Positions 1 through 39,011 of a stretch of DNA of 39,011 nucleotides are shown here, one piece after another. Positions within the stretch are counted from its first letter, which is position 1. Each line of letters opens with the position of its first letter. A program made the position numbers and the translations under genes. This DNA comes from a bacterium. Its GTDB lineage: Bacteria > Patescibacteriota > Gracilibacteria > UM-FILTER-43-11. The notes under the pieces are model-generated. The model had not been told where the DNA came from. It saw nothing but the letters and a program-made list of their open reading frames with translations, and ran no database searches. The DNA lies in contig JAUHWS010000008.1 in NCBI GenBank assembly GCA_030427295.1, forward strand, positions 1-39,011, in the 5' to 3' direction.

Positions 1-1384
1 TCTCTTCCCCCAAAGTTTTGCTGATGAATTTACTGGTTTTAAAATCCTCAATAGCTTCTTGAATCGTTCCGGGGAGTTTTTCGATCTCCCGATCGAGTTT
101 GAGTAATTTTAGACCATCTTCATCTTGTTTTTTCATTCCTTCTAGCCCTGCTTCTATGATAATGCTGTAAGCCAGGTAAGGATTGGCATCTGGAGCAACG
201 GTTCGTACTTCCATCCGAGCACTTTTTTCATTTCCAATGGGGATGCGAACCATGGAGCCTCGATCAGAAGGGGACATTTTGATTTCATTGGGAGCTTCGA
301 AATTCGGGTCTAGACGACGGTAGGCATTGACGCTGGGGTTGATGACCAAGCACATGTCCTTTCCACGGTAAAGTACTCCAGCAATGAATCCTAGGGCGTC
401 TTTTGAAAGCTTGTGTTCATTCGACCTATCAAAGAAAAGATTCTTGCCTTCTTTTTCGAGAGATAGGTTTGAATGCATTCCATTGCCATTGATACCGGCG
501 ATAGGTTTGGGTAAGAAGGAGGCCGTTAAGCCCATTCCACTGGCAATTTGCCGGGCAACGAGTTTGTAGAGTTGAATTTGATCAGCCGCATGGAGCACGT
601 CTCTAAAACGGAAGTTAAGTTCAAATTGGCCTGGGGCTACTTCGGGATGATCTTTTTCATTGACATAGCCTAGGGCCCTGGTGGCTTCGGCCAACCAGTC
701 GACGAATAATCTCAATTTGTCTTGGGGTAGGCTATTGAAGTACCCCCCTTCACTGGCTGGAGTGAAGCCAGTACTTTCATCGAAGTTTTTTTCAGCATTC
801 ACACCCTCCAAAAGAAAACCTTCTATTTCTGGAGCTAGGTTGACTTTCAGACCTTCTTTTTCTATCAATTCATTTCGTTTTAATTTTAAATTGGAGCGAT
901 AATCCCCCTTATAGGGCGTGCCATCTTGCTCACAAATATCAGCAAATACAATGACTTTTCCTTTCCCAAAAATGTCAGCAGGGGCCCAGCGGAACGAGGA
1001 CCAGTCGATAGAAAAGCGCAAGTCTGATTTGTCGAGAGTTGAAAATCCATTGATGGAAGAGCCATCAAAGGTCAAGTTGTCCATTGAACTGAGCAAATGT
1101 TGTTTGTCAAAATCTAGGGCATGGAGTTTGCCTTCTAGGTCGCTGAATAAAAGGCTGACCGCTTTGACTCGTTTTGATTCTTTGAGGGCTTTGATCACTT
1201 CATTTGTGATGTCTTCGCCCGCTTCTACTTTTTTCCGGATGGCCAGATTTCTCTCTTCTAACTCTTGATAAGAGAGTTCTAAAAATCCTTCTTCATGGTC
1301 TCTAAAAATGGGTGAGCGATTGGGGAGACGGATGTTCATTCGGAAATTGGGCTTGGATGTGGTGGATGTGCTGTGAGGGATCAT
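1..1384 (-). CDS. glnA: Glutamine synthetase, type I (3' end cut by window edge)
   Basis: Makes glutamine from glutamate, ammonia and ATP in the cytoplasm. It is missing from the ORF track because it has no stop in the window. Reading the minus strand from the ATG at 1384 gives about 461 codons. Visible signatures are FDGSSINGF (about residue 105), APGQFEL, NGNGMHSNLSL (about 295), a NAYRRLDPNFEAP-like active-site segment, RGSMVRIP and RMEVRTVAPDANPYLA. The GMHxN form of the ATP/metal motif, where many enzymes have GMHxH, is a variant I recall from other bacterial GS proteins, so I do not read it as inactivation. Typical length is 440-470 aa, so little is missing. It is divergent from the TrmB gene, with candidate operators between. 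The alternative start is Met16. Confidence 0.95.
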   Translation of the reverse strand, partial: MIPHSTSTTSKPNFRMNIRLPNRSPIFRDHEEGFLELSYQELEERNLAIRKKVEAGEDITNEVIKALKESKRVKAVSLLFSDLEGKLHALDFDKQHLLSSMDNLTFDGSSINGFSTLDKSDLRFSIDWSSFRWAPADIFGKGKVIVFADICEQDGTPYKGDYRSNLKLKRNELIEKEGLKVNLAPEIEGFLLEGVNAEKNFDESTGFTPASEGGYFNSLPQDKLRLFVDWLAEATRALGYVNEKDHPEVAPGQFELNFRFRDVLHAADQIQLYKLVARQIASGMGLTASFLPKPIAGINGNGMHSNLSLEKEGKNLFFDRSNEHKLSKDALGFIAGVLYRGKDMCLVINPSVNAYRRLDPNFEAPNEIKMSPSDRGSMVRIPIGNEKSARMEVRTVAPDANPYLAYSIIIEAGLEGMKKQDEDGLKLLKLDREIEKLPGTIQEAIEDFKTSKFISKTLGEE

Positions 1385-1413
1385 GTTGAAGTAATTAATG
1401 ATAAGGCGTCATT

Positions 1414-1441
1414 AAAATAGGCTTACTTTTGTCTAAATCAA
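1414..1441 (-). promoter_or_regulatory. Candidate glnA promoter
   Basis: On the minus strand TTGATT (1441-1436) and TATTTT (1419-1414) are separated by 16 bp, about 30 bp upstream of the glnA ATG. The spacer contains a TAGACA half-site that recurs elsewhere in this intergenic region. The boxes are moderate matches to the sigma-70 consensus. Confidence 0.4.
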
Positions 1442-1450
1442 GCGTTTTTT

Positions 1451-1468
1451 TGTCCACAAAAATGGACA
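1451..1468. promoter_or_regulatory. Palindrome TGTCCA-N6-TGGACA, candidate operator
   Basis: A perfect 6-bp inverted repeat with a 6-bp spacer lies between divergent glnA and the TrmB-family gene, just upstream of the putative glnA -35 box. Related TGTC/GACA half-sites occur at about 1430-1435, 1478-1481 and 1562-1567. Spacing and location suit a dimeric winged-helix regulator. Binding by the adjacent TrmB protein is inferred. Confidence 0.5.
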
Positions 1469-1533
1469 GCAAAACACTGTCTTAATTTGCGGCGGAACTT
1501 GTTTATCTCTTTTATTTGGGTTAAATTGAAAAC

Positions 1534-1550
1534 TGTCGGGGATTTCGACA
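1534..1550. promoter_or_regulatory. Palindrome TGTCG-N7-CGACA, candidate operator
   Basis: A second inverted repeat with 5-bp arms shares the TGTC/GACA core with the palindrome at 1451. It lies directly upstream of a TATATA element (1558-1563) and the TrmB start codon at 1580. The position suggests autoregulation. No good -35 box is visible at the right distance. Confidence 0.4.
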
Positions 1551-1579
1551 ACAACTTTATATAGACAAATGTTTTTTTT

Positions 1580-2323
1580 ATGATTTCATTAGATGTTCTG
1601 ATTCAGATTGGCTTTACTCAGAAGGAAGCGCAGATTTATTTAGGCTGTTTGAGGCTTGGTTCAGGAACGGTTTTGCAAATTAGCCGAGAGGCGGATGTCT
1701 CTCGTGGGTCTTGCTATGATCTTCTTGAGGAGATGCTTGAGAAGGCTTATGTGAGTAAACTTCACGAAGTAAAACATGTGATTTATAGCCCAGTGGATCC
1801 AGAAGTACTTTTGAAGCAGGGGCGAGAAAAACTTCGCGATTTTGAGTTGATTTTACCTGAGCTTAAGGGCTTGTTTCATAAACGGTCCCACCCACGCGTG
1901 CGTTATTTTGAAGGCATTGAAGGGATAAAGCGTGTTTATGAGGATACCTTGACTGCCACGACAGAAATTTTAAACTATACGAATTCTTTGGAAGTGCGTC
2001 GTTATTGGCCTGGCTATGATCAAGATTATATTGAGTTTCGGGCTAAAAAAGGCATATTTCTTAAATGTATTGCTCCTGATGATGAGGTGGGCAAAGGAGT
2101 TAAGCACACTGATTCGAGTTTTTTGCGCGAAACGAGATTGTTGTCGTCTCAAGAGTTTAAATTCACCAATGAGATCAATATATACGATAACAAGGTCGCG
2201 ATCACTTCATTTCACAATGAATTGATTGGTATATTGATTGAGAGCAAGGAGATTGCTGACACGCAACGAGATATCTTTAAAATGGCGTGGGCCTTTGCAG
2301 GGATGAAATCTACCAAGCCTTAG
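1580..2323 (+). CDS. TrmB-family transcriptional regulator
   Basis: The N-terminal winged helix (residues 5-70) matches the TrmB pattern: IGFTQKEAQIYLGCL, then the recognition-helix region VSRGSCYDLLEEMLEKAYV. A helical linker follows (about 72-100), then the conserved PRVRYFEGIEGIKRVYED segment that opens the C-terminal domain found in TrmB-like proteins of archaea and Patescibacteria. TrmB proteins are sugar- or metabolite-responsive regulators; the ligand here is unknown. The gene diverges from glnA across a region with two palindromes, so control of glnA and of itself is a reasonable inference. It overlaps the stop of the convergent rhodanese gene by 4 bp. Confidence 0.88.
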   Translation: MISLDVLIQIGFTQKEAQIYLGCLRLGSGTVLQISREADVSRGSCYDLLEEMLEKAYVSKLHEVKHVIYSPVDPEVLLKQGREKLRDFELILPELKGLFHKRSHPRVRYFEGIEGIKRVYEDTLTATTEILNYTNSLEVRRYWPGYDQDYIEFRAKKGIFLKCIAPDDEVGKGVKHTDSSFLRETRLLSSQEFKFTNEINIYDNKVAITSFHNELIGILIESKEIADTQRDIFKMAWAFAGMKSTKP

Positions 2324-2634
2324 CTGGTGGGGTATCCAGCTAGTTGCCATGCGGAAATTCCACCCAACACATTGACTGGTTGGCGAATTCCTAGTATTTT
2401 GAGTTCTTCAGCCGCTATTTGACTTCGTCCTCCAGATTGGCAGTAAATATAAACGACTTCGAAGGATTCAAGGGTTTCTTTTTTTTCTGAAATCTGATCT
2501 AGTGGAATGTGAGTGGCACCTTCAATGTGTTCCTCATCCCATTCCCATTGGGTACGCACATCAATGAGGACGAGTTCCTTTGAATTTTGACTTAGCTTTT
2601 CTTTGAGGGTGCTGACGTTGATGGATTCAATCAT
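2320..2634 (-). CDS. Rhodanese-like domain protein
   Basis: A single-domain rhodanese of 104 aa, probably cytoplasmic since no signal peptide is seen. It has the usual order: LVLIDVRTQWEWDEEHIEGATHIPL (residues 22-46), then the active-site loop YCQSGGRS with catalytic Cys (about residue 69), and the C-terminal GGISAWQLAGYP signature. Members move sulfane sulfur or reduce oxyanions; the substrate cannot be told. An AAAGG ribosome-binding site sits about 9 nt upstream of the ATG. It is convergent with the TrmB gene. Confidence 0.93.
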   Translation of the reverse strand: MIESINVSTLKEKLSQNSKELVLIDVRTQWEWDEEHIEGATHIPLDQISEKKETLESFEVVYIYCQSGGRSQIAAEELKILGIRQPVNVLGGISAWQLAGYPTS

Positions 2635-2736
2635 GTTGATTTATTACCTTTCTCTTTGAAGATTACTGCCTTATGGGTAAAAATCAAGCTTGATTCTTGG
2701 GGCTTAAATTGATAAGGTCTCTTTTGTTGAATAGGG

Positions 2737-2792
2737 AAGGTTGGCAAAGTAGGTTGTAGCTGTTCGAAGTTCGGTTAGGCCGCCATAGCTCA
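2737..2792 (+). repeat. Direct repeat unit, copy 1 (with tRNA-like 3' end)
   Basis: Starts GGTTGGCAAAGT and ends GGTTAGGCCGCCATAGCTCA, whose last 14 bases match the acceptor and D-arm start of the tRNA-Thr at 3029. It is an imperfect copy of 2813-2872. After the match the sequence diverges (CATCCCGAATC). Confidence 0.5.
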
Positions 2793-2812
2793 TCCCGAAT
2801 CAAGCCCGGGAC

Positions 2813-2872
2813 ATGGTTGGCAAAGTGGATAGTAGGTGACTTGGAATTAGGTTAGGCCGCGATAGCTCAGTT
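2813..2872 (+). repeat. Direct repeat unit, copy 2 (runs into tRNA fragment)
   Basis: Second copy of the unit at 2737-2792, beginning GGTTGGCAAAGTGG and ending in GGTTAGGCCGCGATAGCTCA. Here the tRNA similarity continues much further, giving the pseudo-tRNA annotated at 2856-2896. Confidence 0.5.
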
Positions 2873-2896
2873 GGTAGAGCGCACCCATGGTAAGGG
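2856..2896 (+). pseudogene. tRNA-Thr fragment (5' half through the anticodon stem-loop)
   Basis: Bases 2856-2896 match the first 41 positions of the intact tRNA-Thr at 3029 with only a few differences: acceptor strand GCCGCGA, the complete D-arm, and the anticodon loop ATGGTAA followed by GGG. The similarity stops inside the 3' anticodon stem, so the T-arm and acceptor partner are absent and it cannot fold as a tRNA. The anticodon stem-loop is a common crossover point for tyrosine recombinases, and one is encoded just downstream. Confidence 0.8.
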
Positions 2897-2992
2897 AGGA
2901 AGACTCTAAAAATGAGGTTTCGCGCTAAATCAAGCCATAATATCACCAAGTCAAAAAGCAGTCAACACATACTTACCCGAGGGGTGATAGTG

Positions 2993-3020
2993 GTGACTCA
3001 GTCAGAAAACGTCATATAAG
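2993..3020 (+). promoter_or_regulatory. Weak candidate tRNA promoter
   Basis: GTGACT (2993-2998) and TATAAG (3015-3020) are 16 bp apart and end 8 bp before the mature tRNA 5' end. Both boxes are partial matches, so this is tentative. Confidence 0.3.
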
Positions 3021-3028
3021 TAAGGTAA

Positions 3029-3104
3029 GCCGCCGTAGCTCAGTTGGTAGAGCGCGCCCATGGTAAGGGCGAGGTCACCGGTTCAATCCCGGTCGGTGGC
3101 TCCA
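3029..3104 (+). tRNA. tRNA-Thr(GGT)
   Basis: The full cloverleaf can be folded by eye. The acceptor GCCGCCG pairs with CGGTGGC (one G-U). The D-arm is GCTC/GAGC. The anticodon stem CGCCC/GGGCG carries loop ATGGTAA, so the anticodon is GGT (Thr). The T-arm is ACCGG/CCGGT with loop TTCAATC. The discriminator is T and the CCA end is encoded. A tyrosine recombinase starts 62 bp downstream, which makes this tRNA the likely attachment site. Confidence 0.96.
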
Positions 3105-3166
3105 TTCTTATTTTGTACAATCATCCTCATGAAGCTAGTAGCTTTATTTTTTTAGTTACTACTCTT

Positions 3167-4063
3167 ATGAGAAAAGGAAATCTATTCGAAATATTCGATC
3201 GCTTCTTGGCCTATGGTAAAGCCATGCGCGACTATAGGCCTCAGACCCTTAAAAACTATAAAGGTGCTTTTGAGCTATTTACAAGGGAGGCAAGAGTTTA
3301 TGATCTACAAGATTTAAACAAACAAGTGGTCGAACGATGGTTTTTTAATGGTAGGGCAAAAAGAAAATGGAGCCCCGTAACCTTTCGTCATAATCATAAG
3401 CTTTTAAATGTATTTTTTAAGTGGCTTGTAAAAGAGAATTTAGCAGACGAGAATTATTTAGATGGCTTAGAAAAACCTAGAATGCAACGAAGGCTGCCCC
3501 GAGCTCTTTCAGCTGAAAATGCTTCTTTTATTCTAGAAGCCTCATTTCATTTGGATTACCGCTACAAATTTGAGCGTTTTAGAAATCGGGCAATTATAGC
3601 CATCATGCTTTTTGCAGGGCTGAGAAAGGGTGAAGTGGTTAATTTAAAGCTGAATGACGTGTCTATGGAGGAGCGAACTATTTTTATTGATCAGGGCAAA
3701 GGGGGTAAGGACAGATTAATTCCCATAAATACAAAGTTACACGGCTACCTAGAGGAATATTTAAAGGACCGTCGTCGTATTTCTAAAGATCAAATCTATC
3801 TCTTCCTCTCTATGGGTAAAAATAAGCCACTAGGAATAACAGGTATAAACAGGCTCATCAAGCGACTTAAAAAAGCCACAAGAATCAATTTCTCCGCACA
3901 CTCACTTAGGCATTCATTTGCCACTTTAATGCTAGAAGGAGGCTGCGATATTTACACCCTCTCCAAAATCATGGGGCATAGCAAAATAACAACGACTACG
4001 ATCTATTTGTCGTGCTCACGCAAGCAGATGGATAAATCGATTGAGATGCATGCTTTGAATTAA
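3167..4063 (+). CDS. Tyrosine recombinase / integrase (XerC/D-like)
   Basis: A 298-aa site-specific recombinase. The ORF-track start at 3044 lies inside the tRNA; the ATG at 3167 (MRKGNLFEIF) is the sensible start. It has an N-terminal SAM-like core-binding domain (about residues 5-95) and a C-terminal catalytic domain. All catalytic landmarks are visible: Arg I in GLRKGEVVNLKL, the beta-hairpin Lys near QGKGGKDR, HxxR in HSLRHSFATLML, GH in IMGHSKITTTT and the Tyr in IYLSCS. Position next to tRNA-Thr suggests an integrase of a tRNA-targeting element rather than the chromosome-dimer XerC/D pair. It is convergent with a second, broken recombinase. Confidence 0.92.
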   Translation: MRKGNLFEIFDRFLAYGKAMRDYRPQTLKNYKGAFELFTREARVYDLQDLNKQVVERWFFNGRAKRKWSPVTFRHNHKLLNVFFKWLVKENLADENYLDGLEKPRMQRRLPRALSAENASFILEASFHLDYRYKFERFRNRAIIAIMLFAGLRKGEVVNLKLNDVSMEERTIFIDQGKGGKDRLIPINTKLHGYLEEYLKDRRRISKDQIYLFLSMGKNKPLGITGINRLIKRLKKATRINFSAHSLRHSFATLMLEGGCDIYTLSKIMGHSKITTTTIYLSCSRKQMDKSIEMHALN

Positions 4064-4086
4064 GGATCTCAAATAAAATTCCATTT

Positions 4087-5032
4087 TTATGATTTAAAAA
4101 CTTCACCAATCGCATCCACACCTTGCTGGGTAAGGTCTCCAGTTCTGGCAATATATTGCTTTGTCGTAGAGGCTCTAGTGTGGCCCAAGTGATCTTGAAT
4201 TATACTTAGACCTATCCCTTTACTATTGAGATAAGTAGCAACAAAGCGACGAAAGGAGTATGCAGTAACCCTAAAGCCAAGTTCCTCAGATAGCTTTGCA
4301 AATAAGTTCCTCATCCCATTTTTGAGTCCATCCTGTTTTTTTGGAAGATGAAATAAACAAAGATCTCTCACCAACTCTATTCTTTAAAGTAGAGCGGTAT
4401 TGCATATAAGAAATATAGGAATCCCTCGCCCATGATGGTAGATTATAATACCGAATCCTCCCTTTCTGCTTCTTTCCATTTATCAGAATCTGATAGGTTC
4501 CCTTGTGCCTCCTGACATCATCAACCTTCATCGAAAGAAGTTCACAAGGCCGTGCCCCGGTTAATCTAAGAAGATCAATAAAAAAGCTGTTTCTGAGCCT
4601 CTCCAATCTGCTCTGGCGGCGAGTGTGAATTTGAGCCACGATAAGCTTAATATCATTCTCAAGCAAAATGGGTTGTTCTATGGGCTTCTCTACGCAGCGA
4701 CCAATCTTTTTTAGCTTATTCTCTTTGATGTATTCACGCTGCTCCAACCAAATAAAATATGTTTTTAGATTTTTCAAATAGCTATTTAATGTTGCCCCAG
4801 ACCAATCTCTTTTTTTCTTGATTTCATACAAGCGATCCTCAAGCAAGACATGGTTATTGCAATCCTCAATGGTCTTAATACCCAAATGCCTTATGATAAA
4901 TAATAGTGAATCTTTTGTATTACGAATGGTTAGACTACTTCTTCCTCTACGACTGTATTTTTCTTCAAACTCATCCCAATAATGTAGCAAAGGTGTTTTC
5001 TTCATTTTTTTAGCTTTATTCTTTAGTATCAT
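4087..5032 (-). pseudogene. Second tyrosine recombinase, frameshifted
   Basis: Two overlapping ORFs (4286-5032 and 4087-4374) together make one recombinase of about 315 aa. The first carries the N-terminal domain, Arg I (LTGARPCELLSMKVDDV) and the Lys hairpin. The second carries YSFRRFVATYL, then LGHTRASTTKQYI with the GH pair and catalytic Tyr. The frames part near a run of seven A's in the coding strand (4336-4342). Reading six A's would join them, so a one-base insertion is the simplest cause. The usual HxxR motif reads YxxR here. Slippage on the A7 run could still give some full-length protein. The start is ATG at 5032, with an in-frame GTG just before it. Confidence 0.85.
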
Positions 5033-5104
5033 CACACTACTAAAAACAGCCCCATTGATAGACAGGAGGGTTTTTTGGCTTATTTAAAATAAAGAATAAA
5101 TTTC

Positions 5105-5842
5105 CTATCTCATCGGACGTCCAGGAAAATTCAGGCAAATTTGATTTTTTGATTTGCTGAGCAGATTAAAACCAAAGCTTTTATTTGTTTTCCTATTGAT
5201 TCCATCGTAAGCCCCAGTAATTGTATTTTTCCAGCCATTTTTCCATTTGTGGATCTCCTCTAAACTTTCACCGGTCATAAATGCATAGGCATCTGTAAAA
5301 TCAACCGTTTCACCTATTCCTTTTTGGAATAAAAGCGAGCAAAGGCTGGCCTCATGTGTATCAGGTACGAGCTGCTGAACAAAGTCATAATAATGAATTC
5401 TGGCCGACTCAGGATTATAACTTAGTGGCGCGCTGGCTAATGGATAAAGCTCAAAAAAGTAATCCGATAAAACATCCAATTTTGCCTCAAGTAAAAGCTC
5501 AATTTGAATGAATTTGCTGTTATAGCGTCTTTGTATGACCACTTCTTTTGAGGCACTCACAAACCTATAAAAATGAGCTGAATCAATAAAAATTTCCTTA
5601 AGTGTCGCCTTACAAAGATCGAGCCACTTCCGTGTTTTTCCTTCAAGAGCTTCAAATTCCTCAAAATCTATGTCTTCAATTTTTTGATCTTCAAGCTCAC
5701 GGTATTCTTTGGGATCAGTAATAATAGGATTTTTGTAATCATCCCAATAATCACCCCTTATTCCATTCATCATTTCAACCCCTTGCTTGATGAGTTGATC
5801 GATTTTAAAAAGCGCTTCACGAACTGATGTCTTTAGATACAT
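5105..5842 (-). CDS. Hypothetical protein in recombinase island
   Basis: I do not recognise this 245-aa protein. It has no signal peptide or membrane segment, an acidic stretch (about residues 45-68, rich in D/E), mixed helical sequence in the middle and a basic C-terminus (KTNKSFGFNLLSKSKNQ). No catalytic motif stands out. It is transcribed in the same direction as the broken recombinase, about 70 bp upstream of it, and lies on the island side of a truncated-looking DUF1761 gene. It is therefore best seen as cargo or accessory gene of the integrated element. A replication-linked or host-interference role would be guesswork. Confidence 0.7.
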   Translation of the reverse strand: MYLKTSVREALFKIDQLIKQGVEMMNGIRGDYWDDYKNPIITDPKEYRELEDQKIEDIDFEEFEALEGKTRKWLDLCKATLKEIFIDSAHFYRFVSASKEVVIQRRYNSKFIQIELLLEAKLDVLSDYFFELYPLASAPLSYNPESARIHYYDFVQQLVPDTHEASLCSLLFQKGIGETVDFTDAYAFMTGESLEEIHKWKNGWKNTITGAYDGINRKTNKSFGFNLLSKSKNQICLNFPGRPMR

Positions 5843-5900
5843 GTTTTATATTTATTTTGACCCCATTATATCCTTAAAGTAAAACGTTTAAAAGAATCCC

Positions 5901-6281
5901 TTAATAAAAGGCTAAACAATGACTTTTCATATACCTAATTTTGATTAAGTATAGGGTAAAGGGTGCTTTTTCATAATTGACATCGTTAAAGGCGTACATA
6001 CCCACAAAGCCAACCCCGATGATAAGCGCCACCTTGATTGCCCCTATTAAATCAACAACACCTAAGGCAGTCACCAGCCATGCAGTTGTCAAAGACATAA
6101 TAAAGGTTGTGATGAGCCCCATTGTAATTGGACCAACCATAGACTCTTTTGGATCCGATTCGGATCTACTGGTTAACTTCATCCAGGGCTTCCCAAAAAT
6201 AGGTCCATACCAAAGCCATCCAAGAATAAAAGCGATCAACATGGCAACTAAAATAGCAACATAATTGAGTTCAGCTAACAT
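5901..6281 (-). CDS. DUF1761-like small membrane protein
   Basis: A 126-aa protein with about three membrane helices. The N-terminus (AILVAMLIAFILGWLWYGPIFGKPWMKL) is a good match to DUF1761, whose members share a WYxPxxFGxxWmkl-type signature; function is unknown. The middle keeps the family pattern up to NDVNYEKAPFTLYLI. The last 15 residues (RYMKSHCLAFY and neighbours) do not look like the final hydrophobic helix expected there, so the C-terminus may have been replaced by island DNA or shifted by an indel. It lies about 35 bp downstream of the CcdA-like gene on the same strand. Confidence 0.75.
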   Translation of the reverse strand: MLAELNYVAILVAMLIAFILGWLWYGPIFGKPWMKLTSRSESDPKESMVGPITMGLITTFIMSLTTAWLVTALGVVDLIGAIKVALIIGVGFVGMYAFNDVNYEKAPFTLYLIKIRYMKSHCLAFY

Positions 6282-6316
6282 AAGGTATCAGATTAGTAAT
6301 TAAAATAAAAACAATA

Positions 6317-7012
6317 CTAAATAAGAATGAAGGCCACCATCCAGGCCGCCAAAGCAAGAAGCAGAAGGCCAGTTAAAAGTCTCATGTAAGGTTTGTAGCG
6401 ATTGACCCATTTATGAATACTTTCACTCCTTGTACCTCGATAAAAAAGATAAAGAATTACAATGAGAGGGGCAATAAAAATGAGGTTGTAAATAATGAGC
6501 AAAGTCAAATTAGATAAACTAAGGCCAGAGGCAGACATCAAAGCAATCACAGCTAAATAAACAGCCCCCGTACAAGGCAGTTCAACCAAAGCGACAAAGG
6601 CCCCCATCAAGAAGGTGAAAAAATGACTGTTTAGCATCCTATCTTTATATTTTGAGATCATCTTAGAATAACGAGGTGGTATCTCGACCAAAGAAGTCTT
6701 TCCAGGCATGAAATACTCTTTAAGCTCCAGAAGACCAAAAAAGCCTACAATGGCGGCGATAGCAAGATAGGCATTCACAGAAAAGCGGCGAAGCTCCTGT
6801 ACAATCTCTAAAAGAAGTAAGCCCGCCAAGAGATAGGTGATAAAGACGGCAAAAAGATAAACCAACCCATGAGTTAGAATGTCGCGGGGTCTTTTAGTTG
6901 ATTTAGACAGATAGGCTAACAAAAAAACCAACACGCCAATCGCGCAGGGGTTGATACTATCGATTAAAGCTGCTCCCAAAACGAGAAAAAAGTTTAAGTT
7001 GGTCTCAATCAT
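6317..7012 (-). CDS. CcdA/DsbD-like thiol-disulfide membrane transporter
   Basis: A 231-aa polytopic membrane protein with about six helices. Two cysteines sit in the arrangement of the CcdA/DsbD transmembrane domain: DSINPCAIG (Cys23) and VELPCTGAVY (Cys147), each at the start of a helix after Pro. Such proteins pass electrons from cytoplasmic thioredoxin to exported thiol proteins. The track start at 7081 lies inside the upstream gene; the ATG at 7012 overlaps that gene's TGA as ATGA, which indicates translational coupling. The partner may be the His/Cys-rich protein just upstream or the DsbA-like lipoprotein at 16.9 kb (inference). Confidence 0.88.
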   Translation of the reverse strand: MIETNLNFFLVLGAALIDSINPCAIGVLVFLLAYLSKSTKRPRDILTHGLVYLFAVFITYLLAGLLLLEIVQELRRFSVNAYLAIAAIVGFFGLLELKEYFMPGKTSLVEIPPRYSKMISKYKDRMLNSHFFTFLMGAFVALVELPCTGAVYLAVIALMSASGLSLSNLTLLIIYNLIFIAPLIVILYLFYRGTRSESIHKWVNRYKPYMRLLTGLLLLALAAWMVAFILI

Positions 7013-7530
7013 TTGAGTTCGTAAATTAGCTGAATTAAATCTCCGTCCTGCCAATTGTAATCCAAATCGACCGGAGTCCACTGCTCGTCATAATCCTTAA
7101 AATTCTCCGAATGCTTGACCTGAGCCCGAATCGACACATCATCGGTTCCACAATGTTCATCGGGGTCGACCCCAAAAATCTCAATGACCTCCTGAATGGA
7201 AAGGCGCTGATCAAATTCCTGTTCGCGAGTCTGATAGTCTAAATCAACTTCATCATGAAAATGTAGATAATTCCTTTCTTTATGAGTATGCAGACCGGTC
7301 AGTGGGCCAATTTCTCGAGGCAATGCAAGCTTCTCTCCGCAAAGATCGAATTCAATATCGGCATGAATGTGCATGGTTTTGATACAATCTTCATCCTGGC
7401 AAACAACGATTCCCTGAGCTTCAATCTGACGGTTGTACTCATCGATAGCCATCTTTCCGAAATAAACAGCCACACCTAGGACAAGAAGGCCTGCTACTAT
7501 TTTGATTATTTTTTTTGTTTGTTTCGACAT
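7009..7530 (-). CDS. Membrane-anchored His/Cys-rich protein, possible metal binder
   Basis: A 173-aa protein with one N-terminal membrane helix (about residues 8-25) and an extracytoplasmic domain. It carries closely spaced metal-type ligands: Cys44, Cys49, His54, His56 (MHIHAD), Cys64, then His81, His83 (LHTH) and His90, His92 (LHFH). I cannot assign a named family. The HxH triplets suggest binding of copper or another soft metal. It is coupled by ATGA overlap to the CcdA-like gene, so its cysteines may be kept reduced by that transporter. The upstream gene ends only a few bases before its start. Confidence 0.8.
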   Translation of the reverse strand: MSKQTKKIIKIVAGLLVLGVAVYFGKMAIDEYNRQIEAQGIVVCQDEDCIKTMHIHADIEFDLCGEKLALPREIGPLTGLHTHKERNYLHFHDEVDLDYQTREQEFDQRLSIQEVIEIFGVDPDEHCGTDDVSIRAQVKHSENFKDYDEQWTPVDLDYNWQDGDLIQLIYELK

Positions 7531-7536
7531 AATGAG

Positions 7537-7971
7537 TTAACAAAATTCACAACGGTCCGGATAATCCTTTTTTGCCTGCTTCGCCAACCTAAAAATATTG
7601 AAAAATTGATAAACCGTTATTAAAGCCAAAAGGTAAAAAACAATATAGGGAATCAATGCATCTGGAGCCATGGCATAAGTTCGGTAAATCAGTAAAGCAA
7701 AACCCAAAACAGCTAATGTCTGTAGGATACGAACCACAACAAAAGGTCTCAATTTCTTATGAAGCTTTTGGAAGCGCACGTTTGTGTAGAGCCCCAATGT
7801 TACCAAGGCGATAAATCCAATTGCAACAAAGCCAATCCACAGATCGTAGTGGGATAAAAAAGAAGGACTCATGATGGCCAAAATACCTAAAAGCAAAAGA
7901 ATGATCAAATATTTTGACTTGAGAATCGGCTGAAAAGAATACGACGCTTGTTTTGGGTGATTATTTTTCAT
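7537..7971 (-). CDS. Four-helix membrane protein ending in CEFC
   Basis: A 144-aa protein with four hydrophobic segments (about residues 19-40, 45-68, 79-102, 107-128) and a short charged tail ending DRCEFC. No family is recognised. The terminal CxxC could bind a metal or act as a redox pair. It is the first gene of a leftward cluster with the His/Cys-rich protein (6 bp gap) and the CcdA-like transporter, so a shared role in metal or thiol handling at the membrane is plausible. The gene at 8081 is divergent. Confidence 0.75.
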   Translation of the reverse strand: MKNNHPKQASYSFQPILKSKYLIILLLLGILAIMSPSFLSHYDLWIGFVAIGFIALVTLGLYTNVRFQKLHKKLRPFVVVRILQTLAVLGFALLIYRTYAMAPDALIPYIVFYLLALITVYQFFNIFRLAKQAKKDYPDRCEFC

Positions 7972-8016
7972 TTTATCTTAACAATAGTTTAACCTAGATG
8001 AAGGAAAAGATCAAGC

Positions 8017-8038
8017 TTTCCCCTTTGGCAAAGGGAAA
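8017..8038. promoter_or_regulatory. Hairpin TTTCCC...GGGAAA in divergent promoter region
   Basis: A nearly perfect inverted repeat (arms TTTCCC-C-TTT and AAAGGGAAA, one bulged C) lies just upstream of the promoter at 8044 and between two divergent genes. No T-tract follows on either strand, so it is more likely an operator or mRNA structure than a terminator. Confidence 0.35.
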
Positions 8039-8043
8039 AAGAC

Positions 8044-8072
8044 TTGAAGAAATACAAAAAATAAGGTATAAT
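8044..8072 (+). promoter_or_regulatory. Sigma-70-type promoter, near-leaderless
   Basis: TTGAAG (8044-8049), 17 bp, TATAAT (8067-8072). The ATG is at 8081, so transcription would begin about 1-3 bases before the start codon. An AAAGGA sequence lies between -10 and ATG but would be mostly outside the transcript. Confidence 0.7.
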
Positions 8073-8080
8073 GAAAGGAT

Positions 8081-8761
8081 ATGAAAAAAAGTAAAAAAAC
8101 CATCGGTTTTATCGTGGTAGCTATTGCCATCCTCATCGAAATTGTCTATGGCTTTAATAGTCCAGAGCGTGGTTCAATGGCGCTGACTAAAAGTATAGAA
8201 AAAATAGAAAAGTCCATTCAAGTCGCCTGGTTAGAAAAAATAACAGAAGCAAAAAAACCATTACTAGATTTAGAGCAACTCAAAGCCGATTTGAGTGAGG
8301 ATTTAGACGCACCCAATATTCTTAAGGAAGACATTCTGAGGCGATGGTACTATGGAACAAAAGAGCAAAAAAAATATGGAACCCCGGATGAGTGGGTGTT
8401 TGTTGACGATGGAGATCAATCCCGATGGGTCAGCCCTGATGCCATCGAAGAGTCTGCTCAGATTGATGAAAAGGACTTATGCAAACTGACTGCTGGAAAA
8501 TTCATTGAATCCTGCTTCCAAAGCGCAAGTGCTTCTTGCCGCCAAATTGAAAAGAGTCACTGTGAATGTAGTGAAGGGAGCAAATGGAAGGCGGAACAAG
8601 GTTGCATCATGACAAATGAAGACGGAATATACATCTCCATCAATCAAAGGGAACTAGAGCAAGAATTCTATTTAGGACTGCCCAATCAAAAGAAACTCAA
8701 TACGCCAGGAAGTTGGGGTTGGATTGAAGCAGGTCAAAATTCAGCTTGGCGAAAGCCTTAG
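8081..8761 (+). CDS. Exported Cys-rich protein with internal repeat
   Basis: A 226-aa protein with an N-terminal signal or anchor helix (residues 7-24). Two copies of a roughly 34-aa unit, at about 85-119 and 192-226, share the pattern (Y/F)Yx G...QKK..TP..W...(D/E).G..S.W..P. Between them are six cysteines (134, 145, 153, 161, 163, 175) in a stretch like the small disulfide modules I associate with Peregrinibacteria surface proteins. The repeat has conserved Trp and could be a wall- or sugar-binding motif (inference). Family unknown. A strong promoter sits immediately upstream and VanW follows 35 bp later. Confidence 0.75.
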   Translation: MKKSKKTIGFIVVAIAILIEIVYGFNSPERGSMALTKSIEKIEKSIQVAWLEKITEAKKPLLDLEQLKADLSEDLDAPNILKEDILRRWYYGTKEQKKYGTPDEWVFVDDGDQSRWVSPDAIEESAQIDEKDLCKLTAGKFIESCFQSASASCRQIEKSHCECSEGSKWKAEQGCIMTNEDGIYISINQRELEQEFYLGLPNQKKLNTPGSWGWIEAGQNSAWRKP

Positions 8762-8790
8762 TTGATGTTAAATTAAACTTAAGATAAGTT
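8762..8790 (+). promoter_or_regulatory. Weak candidate promoter before VanW gene
   Basis: TTGATG (8762-8767) and TAAGTT (8785-8790), 17 bp apart, end 6 bp before the ATG at 8797. If used, the transcript would be leaderless. The -10 box is poor, so co-transcription from 8044 is equally possible. Confidence 0.3.
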
Positions 8791-8796
8791 GAAAAA

Positions 8797-10134
8797 ATGA
8801 GCACTCTAAAATCCCTATTGTTAAAAATCGCTTTATTTAGCGCTTTTTTCATTCCATTCACCGGCAATGCATCGGCTGCAGCGCCAGAAAGCTATGGCCA
8901 AGCCTATAACTTATTTGTTACAGAAGAAAATCGAGATCAGCCCGTACCGCTTGAAAAGGGGATTCATGTGCTAGAAAGTTATCTGACGCAACAACCTTTA
9001 AATGGAGAGCTGCACAGTTCAGAAGAAATGATGAATCAGCGCGATTTATTGATTGCCTTTAGTCGTATGGAGGCTAGCTTAAAAGGTGAGACTCTGGAAG
9101 GCTCTGATAAAGAAATTTATTATGCTGCCTGGCTCAATGCAAGGCGAAAAGGATGGCTACCTAATGTCAACATCAATTATGGTACCTTTCAAGATTTTTT
9201 ATACCGCCACGAAGTCTCTGAGAAACACAATGACATGGCCTACCATGAAGGGTTAGTTTTAAGCCCCTCTGAAATCACCATTGAACGTTTTGGAAGCATG
9301 GCTGAGGTGAATGCTATACAGGGGAAGTTAAGCGACCAACTCCGAAAACTCAAAACAGAGCAGCGAGTCATGGGGGATAACGATGATGATCTAGAAGTAC
9401 TCATTCAAAAACTAGAGATATATTTGGCTAATTTTAAACGTGTAGAAGACGAAATCAAAGAGCGTGAGCATCCAACCAACAAAATCCCCAATCTACCAGA
9501 GGATATTAAACAAATGATTCTTGACAACGACCTTAATACAGTGATGGATAGCATCACCTACAACTACGCAAACAATATTTACAATCGCCAATTCAATCTT
9601 GTAAAAGGTGCGAGTCAGTTCAATGGGCGTGTCTTTCAACCCGGAGAAGAAATAAGCTTCACTCAAGTCCTCAAAGAAGGAGATGGGGGGCTGAGCGGTT
9701 ATTTATCTGGCTGGGTAATCAAAGGGGACGAAGAAGAGTGGGAATATGGAGGGGGGCTTTGTGGAAGCGCTACCGTTTTCTTCACACCTGCATGGCGAGC
9801 AGGCTTGGAAATTGTCAGCCGTCGAGGTCATAGCTCTTACTTTTCCAACTTGTATCCAGAAGATTCCATGTGGGCCGATGCAACCATCTATTTTGGTTAC
9901 ACCGATGTGATCATGAAGAACAACACCAATTCCCCAATCATGTTCTACGCGCAAGACAACCCTGAAGCCAAAGAAATCACCATGTATGTGATTGGAAACC
10001 CAGTTTACACAAGTGTTGAAATAGAAGGGCCGTATGTTTCTGGGCACTACGGAAAATACATCCGTCATATGACCCTACCTGATGGAACGGTCATTTCTGA
10101 GCCACTAGAAACCAGTTACAGTAGAATTTACTAA
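8797..10134 (+). CDS. VanW-family exported protein
   Basis: A 445-aa protein with a cleavable-looking signal peptide (residues 1-28, ending ASA). The C-terminal third is a VanW domain: GGGLCGSATVFFTPAWRAGL (about 317-336), VSRRGHSSYF, then the DATIYFGYTDVIMKNNT-like segment and a final beta region with VIGNP. VanW occurs in some vancomycin-resistance clusters and in many Gram-positive and Patescibacteria genomes. It is linked to peptidoglycan, but its biochemistry is not settled. The N-terminal 250 residues are helical and unassigned. The stop overlaps the start of a small lipoprotein gene (TAATG), so the two are probably co-translated. Confidence 0.9.
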   Translation: MSTLKSLLLKIALFSAFFIPFTGNASAAAPESYGQAYNLFVTEENRDQPVPLEKGIHVLESYLTQQPLNGELHSSEEMMNQRDLLIAFSRMEASLKGETLEGSDKEIYYAAWLNARRKGWLPNVNINYGTFQDFLYRHEVSEKHNDMAYHEGLVLSPSEITIERFGSMAEVNAIQGKLSDQLRKLKTEQRVMGDNDDDLEVLIQKLEIYLANFKRVEDEIKEREHPTNKIPNLPEDIKQMILDNDLNTVMDSITYNYANNIYNRQFNLVKGASQFNGRVFQPGEEISFTQVLKEGDGGLSGYLSGWVIKGDEEEWEYGGGLCGSATVFFTPAWRAGLEIVSRRGHSSYFSNLYPEDSMWADATIYFGYTDVIMKNNTNSPIMFYAQDNPEAKEITMYVIGNPVYTSVEIEGPYVSGHYGKYIRHMTLPDGTVISEPLETSYSRIY

Positions 10135-10289
10135 TGAAAACCAGAATCTCATTTCTTTTTATCATCTCTCTACTCTTGCTTGGATGCGTCCAAAAAGATA
10201 CTGAGCCAAGTTTAAACATGCCTCAAGATCCACCAGATTTGCAGCAAATGCAACCCAACCATTCACCCTCTTCACAAACTCATTTTTGA
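10134..10289 (+). CDS. Small lipoprotein (51 aa), not in ORF track
   Basis: The ATG at 10134 overlaps the VanW stop (TAATG) and the frame runs 51 codons to TGA at 10287. The protein starts MKTRISFLFIISLLLLGC, a textbook lipoprotein signal with lipobox LLGC and Cys18 as the likely lipidated residue. The mature part is only 34 aa, Pro/Gln-rich and without structure. Translational coupling to VanW and a 4-bp gap to the following gene support it being real. It could be a small partner of VanW at the outer face of the membrane. Confidence 0.75.
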   Translation: MKTRISFLFIISLLLLGCVQKDTEPSLNMPQDPPDLQQMQPNHSPSSQTHF

Positions 10290-10293
10290 TGCC

Positions 10294-10995
10294 ATGGAAC
10301 CCGTGCGACTCAACAAATATCTTTCGCAACAAGGCATTGCTTCTCGCCGAGAAGCAGATAGGCTTATTCAAGGTGGTCTGGTAAAGGTAAACGGAAAAAC
10401 TATTCAAGAAATGGGAGTCAAAATCGATCCGGAAAAAGATAAGGTTGAAGTCGATCATTTTCAAATGAAGTCCAAAAAAAATTATGTTACCATTGCGCTT
10501 AATAAGCCTAAAGGATATGTTTGCTCAATGAAAAAAACTAAGCTAGACCCAAACATCGTCACAGATTTAGTTGATTTACCCGAGCGCATCTACCCTGTAG
10601 GCCGGTTAGACAAAGAAACAACAGGACTACTCCTTTTGACCAATGATGGAACCTTAGTCAATCAGATCATTCACCCTTCGAGTGAATCGGAAAAGGAATA
10701 TGAAGTTACTTTTAATACACCCATTCCGATGGGAGCTATTAAAAAGCTTGAATCTGGTGTGAAGTTGAATGGAGAAAAAACATTGCCCACCCGCGTTAAA
10801 AAAACTGGGCCAGCCAAAATTCGCATCATTTTAAAAGAAGGAAAGAATCGGCAAGTGAGGCGCATCTGTCAAAAAGTAGGATTTCCGGTCAAGAGCTTGA
10901 AACGAATCCGAATCAAAAGTCTCAAATTGGGAAGTTTAAAGCAAGGGGAATGGAGACAGCTTTCTGAAGAAGAAATAGGAGAGCTAAAAGGTTGA
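10294..10995 (+). CDS. rluB: rRNA pseudouridine synthase, RsuA/RluB family
   Basis: A 233-aa enzyme that isomerises a uridine in rRNA. The N-terminal S4 RNA-binding domain is clear (VRLNKYLSQQGIASRREADRLI, residues 4-25). The catalytic domain carries YPVGRLDKETTGLLLLTNDG with the catalytic Asp, and the C-terminus has the family's EGKNRQVRRIC signature. Length suits RluB/RsuA/RluE. RluB (23S) is favoured but the exact target base is uncertain. It starts 4 bp after the small lipoprotein stop and overlaps the convergent membrane gene by 12 bp. Confidence 0.92.
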   Translation: MEPVRLNKYLSQQGIASRREADRLIQGGLVKVNGKTIQEMGVKIDPEKDKVEVDHFQMKSKKNYVTIALNKPKGYVCSMKKTKLDPNIVTDLVDLPERIYPVGRLDKETTGLLLLTNDGTLVNQIIHPSSESEKEYEVTFNTPIPMGAIKKLESGVKLNGEKTLPTRVKKTGPAKIRIILKEGKNRQVRRICQKVGFPVKSLKRIRIKSLKLGSLKQGEWRQLSEEEIGELKG

Positions 10996-11409
10996 ATCAA
11001 GCATTTGTTTAAGTAGGATGAAACTCTTTATAATCTGAGGGACGATAAAAAGAATGGCAAAAATAGTGACAAATTTTCCATAACCAGAACGTTTCTTCCA
11101 TGGCTTTTTAAGCTGCAAAGCACCAAAATGAATCCAGGCATAAGTGATAAAAATAAAAAACGTAAGGCCACCCATCAGGTAAGCCTTTGGTTCGGATGCA
11201 GCACTAGCTAGAAAATCAAGTGTGACGGCATACATGATATCGACAAGAAAAAGAAAAAGAGTGACCAGGGCATAAAGAGTGACAAATTTCTCAAAATGGC
11301 TTCTGTCTTTCCAGGCGCGTTTAAACTGCATCACAAGCCAATATATCCATGAAAAAATAGCAAAGACAAGGGCGAGCTGCAAAAGTACCAATAAAAGTAG
11401 TCGAGTCAT
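10984..11409 (-). CDS. Four-helix membrane protein with internal duplication
   Basis: An unrecognised membrane protein of about 141 aa. It contains two similar halves, each with two hydrophobic helices separated by a basic loop: QFKRAWKDRSHFEKFVTLYA in the first and QLKKPWKKRSGYGKFVTIFA in the second. The pattern (Q.K..WK.RS...KFVT) is clearly duplicated. The track begins at a TTG (11430); the ATG at 11409 is preferred because it sits right before the first helix. It is convergent with the pseudouridine synthase gene. Confidence 0.65.
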   Translation of the reverse strand: MTRLLLLVLLQLALVFAIFSWIYWLVMQFKRAWKDRSHFEKFVTLYALVTLFLFLVDIMYAVTLDFLASAASEPKAYLMGGLTFFIFITYAWIHFGALQLKKPWKKRSGYGKFVTIFAILFIVPQIIKSFILLKQMLDSTF

Positions 11410-11477
11410 TTCTTCTATAAAATTAAACAATACAGTGCTATTTTATAGTACGGAGCGTATTTCTGTCATGAAGAAAG

Positions 11478-12245
11478 ATGTTCAACAAAGAAAAATTACT
11501 GTCGGCCTTCACGCAATCTCTTAAAGAAATGTTCACTGTACACAGTCATTTTAACCAATGGCTAGAAAAAGTCGGTGTTGAATTGACTGATTTGCAATTT
11601 GAGAAGCTGTCACGCTACCTTAGCCTACTCAAGGCCAAGAATCAGCAAGTCAATTTAACCCGAATCACAGAAACCCGTGAAGCCTGGATCAAACACATTT
11701 TAGATTCCCTCATGGCCGCTCCCTTTTTTAAGAAACCCGGCATGCACGTGGCTGACATTGGCACTGGGGGGGGCATGCCAGGGATCCCACTGGCCATACT
11801 ATTTCCCTCAGCTTACTTCACGCTTGTGGATGCCACGGATAAGAAAATTAGAGCGGTTGAGGAGTTTGCTCGAGAGCTGAATCTAAAGAACATTATTTGC
11901 ATCCAATCCCGCATTGAAACCTTTGCGCATCATCTCACACACCGGGAGCAATACGACCTGGTCACAGCCCGCGCCCTAGCACCACTAAGAGTTTTAGTCG
12001 AGTTAGCCGTCCCATTGATTCACCCCTATGGAAATGTGATTGCCTACAAAGGACCCGAATACATTTCGGAATTAGGGATGGCCACCAACGCCATCAAAAC
12101 GCTTAATGCAGAGCAACCAAAAGTTTTTCAGTATTCGTTACCTGAGGGAATGGGGCAGCGTAGTTTGATTCAAATCACCAAAAAAACAGTTAGCTCAGAA
12201 AAGTATCCCAGGCGAGATGGAATACCATCCAAAAACCCCCTTTAG
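11478..12245 (+). CDS. rsmG: 16S rRNA (guanine-N7) methyltransferase RsmG
   Basis: A SAM-dependent enzyme that methylates G527 (E. coli numbering) of 16S rRNA. Typical features are QQVNLTRITETREAWIKHILDSL, the SAM-binding VADIGTGGGMPGIPLAILFP (about residues 91-110), LVDATDKKIRAVEEF and VTARALAPLRVLVELAVPL. The C-terminus YPRRDGIPSKNPL is the family's usual ending. At 255 aa it has about 20-25 extra N-terminal residues; Met18 (11529) is an alternative start, but an AAGAAAG element precedes the ATG at 11478. The next gene, rlmE, starts 2 bp after its stop. Confidence 0.96.
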   Translation: MFNKEKLLSAFTQSLKEMFTVHSHFNQWLEKVGVELTDLQFEKLSRYLSLLKAKNQQVNLTRITETREAWIKHILDSLMAAPFFKKPGMHVADIGTGGGMPGIPLAILFPSAYFTLVDATDKKIRAVEEFARELNLKNIICIQSRIETFAHHLTHREQYDLVTARALAPLRVLVELAVPLIHPYGNVIAYKGPEYISELGMATNAIKTLNAEQPKVFQYSLPEGMGQRSLIQITKKTVSSEKYPRRDGIPSKNPL

Positions 12246-12247
12246 TC

Positions 12248-12844
12248 ATGTCACACTTCAACCCACACGACAAGTACTTTAAAAAAGCCAAAGAAGAAGG
12301 CTACCGAGCCCGTAGTGCTTTTAAATTAGAGGGGATTCAAAATCGATTCCATTTGATCAAACCAGGCACGAAACTCTTAGACTTAGGGGCAGCACCCGGG
12401 AGCTTCATGCAATATGCAGCTAAAGAAGTGGGAGAAAAAGGCTTAGTAGCTGGTATAGACTTACAGAAAATAGAGCCCTTTAAGGAAGGGAATATTCACA
12501 CCTTCCAGGGGGATATTTTTGATGAAGAAAGTGTTGTCGAAATTTTCAATAGATTAAAGATAAAGCAATTTGACCTCATCACTTCAGATCTGGCTCCTAA
12601 AACCACAGGTATTAAATCCATCGATGGAAATGCATCCCTGGAACTCAATTTGCAGGTTTTAAAAATTGCCCAGAAGCACCTCAAAAAGGGTGGGGGAGTG
12701 GTCATGAAGATCCTCTCCGGATTCAATGAAGGAGACCTAGTAGGAGAAACTAGAAAACTTTTTAAGCAAGTCAAAAAATACAGACCCGAGGCCATCCGGA
12801 AAAGTAGCCACGAAAGCTACCTGATTGGCTTAAAAAAGTGCTAG
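12248..12844 (+). CDS. rlmE: 23S rRNA 2'-O-methyltransferase RlmE (FtsJ/RrmJ)
   Basis: Methylates the 2'-OH of U2552 (E. coli numbering) in 23S rRNA. The family's K-D-K-E tetrad is visible: Lys in YRARSAFKL (about 27), Asp in ITSDLAPKTTG (about 115), Lys in GGVVMKIL (about 155) and Glu in SSHESYLIG (about 189). The SAM loop is LLDLGAAPGSFMQYA. At 198 aa it is of normal length. It sits 2 bp downstream of rsmG and its stop overlaps that of convergent mltG. Confidence 0.95.
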   Translation: MSHFNPHDKYFKKAKEEGYRARSAFKLEGIQNRFHLIKPGTKLLDLGAAPGSFMQYAAKEVGEKGLVAGIDLQKIEPFKEGNIHTFQGDIFDEESVVEIFNRLKIKQFDLITSDLAPKTTGIKSIDGNASLELNLQVLKIAQKHLKKGGGVVMKILSGFNEGDLVGETRKLFKQVKKYRPEAIRKSSHESYLIGLKKC

Positions 12845-13830
12845 AGGTGATTCGCTTTATTGATATTATGTCCCTCAAGGGTTTCAGCATAATGAACATT
12901 ACCTTCAGAATCATGAAGGTAATAAAGATAGCTAGTCTCCTCAGGAAAAATAGTCGCCCGTATGGTTTCAATGCTTGGATTAGAAATGGGGGTGGGAGGT
13001 AGATCCCAGTTTTTTCGAGTGTTATAAGGAGAATCAATGCTCAAATCCGCAGCTGTTAGTGAGCCATTGGTTCGGCCAAGCGCATAAAGCGTGGTGGCAT
13101 CCGCATACAAGCCAATGCCAGAATCTAAGCGATTCCACAAAATGCCAGCCACAACTGGTTTTTCGGATGGAATTCTTTCTTCACGTTCCACAATGGAGGC
13201 CATGATAATGATCTGCTCAAGCGTCTTTCCCGAGGATTCGATGGCGACTAGATCTTCTTCAGAAAGCTTGGATTCAAAGTTAGAAATCAAACGCTCGATA
13301 AACGCTTGGTCAGAATAAGTTGCTGGATCCACAAAATAGGTATCTGGATATAAATAACCTTCCAGATAGCCACCAGGAATCAAATCAAAGTCAAAGGAGC
13401 ATTGCTCAACACAGCCCATGAAAGTATCTACTGTGGTAAGCCCCAAAGACTCTAACTCATTAGCCATTTGCTGAGCGGTCCACCCTTCCAATAGGGTCAC
13501 TTTAAAAGCACCCGTCTGGCCATCTACTAAGGCATCCACAATATCGCGGAGGGTCTGGGATTCCGAAAAATAATACTGACCCGCTTTCAGAGAGCCGTCC
13601 AATTCATTATCCTTCAAATACTTAATAAATGCGAATTCAGTTTTAATCAACCCCTCATCTTTCAAAAGGGCAGCAATGTCCGTTGGAATAGAATTATTTG
13701 GCACAGTCACTGAGACTTGATTGGTACCATCAGGATCGAGCTGATAATTGAGACTGGAGTAATAAAGGTAATAATAAACCCCCAAAGTCAACAAGCCAAG
13801 TAAGACAAGTAATTTAAAGAAGCGCTTCAT
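12841..13830 (-). CDS. mltG: Endolytic murein transglycosylase MltG
   Basis: A membrane-anchored enzyme (helix at about residues 5-25) that cuts nascent glycan strands and ends peptidoglycan synthesis. The order of motifs is typical of MltG/YceG: a LysM-like region, then GYLYPDTYF (about 155-163), IIIMASIVEREER with the catalytic Glu, VAGILWNRL, DATTLYALGR, SPYNTRKNWDLPPTPISNP and a terminal YLYYLHDSEGNVHYAETLEGH. The 329-aa length is normal. It follows ybaB by 35 bp on the same strand, forming a likely two-gene unit. Confidence 0.96.
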   Translation of the reverse strand: MKRFFKLLVLLGLLTLGVYYYLYYSSLNYQLDPDGTNQVSVTVPNNSIPTDIAALLKDEGLIKTEFAFIKYLKDNELDGSLKAGQYYFSESQTLRDIVDALVDGQTGAFKVTLLEGWTAQQMANELESLGLTTVDTFMGCVEQCSFDFDLIPGGYLEGYLYPDTYFVDPATYSDQAFIERLISNFESKLSEEDLVAIESSGKTLEQIIIMASIVEREERIPSEKPVVAGILWNRLDSGIGLYADATTLYALGRTNGSLTAADLSIDSPYNTRKNWDLPPTPISNPSIETIRATIFPEETSYLYYLHDSEGNVHYAETLEGHNINKANHL

Positions 13831-13865
13831 TTAAGCTAGGTCAATCAAAGTAAAATGGAAAGAAA

Positions 13866-14168
13866 CTACTGATTGCCACCAAACATACCACCTAAACCTC
13901 CCATCACATCCTTCATTTTCTCAGCAGCAATGGTTTGAGATTTTTTAATTGCTTTGTTGGCGGATTCCACAAAAGCTTTAGAAATGCGATCCAAATCACC
14001 AGATAAAGCTTCTGGAATGCGAGCTTCAATAAAATTTTGCTCCCCATCCACCACAATCACAACACCATCTGTCTCAGCCTCAATGTGAACCTTTTTTAGC
14101 TCTTTCTTGATTTGCTTTGCCTGCTTTTGAAGTTTGTACATGTCTTTCGCCTGATCAAAAAAACCCAT
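13866..14168 (-). CDS. ybaB: YbaB/EbfC nucleoid-associated protein
   Basis: A 100-aa DNA-binding protein of the YbaB/EbfC family, which forms tweezers-like dimers. It begins with a coiled coil (QAKDMYKLQKQAKQIKKELK), continues with the beta core DGVVIVVDGEQNFIEARIPE and ends with a second helix and a Gly/Met-rich tail (GGLGGMFGGNQ), all typical. In many bacteria ybaB follows dnaX with recR; here dnaX is 3.4 kb away and ybaB is paired with mltG instead. Confidence 0.93.
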   Translation of the reverse strand: MGFFDQAKDMYKLQKQAKQIKKELKKVHIEAETDGVVIVVDGEQNFIEARIPEALSGDLDRISKAFVESANKAIKKSQTIAAEKMKDVMGGLGGMFGGNQ

Positions 14169-14184
14169 AACGCGTATATTTAAT

Positions 14185-14213
14185 AAATTAAGACTGACTC
14201 AGTTTAACATCAA
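14185..14213 (-). promoter_or_regulatory. Candidate ybaB-mltG promoter
   Basis: On the minus strand TTGATG (14213-14208), 17 bp, TAATTT (14190-14185), about 17 bp before the ybaB ATG. The -35 is fair and the -10 weak. Confidence 0.4.
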
Positions 14214-14270
14214 ATGAACGGATTGAGTAGAGGGAATAAATCTCTATTTTGATAAAAAGGCAAAAAGTCA

Positions 14271-14540
14271 TTGCCTTATCTAAAAAAAGCAGGTATAAAT
14301 AGAAAGTATATTATTTCAATAATGTTAGGAGGCTTAATGCTCTACGCTATTAAAAAGCAAAATGAATCGAACGAACGGCTAATGAGTCGCTTCAAAAAGA
14401 TTGTTCAACGCAGTCGTATCATGAATAAGAAGCGTGAACGCTACTTTGAAGCTAAAAAGACTAAAAAGCAGATTCGAGAATCAGCCGTAAAACGAGCGTA
14501 CTATCGAAAAAAACGCGAACGTGCTAAGTTTTACAGTTAA
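14271..14540 (+). CDS. Small, very basic hypothetical protein
   Basis: An 89-aa protein, strongly Lys/Arg-rich after a short hydrophobic stretch (IISIMLGGLMLYAI, residues 14-27). The basic C-terminal half (KKRERYFEAKKTKKQIRESA and on) looks helical. It may be a membrane-tethered nucleic-acid-binding or ribosome-linked peptide; this is a guess from composition. The start is a TTG with an AAAAAGG element upstream; the ATG at 14322 would give a shorter form without part of the hydrophobic segment. It precedes the protease gene on the same strand by 33 bp. Confidence 0.55.
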   Translation: MPYLKKAGINRKYIISIMLGGLMLYAIKKQNESNERLMSRFKKIVQRSRIMNKKRERYFEAKKTKKQIRESAVKRAYYRKKRERAKFYS

Positions 14541-14573
14541 ACCAAGTTGAACTTTTACTTAAAGAGCCTTTGA

Positions 14574-15506
14574 TTGTCTACTTTTGTGAACGAATCATCA
14601 GAAAAAAAAGCGTCTAAAATTATCAATCAAAACAGTTCATCGCTAAAACCTAGACCTGCTTATCTTGAGAAAATTCTCATATTCCTGGTTATTCTCGGGG
14701 TGATGGGGGTTTCATTTTGGCTAAGTCAAATAGACAAACAGGTAGTCAGTTCAAATGAGGCAGTAGATCAAAAAGAGGTGATGGAGCTTGATTTAGACAA
14801 TATTAAAGCCTCTGTCGTGAATGTGATTTGCCCAGAAGCGGGGGCTCCATTTAACCTTGAGACCGATCAAAATCAAGGGGGGTCCGGTTTTGTTTTAAAT
14901 GAATCAGGTAGGATTGTCACCAATTATCATGTGATGACCACGGACGAAGATCCTTACCAAACCATACCACTACATGAAGAGGGCTGCCTGGTACTTTTTC
15001 CAAATCAAGCCACGGGATTTTCTGAAGAAGTTTATGTCGCAAAACCAGTATACTACGAGCGTTTAAGTTATGACTATGATCTCGCCTTTTTAGACATTTA
15101 TGATGTATACGACGAAGGGGAGGTTGTTGGCAATTATCCCAAAAAGTTCCAAGCCATTGAGCTTCCCTTTTGTAAAAATGAAGACATCTTGCTCGGCGAT
15201 GGAGTTATCAGCTTGGGGTACCCAGCAGCCACTGACGGATACACACTAACTTTAGCCGAAGGCATTGTAAGCGCTTTTACTGATTTTGAGTCCATTTATA
15301 GTACTTCAAGCCTGGGGGCAGGAGGCTCAGGAGGACCTGTGATCAATCAAAAAGGATGTTTGGCTGGTGTTTATGCTGGAGTGGTATATGATGATTTCAT
15401 CTATTATGGCGAGGTTTACACTGCTCAATCTATCGAAGACTTCATCAGACAGTCTGAAAGCATTGAGCTGAAGCGAGAAAAAGAACGTTTAAATAGCGAA
15501 TTATGA
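14574..15506 (+). CDS. Membrane-anchored trypsin-like serine protease
   Basis: A 310-aa protein with a membrane helix at about residues 34-52 and an extracytoplasmic S1/HtrA-type protease domain. The triad is visible: His in GRIVTNYHVMT (about 118), Asp in YDYDLAFLDIYD (about 166) and Ser in GAGGSGGPVINQ (about 249). There is no PDZ domain after the protease, unlike DegP. Extra cysteines (such as VICPEAG, EEGCLVLF, PFCKNE, QKGCLAG) suggest disulfides. The start is TTG with AAAGAG about 8 nt upstream. Its TGA overlaps the der ATG (ATGA), so the two are co-translated. Confidence 0.88.
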   Translation: MSTFVNESSEKKASKIINQNSSSLKPRPAYLEKILIFLVILGVMGVSFWLSQIDKQVVSSNEAVDQKEVMELDLDNIKASVVNVICPEAGAPFNLETDQNQGGSGFVLNESGRIVTNYHVMTTDEDPYQTIPLHEEGCLVLFPNQATGFSEEVYVAKPVYYERLSYDYDLAFLDIYDVYDEGEVVGNYPKKFQAIELPFCKNEDILLGDGVISLGYPAATDGYTLTLAEGIVSAFTDFESIYSTSSLGAGGSGGPVINQKGCLAGVYAGVVYDDFIYYGEVYTAQSIEDFIRQSESIELKREKERLNSEL

Positions 15507-16912
15507 AAATTCCCATCGTCACCATTGTTGGACGTCCTAATGTAGGAAAATCAACCCTATTTAATAAATTAGCAGGCCGACGGATTGCCATCACCGCAGA
15601 CGAATCTGGGACCACCCGAGACCGAATTTTTCACCGGGTGCAACACGACGTCATGGACTTCTTTTTAGTAGACACAGGGGGGCTTGAATTTGGAAAGGGG
15701 GAGACCAGTATTGAAGATGACATGCAAACCCAAGCGCGCGTCGCCATCGAAGAGGGGGACATTGTACTATTTGTTGTGGAGAGCAAAACAGGGCTCCAGC
15801 CTCAAGACCACAATGCAGCTGAACTACTCAGAAAAAAAACCAACAAAAACGTGTTGCTAATCGTAAATAAATGCGACCAAACTCTGAATGAGGTAGAGTT
15901 GGCCGAGTTTTATGCTTTAGGCTTAGGTGAACCCTATCAAGTTTCTGCCATGCATAAGGTTGGGCTGGAGGGGCTCATGGATCAAATCCTAAAAAAATTA
16001 AAAGAGCGTCATTTTCTAAGTAAAGACTCAGAGGCATATCAAAGGCTCTTAAAGCAAGAAAGCCTGAATCCTAACATTGCTGTTGCAGGCAAGCCCAACG
16101 TTGGAAAGTCTTCGCTCATCAATGCCCTACTCAATAAAAATAAATTGATTGTTTCTGATGTGGCGGGAACCACTCGTGACAGCACAGATAGCCTTGTTCT
16201 ATACGAGGGAAATAGCTACAACTTCATTGACACCGCAGGATTAAAACGACCCGGAAAAACAGCTACAGGTATCGAGCATTTTAGTGCCCTGCGATCCATG
16301 GCTTCCATCGAACATGCTGACATTGCCTTACTTGTTTTAGACACCTCAAAAGCACTTTCCCATCAAGATCAAGTCATTGCCAGTTATATTGCTCAAGCAG
16401 GAAAAGGACTCATTATTTTGGCAAATAAATGGGATTTAAAAGATGAAGAAGATCCCAAAGAAGAGGAGAGGCGTAGCCAATATATTTTTCAATTAAAACG
16501 CAAATTTCCATTTTTGAGTTGGGCGCCTGTCATTTTCACCTCGGCCTTGAATAAGAAAAATTTGCACGCCATCTTTCCTCAAATAGAAGTCATCATGACA
16601 GAAAGGCAAAAGCGCATCCCAACGGCAAAACTCAACAGTTTCATGGATAAGCTTATCATGGAGCATCCACCCACCGGAAAGGGGAAGGTGAAACCAAAAA
16701 TTTATTATATCACTCAAGCTGAAATCGAACCCCCTCAATTCATTGTCTTTATAAACAAAAAAAGTAATTTCCATTTTTCATATCGGCGCTATATTGAGAA
16801 TAGGCTCCGAGAGCAGTTTGATTTCTTGGGCACTCCCATTAAAATTGAATATCGAGAAAAAGAAGATCGAAATCCAAAAAAACTAACCCAAAAATCACGA
16901 AGAGGGCGTTAG
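15503..16912 (+). CDS. der: Ribosome-assembly GTPase Der (EngA)
   Basis: A double-GTPase protein for 50S ribosome maturation. Two G domains each show a P-loop (GRPNVGKSTLFNKL at 10-23; GKPNVGKSSLINALL at about 196-210), a DxxG (DTGGLEF; DTAGLKR) and NKxD (NKCDQ; NKWDL). The C-terminal KH-like domain (TGKGKVKPKIYYITQAEIEPP) is intact and the 469-aa length is typical. Translation is coupled to the upstream protease by ATGA overlap. Its 3' end overlaps the convergent DsbA-like gene by 18 bp. Confidence 0.97.
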   Translation: MKIPIVTIVGRPNVGKSTLFNKLAGRRIAITADESGTTRDRIFHRVQHDVMDFFLVDTGGLEFGKGETSIEDDMQTQARVAIEEGDIVLFVVESKTGLQPQDHNAAELLRKKTNKNVLLIVNKCDQTLNEVELAEFYALGLGEPYQVSAMHKVGLEGLMDQILKKLKERHFLSKDSEAYQRLLKQESLNPNIAVAGKPNVGKSSLINALLNKNKLIVSDVAGTTRDSTDSLVLYEGNSYNFIDTAGLKRPGKTATGIEHFSALRSMASIEHADIALLVLDTSKALSHQDQVIASYIAQAGKGLIILANKWDLKDEEDPKEEERRSQYIFQLKRKFPFLSWAPVIFTSALNKKNLHAIFPQIEVIMTERQKRIPTAKLNSFMDKLIMEHPPTGKGKVKPKIYYITQAEIEPPQFIVFINKKSNFHFSYRRYIENRLREQFDFLGTPIKIEYREKEDRNPKKLTQKSRRGR

Positions 16913-17467
16913 AAGTGCTTCCAGCTCAGTAATGTTGACCCATTCAATTAGATCACCATTGAGAAAAACAGTTGGCGTCCCAGAAATCTTCCGATTTTGA
17001 GCCTCCCTAATTTGCTCGGCGACTTTTTCACGAAAAATACCATCATCAACACACTGCCTCATTTCCTCTGTATTCAGATTTAAGCTATCACTCATTTTAT
17101 AAAAATCATCTTCTGTTAAGGCAGCTTGATTATTGTAAATCAGGTCTAAATAAGGCCAAAATTGCTTTTGCTCACCAGCACATTCAATAGACTGGGAGGC
17201 TAAAAAAGCCAATTGATGCTGGGAGAGGGGGTAATGATAATAATAGAGGGTGGCAAGATCTGGATGCTGCTCAATCAAATCAATAACTTGAGGAACAATC
17301 TCAGCACAGAAGGAGCACTCTGGATCAGAAAAAATTTCCAGTATTACTTCGGAATTATTCCCCAAGGATTGGGGATCCATCAGATCACTTCCTCGACTAC
17401 AAGAAGAAAGGATAAGGCCTAATAAAAGAAAAAATGAAAAGGGAAAAAAGAGTCGCTTAAACATCAT
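16895..17467 (-). CDS. DsbA-like thiol-disulfide lipoprotein
   Basis: A 190-aa exported thioredoxin-fold protein. The signal sequence ends in a lipobox (LILSSC, Cys23), so it should be anchored outside the membrane. The active site is CxxC in DPECSFCAE (Cys51/Cys54), followed by the helical insertion and the cis-Pro loop SGTPTVFLNG typical of DsbA and the thioredoxin_4 family. Likely role: oxidising or isomerising disulfides in exported proteins, of which this window has several Cys-rich examples. It may work with the CcdA-like transporter at 6.3 kb (inference). Confidence 0.92.
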   Translation of the reverse strand: MMFKRLFFPFSFFLLLGLILSSCSRGSDLMDPQSLGNNSEVILEIFSDPECSFCAEIVPQVIDLIEQHPDLATLYYYHYPLSQHQLAFLASQSIECAGEQKQFWPYLDLIYNNQAALTEDDFYKMSDSLNLNTEEMRQCVDDGIFREKVAEQIREAQNRKISGTPTVFLNGDLIEWVNITELEALLTPSS

Positions 17468-17526
17468 GTTTTTATCTAAAATATGTCATGAGTATAAACT
17501 CAATTCTTCCTTTTTCAAATAAAGCA

Positions 17527-17555
17527 TTGAAAAAAGAGGGGTGAAATTCTAGAAT
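17527..17555 (+). promoter_or_regulatory. dnaX promoter
   Basis: TTGAAA (17527-17532), 17 bp, TAGAAT (17550-17555), giving a leader of roughly 24 nt before the GTG at 17586. Confidence 0.65.
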
Positions 17556-17585
17556 GAGAGCCCAAGCAATCCTAATCCACACAAT

Positions 17586-19073
17586 GTGTCCCTATACTTA
17601 AAATACCGCCCACAAGATTTCAAAACCCTCGTTGGTCAAGATCATGCCAAAAAAACGATCCAATCGGCCGTTGCCAATGATCGACTCGCACACGCCTACC
17701 TTTTTTCAGGACCGCGGGGAACAGGGAAAACCTCCCTGGCAAGAATTCTAGCCAAACGAATCAATTGCTTGAATCCAAAAGAAAATGAACCCTGCAATGC
17801 CTGTGAAATTTGCCAAGCCATTACAGCCGGTCGCTTGGTGGACCTGATTGAAATCGACGCGGCCAGCAATCGAGGAATAGATGAAATAAGAGAGTTGCGC
17901 GAAAAAATCAAATTCTCTCCATCTCAAGCAAAAAGCAAAGTCTACATCATCGATGAAGTACATATGCTGACCAAAGAAGCTTTTAACGCGCTCCTAAAAA
18001 CGCTCGAAGAGCCACCCAGTCATGCCTATTTTATTTTAGCCACCACGGAGGCTCATAAAATTCCCGATACGATTGTCTCCCGGTGTCAACAATTTAGCTT
18101 TGGCCGGATTGAAGTAAAAAACATCAGCCAACGGCTAAAAACCATTGCTGAGGCAGAGGAAGCTGAGTTTGAAGAGGAAAGTCTAGAATTGATTGCTAAA
18201 CTGAGCGAGGGGGGGCTGAGAGATGCCATTGGCCTACTAGAACAAATGATTTTAGGTGGCAAGGTAACCACAGAAAAAGTAAACGAACATTTAGGTCTAA
18301 CCGGCACAGATCACCTGAGTCAATTTTTCCAACTCGTCAGCTCCAGCCAAACTGCAGAGGCAATTGGTTTATTAGAGGAGGTTCTCAAGCAAGGGAAAAG
18401 CCCGGCTCAATTTACAAAGGAATGGTTGATGCACCTCAGAGAACAACTCTTAGTAAATGTAAATGACCAAAACAAAGTAATCCAAATCACTCAATGGGTG
18501 GAGTACTTTTTAAAAGCAAAAACCCAAATCGACCTCAGTCCCATCCCACAATTACCGCTTGAAGTAGCGATTGTCAAATCATGCAAAGGAGAAATATTAA
18601 AAGCAAAATCCTCAAAAAACAAAGAAGAGGAAAAAGCTTCAGAGATGAAGGCTGAAAAAACAGAGGTAGAATCTGAAATTCAGAAAAAAGAAACACCAGC
18701 TAAAGAGGTTCAAAAAAAGGAAACAGCCTTAACTCTAAAAGAGATTCAAAAAAACTGGCCGCGCGTCATCGAAATGATTCAAGCAGCTTCCATTAAATTA
18801 TCGCTCGCTCAAGGAAAGCTCACAGATTTTAAAGAGGGTAAGCTAAGCCTTTGCTTTGAATCCGAAACCTTTAAAGAAAAAATCACCCCTCCCAATGTGC
18901 AAGGAGAAATTGAGAGCCTTTTAAAGACCGTGTTCAATGAAGAGATGCAACTCAATTTAGAAACACAAGAAGTAAAGACGTCTAAAATAAATGTAGAAAT
19001 AAATAAAATAGACGAAGGTAGCAATAAAAAATCAGTCGTTGAAATGGCCGCAGATGTATTTGGAACCGAATAA
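17586..19073 (+). CDS. dnaX: DNA polymerase III subunit gamma/tau
   Basis: The clamp-loader ATPase, 495 aa, starting with GTG. Motifs are KYRPQDFKTLVGQ, Walker A GPRGTGKTS (about 43-51), the Zn-binding cysteines (CLNPKENEPCNACEIC), Walker B IIDEVHML, sensor 1 LATTE, and SRCQQFSF. After the AAA+ and collar domains there is a Lys/Glu-rich linker (about 340-378) and a C-terminal domain (about 380-480). The linker contains A AAA AAG at 18713-18719 in the same reading phase as the E. coli dnaX frameshift site, so a shorter gamma-like product is possible. The formyl-THF cyclo-ligase gene follows after 2 bp. Confidence 0.96.
   Translation: MSLYLKYRPQDFKTLVGQDHAKKTIQSAVANDRLAHAYLFSGPRGTGKTSLARILAKRINCLNPKENEPCNACEICQAITAGRLVDLIEIDAASNRGIDEIRELREKIKFSPSQAKSKVYIIDEVHMLTKEAFNALLKTLEEPPSHAYFILATTEAHKIPDTIVSRCQQFSFGRIEVKNISQRLKTIAEAEEAEFEEESLELIAKLSEGGLRDAIGLLEQMILGGKVTTEKVNEHLGLTGTDHLSQFFQLVSSSQTAEAIGLLEEVLKQGKSPAQFTKEWLMHLREQLLVNVNDQNKVIQITQWVEYFLKAKTQIDLSPIPQLPLEVAIVKSCKGEILKAKSSKNKEEEKASEMKAEKTEVESEIQKKETPAKEVQKKETALTLKEIQKNWPRVIEMIQAASIKLSLAQGKLTDFKEGKLSLCFESETFKEKITPPNVQGEIESLLKTVFNEEMQLNLETQEVKTSKINVEINKIDEGSNKKSVVEMAADVFGTE
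18702..18719 (+). promoter_or_regulatory. Candidate dnaX slippery site with SD-like element
   Basis: The zero-frame codons CAA AAA AAG contain A AAA AAG, the heptamer used for -1 frameshifting in E. coli dnaX. An AAAGAGG sequence a few bases upstream resembles a Shine-Dalgarno stimulator, though closer than in E. coli. A -1 shift would add about 25 codons and stop near 18796. Only a weak CTCT/AGAG hairpin is visible downstream. Confidence 0.4.
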
Positions 19074-19075
19074 AA

Positions 19076-19648
19076 ATGGATAAAAAGCAAATCAGAAAAG
19101 AGGCTATTGAAAGACGAAATGCCATCCCTTATAGTCAAATTGAACAAAAAAGTCTTCAGATTCAAAGAAAACTTCAAAGCCTAGATTTATTCACTAGTGC
19201 TAAAGAAATTCTTTTGTATTTTTCAATAGATAAAGAGGTGCAAACCATCCAATTAATTCAAGAGAATCACCAAACAAAAAAAATTTATCTGCCTATTCTA
19301 AAATCGAAGACAGCTTTTGAAGTAGGGCGCATAAGGAATTTGAAAACCTTAGAAAAAAATATGTACAGGATTCCAGAGCCAAAAAAACTTAATGTGGACG
19401 ATAATCCAACATTGGATTTGATCATCGTGCCAGGAGTAGCTTTCGACAAAAAAGGGGGGCGTCTTGGCATGGGGAAAGGGTACTATGATCGATTTCTAGC
19501 CCAGCATAAAAAAATACCACGATTAGCATTAGCATTCGAAGAACAAATCCTTGATGAGATTCCAAAAGGACCGTATGATGAAGATGTCGATTTCATTCTG
19601 ACAGAAAAAAGACTCATTGACTGTCAAAATGAGCAAAAAATTATTTAA
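19076..19648 (+). CDS. 5-formyltetrahydrofolate cyclo-ligase
   Basis: Converts 5-formyl-THF to 5,10-methenyl-THF with ATP, feeding the one-carbon pool. The N-terminus (DKKQIRKEAIERRNAI) and the C-terminal signature VPGVAFDKKGGRLGMGKGYYDRFL (about 122-145) are diagnostic. The 190-aa length is normal. It lies between dnaX (2 bp) and glyA (about 25 bp), and glyA handles the same cofactor, which supports the call. Confidence 0.95.
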   Translation: MDKKQIRKEAIERRNAIPYSQIEQKSLQIQRKLQSLDLFTSAKEILLYFSIDKEVQTIQLIQENHQTKKIYLPILKSKTAFEVGRIRNLKTLEKNMYRIPEPKKLNVDDNPTLDLIIVPGVAFDKKGGRLGMGKGYYDRFLAQHKKIPRLALAFEEQILDEIPKGPYDEDVDFILTEKRLIDCQNEQKII

Positions 19649-19673
19649 TTTAAAGGTTTAACTAAATCACCCC

Positions 19674-20924
19674 ATGATGTACCCCACCATCGAAAAGGAA
19701 GACCCTTCTCTCCATCAATCCATGATAGCTGAGGGAAAACGTCAAATGGAAGGTGTGGAATTGATTCCTTCTGAAAATTATGTGTCACAAGCGGTGCTGG
19801 AAGCATGTGGCTCAATTTTAACCAACAAGTACTCAGAGGGGTACCCAGGTAAGCGCTACTACGGGGGGCAAGAAAATATCGATGTAATTGAAAATTTGGC
19901 CATCGAACGCGCAAAAAAACTTTTCGGTGCTGAGCACGTCAACGTACAACCTTACTCAGGATCTCCAGCCAATACGGCTATCTATTTTGCTTTACTTGAA
20001 TTTGGAGATACCGTCATGGGCCTCAAATTGGATCATGGAGGACACATCACCCATGGGCTACCCATTGGTTTTTCTGGAAAGGCCTACAACTTTGTGCAAT
20101 ATGGAGTCAATCCAGAAACAGGCTACCTCGATATGGAGGAGGTGAGAAGATTAGCACAAGAACACAAGCCCAAAATGATTGTTGCAGGCTTCACGGCCTA
20201 CCCCAGAGACATTGACTGGAAAGCATTTAAAGAAATTGCAGACGAGGTGGGAGCCCTAACCATGGCGGACATTTCTCACACCGCTGGATTAATTGCTGGA
20301 GGAGTGCTCGACTCACCCGTTCCTTTCTTTGATGTAGTCATGTCGACCACACATAAAACCTTACGTGGACCACGAGGAGCCATGATCATGTGCAAAACCG
20401 AACATGCTAAGAAAATCGATCGGGCTGTCTTCCCAGGGCTCCAAGGAGGCCCTCATGAACACGCCATTGCCGGGAAGGCCGTCGCCTTCAAAGAGGCATT
20501 GCAACCAGAGTTTAAAAATTACGCGTCTCAAATCAAAAAAAACGCCGTTCACTTGGCCGAAGAACTTAAAAGAAGGGATTTTAAATTGGTTTCAGATGGA
20601 ACGGACACTCATCTCATCCTGGCAGATTTGAGCAACAAAGAAGTGCCAGGAAAAGTTGCTCAAAACACGCTAGACAAAATTGGGATTACCCTGAACATGA
20701 ATACCGTTCCTGATGACCCACGAAGTCCATTTGATCCCTCAGGAATTCGTCTAGGAACACCAGCAGTAACCACACGAGGAATGAAAGAAGATCAAATGGT
20801 GCAAATTGCAGACTGGATGGATCGTGCTTTAAGTAATGTAGATAACGAAACTGAGCTTGCAGCCATTAAAAAAGAAGTGGAAGAGATTTGCTTAACCTTC
20901 CCAGTCCCTGGAATAAAACTGTAG
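19674..20924 (+). CDS. glyA: Serine hydroxymethyltransferase
   Basis: A PLP enzyme that interconverts serine and glycine while charging THF with a one-carbon unit. It shows ELIPSENYVS, TNKYSEGYPGKRYYGG, QPYSGSPANTAIYFALL, the PLP region MADISHTAGLI and the Schiff-base Lys in STTHKTLRGPRG (about residue 227). The 416-aa length is typical. It follows the folate cyclo-ligase and is followed by maf 2 bp after its stop. The start is either of two adjacent ATGs. Confidence 0.97.
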   Translation: MMYPTIEKEDPSLHQSMIAEGKRQMEGVELIPSENYVSQAVLEACGSILTNKYSEGYPGKRYYGGQENIDVIENLAIERAKKLFGAEHVNVQPYSGSPANTAIYFALLEFGDTVMGLKLDHGGHITHGLPIGFSGKAYNFVQYGVNPETGYLDMEEVRRLAQEHKPKMIVAGFTAYPRDIDWKAFKEIADEVGALTMADISHTAGLIAGGVLDSPVPFFDVVMSTTHKTLRGPRGAMIMCKTEHAKKIDRAVFPGLQGGPHEHAIAGKAVAFKEALQPEFKNYASQIKKNAVHLAEELKRRDFKLVSDGTDTHLILADLSNKEVPGKVAQNTLDKIGITLNMNTVPDDPRSPFDPSGIRLGTPAVTTRGMKEDQMVQIADWMDRALSNVDNETELAAIKKEVEEICLTFPVPGIKL

Positions 20925-20926
20925 TC

Positions 20927-21490
20927 ATGAAGCTTATTTTGGCCTCACAAAGTGTTCAACGAAAAAAAATAATGAATGAATTGGGTTTAAATTTTAAAAT
21001 TATTCCTGCCCACATTGATGAGCACCATTCAGGATACAAACGTCCTCACAAAATAGTTCAATCCATCGCTCTGCGCAAAGCTCAAGCGATCAGCAAAAAA
21101 CACCCAAATAGTTGGGTTGTTGGAGCAGATACAATCGTCGTAAAACCCAATCGCACAATTCTCTTAAAGCCAAAGAGCAAACAGGAAGCAAAAGAGGTCA
21201 TAATGAGCTACAGCCAATCTCACTGTGATGTATACACTGGCTTAGCCGTGACTCATGGAAGGGAGGGGAAGTGGGTAGGCTACGAAAAAACACGGATTCA
21301 CTTTTTTCAGATGGATGAAAAGGAAATAGATCATTACCTAGAAAAAGGGAACTGGGGCCAAAGCTCAGGATCGCTGAGTATTGAAGAGGTTGAACACTGG
21401 GTTAAAAAAATAGAAGGAAGCTATTCAAATATTTTGGGACTGCCTTCAAATCAATTGAAAAAAGTGCTAAAAAAGGCCGGATATCGTTGA
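20927..21490 (+). CDS. maf: Maf-like nucleotide pyrophosphatase
   Basis: A 187-aa protein of the Maf/YhdE family, which hydrolyses non-standard or modified NTPs. The track start (20888) lies inside glyA; the ATG at 20927 gives the family start MKLILASQSVQRKK. Also visible are VVGADTIVV with the likely catalytic Asp (about residue 66), the DVYTGLAV segment and a terminal IEGSYSNILGLP. The usual DKAGxYxIQG segment reads QSSGSLSIEE here, so this member is divergent and could differ in substrate or activity. Confidence 0.88.
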   Translation: MKLILASQSVQRKKIMNELGLNFKIIPAHIDEHHSGYKRPHKIVQSIALRKAQAISKKHPNSWVVGADTIVVKPNRTILLKPKSKQEAKEVIMSYSQSHCDVYTGLAVTHGREGKWVGYEKTRIHFFQMDEKEIDHYLEKGNWGQSSGSLSIEEVEHWVKKIEGSYSNILGLPSNQLKKVLKKAGYR

Positions 21491-21541
21491 CGTCAAAAAG
21501 GAGATTTGATAACGTATAAAGGCTCTAATAACATCCTCATA

Positions 21542-22858
21542 ATGAAGCTAAAGATAACCTCAGCCAGTGACACAAAGACAAAACTAGGTCAGGTCATTTT
21601 TATCGTAGGATCGCAGTGGGGTGATGAGGGAAAGGGAAAGCTTGTCGACGCACTTTCTGAGCACTATGATTTTATCGGAAGGGCTTCAGGTGGAGCGAAT
21701 GCGGGTCACACGGTCTGTGTTGGGAGGGGAGGGGAGGCGGAACGGTATATTTTTCATTTGCTTCCCTCGGGCATACTCCATGAGAATAAAATAGCCATCA
21801 TTGGTAATGGAGCCGTCATCCACCTACCAACGCTTCTAGATGAAGTCAGAGCGCTTGAAGAAAAAGGACTGGATGCCTTAGGCCGCTTAAGAATAAGCGA
21901 CCGAGCGCATTTGATTTTTGATTATCATAAGGACATTGATGAAATTCAAGAGAGGCGAAAGGGGGAGCAAAAAATCGGGACAACCAAACAGGGGATTGGA
22001 CCCGCTTATAGCGACAAAATCAGCCGACGCGGGATTCGCATGGTAGACTTGCTAGATCAGCACCGCTTTGCAGAAAAGTTTAGAAAAAATGCAGAATTAG
22101 CCCAAAAAGAATTTGGAATCCAAATTAACATTGAATCAGAGATCAATTTTTACAAGGACGTGATTGAACTCTTGGAACCAATCATTCTTAACACCACTGA
22201 ACTGCTAAACAAGGCATATCAAGATGGCAAAAGCATACTGATCGAGGGGGTGCAAGGCACACACTTGGACATTGATATGGGAACCTATCCTTATGTCACC
22301 TCCTCCAATACCACCAGTGGGGGAGCATGCACAGGACTAGGTATTTCGCCAAACAAAATCAATTCTATCATTGGCATCGCTAAAGCTTATACAACGCGTG
22401 TGGGCGGAGGTCCTTTTCCTACCGAGCTAGCCAACATAGAAGGGGACATGCTACGAGAGCAGGGGGGCGAATACGGAGCAACAACAGGCCGTCCTAGACG
22501 TTGCGGCTGGTTTGATGCCGTGCTTGTAAAAAATGCCATCACCATCAATGGAATCAATTCAATCAACCTGACAAAATTAGATGTTCTAAGGGGATTCAAA
22601 AGCATTAAAATTGCAACTCACTACACTCTCAATGGTCAAGACTACGACTTTGTTCCAGCAGATTTGGATGAACTTGAATCACTTAAGGCAAGCTACATTG
22701 AAATGCCTGGGTGGGACGAAGATATCTCTCAGATCAGAGACTTCGAAAAACTGCCGACCAATGCAAAAAATTATATTCTAAAAGTCGAAGAAGTACTCGG
22801 TGTACCCATCAATTTCATTGGCGTGGGGGTTCATCGAAATGAAACTATTTACCGCTAA
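21542..22858 (+). CDS. purA: Adenylosuccinate synthetase
   Basis: Catalyses IMP + Asp + GTP to adenylosuccinate, the first step from IMP to AMP. Motifs are IVGSQWGDEGKGKLVD (P-loop with catalytic Asp), GRASGGANAGHT, TTKQGIGPAYSDKISRRGIR, EGVQGTHLDIDMGTYPYVTSSN and TGRPRRCGWFDAV. About 438 aa from the ATG at 21542. A TTG at 21506 (450 aa) lies 2 nt after an AAGGAG sequence, too close for normal use but possible. The gene sits between maf and the FtsA-like gene. Confidence 0.96.
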   Translation: MKLKITSASDTKTKLGQVIFIVGSQWGDEGKGKLVDALSEHYDFIGRASGGANAGHTVCVGRGGEAERYIFHLLPSGILHENKIAIIGNGAVIHLPTLLDEVRALEEKGLDALGRLRISDRAHLIFDYHKDIDEIQERRKGEQKIGTTKQGIGPAYSDKISRRGIRMVDLLDQHRFAEKFRKNAELAQKEFGIQINIESEINFYKDVIELLEPIILNTTELLNKAYQDGKSILIEGVQGTHLDIDMGTYPYVTSSNTTSGGACTGLGISPNKINSIIGIAKAYTTRVGGGPFPTELANIEGDMLREQGGEYGATTGRPRRCGWFDAVLVKNAITINGINSINLTKLDVLRGFKSIKIATHYTLNGQDYDFVPADLDELESLKASYIEMPGWDEDISQIRDFEKLPTNAKNYILKVEEVLGVPINFIGVGVHRNETIYR

Positions 22859-22889
22859 CAAAAGACCGAAGCCTCCTTCAAATCAATGT

Positions 22890-24170
22890 ATGTTTAAGCT
22901 TTTTAAATCCAAAAAAACACAGACGGAGCAAGTGACTCTAGCCTTAGACATTGGAACCTCAATGGTCAAGGCAGCTGTTTTTAGCATTGAAGAAAGGCGA
23001 AAAAAATCTGGGGAAGTGGTGGGGCGGCGTGCTATGATCAAAGGGGTAGGGAAGATCAAGCAGAAGCTAGGGGACATTCAAAACGGAGTCGTGACGGACA
23101 TTGGCAGCGTGGTTCACAATTGCAAGGAAGCGATTCGAATGGCTTCCGCTCAAGCTGGCATGGAACCAAATCAAATGGTCATGGGGATTGCCGGAGAATT
23201 TGTTAAAGGGGCCACCTCAACCATCACGTACGTGAGAGATGATTTTGACGCCAAAATCAATCTATCAGAACTACGCAATATCGTTCACAAATTACAATGG
23301 AAGGCCTTTGCTGAAGTTCGAAAGCAACTTAGTGAAGAGACAGGCTATCCTGAAATTGACGTTAAGCTTGTGAACACGGCCATTGTTGGTGTTCGAATTG
23401 ATGGCTATAAAGTCAGCAACCCATTAGGATTTCAGGGGAAAAAAGTGCAAATGTCTATCTTTAACTCTTTTGCCCCTTTGGTTCACTTTAGCGCCTTACA
23501 AGGAATTGCTGACGAACTAGAAATTGACCTCTTGAGCATTATCTCGGAACCCTATGCCATTGCCCGATCCATGGACAATGAAAGCACTAACTTATCCGCC
23601 ATTTTCATTGATGTAGGAGGGGGGACAACCGATATTGCCTTAGTACAAGACGGAGCAATCATAGGCACAAAAATGTTTGCCCTTGGAGGGAGAACGTTTA
23701 CAAAACGAATTGCCATTGAGTTGAATATCTCTTTCCAAGAAGCAGAAAGACTTAAATTAGCCTATGCACGGGATGAGTTAGAAAAAAAATCAAAAAAAAT
23801 CATTGCCAATATCATCAAGAACGATACTGACATCTGGCTTGAAGGGGTGATGCTTTCCCTATCAGATTTTAAGGAAATTGAAACTCTACCTTCGCGCATT
23901 TTCTTGTGTGGTGGAGGAACTAAGTTGGGGGAAATTAGAGAGATCCTCAATGATAATAAATGGTATAAAAAGCTTACCTTCAATCGTGCTCCGTCCGTGT
24001 CTTATATGAAGGAAAGTGATATTTCTAGTGTCATCGACGAAAAAAAGAAGCTCAACGAGCAAGAGGACATCACCCTTCTATCACTCACTAACATTGGAAT
24101 TGAATTGGCGGGAGAAGAAACAGTCATGCAAAAAGCGATTCGAAAAGTGATTGGAATCATGAAAGTTTAA
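22890..24170 (+). CDS. ftsA: FtsA-like actin-fold ATPase
   Basis: A 426-aa protein of the FtsA/PilM actin superfamily. It shows phosphate-1 LDIGTSMVKAAVF (about 17-29), phosphate-2 FIDVGGGTTDIAL (about 238-250) and the adenosine motif FLCGGGTKLGE (about 346-356). The SHS2-like insertion (VNTAIVGVRIDGYKVSNPLGFQGK) favours FtsA over PilM. The last residues (MQKAIRKVIGIMKV) could form the membrane-binding amphipathic helix. No ftsZ is nearby, so the assignment rests on sequence only. The track start (22800) lies inside purA; the ATG at 22890 is preferred, with 22839 as an alternative. Confidence 0.82.
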   Translation: MFKLFKSKKTQTEQVTLALDIGTSMVKAAVFSIEERRKKSGEVVGRRAMIKGVGKIKQKLGDIQNGVVTDIGSVVHNCKEAIRMASAQAGMEPNQMVMGIAGEFVKGATSTITYVRDDFDAKINLSELRNIVHKLQWKAFAEVRKQLSEETGYPEIDVKLVNTAIVGVRIDGYKVSNPLGFQGKKVQMSIFNSFAPLVHFSALQGIADELEIDLLSIISEPYAIARSMDNESTNLSAIFIDVGGGTTDIALVQDGAIIGTKMFALGGRTFTKRIAIELNISFQEAERLKLAYARDELEKKSKKIIANIIKNDTDIWLEGVMLSLSDFKEIETLPSRIFLCGGGTKLGEIREILNDNKWYKKLTFNRAPSVSYMKESDISSVIDEKKKLNEQEDITLLSLTNIGIELAGEETVMQKAIRKVIGIMKV

Positions 24171-24181
24171 AAGAAGAGGAG

Positions 24182-24280
24182 GTGACACCAAGCTCGTACC
24201 GTGATTACTATCACTATCAATTGAATCCCGCACAATGTATCTTGTGCGGTAAATTAAATAGGGAGTGCTGGTGCATTTAG
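24182..24280 (+). CDS. Possible 32-aa four-Cys microprotein
   Basis: A GTG at 24182, 11 nt after the FtsA-like stop and just behind an AAGAAGAGGAG purine run, opens a 32-codon frame ending in CILCGKLNRECWCI. Four cysteines in 14 residues (CxxC...CxC) look like a miniature metal knuckle. Its end overlaps the 3' end of the convergent sortase gene by 27 bp. A hairpin in the same DNA (24228-24249) offers another reason for the sequence, so this is tentative. Confidence 0.25.
   Translation: MTPSSYRDYYHYQLNPAQCILCGKLNRECWCI
24228..24249. terminator. Hairpin between convergent ftsA-like and sortase genes
   Basis: An 8-bp perfect stem CCGCACAA/TTGTGCGG with loop TGTATC lies 57 bp after the FtsA-like stop and 5 bp from the sortase stop. 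It probably ends transcription from one or both sides, although the flanks are only AT-rich with no real T-tract. Confidence 0.5.
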
Positions 24281-25093
24281 TATGTCTACCTCTGGATGAC
24301 TTTCATGATTTTCAATATCCGGATTAATTTCCGTAATGTCTTCAGCCACCATCACCAAACGATTAGTAGTAGATCCAGGGGGATCACAGGTCATGAGCGT
24401 CGAAATTTTTCGGTCCTTGGGCTGCTGCAAAACACTCACATCATTTGGAGGAATAATTTTTTTCTCGCTAATTTGGTAGGTGTACTTCTTTTGATTGTAG
24501 TACACGTAATAAATATCTCCTACCTCCAACTGCCTTAGAATGGCAAAAACATCCTTAAACTCACCAGGGGCCCAGCTATAATAAGAACTGTGACCAGTGA
24601 TAAAGACATTTCCATTTTGACCCGGCACGGCAGAGCCAGGGTATTTTACAACCCCATCCTCCAGGCCTTTTTGAATCATATCTTCATTAGCCTTCCAATT
24701 TCCATTCTTGATATGCTCTGTAGTTAAATCAGAAACAATGGGAACGCTCAAGCCCAATTTTGGAATAGAAAGACGATTGTCAGTTGGTACAACAGGTTGA
24801 TCAAGCCAGGCATAACTCACCTTTTCTTCAGTTTGTTGAGTGGGCAAAAGCAGCTGCTCATCAATGATATGACTTTCAGCCGCCTCAATCAGGATATCTC
24901 CCCGCTCCTGTTGTGCCTCCGGGTTGATCAAACTAGCCAAAATAGCGCTGTAGGCTTGAAAATTCAAAGCTAAAAACGACACAGCAAATATTCCTCCTGT
25001 AATGACTGCAAAGCGAACAAACTGCCAAATTTTATCACCCCAGGTGATTTTTTGAGCAGTCTCTACCGATGATGAGATTTCGTTCTCAGACAT
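24254..25093 (-). CDS. Sortase
   Basis: A 279-aa membrane-bound transpeptidase that links surface proteins to the cell wall or to each other. It has one N-terminal membrane helix (about 27-50), an extracytoplasmic linker and the sortase beta barrel. The active-site residues are visible: His168 in FITGHSSYY, Cys236 in STLMTCDPPGS and Arg245 in TNRLVMVAE. The TLxTC motif is typical of the family; the class cannot be fixed by eye. It is a single gene with two good promoters upstream. Its substrates are not in the window. Confidence 0.94.
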   Translation of the reverse strand: MSENEISSSVETAQKITWGDKIWQFVRFAVITGGIFAVSFLALNFQAYSAILASLINPEAQQERGDILIEAAESHIIDEQLLLPTQQTEEKVSYAWLDQPVVPTDNRLSIPKLGLSVPIVSDLTTEHIKNGNWKANEDMIQKGLEDGVVKYPGSAVPGQNGNVFITGHSSYYSWAPGEFKDVFAILRQLEVGDIYYVYYNQKKYTYQISEKKIIPPNDVSVLQQPKDRKISTLMTCDPPGSTTNRLVMVAEDITEINPDIENHESHPEVDILNAPALPI

Positions 25094-25101
25094 ATCTCTT
25101 A

Positions 25102-25130
25102 ATTATATCAAAAAAATGCATTCTACTCAA
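25102..25130 (-). promoter_or_regulatory. Proximal sortase promoter, near-leaderless
   Basis: Minus strand TTGAGT (25130-25125), 17 bp, TATAAT (25107-25102). The ATG is at 25093, so the transcript would start within about 2 bases of it. Confidence 0.6.
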
Positions 25131-25143
25131 TAAAAGTATGAAT

Positions 25144-25172
25144 ACTATACATTAAAAAACAAAAATTGTCAA
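25144..25172 (-). promoter_or_regulatory. Distal sortase promoter
   Basis: Minus strand TTGACA (25172-25167), 17 bp, TATAGT (25149-25144). The -35 is a perfect consensus. It gives a leader of about 45 nt. Confidence 0.7.
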
Positions 25173-25190
25173 TGCAAAGTAAAGCCTTAC

Positions 25191-26711
25191 TTATACCTCA
25201 ATTCGAGGAAAAATAATCTCACTTTGACCTAATTTTAGCCAATCATGAAAAGCCCCCCATTCAGCCCGTTTACCCGCAGTAAATGAATCAGGATCCAAGC
25301 CAAGCTGAACTCTCATCTTTCTAGCTGATTCAGGGATAAATGGATAGGTTAAAAGACTGAGGTGCCTGAGTAATTCAAGTAGGTTTGATAAAATAGCTTT
25401 TCCCACCTCTGGATCCTCCTTAACCAACGACCAGGGTTTTAAATCTTCCATCGATTTATTAGCAAAATCAACCAGTTTCCATACCTGCTGAATGGCTTCA
25501 GAAAGTTGATAATCATCCATGCTTTTTCGATAGGCGTCCCAGGTTGAAGCAACGACTTCTATAAAAGCTTCATGATGGTCGGAAAATTTAAAATCCGTGA
25601 TGCCATTACGACTGACAAGCGTGTGAACACGATTGAGCAAATTGCCTAAATTGTTAGCCAAGTCTGAATTGTAGCGCTCCACAAAAAGCTGATCATTAAA
25701 ATCTCCATCATTTCCCATGGGAATTTCCTTGAGGAGGTAATATCTTAAGGCATCTGAACCGTATTCTTGAGCCACACCAACAGGATCAACAACATTTCCA
25801 AGAGTTTTACTCATTTTTTCGCCATTATGAGTCACAAACCCATGAATTAAAATGGATTCTGGCAAAGGAAGCTTAGCTGAAAGGAGCATTCCAATCCAAA
25901 TCCCGGCATGAAAACGAACAATATCCTTTCCAATCAAATGCACATCAGCTGGCCAAAAATTCTTAAACAAAACTCCCTCATTAGCATAATCAAGGGCAGA
26001 AACGTAATTGGTTAAGGCATCACACCACACATACATAACATGACTCGGATCAGAAGGAACAGGAATACCCCATGGCAAGGTTTCTTTGGGGCGAGAAAAA
26101 CTGACATCATGAAGGCCTTCTTTAGCAAGATTTAAAAACTCATGCTGACGAGCCTCCGGAATGAGTTTCAACTGACCGGATTCAATAAGTGAGACTATTT
26201 TTTCAGAATACTTGGAAAGTCTAAAAAAATAGTTTGTTTCCTTGGAAAGCACAGGTGGCTTTTTGTGAATAGCACAATTGCCATCCACCAAATCTGTTTC
26301 CTTAAGAAACATTTCACAACCTTCACAATAAAGCCCCTCATATCCTTTAGAGTAGATATCCCCCTGCCCTTCTAATTTGCTCCACATTTTCTGAGCTGCA
26401 GGCCAATGTCTTTTTTGGTCTGTAGTCTGAATAAAATCATCATAACTGATGGACAAAATCGATTTCAAATCCTTAAAAAGGGTAGCATTTTTATGAACAA
26501 AAGTGAGCGTATCTTCGGCATTTTTTTTTGCCGTGTTATAGTTTTTAATCCCATGCTCATCTGTCCCAGTCAAAAAATGAGTCTTAAAACCCATCATCCG
26601 CTTATAACGGGCAATGGCATCCGCCTGGGTGAATTCTAGAGCATGGCCTAAATGCGGCCCTGCATTGGTATAAGCAATGGCCGTTGAAATGTAAAATGTT
26701 TTTTGGCTCAT
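25191..26711 (-). CDS. metG: Methionyl-tRNA synthetase
   Basis: A class I aminoacyl-tRNA synthetase of 506 aa. The HIGH motif reads GPHLGHAL and the KMSKS motif EKMSKTLGN. FLTGTDEHG, the connective-peptide knuckle (YCEGCEMFL...CAIH) and the WxVPxP-like WGIPVP segment are all present. An anticodon-binding helical domain follows (about 350-500). No C-terminal tRNA-binding EMAP domain is present, so this is the short form. The track start is an upstream TTG (26720); the ATG at 26711 is preferred. It is separated from the upstream membrane array by a terminator. Confidence 0.97.
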   Translation of the reverse strand: MSQKTFYISTAIAYTNAGPHLGHALEFTQADAIARYKRMMGFKTHFLTGTDEHGIKNYNTAKKNAEDTLTFVHKNATLFKDLKSILSISYDDFIQTTDQKRHWPAAQKMWSKLEGQGDIYSKGYEGLYCEGCEMFLKETDLVDGNCAIHKKPPVLSKETNYFFRLSKYSEKIVSLIESGQLKLIPEARQHEFLNLAKEGLHDVSFSRPKETLPWGIPVPSDPSHVMYVWCDALTNYVSALDYANEGVLFKNFWPADVHLIGKDIVRFHAGIWIGMLLSAKLPLPESILIHGFVTHNGEKMSKTLGNVVDPVGVAQEYGSDALRYYLLKEIPMGNDGDFNDQLFVERYNSDLANNLGNLLNRVHTLVSRNGITDFKFSDHHEAFIEVVASTWDAYRKSMDDYQLSEAIQQVWKLVDFANKSMEDLKPWSLVKEDPEVGKAILSNLLELLRHLSLLTYPFIPESARKMRVQLGLDPDSFTAGKRAEWGAFHDWLKLGQSEIIFPRIEV

Positions 26712-26745
26712 ATCAATCAATAGAAATATGAGCTTATTTTAAGGG

Positions 26746-26769
26746 AAAAACAAGGCTTTTTCAAGCCTC
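26746..26769 (-). terminator. Intrinsic terminator after VirB2-like array
   Basis: On the minus strand a stem AGGCTT/AAGCCT is followed by GTTTTT, directly after the stop of the last membrane gene (26772) and before metG. Confidence 0.65.
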
Positions 26770-26771
26770 GA

Positions 26772-27164
26772 CTAAGTCGTCGCCTCAAAAAGCAAATTGA
26801 TCACATTGGTCACGATGGCAAAAGAAAGGATGACGACCAAAAGACCAATAATCGCCCACCGAATGATGGTAACAGCTTTATCTCGGGCTTCTTGATTACC
26901 GAATGAAGTGATAAAACGAATACCACCGTAAATGAGCATGATCACGGCAATTGAACCGGAAGCAAATAAAAGCAAGCGGATTAACGAGTCTACCACATCA
27001 ATGATTTTGGTTTCAGGACTGACGTTTGACGTGTCCGTTCCAGGAAGGTTACGAGGTCTGTAAATCACATCTCTAAAATCCTGAAGTGTCAATCCAAAAG
27101 TCGCTTTCGTTGAAAGATTAAAGGCAAATACGAAGGCTAGAAGGCGTAGGAATAATTTTTCCAT
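26772..27164 (-). CDS. VirB2/TrbC-like two-helix membrane protein (array member 5)
   Basis: A 130-aa protein with a signal peptide (residues 1-22), a short outer segment and two membrane helices. The paired helices surround the shared array motif IYGGIRFITSFGNQE...KAVTIIRWAIIGL. The pattern hydrophobic-GG-x3-TxxGNxE-K-(A/L)IGL resembles the VirB2/TrbC pilin fold that is common and usually unannotated in Patescibacteria. The track start (27206) overlaps the previous gene; the ATG at 27164 follows that gene's stop by 4 bp. It is the last gene of five. Confidence 0.75.
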   Translation of the reverse strand: MEKLFLRLLAFVFAFNLSTKATFGLTLQDFRDVIYRPRNLPGTDTSNVSPETKIIDVVDSLIRLLLFASGSIAVIMLIYGGIRFITSFGNQEARDKAVTIIRWAIIGLLVVILSFAIVTNVINLLFEATT

Positions 27165-27168
27165 GGGA

Positions 27169-27906
27169 CTAAATAAAGCTAAAGAAATCAATGTCGGTGA
27201 TGGCATTCACCACAGCAAAGGCAAGAGTAATCACCACAAAACCAATCAAAGTAAAAATCAATATCGACCGCGCTTTTGAAACACGGTCATCATTCCCCTT
27301 CGCTAGAATAAAGAAAATACCTGACGTGATTAAGGATAATAAGGCAACAATCCATGCAAAACGAAACAGCTGCCGAACAAATTGAGGGATAAAATCTTCC
27401 ATCAAATCCCCCGTCGGAACCTCGCCTGGACGATTGGGGGCAATCAAGATCTGATTAACTCGTGTGATGACATCCATGGCTTTAGTTTTGGCAATTTCAA
27501 AATCCTCTAACGCTAATACGCGAGGTGGAACACCAGCAGTTGTATTCTGAACATCCAAATAATCCTGTGCCGGCAAATCTAAAAAGTCACGAATGAGTTG
27601 TTTTGAATCATTTAATACCGTTTCAGCTTCATCTAAACGACTATCACTGGTCATTAAGCTACTCACTCGCTTCTCTAAATTATCCAAAGCCACATCAAGG
27701 TCATACTGAGAGGCCTCCATGTTATCAATTAGTGCAGAGACATCCTCACCTGCCTTTTTTTGAGCTGTTTCAGCATCCAGGCCATATTCCACCAATTGGC
27801 CTCGATACTGATCAGTGGCCTCATCCTTATTTAAGGCAAAAACAACTTGAGTTGAAAAAAGAGAGAGTGTGAAAAGGACCAAGAATGTGTGTTTTAATAG
27901 CTTCAT
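27169..27906 (-). CDS. VirB2/TrbC-like protein with coiled-coil ectodomain (array member 4)
   Basis: A 245-aa protein: signal peptide (about 1-24), a helical, probably coiled-coil outer domain (about 28-165), then two C-terminal helices with the array motif in altered form (ITSGIFFILAKGNDDRVSKA then FTLIGFVVITLAFAVV). It is the most divergent member: GG becomes SG, and E after GN becomes D. The ectodomain has a PAQDY/VPPRV loop and no cysteines. Its ATG overlaps the stop of the preceding array gene (ATGA). Confidence 0.75.
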   Translation of the reverse strand: MKLLKHTFLVLFTLSLFSTQVVFALNKDEATDQYRGQLVEYGLDAETAQKKAGEDVSALIDNMEASQYDLDVALDNLEKRVSSLMTSDSRLDEAETVLNDSKQLIRDFLDLPAQDYLDVQNTTAGVPPRVLALEDFEIAKTKAMDVITRVNQILIAPNRPGEVPTGDLMEDFIPQFVRQLFRFAWIVALLSLITSGIFFILAKGNDDRVSKARSILIFTLIGFVVITLAFAVVNAITDIDFFSFI

Positions 27907-28319
27907 GAAAATTGAATACGACTAATGATAGCAACAATACCGTAGGCAGTTAATGATAAAATCAAACCAACTCCAGCGTAAATGATGGTTTTTAAGGCTT
28001 TGTCATATTTTTCCTCATTACCGAAAGCCGTTAAATAAATGTATCCTCCAATAATAAAAGCAATCACCGACAGAGCAATCGCCAGATTAATCCCCCATCG
28101 AATGATAAAAGGAATAACTTTAGCAAAAATAATATTTGATCCAATATCAGCTCCCTCATTTCCAGCCCCAGGCAGAGTACCAGCGCCAGCAGGATTTGAA
28201 ATAATAACATCGGTGCTACCAATATTATTGGCTTGGACCAGAGGAATTTCAAGTCTTTGGAAAAAAGTTAGCATCAAGATCAATAACGAGCCTATTTTTT
28301 TAGCAAGCTTAGAAAGCAA
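27903..28319 (-). CDS. VirB2/TrbC-like two-helix membrane protein (array member 3)
   Basis: A 138-aa protein: signal peptide (about 1-30), a Gly/Ala/Pro-rich outer segment (SNPAGAGTLPGAGNEGADIG), then two helices around the array motif (IIGGYIYLTAFGNEEKYDKA, then IYAGVGLILSLTAYGIV). It overlaps its neighbours on both sides by 4 and 11 bp, so the array is translated as one unit. It is close in size and layout to conjugative-pilus subunits of the VirB2 type. Confidence 0.78.
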   Translation of the reverse strand: MLSKLAKKIGSLLILMLTFFQRLEIPLVQANNIGSTDVIISNPAGAGTLPGAGNEGADIGSNIIFAKVIPFIIRWGINLAIALSVIAFIIGGYIYLTAFGNEEKYDKALKTIIYAGVGLILSLTAYGIVAIISRIQFS

Positions 28320-29043
28320 AGAAGGTGGGATTAATCGTGTAAAGAATCACTGAAGCGGTGAACCAAAGCACCATTCCTATCAAAGCACCATAAATCATTT
28401 TCTTTCCGCCTTCAACCCCTTCACTATTACCTTGTGCTGTTGAAATTCGAACTCCAGCCACAATGATGATCAAAATAGCCACAGCCACAATCAGAGCTGA
28501 GACGTAATTATAAATCAGAGACAAATAGTTATAAAGCAGCCCAAAAGGCCCTTGGGTTTCTTTGCCTTCCTCATAAGCCAAAATAGCTTGGAAGGGACCT
28601 TGCTCATTACCAACCAATGGCTCACCAGACCATAGTTCATACGAAACCTGTTTATCATCAACCGGTACAACTTTATACAAATCATAACCCGGACGTCCAC
28701 CGATAGGTTCTACTAAAAATCTACAATTAAAAGGAATATTCAAACGAGGCACATCTTTTGTCTTTTGATCCTCGGGGGTTTCGTCAGTGGCCTCGGGATT
28801 GGCAACCTTAATTTTGTGTATTTCACTAGCTTTCGATCCGCATTCAGAAGGTGAATCAGCACATTCTGGATAACCCATTTCAACCGCTAATTGACAGCGA
28901 CTTTGAAAACCTGCATCAATGACATTTTCAGGAACTGGATCTGCGGGAGTATCATCGTCATCTTGCGCATGAGTAAAAAGAGGCGCAAATAGCAAAAAAA
29001 GAAAGGTGATAGAAGCGATGATTGATTTGAAGCTTTTAGCCAT
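28309..29043 (-). CDS. VirB2/TrbC-like protein with Cys-containing ectodomain (array member 2)
   Basis: A 244-aa protein: signal peptide ending at about residue 26 (FTHA), an acidic start (QDDDDTPADP), an ectodomain with four cysteines (CQLAVEMGYPECADSPSEC and NCRF), and two C-terminal helices with the array motif (IIVAGVRISTAQGNSEGVEG, then YGALIGMVLWFTASVIL). The cysteines probably form disulfides outside the membrane. The track start is a TTG at 29055; the ATG at 29043 is preferred and overlaps the upstream gene by 8 bp. Confidence 0.75.
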   Translation of the reverse strand: MAKSFKSIIASITFLFLLFAPLFTHAQDDDDTPADPVPENVIDAGFQSRCQLAVEMGYPECADSPSECGSKASEIHKIKVANPEATDETPEDQKTKDVPRLNIPFNCRFLVEPIGGRPGYDLYKVVPVDDKQVSYELWSGEPLVGNEQGPFQAILAYEEGKETQGPFGLLYNYLSLIYNYVSALIVAVAILIIIVAGVRISTAQGNSEGVEGGKKMIYGALIGMVLWFTASVILYTINPTFFAF

Positions 29044-29470
29044 AAATACTTGCAATAAGAAGTTGAACTAAGGTTACTAAAATATAAGCCGAAAGCGTGA
29101 CCACCAAACCAATCAAGGCATATTTGACATAATTCTTACCTTGCTCATGACGCTCACTTCCTCCGGCTGACAACATTAAAAACCCTCCCCAAACCATCAT
29201 CAACACCGAAAGAGTGCCAATGATTGCTGCTAAAAATGAAACAATTCGCTCAAAAAAGAAGCCAATCCCCTGCCTGATCCAACCTTGCCGAGTGGTACCC
29301 TCAATCCCCTGGTTTGTGACAGCCGTCAGGTCAAACATAAATCCTCCACTATCAATGTCCTCCCCTGGAACAGGCTGGGCATGCACCACAGGCACAAGGT
29401 CATGGTCGAAAGAGGAAAGAATCGAAACGGAAAACGCAATGATGAGTAAAAGGAAAAGTTTTTTGAACAT
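29036..29470 (-). CDS. VirB2/TrbC-like two-helix membrane protein (array member 1)
   Basis: A 144-aa protein and the first gene of the array. It has a signal peptide (about 1-31, ending VHA), an outer segment of about 45 residues, then two helices around the motif (VWGGFLMLSAGGSERHEQG, then YALIGLVVTLSAYILV). GN is replaced by GS. A promoter with TATAAT lies just upstream. Confidence 0.78.
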   Translation of the reverse strand: MFKKLFLLLIIAFSVSILSSFDHDLVPVVHAQPVPGEDIDSGGFMFDLTAVTNQGIEGTTRQGWIRQGIGFFFERIVSFLAAIIGTLSVLMMVWGGFLMLSAGGSERHEQGKNYVKYALIGLVVTLSAYILVTLVQLLIASIYG

Positions 29471-29492
29471 TTTTGTTTTATACTATCCCTTT

Positions 29493-29521
29493 ATTATAGC
29501 AAATTTTGCTTATTTTAGCAA
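29493..29521 (-). promoter_or_regulatory. Promoter of the VirB2-like array
   Basis: Minus strand TTGCTA (29521-29516), 17 bp, TATAAT (29498-29493), about 22 bp before the first ATG. The -35 box lies in the last codons of rmuC, so the array can be transcribed independently. Confidence 0.6.
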
Positions 29522-30682
29522 GGACTCTTGAGCATTCGGCGTTTTGCTCATTCTAACATTGACTGAAGAAGACATGTCATTGAAAGACTTAGGACGATCA
29601 ATTGCGGCTATATCCGCCTCAAGTGAATTTTGCCCTTGGGTGACTTTAATCACATCCTTATCAATCTTCCCATATTCCTTTCCGGCATTGTTATAAGCAT
29701 TGACTGTTGTTGAGAGATGATTCCCCACTTTATTCATATGCTCTTGATAAGCATTGAGATGGCGCGCCAAGTCTCCCACTCGTTTTTGAATTTCTACAGC
29801 CTGCTTCTCTATAGCCAAAGCTTTAAGAGCTTGCATGACGGTTTGAAGGTAGGCATAAAAGGTCATGGGAGAGACCATGATCACATGCTTTTTGAAGGCA
29901 TATTCAATCAAATCATGAGTATTGACATCTAGCGAACCTACTTTTTGGCTCAAAAGATTGTAAAATACACCATCAGCTGGAATGAACATGAAGGCAAAAT
30001 CAGTGGTCCCCTCCTCTGGGCGGACGTATTTACTGGTTTCATCAATACGCTTTTTGAGATCTGATTTAAAGTCCTTTTCCTTCCGCTGGCGCTCTTCCTC
30101 ATTTTTGGTCTCCATCATGGCATTGTAATTTTCGAGGGAGAATTTGGCATCCACAGGAATCACGGTGTCTCGTACAAAGATCACCGCATCCACAGCCTCA
30201 CCATTTTTAAAGGCGTATTGCATCTTAAAATGAGACGGAGGAAGCTGATTTGAAAGTAGGTTCTCGAGAAAAAACTCTCCCAAAATCCCCCGTTGCTTGG
30301 GATTTTTAAGGATGTTCTCCAAGCTTTTCATCTGCTCGGCAAAGCCGACCACCTGCTTATTGGTTTCATCCAGTTTGGTGAGTTTTTCAGTCACACTTTT
30401 AACATTGTCCGTCACTTCGCGAATGATTTTTTGGCTACTGGCAAATTGCTTTTGAAGTCCCTCTGAAAGCACATCGCGGTTTTTATTAAGCTGCTCATTG
30501 ATGGATCGATCTTGATCTTGAATCCCCTTTTGAAGCTGAAACAGTTGCTCTTGAAGCATTTTAAAAGCCTGATCATCTTGCTTGCCTTGTTTGAGGTCCT
30601 TGAGGTACTGCATGACTTGATAGCCAATAAAAGCAATGGCTCCGAGGCCTAAAATGAGGAGAATGGTGTTGAGGTAGTCCAT
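29510..30682 (-). CDS. rmuC: RmuC-family protein
   Basis: A 390-aa protein with an N-terminal membrane helix (about 5-25), a long coiled coil (about 30-115) and the RmuC domain. Characteristic segments are QRGILGEFFLENLL, AVIFVRDTVIPVDAKFSLENY, YVRPEEGTTDFAFMFIPADGVFYNLL and VIMVSPMTFYAYLQTV. The PVDAKF stretch resembles a restriction-endonuclease-type nuclease core. RmuC limits DNA inversions at repeats in E. coli, and its exact activity is unsettled. The start is the ATG at 30682; the track uses a TTG one codon earlier. Confidence 0.93.
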   Translation of the reverse strand: MDYLNTILLILGLGAIAFIGYQVMQYLKDLKQGKQDDQAFKMLQEQLFQLQKGIQDQDRSINEQLNKNRDVLSEGLQKQFASSQKIIREVTDNVKSVTEKLTKLDETNKQVVGFAEQMKSLENILKNPKQRGILGEFFLENLLSNQLPPSHFKMQYAFKNGEAVDAVIFVRDTVIPVDAKFSLENYNAMMETKNEEERQRKEKDFKSDLKKRIDETSKYVRPEEGTTDFAFMFIPADGVFYNLLSQKVGSLDVNTHDLIEYAFKKHVIMVSPMTFYAYLQTVMQALKALAIEKQAVEIQKRVGDLARHLNAYQEHMNKVGNHLSTTVNAYNNAGKEYGKIDKDVIKVTQGQNSLEADIAAIDRPKSFNDMSSSVNVRMSKTPNAQESLLK

Positions 30683-30731
30683 CAATAATAAATTAGTTAA
30701 ATTTGCATACTTTTTTCATCGCGACTCACCA

Positions 30732-30764
30732 TTTTCATCTCGACCTTGCGGAGAGATCTCCTCC
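30732..30764 (+). repeat. Repeat copy 1 flanking the GIY-YIG gene
   Basis: A 33-bp element, TTTTCATCTCGAC then CTTGCGGAGAGATCTCC. It is matched in direct orientation at 31178-31210 and in inverted orientation at 31103-31135. It overlaps the 3' end of the GIY-YIG gene, so it encodes part of that protein's C-terminus. Confidence 0.7.
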
Positions 30765-31070
30765 ATTTACTCCATTAGGCATATTATGCCAATCACAAGC
30801 TAAATCGTTCCAGTCAGGGTTTGTTGACACAATTAATTCAATCTTTTTAGCCCTTCTCCAATTTTTGAGTTGCCTCTCTCGAGCAAGGGCATTTAAAACA
30901 TACTTAAACTCTTCGCAGTAGACCAGTTTATGGCAATTATACCGACTCGTAAAGCCTGAATTCAAGTGAGTTTTATGCTGAAAAACGCGTTGCATAAGTG
31001 AATTCGTAAAACCAATGTATATAACCTTAGTTTTACTAGCCATCATATAAACATAAAAAGTTCGATTCAT
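30735..31070 (-). CDS. GIY-YIG nuclease domain protein
   Basis: A 111-aa single-domain protein. The family core is visible: FYVYMMASKTKVIYIGFTN (the GIY/YIG strands), catalytic Arg in LMQRVFQHK, GFTSRYNCHKLVY, then RERQLKNWRRAKK with the metal-binding Glu, and NPDWNDLA. Stand-alone proteins of this type are widespread and behave like mobile genes. This one is bracketed by copies of a palindromic repeat (30732, 31103, 31178), and its last residues (GGDLSARSR) are encoded by one copy. The gene lies between rmuC and the UvrD-like gene, unrelated to either. Confidence 0.9.
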   Translation of the reverse strand: MNRTFYVYMMASKTKVIYIGFTNSLMQRVFQHKTHLNSGFTSRYNCHKLVYCEEFKYVLNALARERQLKNWRRAKKIELIVSTNPDWNDLACDWHNMPNGVNGGDLSARSR

Positions 31071-31102
31071 TCAAATTCAATAGATTCAGTTTTAAGTGAT
31101 TT

Positions 31103-31135
31103 GGGTGAGATCTCTCGATATACTCGAGATGAAAA
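31103..31135 (-). repeat. Repeat copy 2 (inverted orientation)
   Basis: Read on the minus strand it begins TTTTCATCTCGA and ends GAGAGATCTCACCC, matching copies 1 and 3. It lies 33 bp upstream of the GIY-YIG start codon. Together with copy 3 it forms an inverted pair. Confidence 0.65.
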
Positions 31136-31177
31136 AAGTGCTAGAGTTTTTTAACGATTGACTCCAATCAATTTTAC

Positions 31178-31210
31178 TTTTCATTTCGACTCTCGCGGAG
31201 AAATCTCCAC
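31178..31210 (+). repeat. Repeat copy 3 flanking the GIY-YIG gene
   Basis: TTTTCATTTCGAC then TCTCGCGGAGAAATCTCC. It is in the same orientation as copy 1, about 446 bp away, so copies 1 and 3 bracket the nuclease gene as direct repeats. Confidence 0.7.
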
Positions 31211-31255
31211 TAAACACCCACAGAATAGTAAACATTTGTTCACTTGTCAATAGAA

Positions 31256-34114
31256 TTACAACTCCGCCGCATCACAGATTTTATTGAAGGGACAGAACGT
31301 ACAAATGCGTGAAGATGGTGTGGGGGCAAAATCAGACTCATTCACCTTGTCAGCTAATTTGATGATTTTTTCTCTAAATTTCTCCAACTTCTTCTCATCC
31401 GGCTCCGTTGAAATTTTGACATCCTCATCCAAAAAATAAAGGGTCAATTTACTCGCCGGTTGATTGAAACACTCCTTAGCCGCCAAGGCATAAATCATGA
31501 GTTGCTGATCTGAATCCACTTGCTTTTGAGACTTAGCCTGGCCCGTTTTATAGTCAATGATCTCCAGCGACCCATCAGGCAAGCGATCCGCTCGGTCAAT
31601 TCGGCCCGACAAGGTGTAATCCCCCATCTTCAACTTAAAACCTTTTTCAAGATAGATGATATTGGGAACGCCTTCTTTAAAATGCTCATAAAACGTTTCC
31701 AAAATTTCCGCCCCCCGCTTTTTTAGAGCCATTCGATGCTCAGCCGACTCAAACCCCACATCAATCCATTTTTCCTCGTAAATGGAAAGGAGTCTGTCCA
31801 GCGAAATATCCTCCTGATAATCTTCAAAAAGGCTCGACTGCTTGCTTTGTTCAACAAGCTGATAAAACTCTTGCAGGGTATTGTGCATTGCTGAACCAAA
31901 GCTCTGGGCCCCACTCATCGGGGTAGGAATTTTAAGAATATATTGGTAATGATACTGGCGAGGGCAACGGTCAAAAGTATTGAGTTGACTATGACTGAAA
32001 CGTTTGATTTTTTCGTTAGCACTAGAGACCTGAACTACTGGTGAAACGGAAATTTCAGGTTTTAAAAAACGCTCTACCCCTTCAGCCGTTCGCTCAACAC
32101 GAGTGACTTTGACATCATCGGCAATTTCAGTCAAAAAAACAGAGGGCTTTTTAGCTCGGGGATTTTGGGCATTCGAAGCGCTATAAAAATCAGCATGGAG
32201 CAAATGGAGTTTTCGCTTGGCCCGAGTCACCGCCACATAAAACAAACGCCGCTCTTCTTCAAGATGAAAATCTCCTTCCGTCGGGAGTTCGTGAATGAGC
32301 TCCTCAGGCAAATCAATACCCCGAGAACGATTGTCAGCCGGAAAACGACGAGACACCAAGCTCGGCACAAAAACCGTGTCAAATTCTAGCCCTTTTGAGG
32401 CATGAATGGTTGAAATTTGCACTCCATCAAGCCCATCTACATCAAACTTAGCCGCAGGATTTTCCCCTGCCTCCTCTGCCAAATCAAGATACTGAACAAA
32501 ATCGAGCACGGATTTTTCTTGATTCTCATTTTCAAAGCGCTGGATTTTTTGAAAGAAGGTCGCAATGTTCACAATCTGTTCTTCGGCTTCAATGGTGTGC
32601 TTTTCCAAAAGCTGCTTGTACAAATCAATGGATTGGGTAAACTGATACAAAGTCTCCCCTACCGTATGCGTTTTAGAATATTCAATGAGCTGAGAAAGAC
32701 CCTGATAAATCTCCTTAAATTCAGACATTTTACCCATTTGAGTCCACAAACTGATGTAGGACTTTTTTGCCTGTTGAAGGCCCTCCAAAATTTGAATCAT
32801 CTGGTGGTCAAACCACGGCATCTTCAGCACTCGAATCAAGCTCATGTCATCCATCACATTCGCCAGAACCCGAAAGAGTGAAATCAAATCGCGAATCTCT
32901 GGCTTGCTGTAGAGCCCCTTTTCTGAAAGAAACTGATAGGGAACATTCGCTTTTTTAAAGGCTTCCACAAAAGGAACAGCGTAACTGTTGGCTCGGCATA
33001 AAATAGCAAAGTCTGAAAGATTAACCTCTGACTGACGGATTTGCTCAAGAACATACTCCACCTCCTGCTCCACGGTTGAAGAATGAATCACAGCCACTGA
33101 AGTTTCATCTCCCGGAACCTGGCCGATCAACTTTTTATTGATTTCAGCTTTAATTTCTAGGCGATCCGGGTTATTTTTTTGAATAGAAATGTAAGCAAAA
33201 TCCAAAATCGACTGACTGCTTCGATAATTTTGATTCAGAACTACCTTTTTAGATTGGGGATATTTCTCAGTAAACTGCAAAATGTTCGAAATCGCCGCCC
33301 CACGGAATTTGTAAATCGACTGGTCATCATCTCCTACCACCATCAAGTTCTGGTGACCCGCTGCCAGCTGATCCACAATATGATTCTGGGCCATGTTGGT
33401 GTCCTGGTACTCATCCACCAAAATATACTGATACTTTTTTTGAAGATGAGCAAGGATATTCGGACGCTCCCTTAAGAGCCTAATCACCTGATATTGCAGA
33501 CTTGAAAAATCCAAAAAATTATTCTTGTAAAGAAGTCCTTCGTATTTTTGATACGCTTTCGCCAACTCTAAAAAACGACCGGCATCCAATTTTTCATCTT
33601 CTGCTTTCGCCTCAGTTTTTCTTTTTTCTGCTGCATTCAAATAATCCTCCGGGGACGCCATTTCCTCCTTTGCTTTAGAAAAGTGACTAACCAGGGCATC
33701 AATAAATTTATTAGGATTCCCCAGGGGGCGATAATAACCCAACTCAAACTCAAAGAGATGATCCTTCATAAACTTCCACTGATTGACTCCCTCCAAAATC
33801 TTAAAACTAGGACTCAGACCAATATCAATGCCGTACTGGCGAAGCAGGCGCTCACAAAAAGCATGAAAGGTACTCACTTGAATCACCGTGTGTCCAATGG
33901 GAAGGCCTTCATCTAAACGCTCTTCCATTTCACCAGCCGCTTTTTCAGTAAAGGTAAGGGCTAGAATCTGATCCGCTCGGGCCCAGCCCTGATCTAAAAT
34001 ATGAGCCATTCGCTCGGTGATCACTCGAGTTTTACCCGTCCCTGCCCCAGCAATCACCAGTATGGGGCCTTTATTATGCTCAACCGCTGTTTTTTGTTCT
34101 GAATTGAGTTCCAC
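31256..34114 (-). CDS. UvrD/PcrA-type helicase fused to RecB-like nuclease
   Basis: A 952-aa DNA repair enzyme starting with GTG. The helicase part has Q motif NSEQKTAV, Walker A GAGTGKTR, LALTFTEKAAGEM, DEYQDTN (motif II), GDDDQSIYKFRGA (III), LNQNYRSS (IV), STIHASKGLEFDTVFV (V) and VAVTRAKRKLHLL (VI). The C-terminal 230 residues form a PD-(D/E)XK domain: FSHSQLNTFDRCPRQY, GRIDRADRLPDGSLEIIDYKTG, then CTFCPFNKIC. One early and three late cysteines fit the Fe-S cluster of AddB-type nucleases. This single-chain layout could serve in place of AddAB/RecBCD (inference). Confidence 0.93.
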   Translation of the reverse strand: MELNSEQKTAVEHNKGPILVIAGAGTGKTRVITERMAHILDQGWARADQILALTFTEKAAGEMEERLDEGLPIGHTVIQVSTFHAFCERLLRQYGIDIGLSPSFKILEGVNQWKFMKDHLFEFELGYYRPLGNPNKFIDALVSHFSKAKEEMASPEDYLNAAEKRKTEAKAEDEKLDAGRFLELAKAYQKYEGLLYKNNFLDFSSLQYQVIRLLRERPNILAHLQKKYQYILVDEYQDTNMAQNHIVDQLAAGHQNLMVVGDDDQSIYKFRGAAISNILQFTEKYPQSKKVVLNQNYRSSQSILDFAYISIQKNNPDRLEIKAEINKKLIGQVPGDETSVAVIHSSTVEQEVEYVLEQIRQSEVNLSDFAILCRANSYAVPFVEAFKKANVPYQFLSEKGLYSKPEIRDLISLFRVLANVMDDMSLIRVLKMPWFDHQMIQILEGLQQAKKSYISLWTQMGKMSEFKEIYQGLSQLIEYSKTHTVGETLYQFTQSIDLYKQLLEKHTIEAEEQIVNIATFFQKIQRFENENQEKSVLDFVQYLDLAEEAGENPAAKFDVDGLDGVQISTIHASKGLEFDTVFVPSLVSRRFPADNRSRGIDLPEELIHELPTEGDFHLEEERRLFYVAVTRAKRKLHLLHADFYSASNAQNPRAKKPSVFLTEIADDVKVTRVERTAEGVERFLKPEISVSPVVQVSSANEKIKRFSHSQLNTFDRCPRQYHYQYILKIPTPMSGAQSFGSAMHNTLQEFYQLVEQSKQSSLFEDYQEDISLDRLLSIYEEKWIDVGFESAEHRMALKKRGAEILETFYEHFKEGVPNIIYLEKGFKLKMGDYTLSGRIDRADRLPDGSLEIIDYKTGQAKSQKQVDSDQQLMIYALAAKECFNQPASKLTLYFLDEDVKISTEPDEKKLEKFREKIIKLADKVNESDFAPTPSSRICTFCPFNKICDAAEL

Positions 34115-34142
34115 GTATTCATACTAAAGGATTTTTAAACAC

Positions 34143-34178
34143 AAAAAAAGACCCATAACTCAATTGTTAGGGTCTTTC
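34143..34178 (-). terminator. rpsA intrinsic terminator
   Basis: On the minus strand AAGACCC...GGGTCTT forms a stem extended by TAAC/GTTA around AATTGA, followed by a run of seven T's, 9 bp past the rpsA stop. Confidence 0.88.
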
Positions 34179-34186
34179 TTGCAAGT

Positions 34187-35413
34187 TTATGCGTCAGCCG
34201 CCTCCTTTTTATCCTCCTTAACAGAAGCATCTTCTTCTTTTTTAGCTGATTTTTTATCTGACACGTCATCAGACACCTCTTCCTCAGAAGACTCAGCACC
34301 CTCAGCCTTCTTCTTTTTAACTCCAGCTTTAGCTGCCTTCAAGCTCAAACCAATACGGTGCTCATCACGATCAATATTAATCACCATAGCTTCAACTTCT
34401 TGCCCCACCTCCAAAAAATCAGCAGGGTCTTCTACTTTTTGATCGGAAATTTCAGACAAATGAATCAGACCATTCAAATCATCTTCAAGTTGCACAAAAG
34501 CTCCAAAAGGAGAAAAACGGTTGATTATCCCTTTTACCTTTGAATTGATTGGATATTTTTCCTCAATCACAGACCATGGATCTGGAATAAGACGTTTCAT
34601 ACTCAAAGAAAGTTTTTCGCCTTCAATGCCAATGATTTCAACCTCAACTTCATCACCCACCTTAGCATATTGATGAGGATTGGAAACGTGACCCCACGCG
34701 ATTTCAGAAATGTGAACCAAACCTTCAAGGCCATTAAAGGTGACAAAAATACCAAACTTGACCACACCAGACACACGCCCTTTCATTCGATTTCCCACCT
34801 TAAGCTCACCAAGAGAAGCTTTAGCTTGGGATTGGAGTGCCGCCTTTTCAGAAAGAATCATTTTACCGGTAGAACGATCCAAATTAATAATTTTAGTCTG
34901 AAGCTTAATCCCAACTAATTTTTGTAAACGACTTAAGATCGCTTGAGCATTTGCCCCCTCAACACGTGGGTAGTGAGCCGGAGCCAATTGAGAAACTGGA
35001 ATAAAACCTTTAATTCCATCCACATCAATCAACAACCCACCTTTATTCGCCTCCGAAATGGACACATCAATGACATCGCCATCTTTATAAGCCTTTTCAA
35101 ACCTCTCCCAAGAGGTGACCTGAGAAGCTTTTTTGAGTGATAGAACAACCATCCCATCCTCATTCTCTTCTTCAATAATAACTGTTTTCACCTCATCACC
35201 CTCCTTCAAATCCTTAATGGTTCCAGCACTATCATGAGTTTCTCGACCACTAACAATACCAACCGCAACGCCATTTAAATCAACAACCAAACGGTTTTTT
35301 GAAACAGAAACCACCTTTCCCGTAATCACAGCACCCAATTCTGGCTTTTGAAAATCAACAGAGCTGCTGAGCAAATCCTCCATTGACACGTTGTCATCTA
35401 CAATTTTAAACAT
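34187..35413 (-). CDS. rpsA: 30S ribosomal protein S1
   Basis: A 408-aa protein with four S1 RNA-binding domains (about residues 27-98, 105-190, 200-270, 285-360). Domains 3 and 4 are the best matches (GRVSGVVKFGIFVTFNGLEGLVHISE; GIINRFSPFGAFVQLEDDLNGLIHLSE). A charged, low-complexity tail of about 45 residues (KKKKAEGAESSEEE...KEAADA) ends it. S1 helps mRNAs bind the 30S subunit; four domains is short next to the six of E. coli and common outside Proteobacteria. The start is the ATG at 35413 rather than the upstream TTG. It has its own promoter, leader hairpin and terminator. Confidence 0.94.
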   Translation of the reverse strand: MFKIVDDNVSMEDLLSSSVDFQKPELGAVITGKVVSVSKNRLVVDLNGVAVGIVSGRETHDSAGTIKDLKEGDEVKTVIIEEENEDGMVVLSLKKASQVTSWERFEKAYKDGDVIDVSISEANKGGLLIDVDGIKGFIPVSQLAPAHYPRVEGANAQAILSRLQKLVGIKLQTKIINLDRSTGKMILSEKAALQSQAKASLGELKVGNRMKGRVSGVVKFGIFVTFNGLEGLVHISEIAWGHVSNPHQYAKVGDEVEVEIIGIEGEKLSLSMKRLIPDPWSVIEEKYPINSKVKGIINRFSPFGAFVQLEDDLNGLIHLSEISDQKVEDPADFLEVGQEVEAMVINIDRDEHRIGLSLKAAKAGVKKKKAEGAESSEEEVSDDVSDKKSAKKEEDASVKEDKKEAADA

Positions 35414-35464
35414 AAGCAAAAATTTAGCAGTAGTTAGTTTTTAAAGGAAATTTTGAGGTCCTAA

Positions 35465-35482
35465 CTCTCCTGCTAATGAGAG
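35465..35482 (-). promoter_or_regulatory. Hairpin in the rpsA leader
   Basis: CTCTC and GAGAG pair around an 8-base loop in the roughly 90-nt rpsA leader, and the stem may be extended weakly by the flanking CCT/AGG. The rpsA gene is autoregulated in other bacteria, so a role in feedback control is possible but unproven. Confidence 0.3.
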
Positions 35483-35505
35483 AAGGGGCCCAAAACACCA
35501 AAGGT

Positions 35506-35534
35506 ATCATACACCTGTTAAATCAATAGGTCAA
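35506..35534 (-). promoter_or_regulatory. rpsA promoter
   Basis: Minus strand TTGACC (35534-35529), 17 bp, TATGAT (35511-35506), just downstream of the recF stop. It predicts a leader of about 85-90 nt. Confidence 0.7.
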
Positions 35535-35540
35535 ATAAAT

Positions 35541-36623
35541 TTAGCCCAAAACCATCCCACCCTCAACGCTAAAAAACTGTGGCTTAGCAAGCATGCCTTC
35601 AAAAAAGCTACTGTGCGTAGTCGTCACAAAGGTTTGAATGTCCCCTATTTTATCAAATAAATAGCGTTGCCTAGAAGCATCCAACTCAGAAAATACATCA
35701 TCCAAAAGTAGAATGGGAAGCGCGTCATTTTCTTGAGTCAAAAGTTCTATTTCCGCAAATTTAAGGGACAAAACTAAGCTACGCCACTCCCCTCTCGAAG
35801 CAAAAATTCTCATATCAACATCATTCAAGAAGAAAGACAAATCATCACGGTGAGGACCCAATTGAGTATTCCCTGATGCAATATCAGTATGATATGAGGT
35901 AGACAAGGCACTCAAATAACCTTCAAGGTGGTCCATTTTCTTTATTTCAGTAGAGTAAATCAGAGCAAGATGATCATCTCGCTTGGAAATAGCCTGATAG
36001 TGAATCTGAGCAAGAGATTCAAGATCATTCAAAATCAATTTGCGCTTTTCGAGGATTTTCAGGCCAAAAGTTGCCAATTGCTTATCCCAATAAGAAAGCT
36101 CCTCAACAGAAGCTTTCTCATCCCGAATCAACTTTAAAAGTGAATTGCGCTGACGACGAGCGGATTCATAGTGACTCAAGTCAAGCAGATAATCAGCGTG
36201 CAACTGAGACAGAAGAACATCCAAATAACGGCGACGCATGCGTGGGGCAAAAGCCATATAAGCCAGATCATCAGGAGAAAAGAAAATTGCTTTAAAATGG
36301 CCCATAAAATCAATAGCCCGTTTTTTTAAACCGTTCACCTTCAAGGTTTTTTGAGGAGGAAAATTAGTGCCAATGACCTCAAGGGAAAGATTTCCCAAAT
36401 GGCAGACAACAGAATAATAATCCTTTTTAAAACCAATCAAATCTTGATTCTTGTGACTTCGAAAAGATTTTGACAAAGCACACAAATAAATAGATTCCAG
36501 CAAATTTGTTTTGCCCTGGCCATTTTCTCCTACAAAAGCATGAACGTTGGTGCTGGAATCAAAAGAAAGGTCGATGGAATCCAAATTACGAAACCCCTGT
36601 ATTTTTAAACGATCCAGGCGCAT
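35541..36623 (-). CDS. recF: DNA replication and repair protein RecF
   Basis: A 360-aa SMC-like ATPase that loads RecA at gaps. Motifs are LKIQGFRNLD, Walker A VGENGQGKTNLLESIY (about 31-46), ALSKSFRSHKNQDLIGF, FSPDDLAYMAFAPRMRRRYLD, the ABC signature region (ASRGEWRSLVLSLKFAE), Walker B LPILLLDDVFSELD (about 304-317) and the final HSSFF. Length is typical. It diverges from the M23-SLH gene. The usual neighbours dnaA, dnaN and gyrB are absent, so this is not an origin-type cluster. Confidence 0.95.
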   Translation of the reverse strand: MRLDRLKIQGFRNLDSIDLSFDSSTNVHAFVGENGQGKTNLLESIYLCALSKSFRSHKNQDLIGFKKDYYSVVCHLGNLSLEVIGTNFPPQKTLKVNGLKKRAIDFMGHFKAIFFSPDDLAYMAFAPRMRRRYLDVLLSQLHADYLLDLSHYESARRQRNSLLKLIRDEKASVEELSYWDKQLATFGLKILEKRKLILNDLESLAQIHYQAISKRDDHLALIYSTEIKKMDHLEGYLSALSTSYHTDIASGNTQLGPHRDDLSFFLNDVDMRIFASRGEWRSLVLSLKFAEIELLTQENDALPILLLDDVFSELDASRQRYLFDKIGDIQTFVTTTHSSFFEGMLAKPQFFSVEGGMVLG

Positions 36624-36637
36624 GAGAGCTAAAAATA

Positions 36638-36666
36638 TTGACTTTTAATAAAATTTTTGTTATAAT
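36638..36666 (+). promoter_or_regulatory. Promoter of the M23-SLH gene
   Basis: TTGACT (36638-36643), 17 bp, TATAAT (36661-36666). Near-consensus, with a leader of about 54 nt before the ATG at 36727. Confidence 0.8.
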
Positions 36667-36726
36667 AATTAATCAAACCTGCATTTCTATGAATCAATTC
36701 TAAGCTCTATTAAAATAAAAATCAAA

Positions 36727-38859
36727 ATGGTTCAAAAAAATCCTCTCCAAATTAAAAAAATAAACAAACGAAAAAAACAACTTCCCGTCGGAAGAATTCA
36801 AAAGTTCAAGCGGTTTCTACACCAGCACAGCCTGAGACGGAAGCTTGCTTTTATAATGGTTGCAACCATAGCAAGCCTGGTAGCCTACCAGGTTCAGGAC
36901 ACCAACTTATTTAGAGCAAGCATTCTGCAAAACATGCCGGAATTCAATGGAACGGTCTACCCCGTACAAGTCATGCCAAAGTGGGGGGCGCTTAATGGAG
37001 ATGAAAACCCGCTCTACAAAGATAACACTGAAAATGTAGTTCCCATTTCAAATTACGATCCAAATCAAGTGGCCAGCATTTATGCCGTCGAGCACCTAGC
37101 AGGCTACGACACAGGGACAGAAAGAGGTTCAGGAAGTCATGCCGGGTTTGATATTCGTGGGATCACAGGGACACCCATTCATTCGAGCACAAATGGAATT
37201 GTAGCCAAAGTAAAAGAAGGTGATAGTGGGTTTGGAAATCATGTCGTGGTAAAATTTAAGGGTCCAAGCCCAATAAATCCCAGCGAAAATGAAATTCTAC
37301 ACTTCAGCTACAGTCACCTAAATCAAATCGCCAGTGGTATAGATGTCGGAGACGAAATAAAAAAAGGACAAATCATTGGTTATATGGGTGACACGGGAAC
37401 AGCCGCTGGAATTCATTTGCATTTTCAAGGAGATTTAAGCACAGCACCCTTTTCTCCTTATTGGCCGTTCACCAATACAGAAGCTAACGAGGCAGAACTC
37501 GGTTTCTTTGAGGCTGTCAATGAAGGCTTAGGAATAGAAAATGCAGAAACATACACCTTTCATCCCATGGAGTATGTGCTGAAATACCAAAACACCGAAG
37601 GCTCACTAACGTTAGATGAGCAAAATATTGAGGACATTCAGCCGACGCAGGAAGAAAGTCTTGCCGAAGCATTTGGGGGGACATCCAGTGAAATAGCTGA
37701 AAGAAAAGGCAGTCAAATCACTCTAAGCAGTGCTGATCGGATGGGGGTAGTTGGAAAAGAGGTGATCATTGAAGCTAAAATTGAAGCCAGCTATTTTAAC
37801 GAACTCAGTGATGAAGCCGTCATTCCAATAAAATTAATTGGAGTGGGACACCTTTCCAAAATAGAATTGAAAAAAAGTGATTTCAGGGACCTGAAAGCAA
37901 ACTTCAGTATCAGGAGTGATAAAGAAGGAATTGCAACCGTCGAAGTGCAAGGGGGGATGATTCAAATCAGTTTCAGCAACAGCATCAAGCCTCTCGCTCA
38001 ATTCAGCATTGAAACCGATGGCTATTTAGAAGCTGGACAAACAGAAATCATAAGAATCAGCGCCCTAGACGAAGATGGAAATCCTGCTTCCAATAACAGC
38101 CTCCCTGAAACCGTAGAGGTTACCGCAAGTGGGGTGCCAGCAGAGTTTAAATCCTCACAAATTCCAAAAGAAGCTTTCAATAATGGAGTCGCGGAAATTC
38201 AACTCATCCCAACAAATGAAGGAGAGCTAATCATCAAAGCGGTAGGAAATGGAATAATTGGTGAAGCAAGTGGGCAACTCGTCCGGAAGCCTGGATTCTT
38301 TTCAGACGTTGACCCAAACCATCCCAACTACTTAGCCATAAAAGCTTTAAAAGAAGCGAATATCATCAATGGTTATCAAAACAACACTTTTGGACCAGAA
38401 AATCCAGTTCTACGGGTAGAGGCACTTCAAATGTTAAACAACGCCTTTGAAATCAAGGCATCAGGTGAATTACCCGAGCTAAGTTTCAACGACATTGAAA
38501 AGAATGCCTGGTATACAGCAGCACTCAAACGAGCGGTCAAAGCAGGGGTTATTCAAGGATACAAAGATGGAAGCGTAAAACCAGGGCAGCCTGTCAACAA
38601 GGTAGAGTACTTCAAAATGCTCCTCAAAGTGAATGGAATCGATGAATTTGAAACAAACGAAAAAACAAGTTACGCGGATGTTCCCTCTAACGAGTGGTAT
38701 ACATGGATTGCTCAAGTCGCTAAAGAACGAAATCTTATCGATGCGCCAGGCAATCTATTTAAACCGGATGAATGGATGACAAGAGCCATGGTAGCTGAAA
38801 GTATTTATCGAATGCAGTACCTGATGGAGAACAATCAATTACGATTCAATGCTCAATAA
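36727..38859 (+). CDS. M23 peptidase with C-terminal S-layer (SLH) domains
   Basis: A 710-aa exported protein. A basic N-terminus and a membrane helix (about 40-55) are followed by a LytM/M23 domain (about 115-255) with the Zn ligands in GSHAGFDIRG (HxxxD, about 137-141) and GIHLHFQ (HxH, about 230-232). Two Ig-like beta regions follow (about 320-420 and 425-520), the second resembling invasin/intimin-type domains. Three SLH domains end the protein (about 525-575, 585-640, 650-705), with FSDVDPNHPNYLAIKALKE, AWYTAALKRAVKAGVIQGY and YADVPSNEWYTWIAQVAKE. M23 enzymes cut peptide cross-links; SLH domains hold proteins on the wall. Likely a wall-remodelling enzyme kept at the S-layer. Confidence 0.94.
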   Translation: MVQKNPLQIKKINKRKKQLPVGRIQKFKRFLHQHSLRRKLAFIMVATIASLVAYQVQDTNLFRASILQNMPEFNGTVYPVQVMPKWGALNGDENPLYKDNTENVVPISNYDPNQVASIYAVEHLAGYDTGTERGSGSHAGFDIRGITGTPIHSSTNGIVAKVKEGDSGFGNHVVVKFKGPSPINPSENEILHFSYSHLNQIASGIDVGDEIKKGQIIGYMGDTGTAAGIHLHFQGDLSTAPFSPYWPFTNTEANEAELGFFEAVNEGLGIENAETYTFHPMEYVLKYQNTEGSLTLDEQNIEDIQPTQEESLAEAFGGTSSEIAERKGSQITLSSADRMGVVGKEVIIEAKIEASYFNELSDEAVIPIKLIGVGHLSKIELKKSDFRDLKANFSIRSDKEGIATVEVQGGMIQISFSNSIKPLAQFSIETDGYLEAGQTEIIRISALDEDGNPASNNSLPETVEVTASGVPAEFKSSQIPKEAFNNGVAEIQLIPTNEGELIIKAVGNGIIGEASGQLVRKPGFFSDVDPNHPNYLAIKALKEANIINGYQNNTFGPENPVLRVEALQMLNNAFEIKASGELPELSFNDIEKNAWYTAALKRAVKAGVIQGYKDGSVKPGQPVNKVEYFKMLLKVNGIDEFETNEKTSYADVPSNEWYTWIAQVAKERNLIDAPGNLFKPDEWMTRAMVAESIYRMQYLMENNQLRFNAQ

Positions 38860-38875
38860 ATTAAAAAACAAAAAA

Positions 38876-38908
38876 ACCCCTCAACACAAATCGTGCTGAG
38901 GGGTTTTT
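38876..38908. terminator. Strong terminator shared by convergent SLH genes
   Basis: CCCCTCA...TGAGGGG with an inner CAC/GTG pair, followed by TTTTT on the plus strand and, read the other way, by a T7 run. It can end transcription from both sides. Confidence 0.9.
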
Positions 38909-38914
38909 GAGAAC

Positions 38915-39011
38915 TTACAGAGCATCAACATCAATCACTTCATTTTCAATCAATTCAGCTAGAACACGAGCGGTTTGCTCACGGGTGAACAGACCTCTCA
39001 CATCAATTTCA
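38915..39011 (-). CDS. C-terminus of another SLH-domain protein (cut by window edge)
   Basis: Reading the minus strand, the last 31 codons before TAA (38917-38915) give DVRGLFTREQTARVLAELIE and then a short tail. This matches the end of an SLH domain (the conserved xRxExAxxLxxxIE helix). It is not in the ORF track because the frame is open at the edge. It is convergent with the M23-SLH gene and shares its terminator, so two SLH proteins sit tail to tail. Confidence 0.65.
   Translation of the reverse strand, partial: EIDVRGLFTREQTARVLAELIENEVIDVDAL

Follow-up and report, generated by a model that had tools for sequence, protein, structure and literature searches.

A small GIY-YIG nuclease gene enclosed by cognate hairpin repeats: a probable mobile element with REPIN-like dispersed pairs

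Results

Copies of a hairpin repeat bracket a small nuclease gene

The window, by which we mean the whole stretch of 39,011 nucleotides analysed here, contains a small nuclease gene in the gap between a UvrD-type helicase gene and rmuC. An earlier reading of the letters alone (the sequence-only reading) had described this gene as bracketed by copies of a palindromic repeat, two of them direct and one inverted upstream, and both the arrangement and its coordinates were confirmed. The features of the locus are as follows.

30686–31255 (no strand): 570-bp interval separating the UvrD-type helicase gene from rmuC, in which the unit lies
30709–30724 (+): degenerate half copy of the repeat, ACTTTTTTCATCGCGA
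30732–30761 (+): L-form hairpin repeat TTTTCATCTCGACCTTGCGGAGAGATCTCC, the downstream end of the unit, which holds the C-terminal codons of the gene and its TGA
30735–31070 (−): GIY-YIG nuclease gene, 111 aa, catalytic residues intact
31104–31139 (−): R-form hairpin repeat with core TCATCTCGAGTATATCGAGAGATCT at 31108–31132, inverted with respect to the L form, the upstream end of the unit
31178–31208 (+): second L-form copy, TTTTCATTTCGACTCTCGCGGAGAAATCTCC, just beyond the unit, giving the layout L-gene-R-L

The repeat has the form TTTTCATYTCGAC(N5-6)GGAGARATCTCC in the window, the centre of the R form differing from that of the L form (CGAG...TCGAGA), and a pattern search of the window returned no further copies of the full repeat besides those around the gene. 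One of the copies had been said to code for the C terminus of the protein, and indeed residues GDLSARSR together with the TGA are encoded within the copy at 30732, the TGA falling in the tag of that copy. The 111-aa protein matches Pfam family PF01541 (GIY-YIG) with 54.6 bits as a single domain, and has the GIY and YIG motifs and the catalytic Arg, Glu and Asn by which the GIY-YIG superfamily is recognized. In an alignment of 29 nuclease sequences Y8, Y18, G20, R28, H32, Y44, E65 and N84 are invariant.

At 29510–34114 (−) the UvrD helicase, which is fused to a PD-(D/E)XK nuclease, adjoins rmuC, as it also does in 14 further family members; this pair is a conserved two-gene DNA-repair neighbourhood. 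A promoter-like motif, TTGACAAGTGAACAAATGTTTACTATT, with the SOS-box-like palindrome GTGAACAAATGTTTAC in its middle, lies upstream of rmuC in relatives from several genera (loci L095, L100, L102 and L109); it has a site at 31212–31252 of the window, where the unit sits between the motif and rmuC. A separate feature of the window is an unusual tandem run, at 26772–29470 (−), of five adjoining and partly overlapping small pilin-like genes (T4SS_pilin, PF18895), one of which matches below the cut-off.

Repeat copies are scattered through the genome, chiefly as inverted pairs

The suggestion that a mobile unit moves or maintains these repeats presupposes copies at other loci, and a search of the genome from which the window comes (1.48 Mb in 98 contigs) bore this out, the repeat being dispersed and so not confined to the window locus. 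The full pattern TCATYTCGA-N5..28-GAGARATCT gave 17 matches versus 0 for the control, and the half-site TTTCATYTCGA gave 25 versus 4 for the reversed control pattern, so the repeat is present beyond chance expectation. Copies outside the window are mostly arranged as inverted pairs 35–105 bp apart, each made up of an L form, a spacer and an R form on the opposite strand. Such pairs were found on contigs C30, C40, C41, C73, C76 and C79; since C40 and C41 share ~490 bp past the pair as one duplicated segment, these represent ~5 independent pairs. The shared segment (90% identical; 1032–1508 of L012 on G000:C40 and 1498–1988 of L014 on G000:C41), a second dispersed element beside the pairs, also contains a conserved hairpin, GCTGGAGCG...GCTCCAGC, which is present at C79 (L022) as well.

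In a set of 49 copies drawn from several genomes, the variable pair of the stem was T-A in 35, C-G in 11, T-G in 2 and C-A in 1, and the next free stem pair was C-G in 25, G-C in 23 and G-G in 1. Because both positions were left free by the search pattern, these compensatory changes support pairing of the hairpin. When folded as free DNA, single copies of window-type hairpins are weak (−2.3 to −5.1 kcal/mol), and an inverted pair folded as one strand reaches −18.1 kcal/mol (z −4.0). The L and R forms that make up the dispersed pairs also enclose the window gene, whose unit therefore looks like the autonomous version of those pairs.

Two further small GIY-YIG genes, one of them decayed, are present in the same genome, each bracketed by a different hairpin family (TGTCATTCTAGGACG...GGAGATCCTAGAATCGTC and TGTCATTCCACACCG...GGAGAGCGTGGAATCGTC). 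The L-gene-R-L arrangement is common to all three loci, and the sibling loci L002 and L004 carry the tag TGTC.

Homologous nuclease genes are flanked by hairpins across phyla

Relatives of the nuclease gene occur in 35 of 58 related genomes; their distribution is patchy, with up to 7 copies, several of which are decayed, and no relative was detected in a same-genus genome in this survey. GIY-YIG copies per genome reach 8. When the 350-bp boxes flanking the gene were compared with each other, a strong upstream–downstream repeat match emerged at 37 of 43 loci in the related genomes versus 64 of 1571 control positions. A corresponding match was seen in other phyla at 69 of 79 loci (from Bradyrhizobium, Kordia, Lutibacter, Caulobacter, Sulfurovum, Dehalococcoidia, Ignavibacteria, Omnitrophota, Brocadia and others) versus 160 of 4077 control positions. 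An explicit search for hairpins of the form GTC-[A..T]-C located one beside 205 of 238 homologous genes (86%) versus 390 of 3853 control windows (10%), so the association of these nuclease genes with hairpins is general. No hairpin was detected beside 33 of the 238 genes, and the value of 86% is likely a lower bound because nearest-hairpin detection is incomplete for strongly diverged stems (e.g. TGCGAGG and TTCAGA).

Hairpins of this kind might simply be transcription terminators or neutral intergenic repeats, the association arising because the GIY-YIG genes happen to lie in repeat-rich intergenic DNA, and some 22% of the other intergenic gaps in the same loci (62 of 279) do hold such hairpins. 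In a gap-length-matched control on these loci, however, the corresponding figure for the nuclease genes was 107 of 133 (80%; p 6e-30). The hairpin pairs also show an inverted orientation bias, in that the nearest pair encloses the gene with its tags outward in 104 of 156 cases versus 39 expected. Since this explanation is in addition largely refuted by the co-variation of enzyme and repeat in the within-genome swaps described below, we consider it highly improbable.

Hairpins at the homologous loci share an architecture of (G/T)TC, a stem that starts A-T, T-A and is otherwise variable, and then C, usually followed by CA; the commonest tail is CCA (268/591). A very different stem type is found at L087 (G045) and L088 (G024), where GIY-YIG units occur with long GTCACTGCGAG...CGAAGCAGTCTC repeats in dense arrays.

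The sequence-only reading had also held that the repeats should not be scattered in genomes lacking this nuclease family, and here the outcome is mixed. A few relatives keep 2–11 copies with no detected nuclease, or with a weak one only: G006 has 11 copies of a CCTGAA family and G013 has 7 copies, and of the window-type repeat G001 has 3 copies and G012 has 2. Presence of the repeats nevertheless goes with presence of the nuclease over the set of 58 genomes (9/19 versus 4/39, p 0.003). The orphan repeats can be relics left after loss of the enzyme, since decay is a known fate of REP families, and three of these four assemblies are incomplete (G001, G006 and G013 are 79–88% complete).

Nuclease and hairpin sequences co-vary

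Similar nucleases carry similar hairpins across phyla. For genes of different genomes, protein distance and stem distance are correlated with a Mantel rho of 0.33 (null sd 0.03), which stays at 0.33 once syntenic pairs are removed; between the set from the phylum of the window and the loci of other groups, rho is 0.36 (null sd 0.05). When repeats were swapped among the GIY-YIG genes of one genome, with closeness to the repeats of the nearest proteins elsewhere as the measure, 0 of 2000 permutations did as well as the true assignment. Neither genome composition nor a shared location therefore accounts for the pairing. These tests give good support to a specific match between enzyme and repeat, with a separate hairpin sequence for every nuclease lineage. 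In an exploratory analysis uncorrected for shared ancestry, the protein positions that vary most closely with the stem are residues 10, 14 and 16, which lie between the two motifs.

This tracking of the GIY-YIG protein by the repeat sequence also bears on whether ordinary REP-type hairpins might be moved by an IS200/RAYT-type tyrosine transposase, with the GIY-YIG genes riding between them. A Y1 transposase is present in 25 of the 58 related genomes and in the genome of the window, and once lies ~180 bp from a repeat pair. That IS200-like gene, however, has hairpin ends of its own with another sequence, and was set aside as the mobiliser. Moreover, the incomplete assembly of G006 has 11 copies of one repeat family and no Y1 match, and CGTC repeats have been found to be unassociated with transposase genes (Di Nocera et al. 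2013, PMC3733652). We therefore regard a transposase of this type as an improbable mover of the hairpins.

The gene and its end hairpins appear at new sites as a unit

In genome G221, the loci L210 and L225 are 99.8% identical over 410 bp and have unrelated flanks, the identity ending at the outer edges of the hairpins (TGTCATTCCCGC ... GCGGGAATGACA). Units from Acetothermia and Dehalococcoidia share 90.6% identity that is restricted to the unit, and those of two Lutibacter species are 88.6% identical and located at different sites. Azospirillum lipoferum 4B carries a unit between sufB and sufC (617 bp) that is flanked on either side by hairpin pairs, whereas the sufB–sufC gap is 55–129 bp and lacks the unit in A. 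ramasamyi, A. oryzae, strain B510, A. thermophilum and A. brasilense, the closest of which shows 96% identity. These comparisons lend good support to the view that the unit, with its end hairpins, appears at new sites and moves as a discrete piece. Contig C21 of G221 holds six GIY-YIG units (L210, L225, L238, L257, L289 and L294) within ~45 kb, one of them in a 336-aa open frame; this cluster is a local burst of copies.

Comparison with empty sites, which had been put forward as a check on mobility, gave short gaps lacking the unit both at sufB–sufC and between UvrD and RmuC, where the gap is 36–88 bp in four relatives; in three more relatives it holds hairpin pairs of other families. The part of the check that did not succeed concerns the exact junction: the UvrD-RmuC gap is present in G001 (same genus) and 13 other relatives, and from these a base-exact empty-site junction for the window unit was not obtained, because intergenic DNA diverges too fast. 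For L225, an empty site was sought in the 98% relative G240, where the gap is filled by other DNA.

The dN/dS of the nuclease is 0.03–0.17, indicative of purifying selection and of a protein that is kept functional. The family is nearly absent from mobile replicons, with matches in 1 of 72,556 plasmid records and 0 of 50,697 phage records; the sole plasmid match is the Azospirillum replicon that carries the sufB–sufC unit.

These last observations can be set beside the main rival explanation, namely that the enzyme controls DNA uptake or recombination. The nuclease would then cut incoming or exposed single strands at the repeats, thereby tuning transformation and local gene exchange; the repeats would spread by recombination, and selection would keep the gene near its targets. 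Strong purifying selection on the nuclease fits such a role, as does near-absence from plasmids and phages, unlike ordinary mobile genes, and the Ssn nuclease of Neisseria meningitidis is reported to act on dispersed repeats and to modulate natural transformation. Yet the patchy presence, the decayed copies and the occurrence of up to 8 copies per genome fit a moving element better, as do insertion into an operon (sufB–sufC) and discrete 99.8% duplicates. We think it rather unlikely that uptake or recombination control accounts for the locus, although such a role is compatible with the mobile-element reading and the two could coexist.

Discussion

On balance, we favour the interpretation that the window contains a small mobile element, in which a GIY-YIG gene lies between inverted cognate hairpin ends, that the dispersed pairs are its REPIN-like counterparts, and that both would spread by a nuclease-driven process involving host repair. 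The sequence-only reading had likened the locus to a REP sequence with its RAYT transposase, with a GIY-YIG enzyme in place of the latter. Dispersed inverted pairs, bracketing of the gene across phyla, co-variation of enzyme and repeat, and movement of the unit all sustain that likeness; that the nuclease itself drives the movement of the repeats is the portion of it that we infer.

In the mechanism that we propose, the nuclease would recognize its own hairpin in single-stranded DNA, whether at a replication fork or during DNA uptake or repair, and would cut next to the constant (G/T)TC tag at the foot of the hairpin. Repair of the break might then draw on another REP-flanked piece, or the cut end might be joined to one, so that an adjacent repeat pair, or the entire gene unit, would be copied to a different position at or close to the cut. 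Because the GIY-YIG reaction is hydrolytic and leaves ends unjoined, the copying would fall to host repair in the manner of homing, and not to true transposase chemistry. A homing-like, repair-dependent route is accordingly more likely than strand transfer by the enzyme. As in a homing endonuclease element, the window gene sits between copies of its presumed target; no intron or intein was seen at the locus, and no unoccupied repeat pair was detected at the exact site.

The nearest solved structures by sequence profile are those of UPF0213 proteins (PDB 1zg2 and 1ywl; E 5e-10 and 4e-6), which are distant relatives and are not known to be repeat-associated. The window nuclease probably belongs with the Ssn family of GIY-YIG nucleases, which are reported to cut single-stranded but not double-stranded DNA at specific sites. 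Chenal, Veyrier and co-workers are reported to have described Ssn, in Nature Communications in 2025, as widespread site-specific single-strand GIY-YIG nucleases with cognate repeats, in work that reportedly concerns cutting of single-stranded DNA and transformation in Neisseria. The likeness to Ssn lies in a single-domain GIY-YIG protein of ~100 residues with cognate dispersed repeats around its gene, and in the family studied here a cognate dispersed repeat is likewise found near the gene and differs between homologs. If Ssn is as reported, the pairing of enzyme and repeat as such is already known, and what is added here is the mobility of the unit, the REPIN-like pairs, the link to orphan CGTC REPs and the finding that one small genome can hold several enzyme–repeat pairs.

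CGTC REPs are characterized by a CGTC or TGTC tag, an 8–9 bp stem starting with AT, a CCA tail and an organization as head-to-head dimers, and their superfamily includes dRS3 of Neisseria and RPE-4 and RPE-6 of Rickettsia (Di Nocera et al. 2013, PMC3733652). The hairpins beside most homologous nucleases resemble them in having an unpaired (C/T)GTC end tag and a stem that starts A-T/T-A, and in forming mostly head-to-head dimers with outward tags, 20–100 bp spacers and several families per genome; furthermore, Bradyrhizobium, Sulfurovum and Azospirillum, which are named in that study, are also among the nuclease loci found here. The window repeat likewise forms head-to-head dimers, but its tag is TTTC and not CGTC, TGTC or CCTC, and its tail is CTC in place of the 3-nt CCA. 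In its stem, ATYTC and GARAT are paired (with compensatory changes) and are followed by G.A and A.G mismatches and then by one C-G/G-C pair. Judged by its tag and tail, the window repeat is best called a TTTC-tagged relative of the CGTC REPs.

The partner is also a point of difference. CGTC REPs were described as unassociated with transposase genes and as elements that "apparently lack a dedicated transposase"; GIY-YIG is unmentioned in that paper, which left the mobilising enzyme open (PMC3733652), whereas here the partner is a GIY-YIG gene. Among the papers searched, none joined GIY-YIG with REP terms or with dRS3. We tentatively raise the possibility, for which we would claim somewhat less than for the mobile element itself, that GIY-YIG nucleases are the missing dedicated enzymes of CGTC-type REPs, which occur in many bacterial phyla. 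They would form an HUH-independent class of mobile repeat system, the repeat pairs and the nuclease gene itself being spread by an enzyme that hydrolyses single strands at a hairpin target particular to its lineage. CGTC-type REPs are among the commonest short bacterial repeats, and a partner that co-varies with the repeat makes the question of their enzyme testable with one small protein and short oligonucleotides.

With REPIN/RAYT (TnpA-REP) systems, the locus shares a chromosomal gene flanked by hairpin repeats, gene-less dispersed inverted pairs, and a sequence-specific pairing of enzyme and repeat. It differs from them in that the enzyme is a GIY-YIG protein and not an HUH tyrosine transposase (its Pfam matches are to GIY-YIG only), in that the Y1 transposases of the genome lie elsewhere and not between window repeats, and in that the hairpin tag is TTTC and not GTAG. 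If the proposal is true, these nucleases would provide a natural panel of sequence-specific hairpin nucleases, and would represent a second, chemically different solution to the role that RAYT plays for GTAG REPs.
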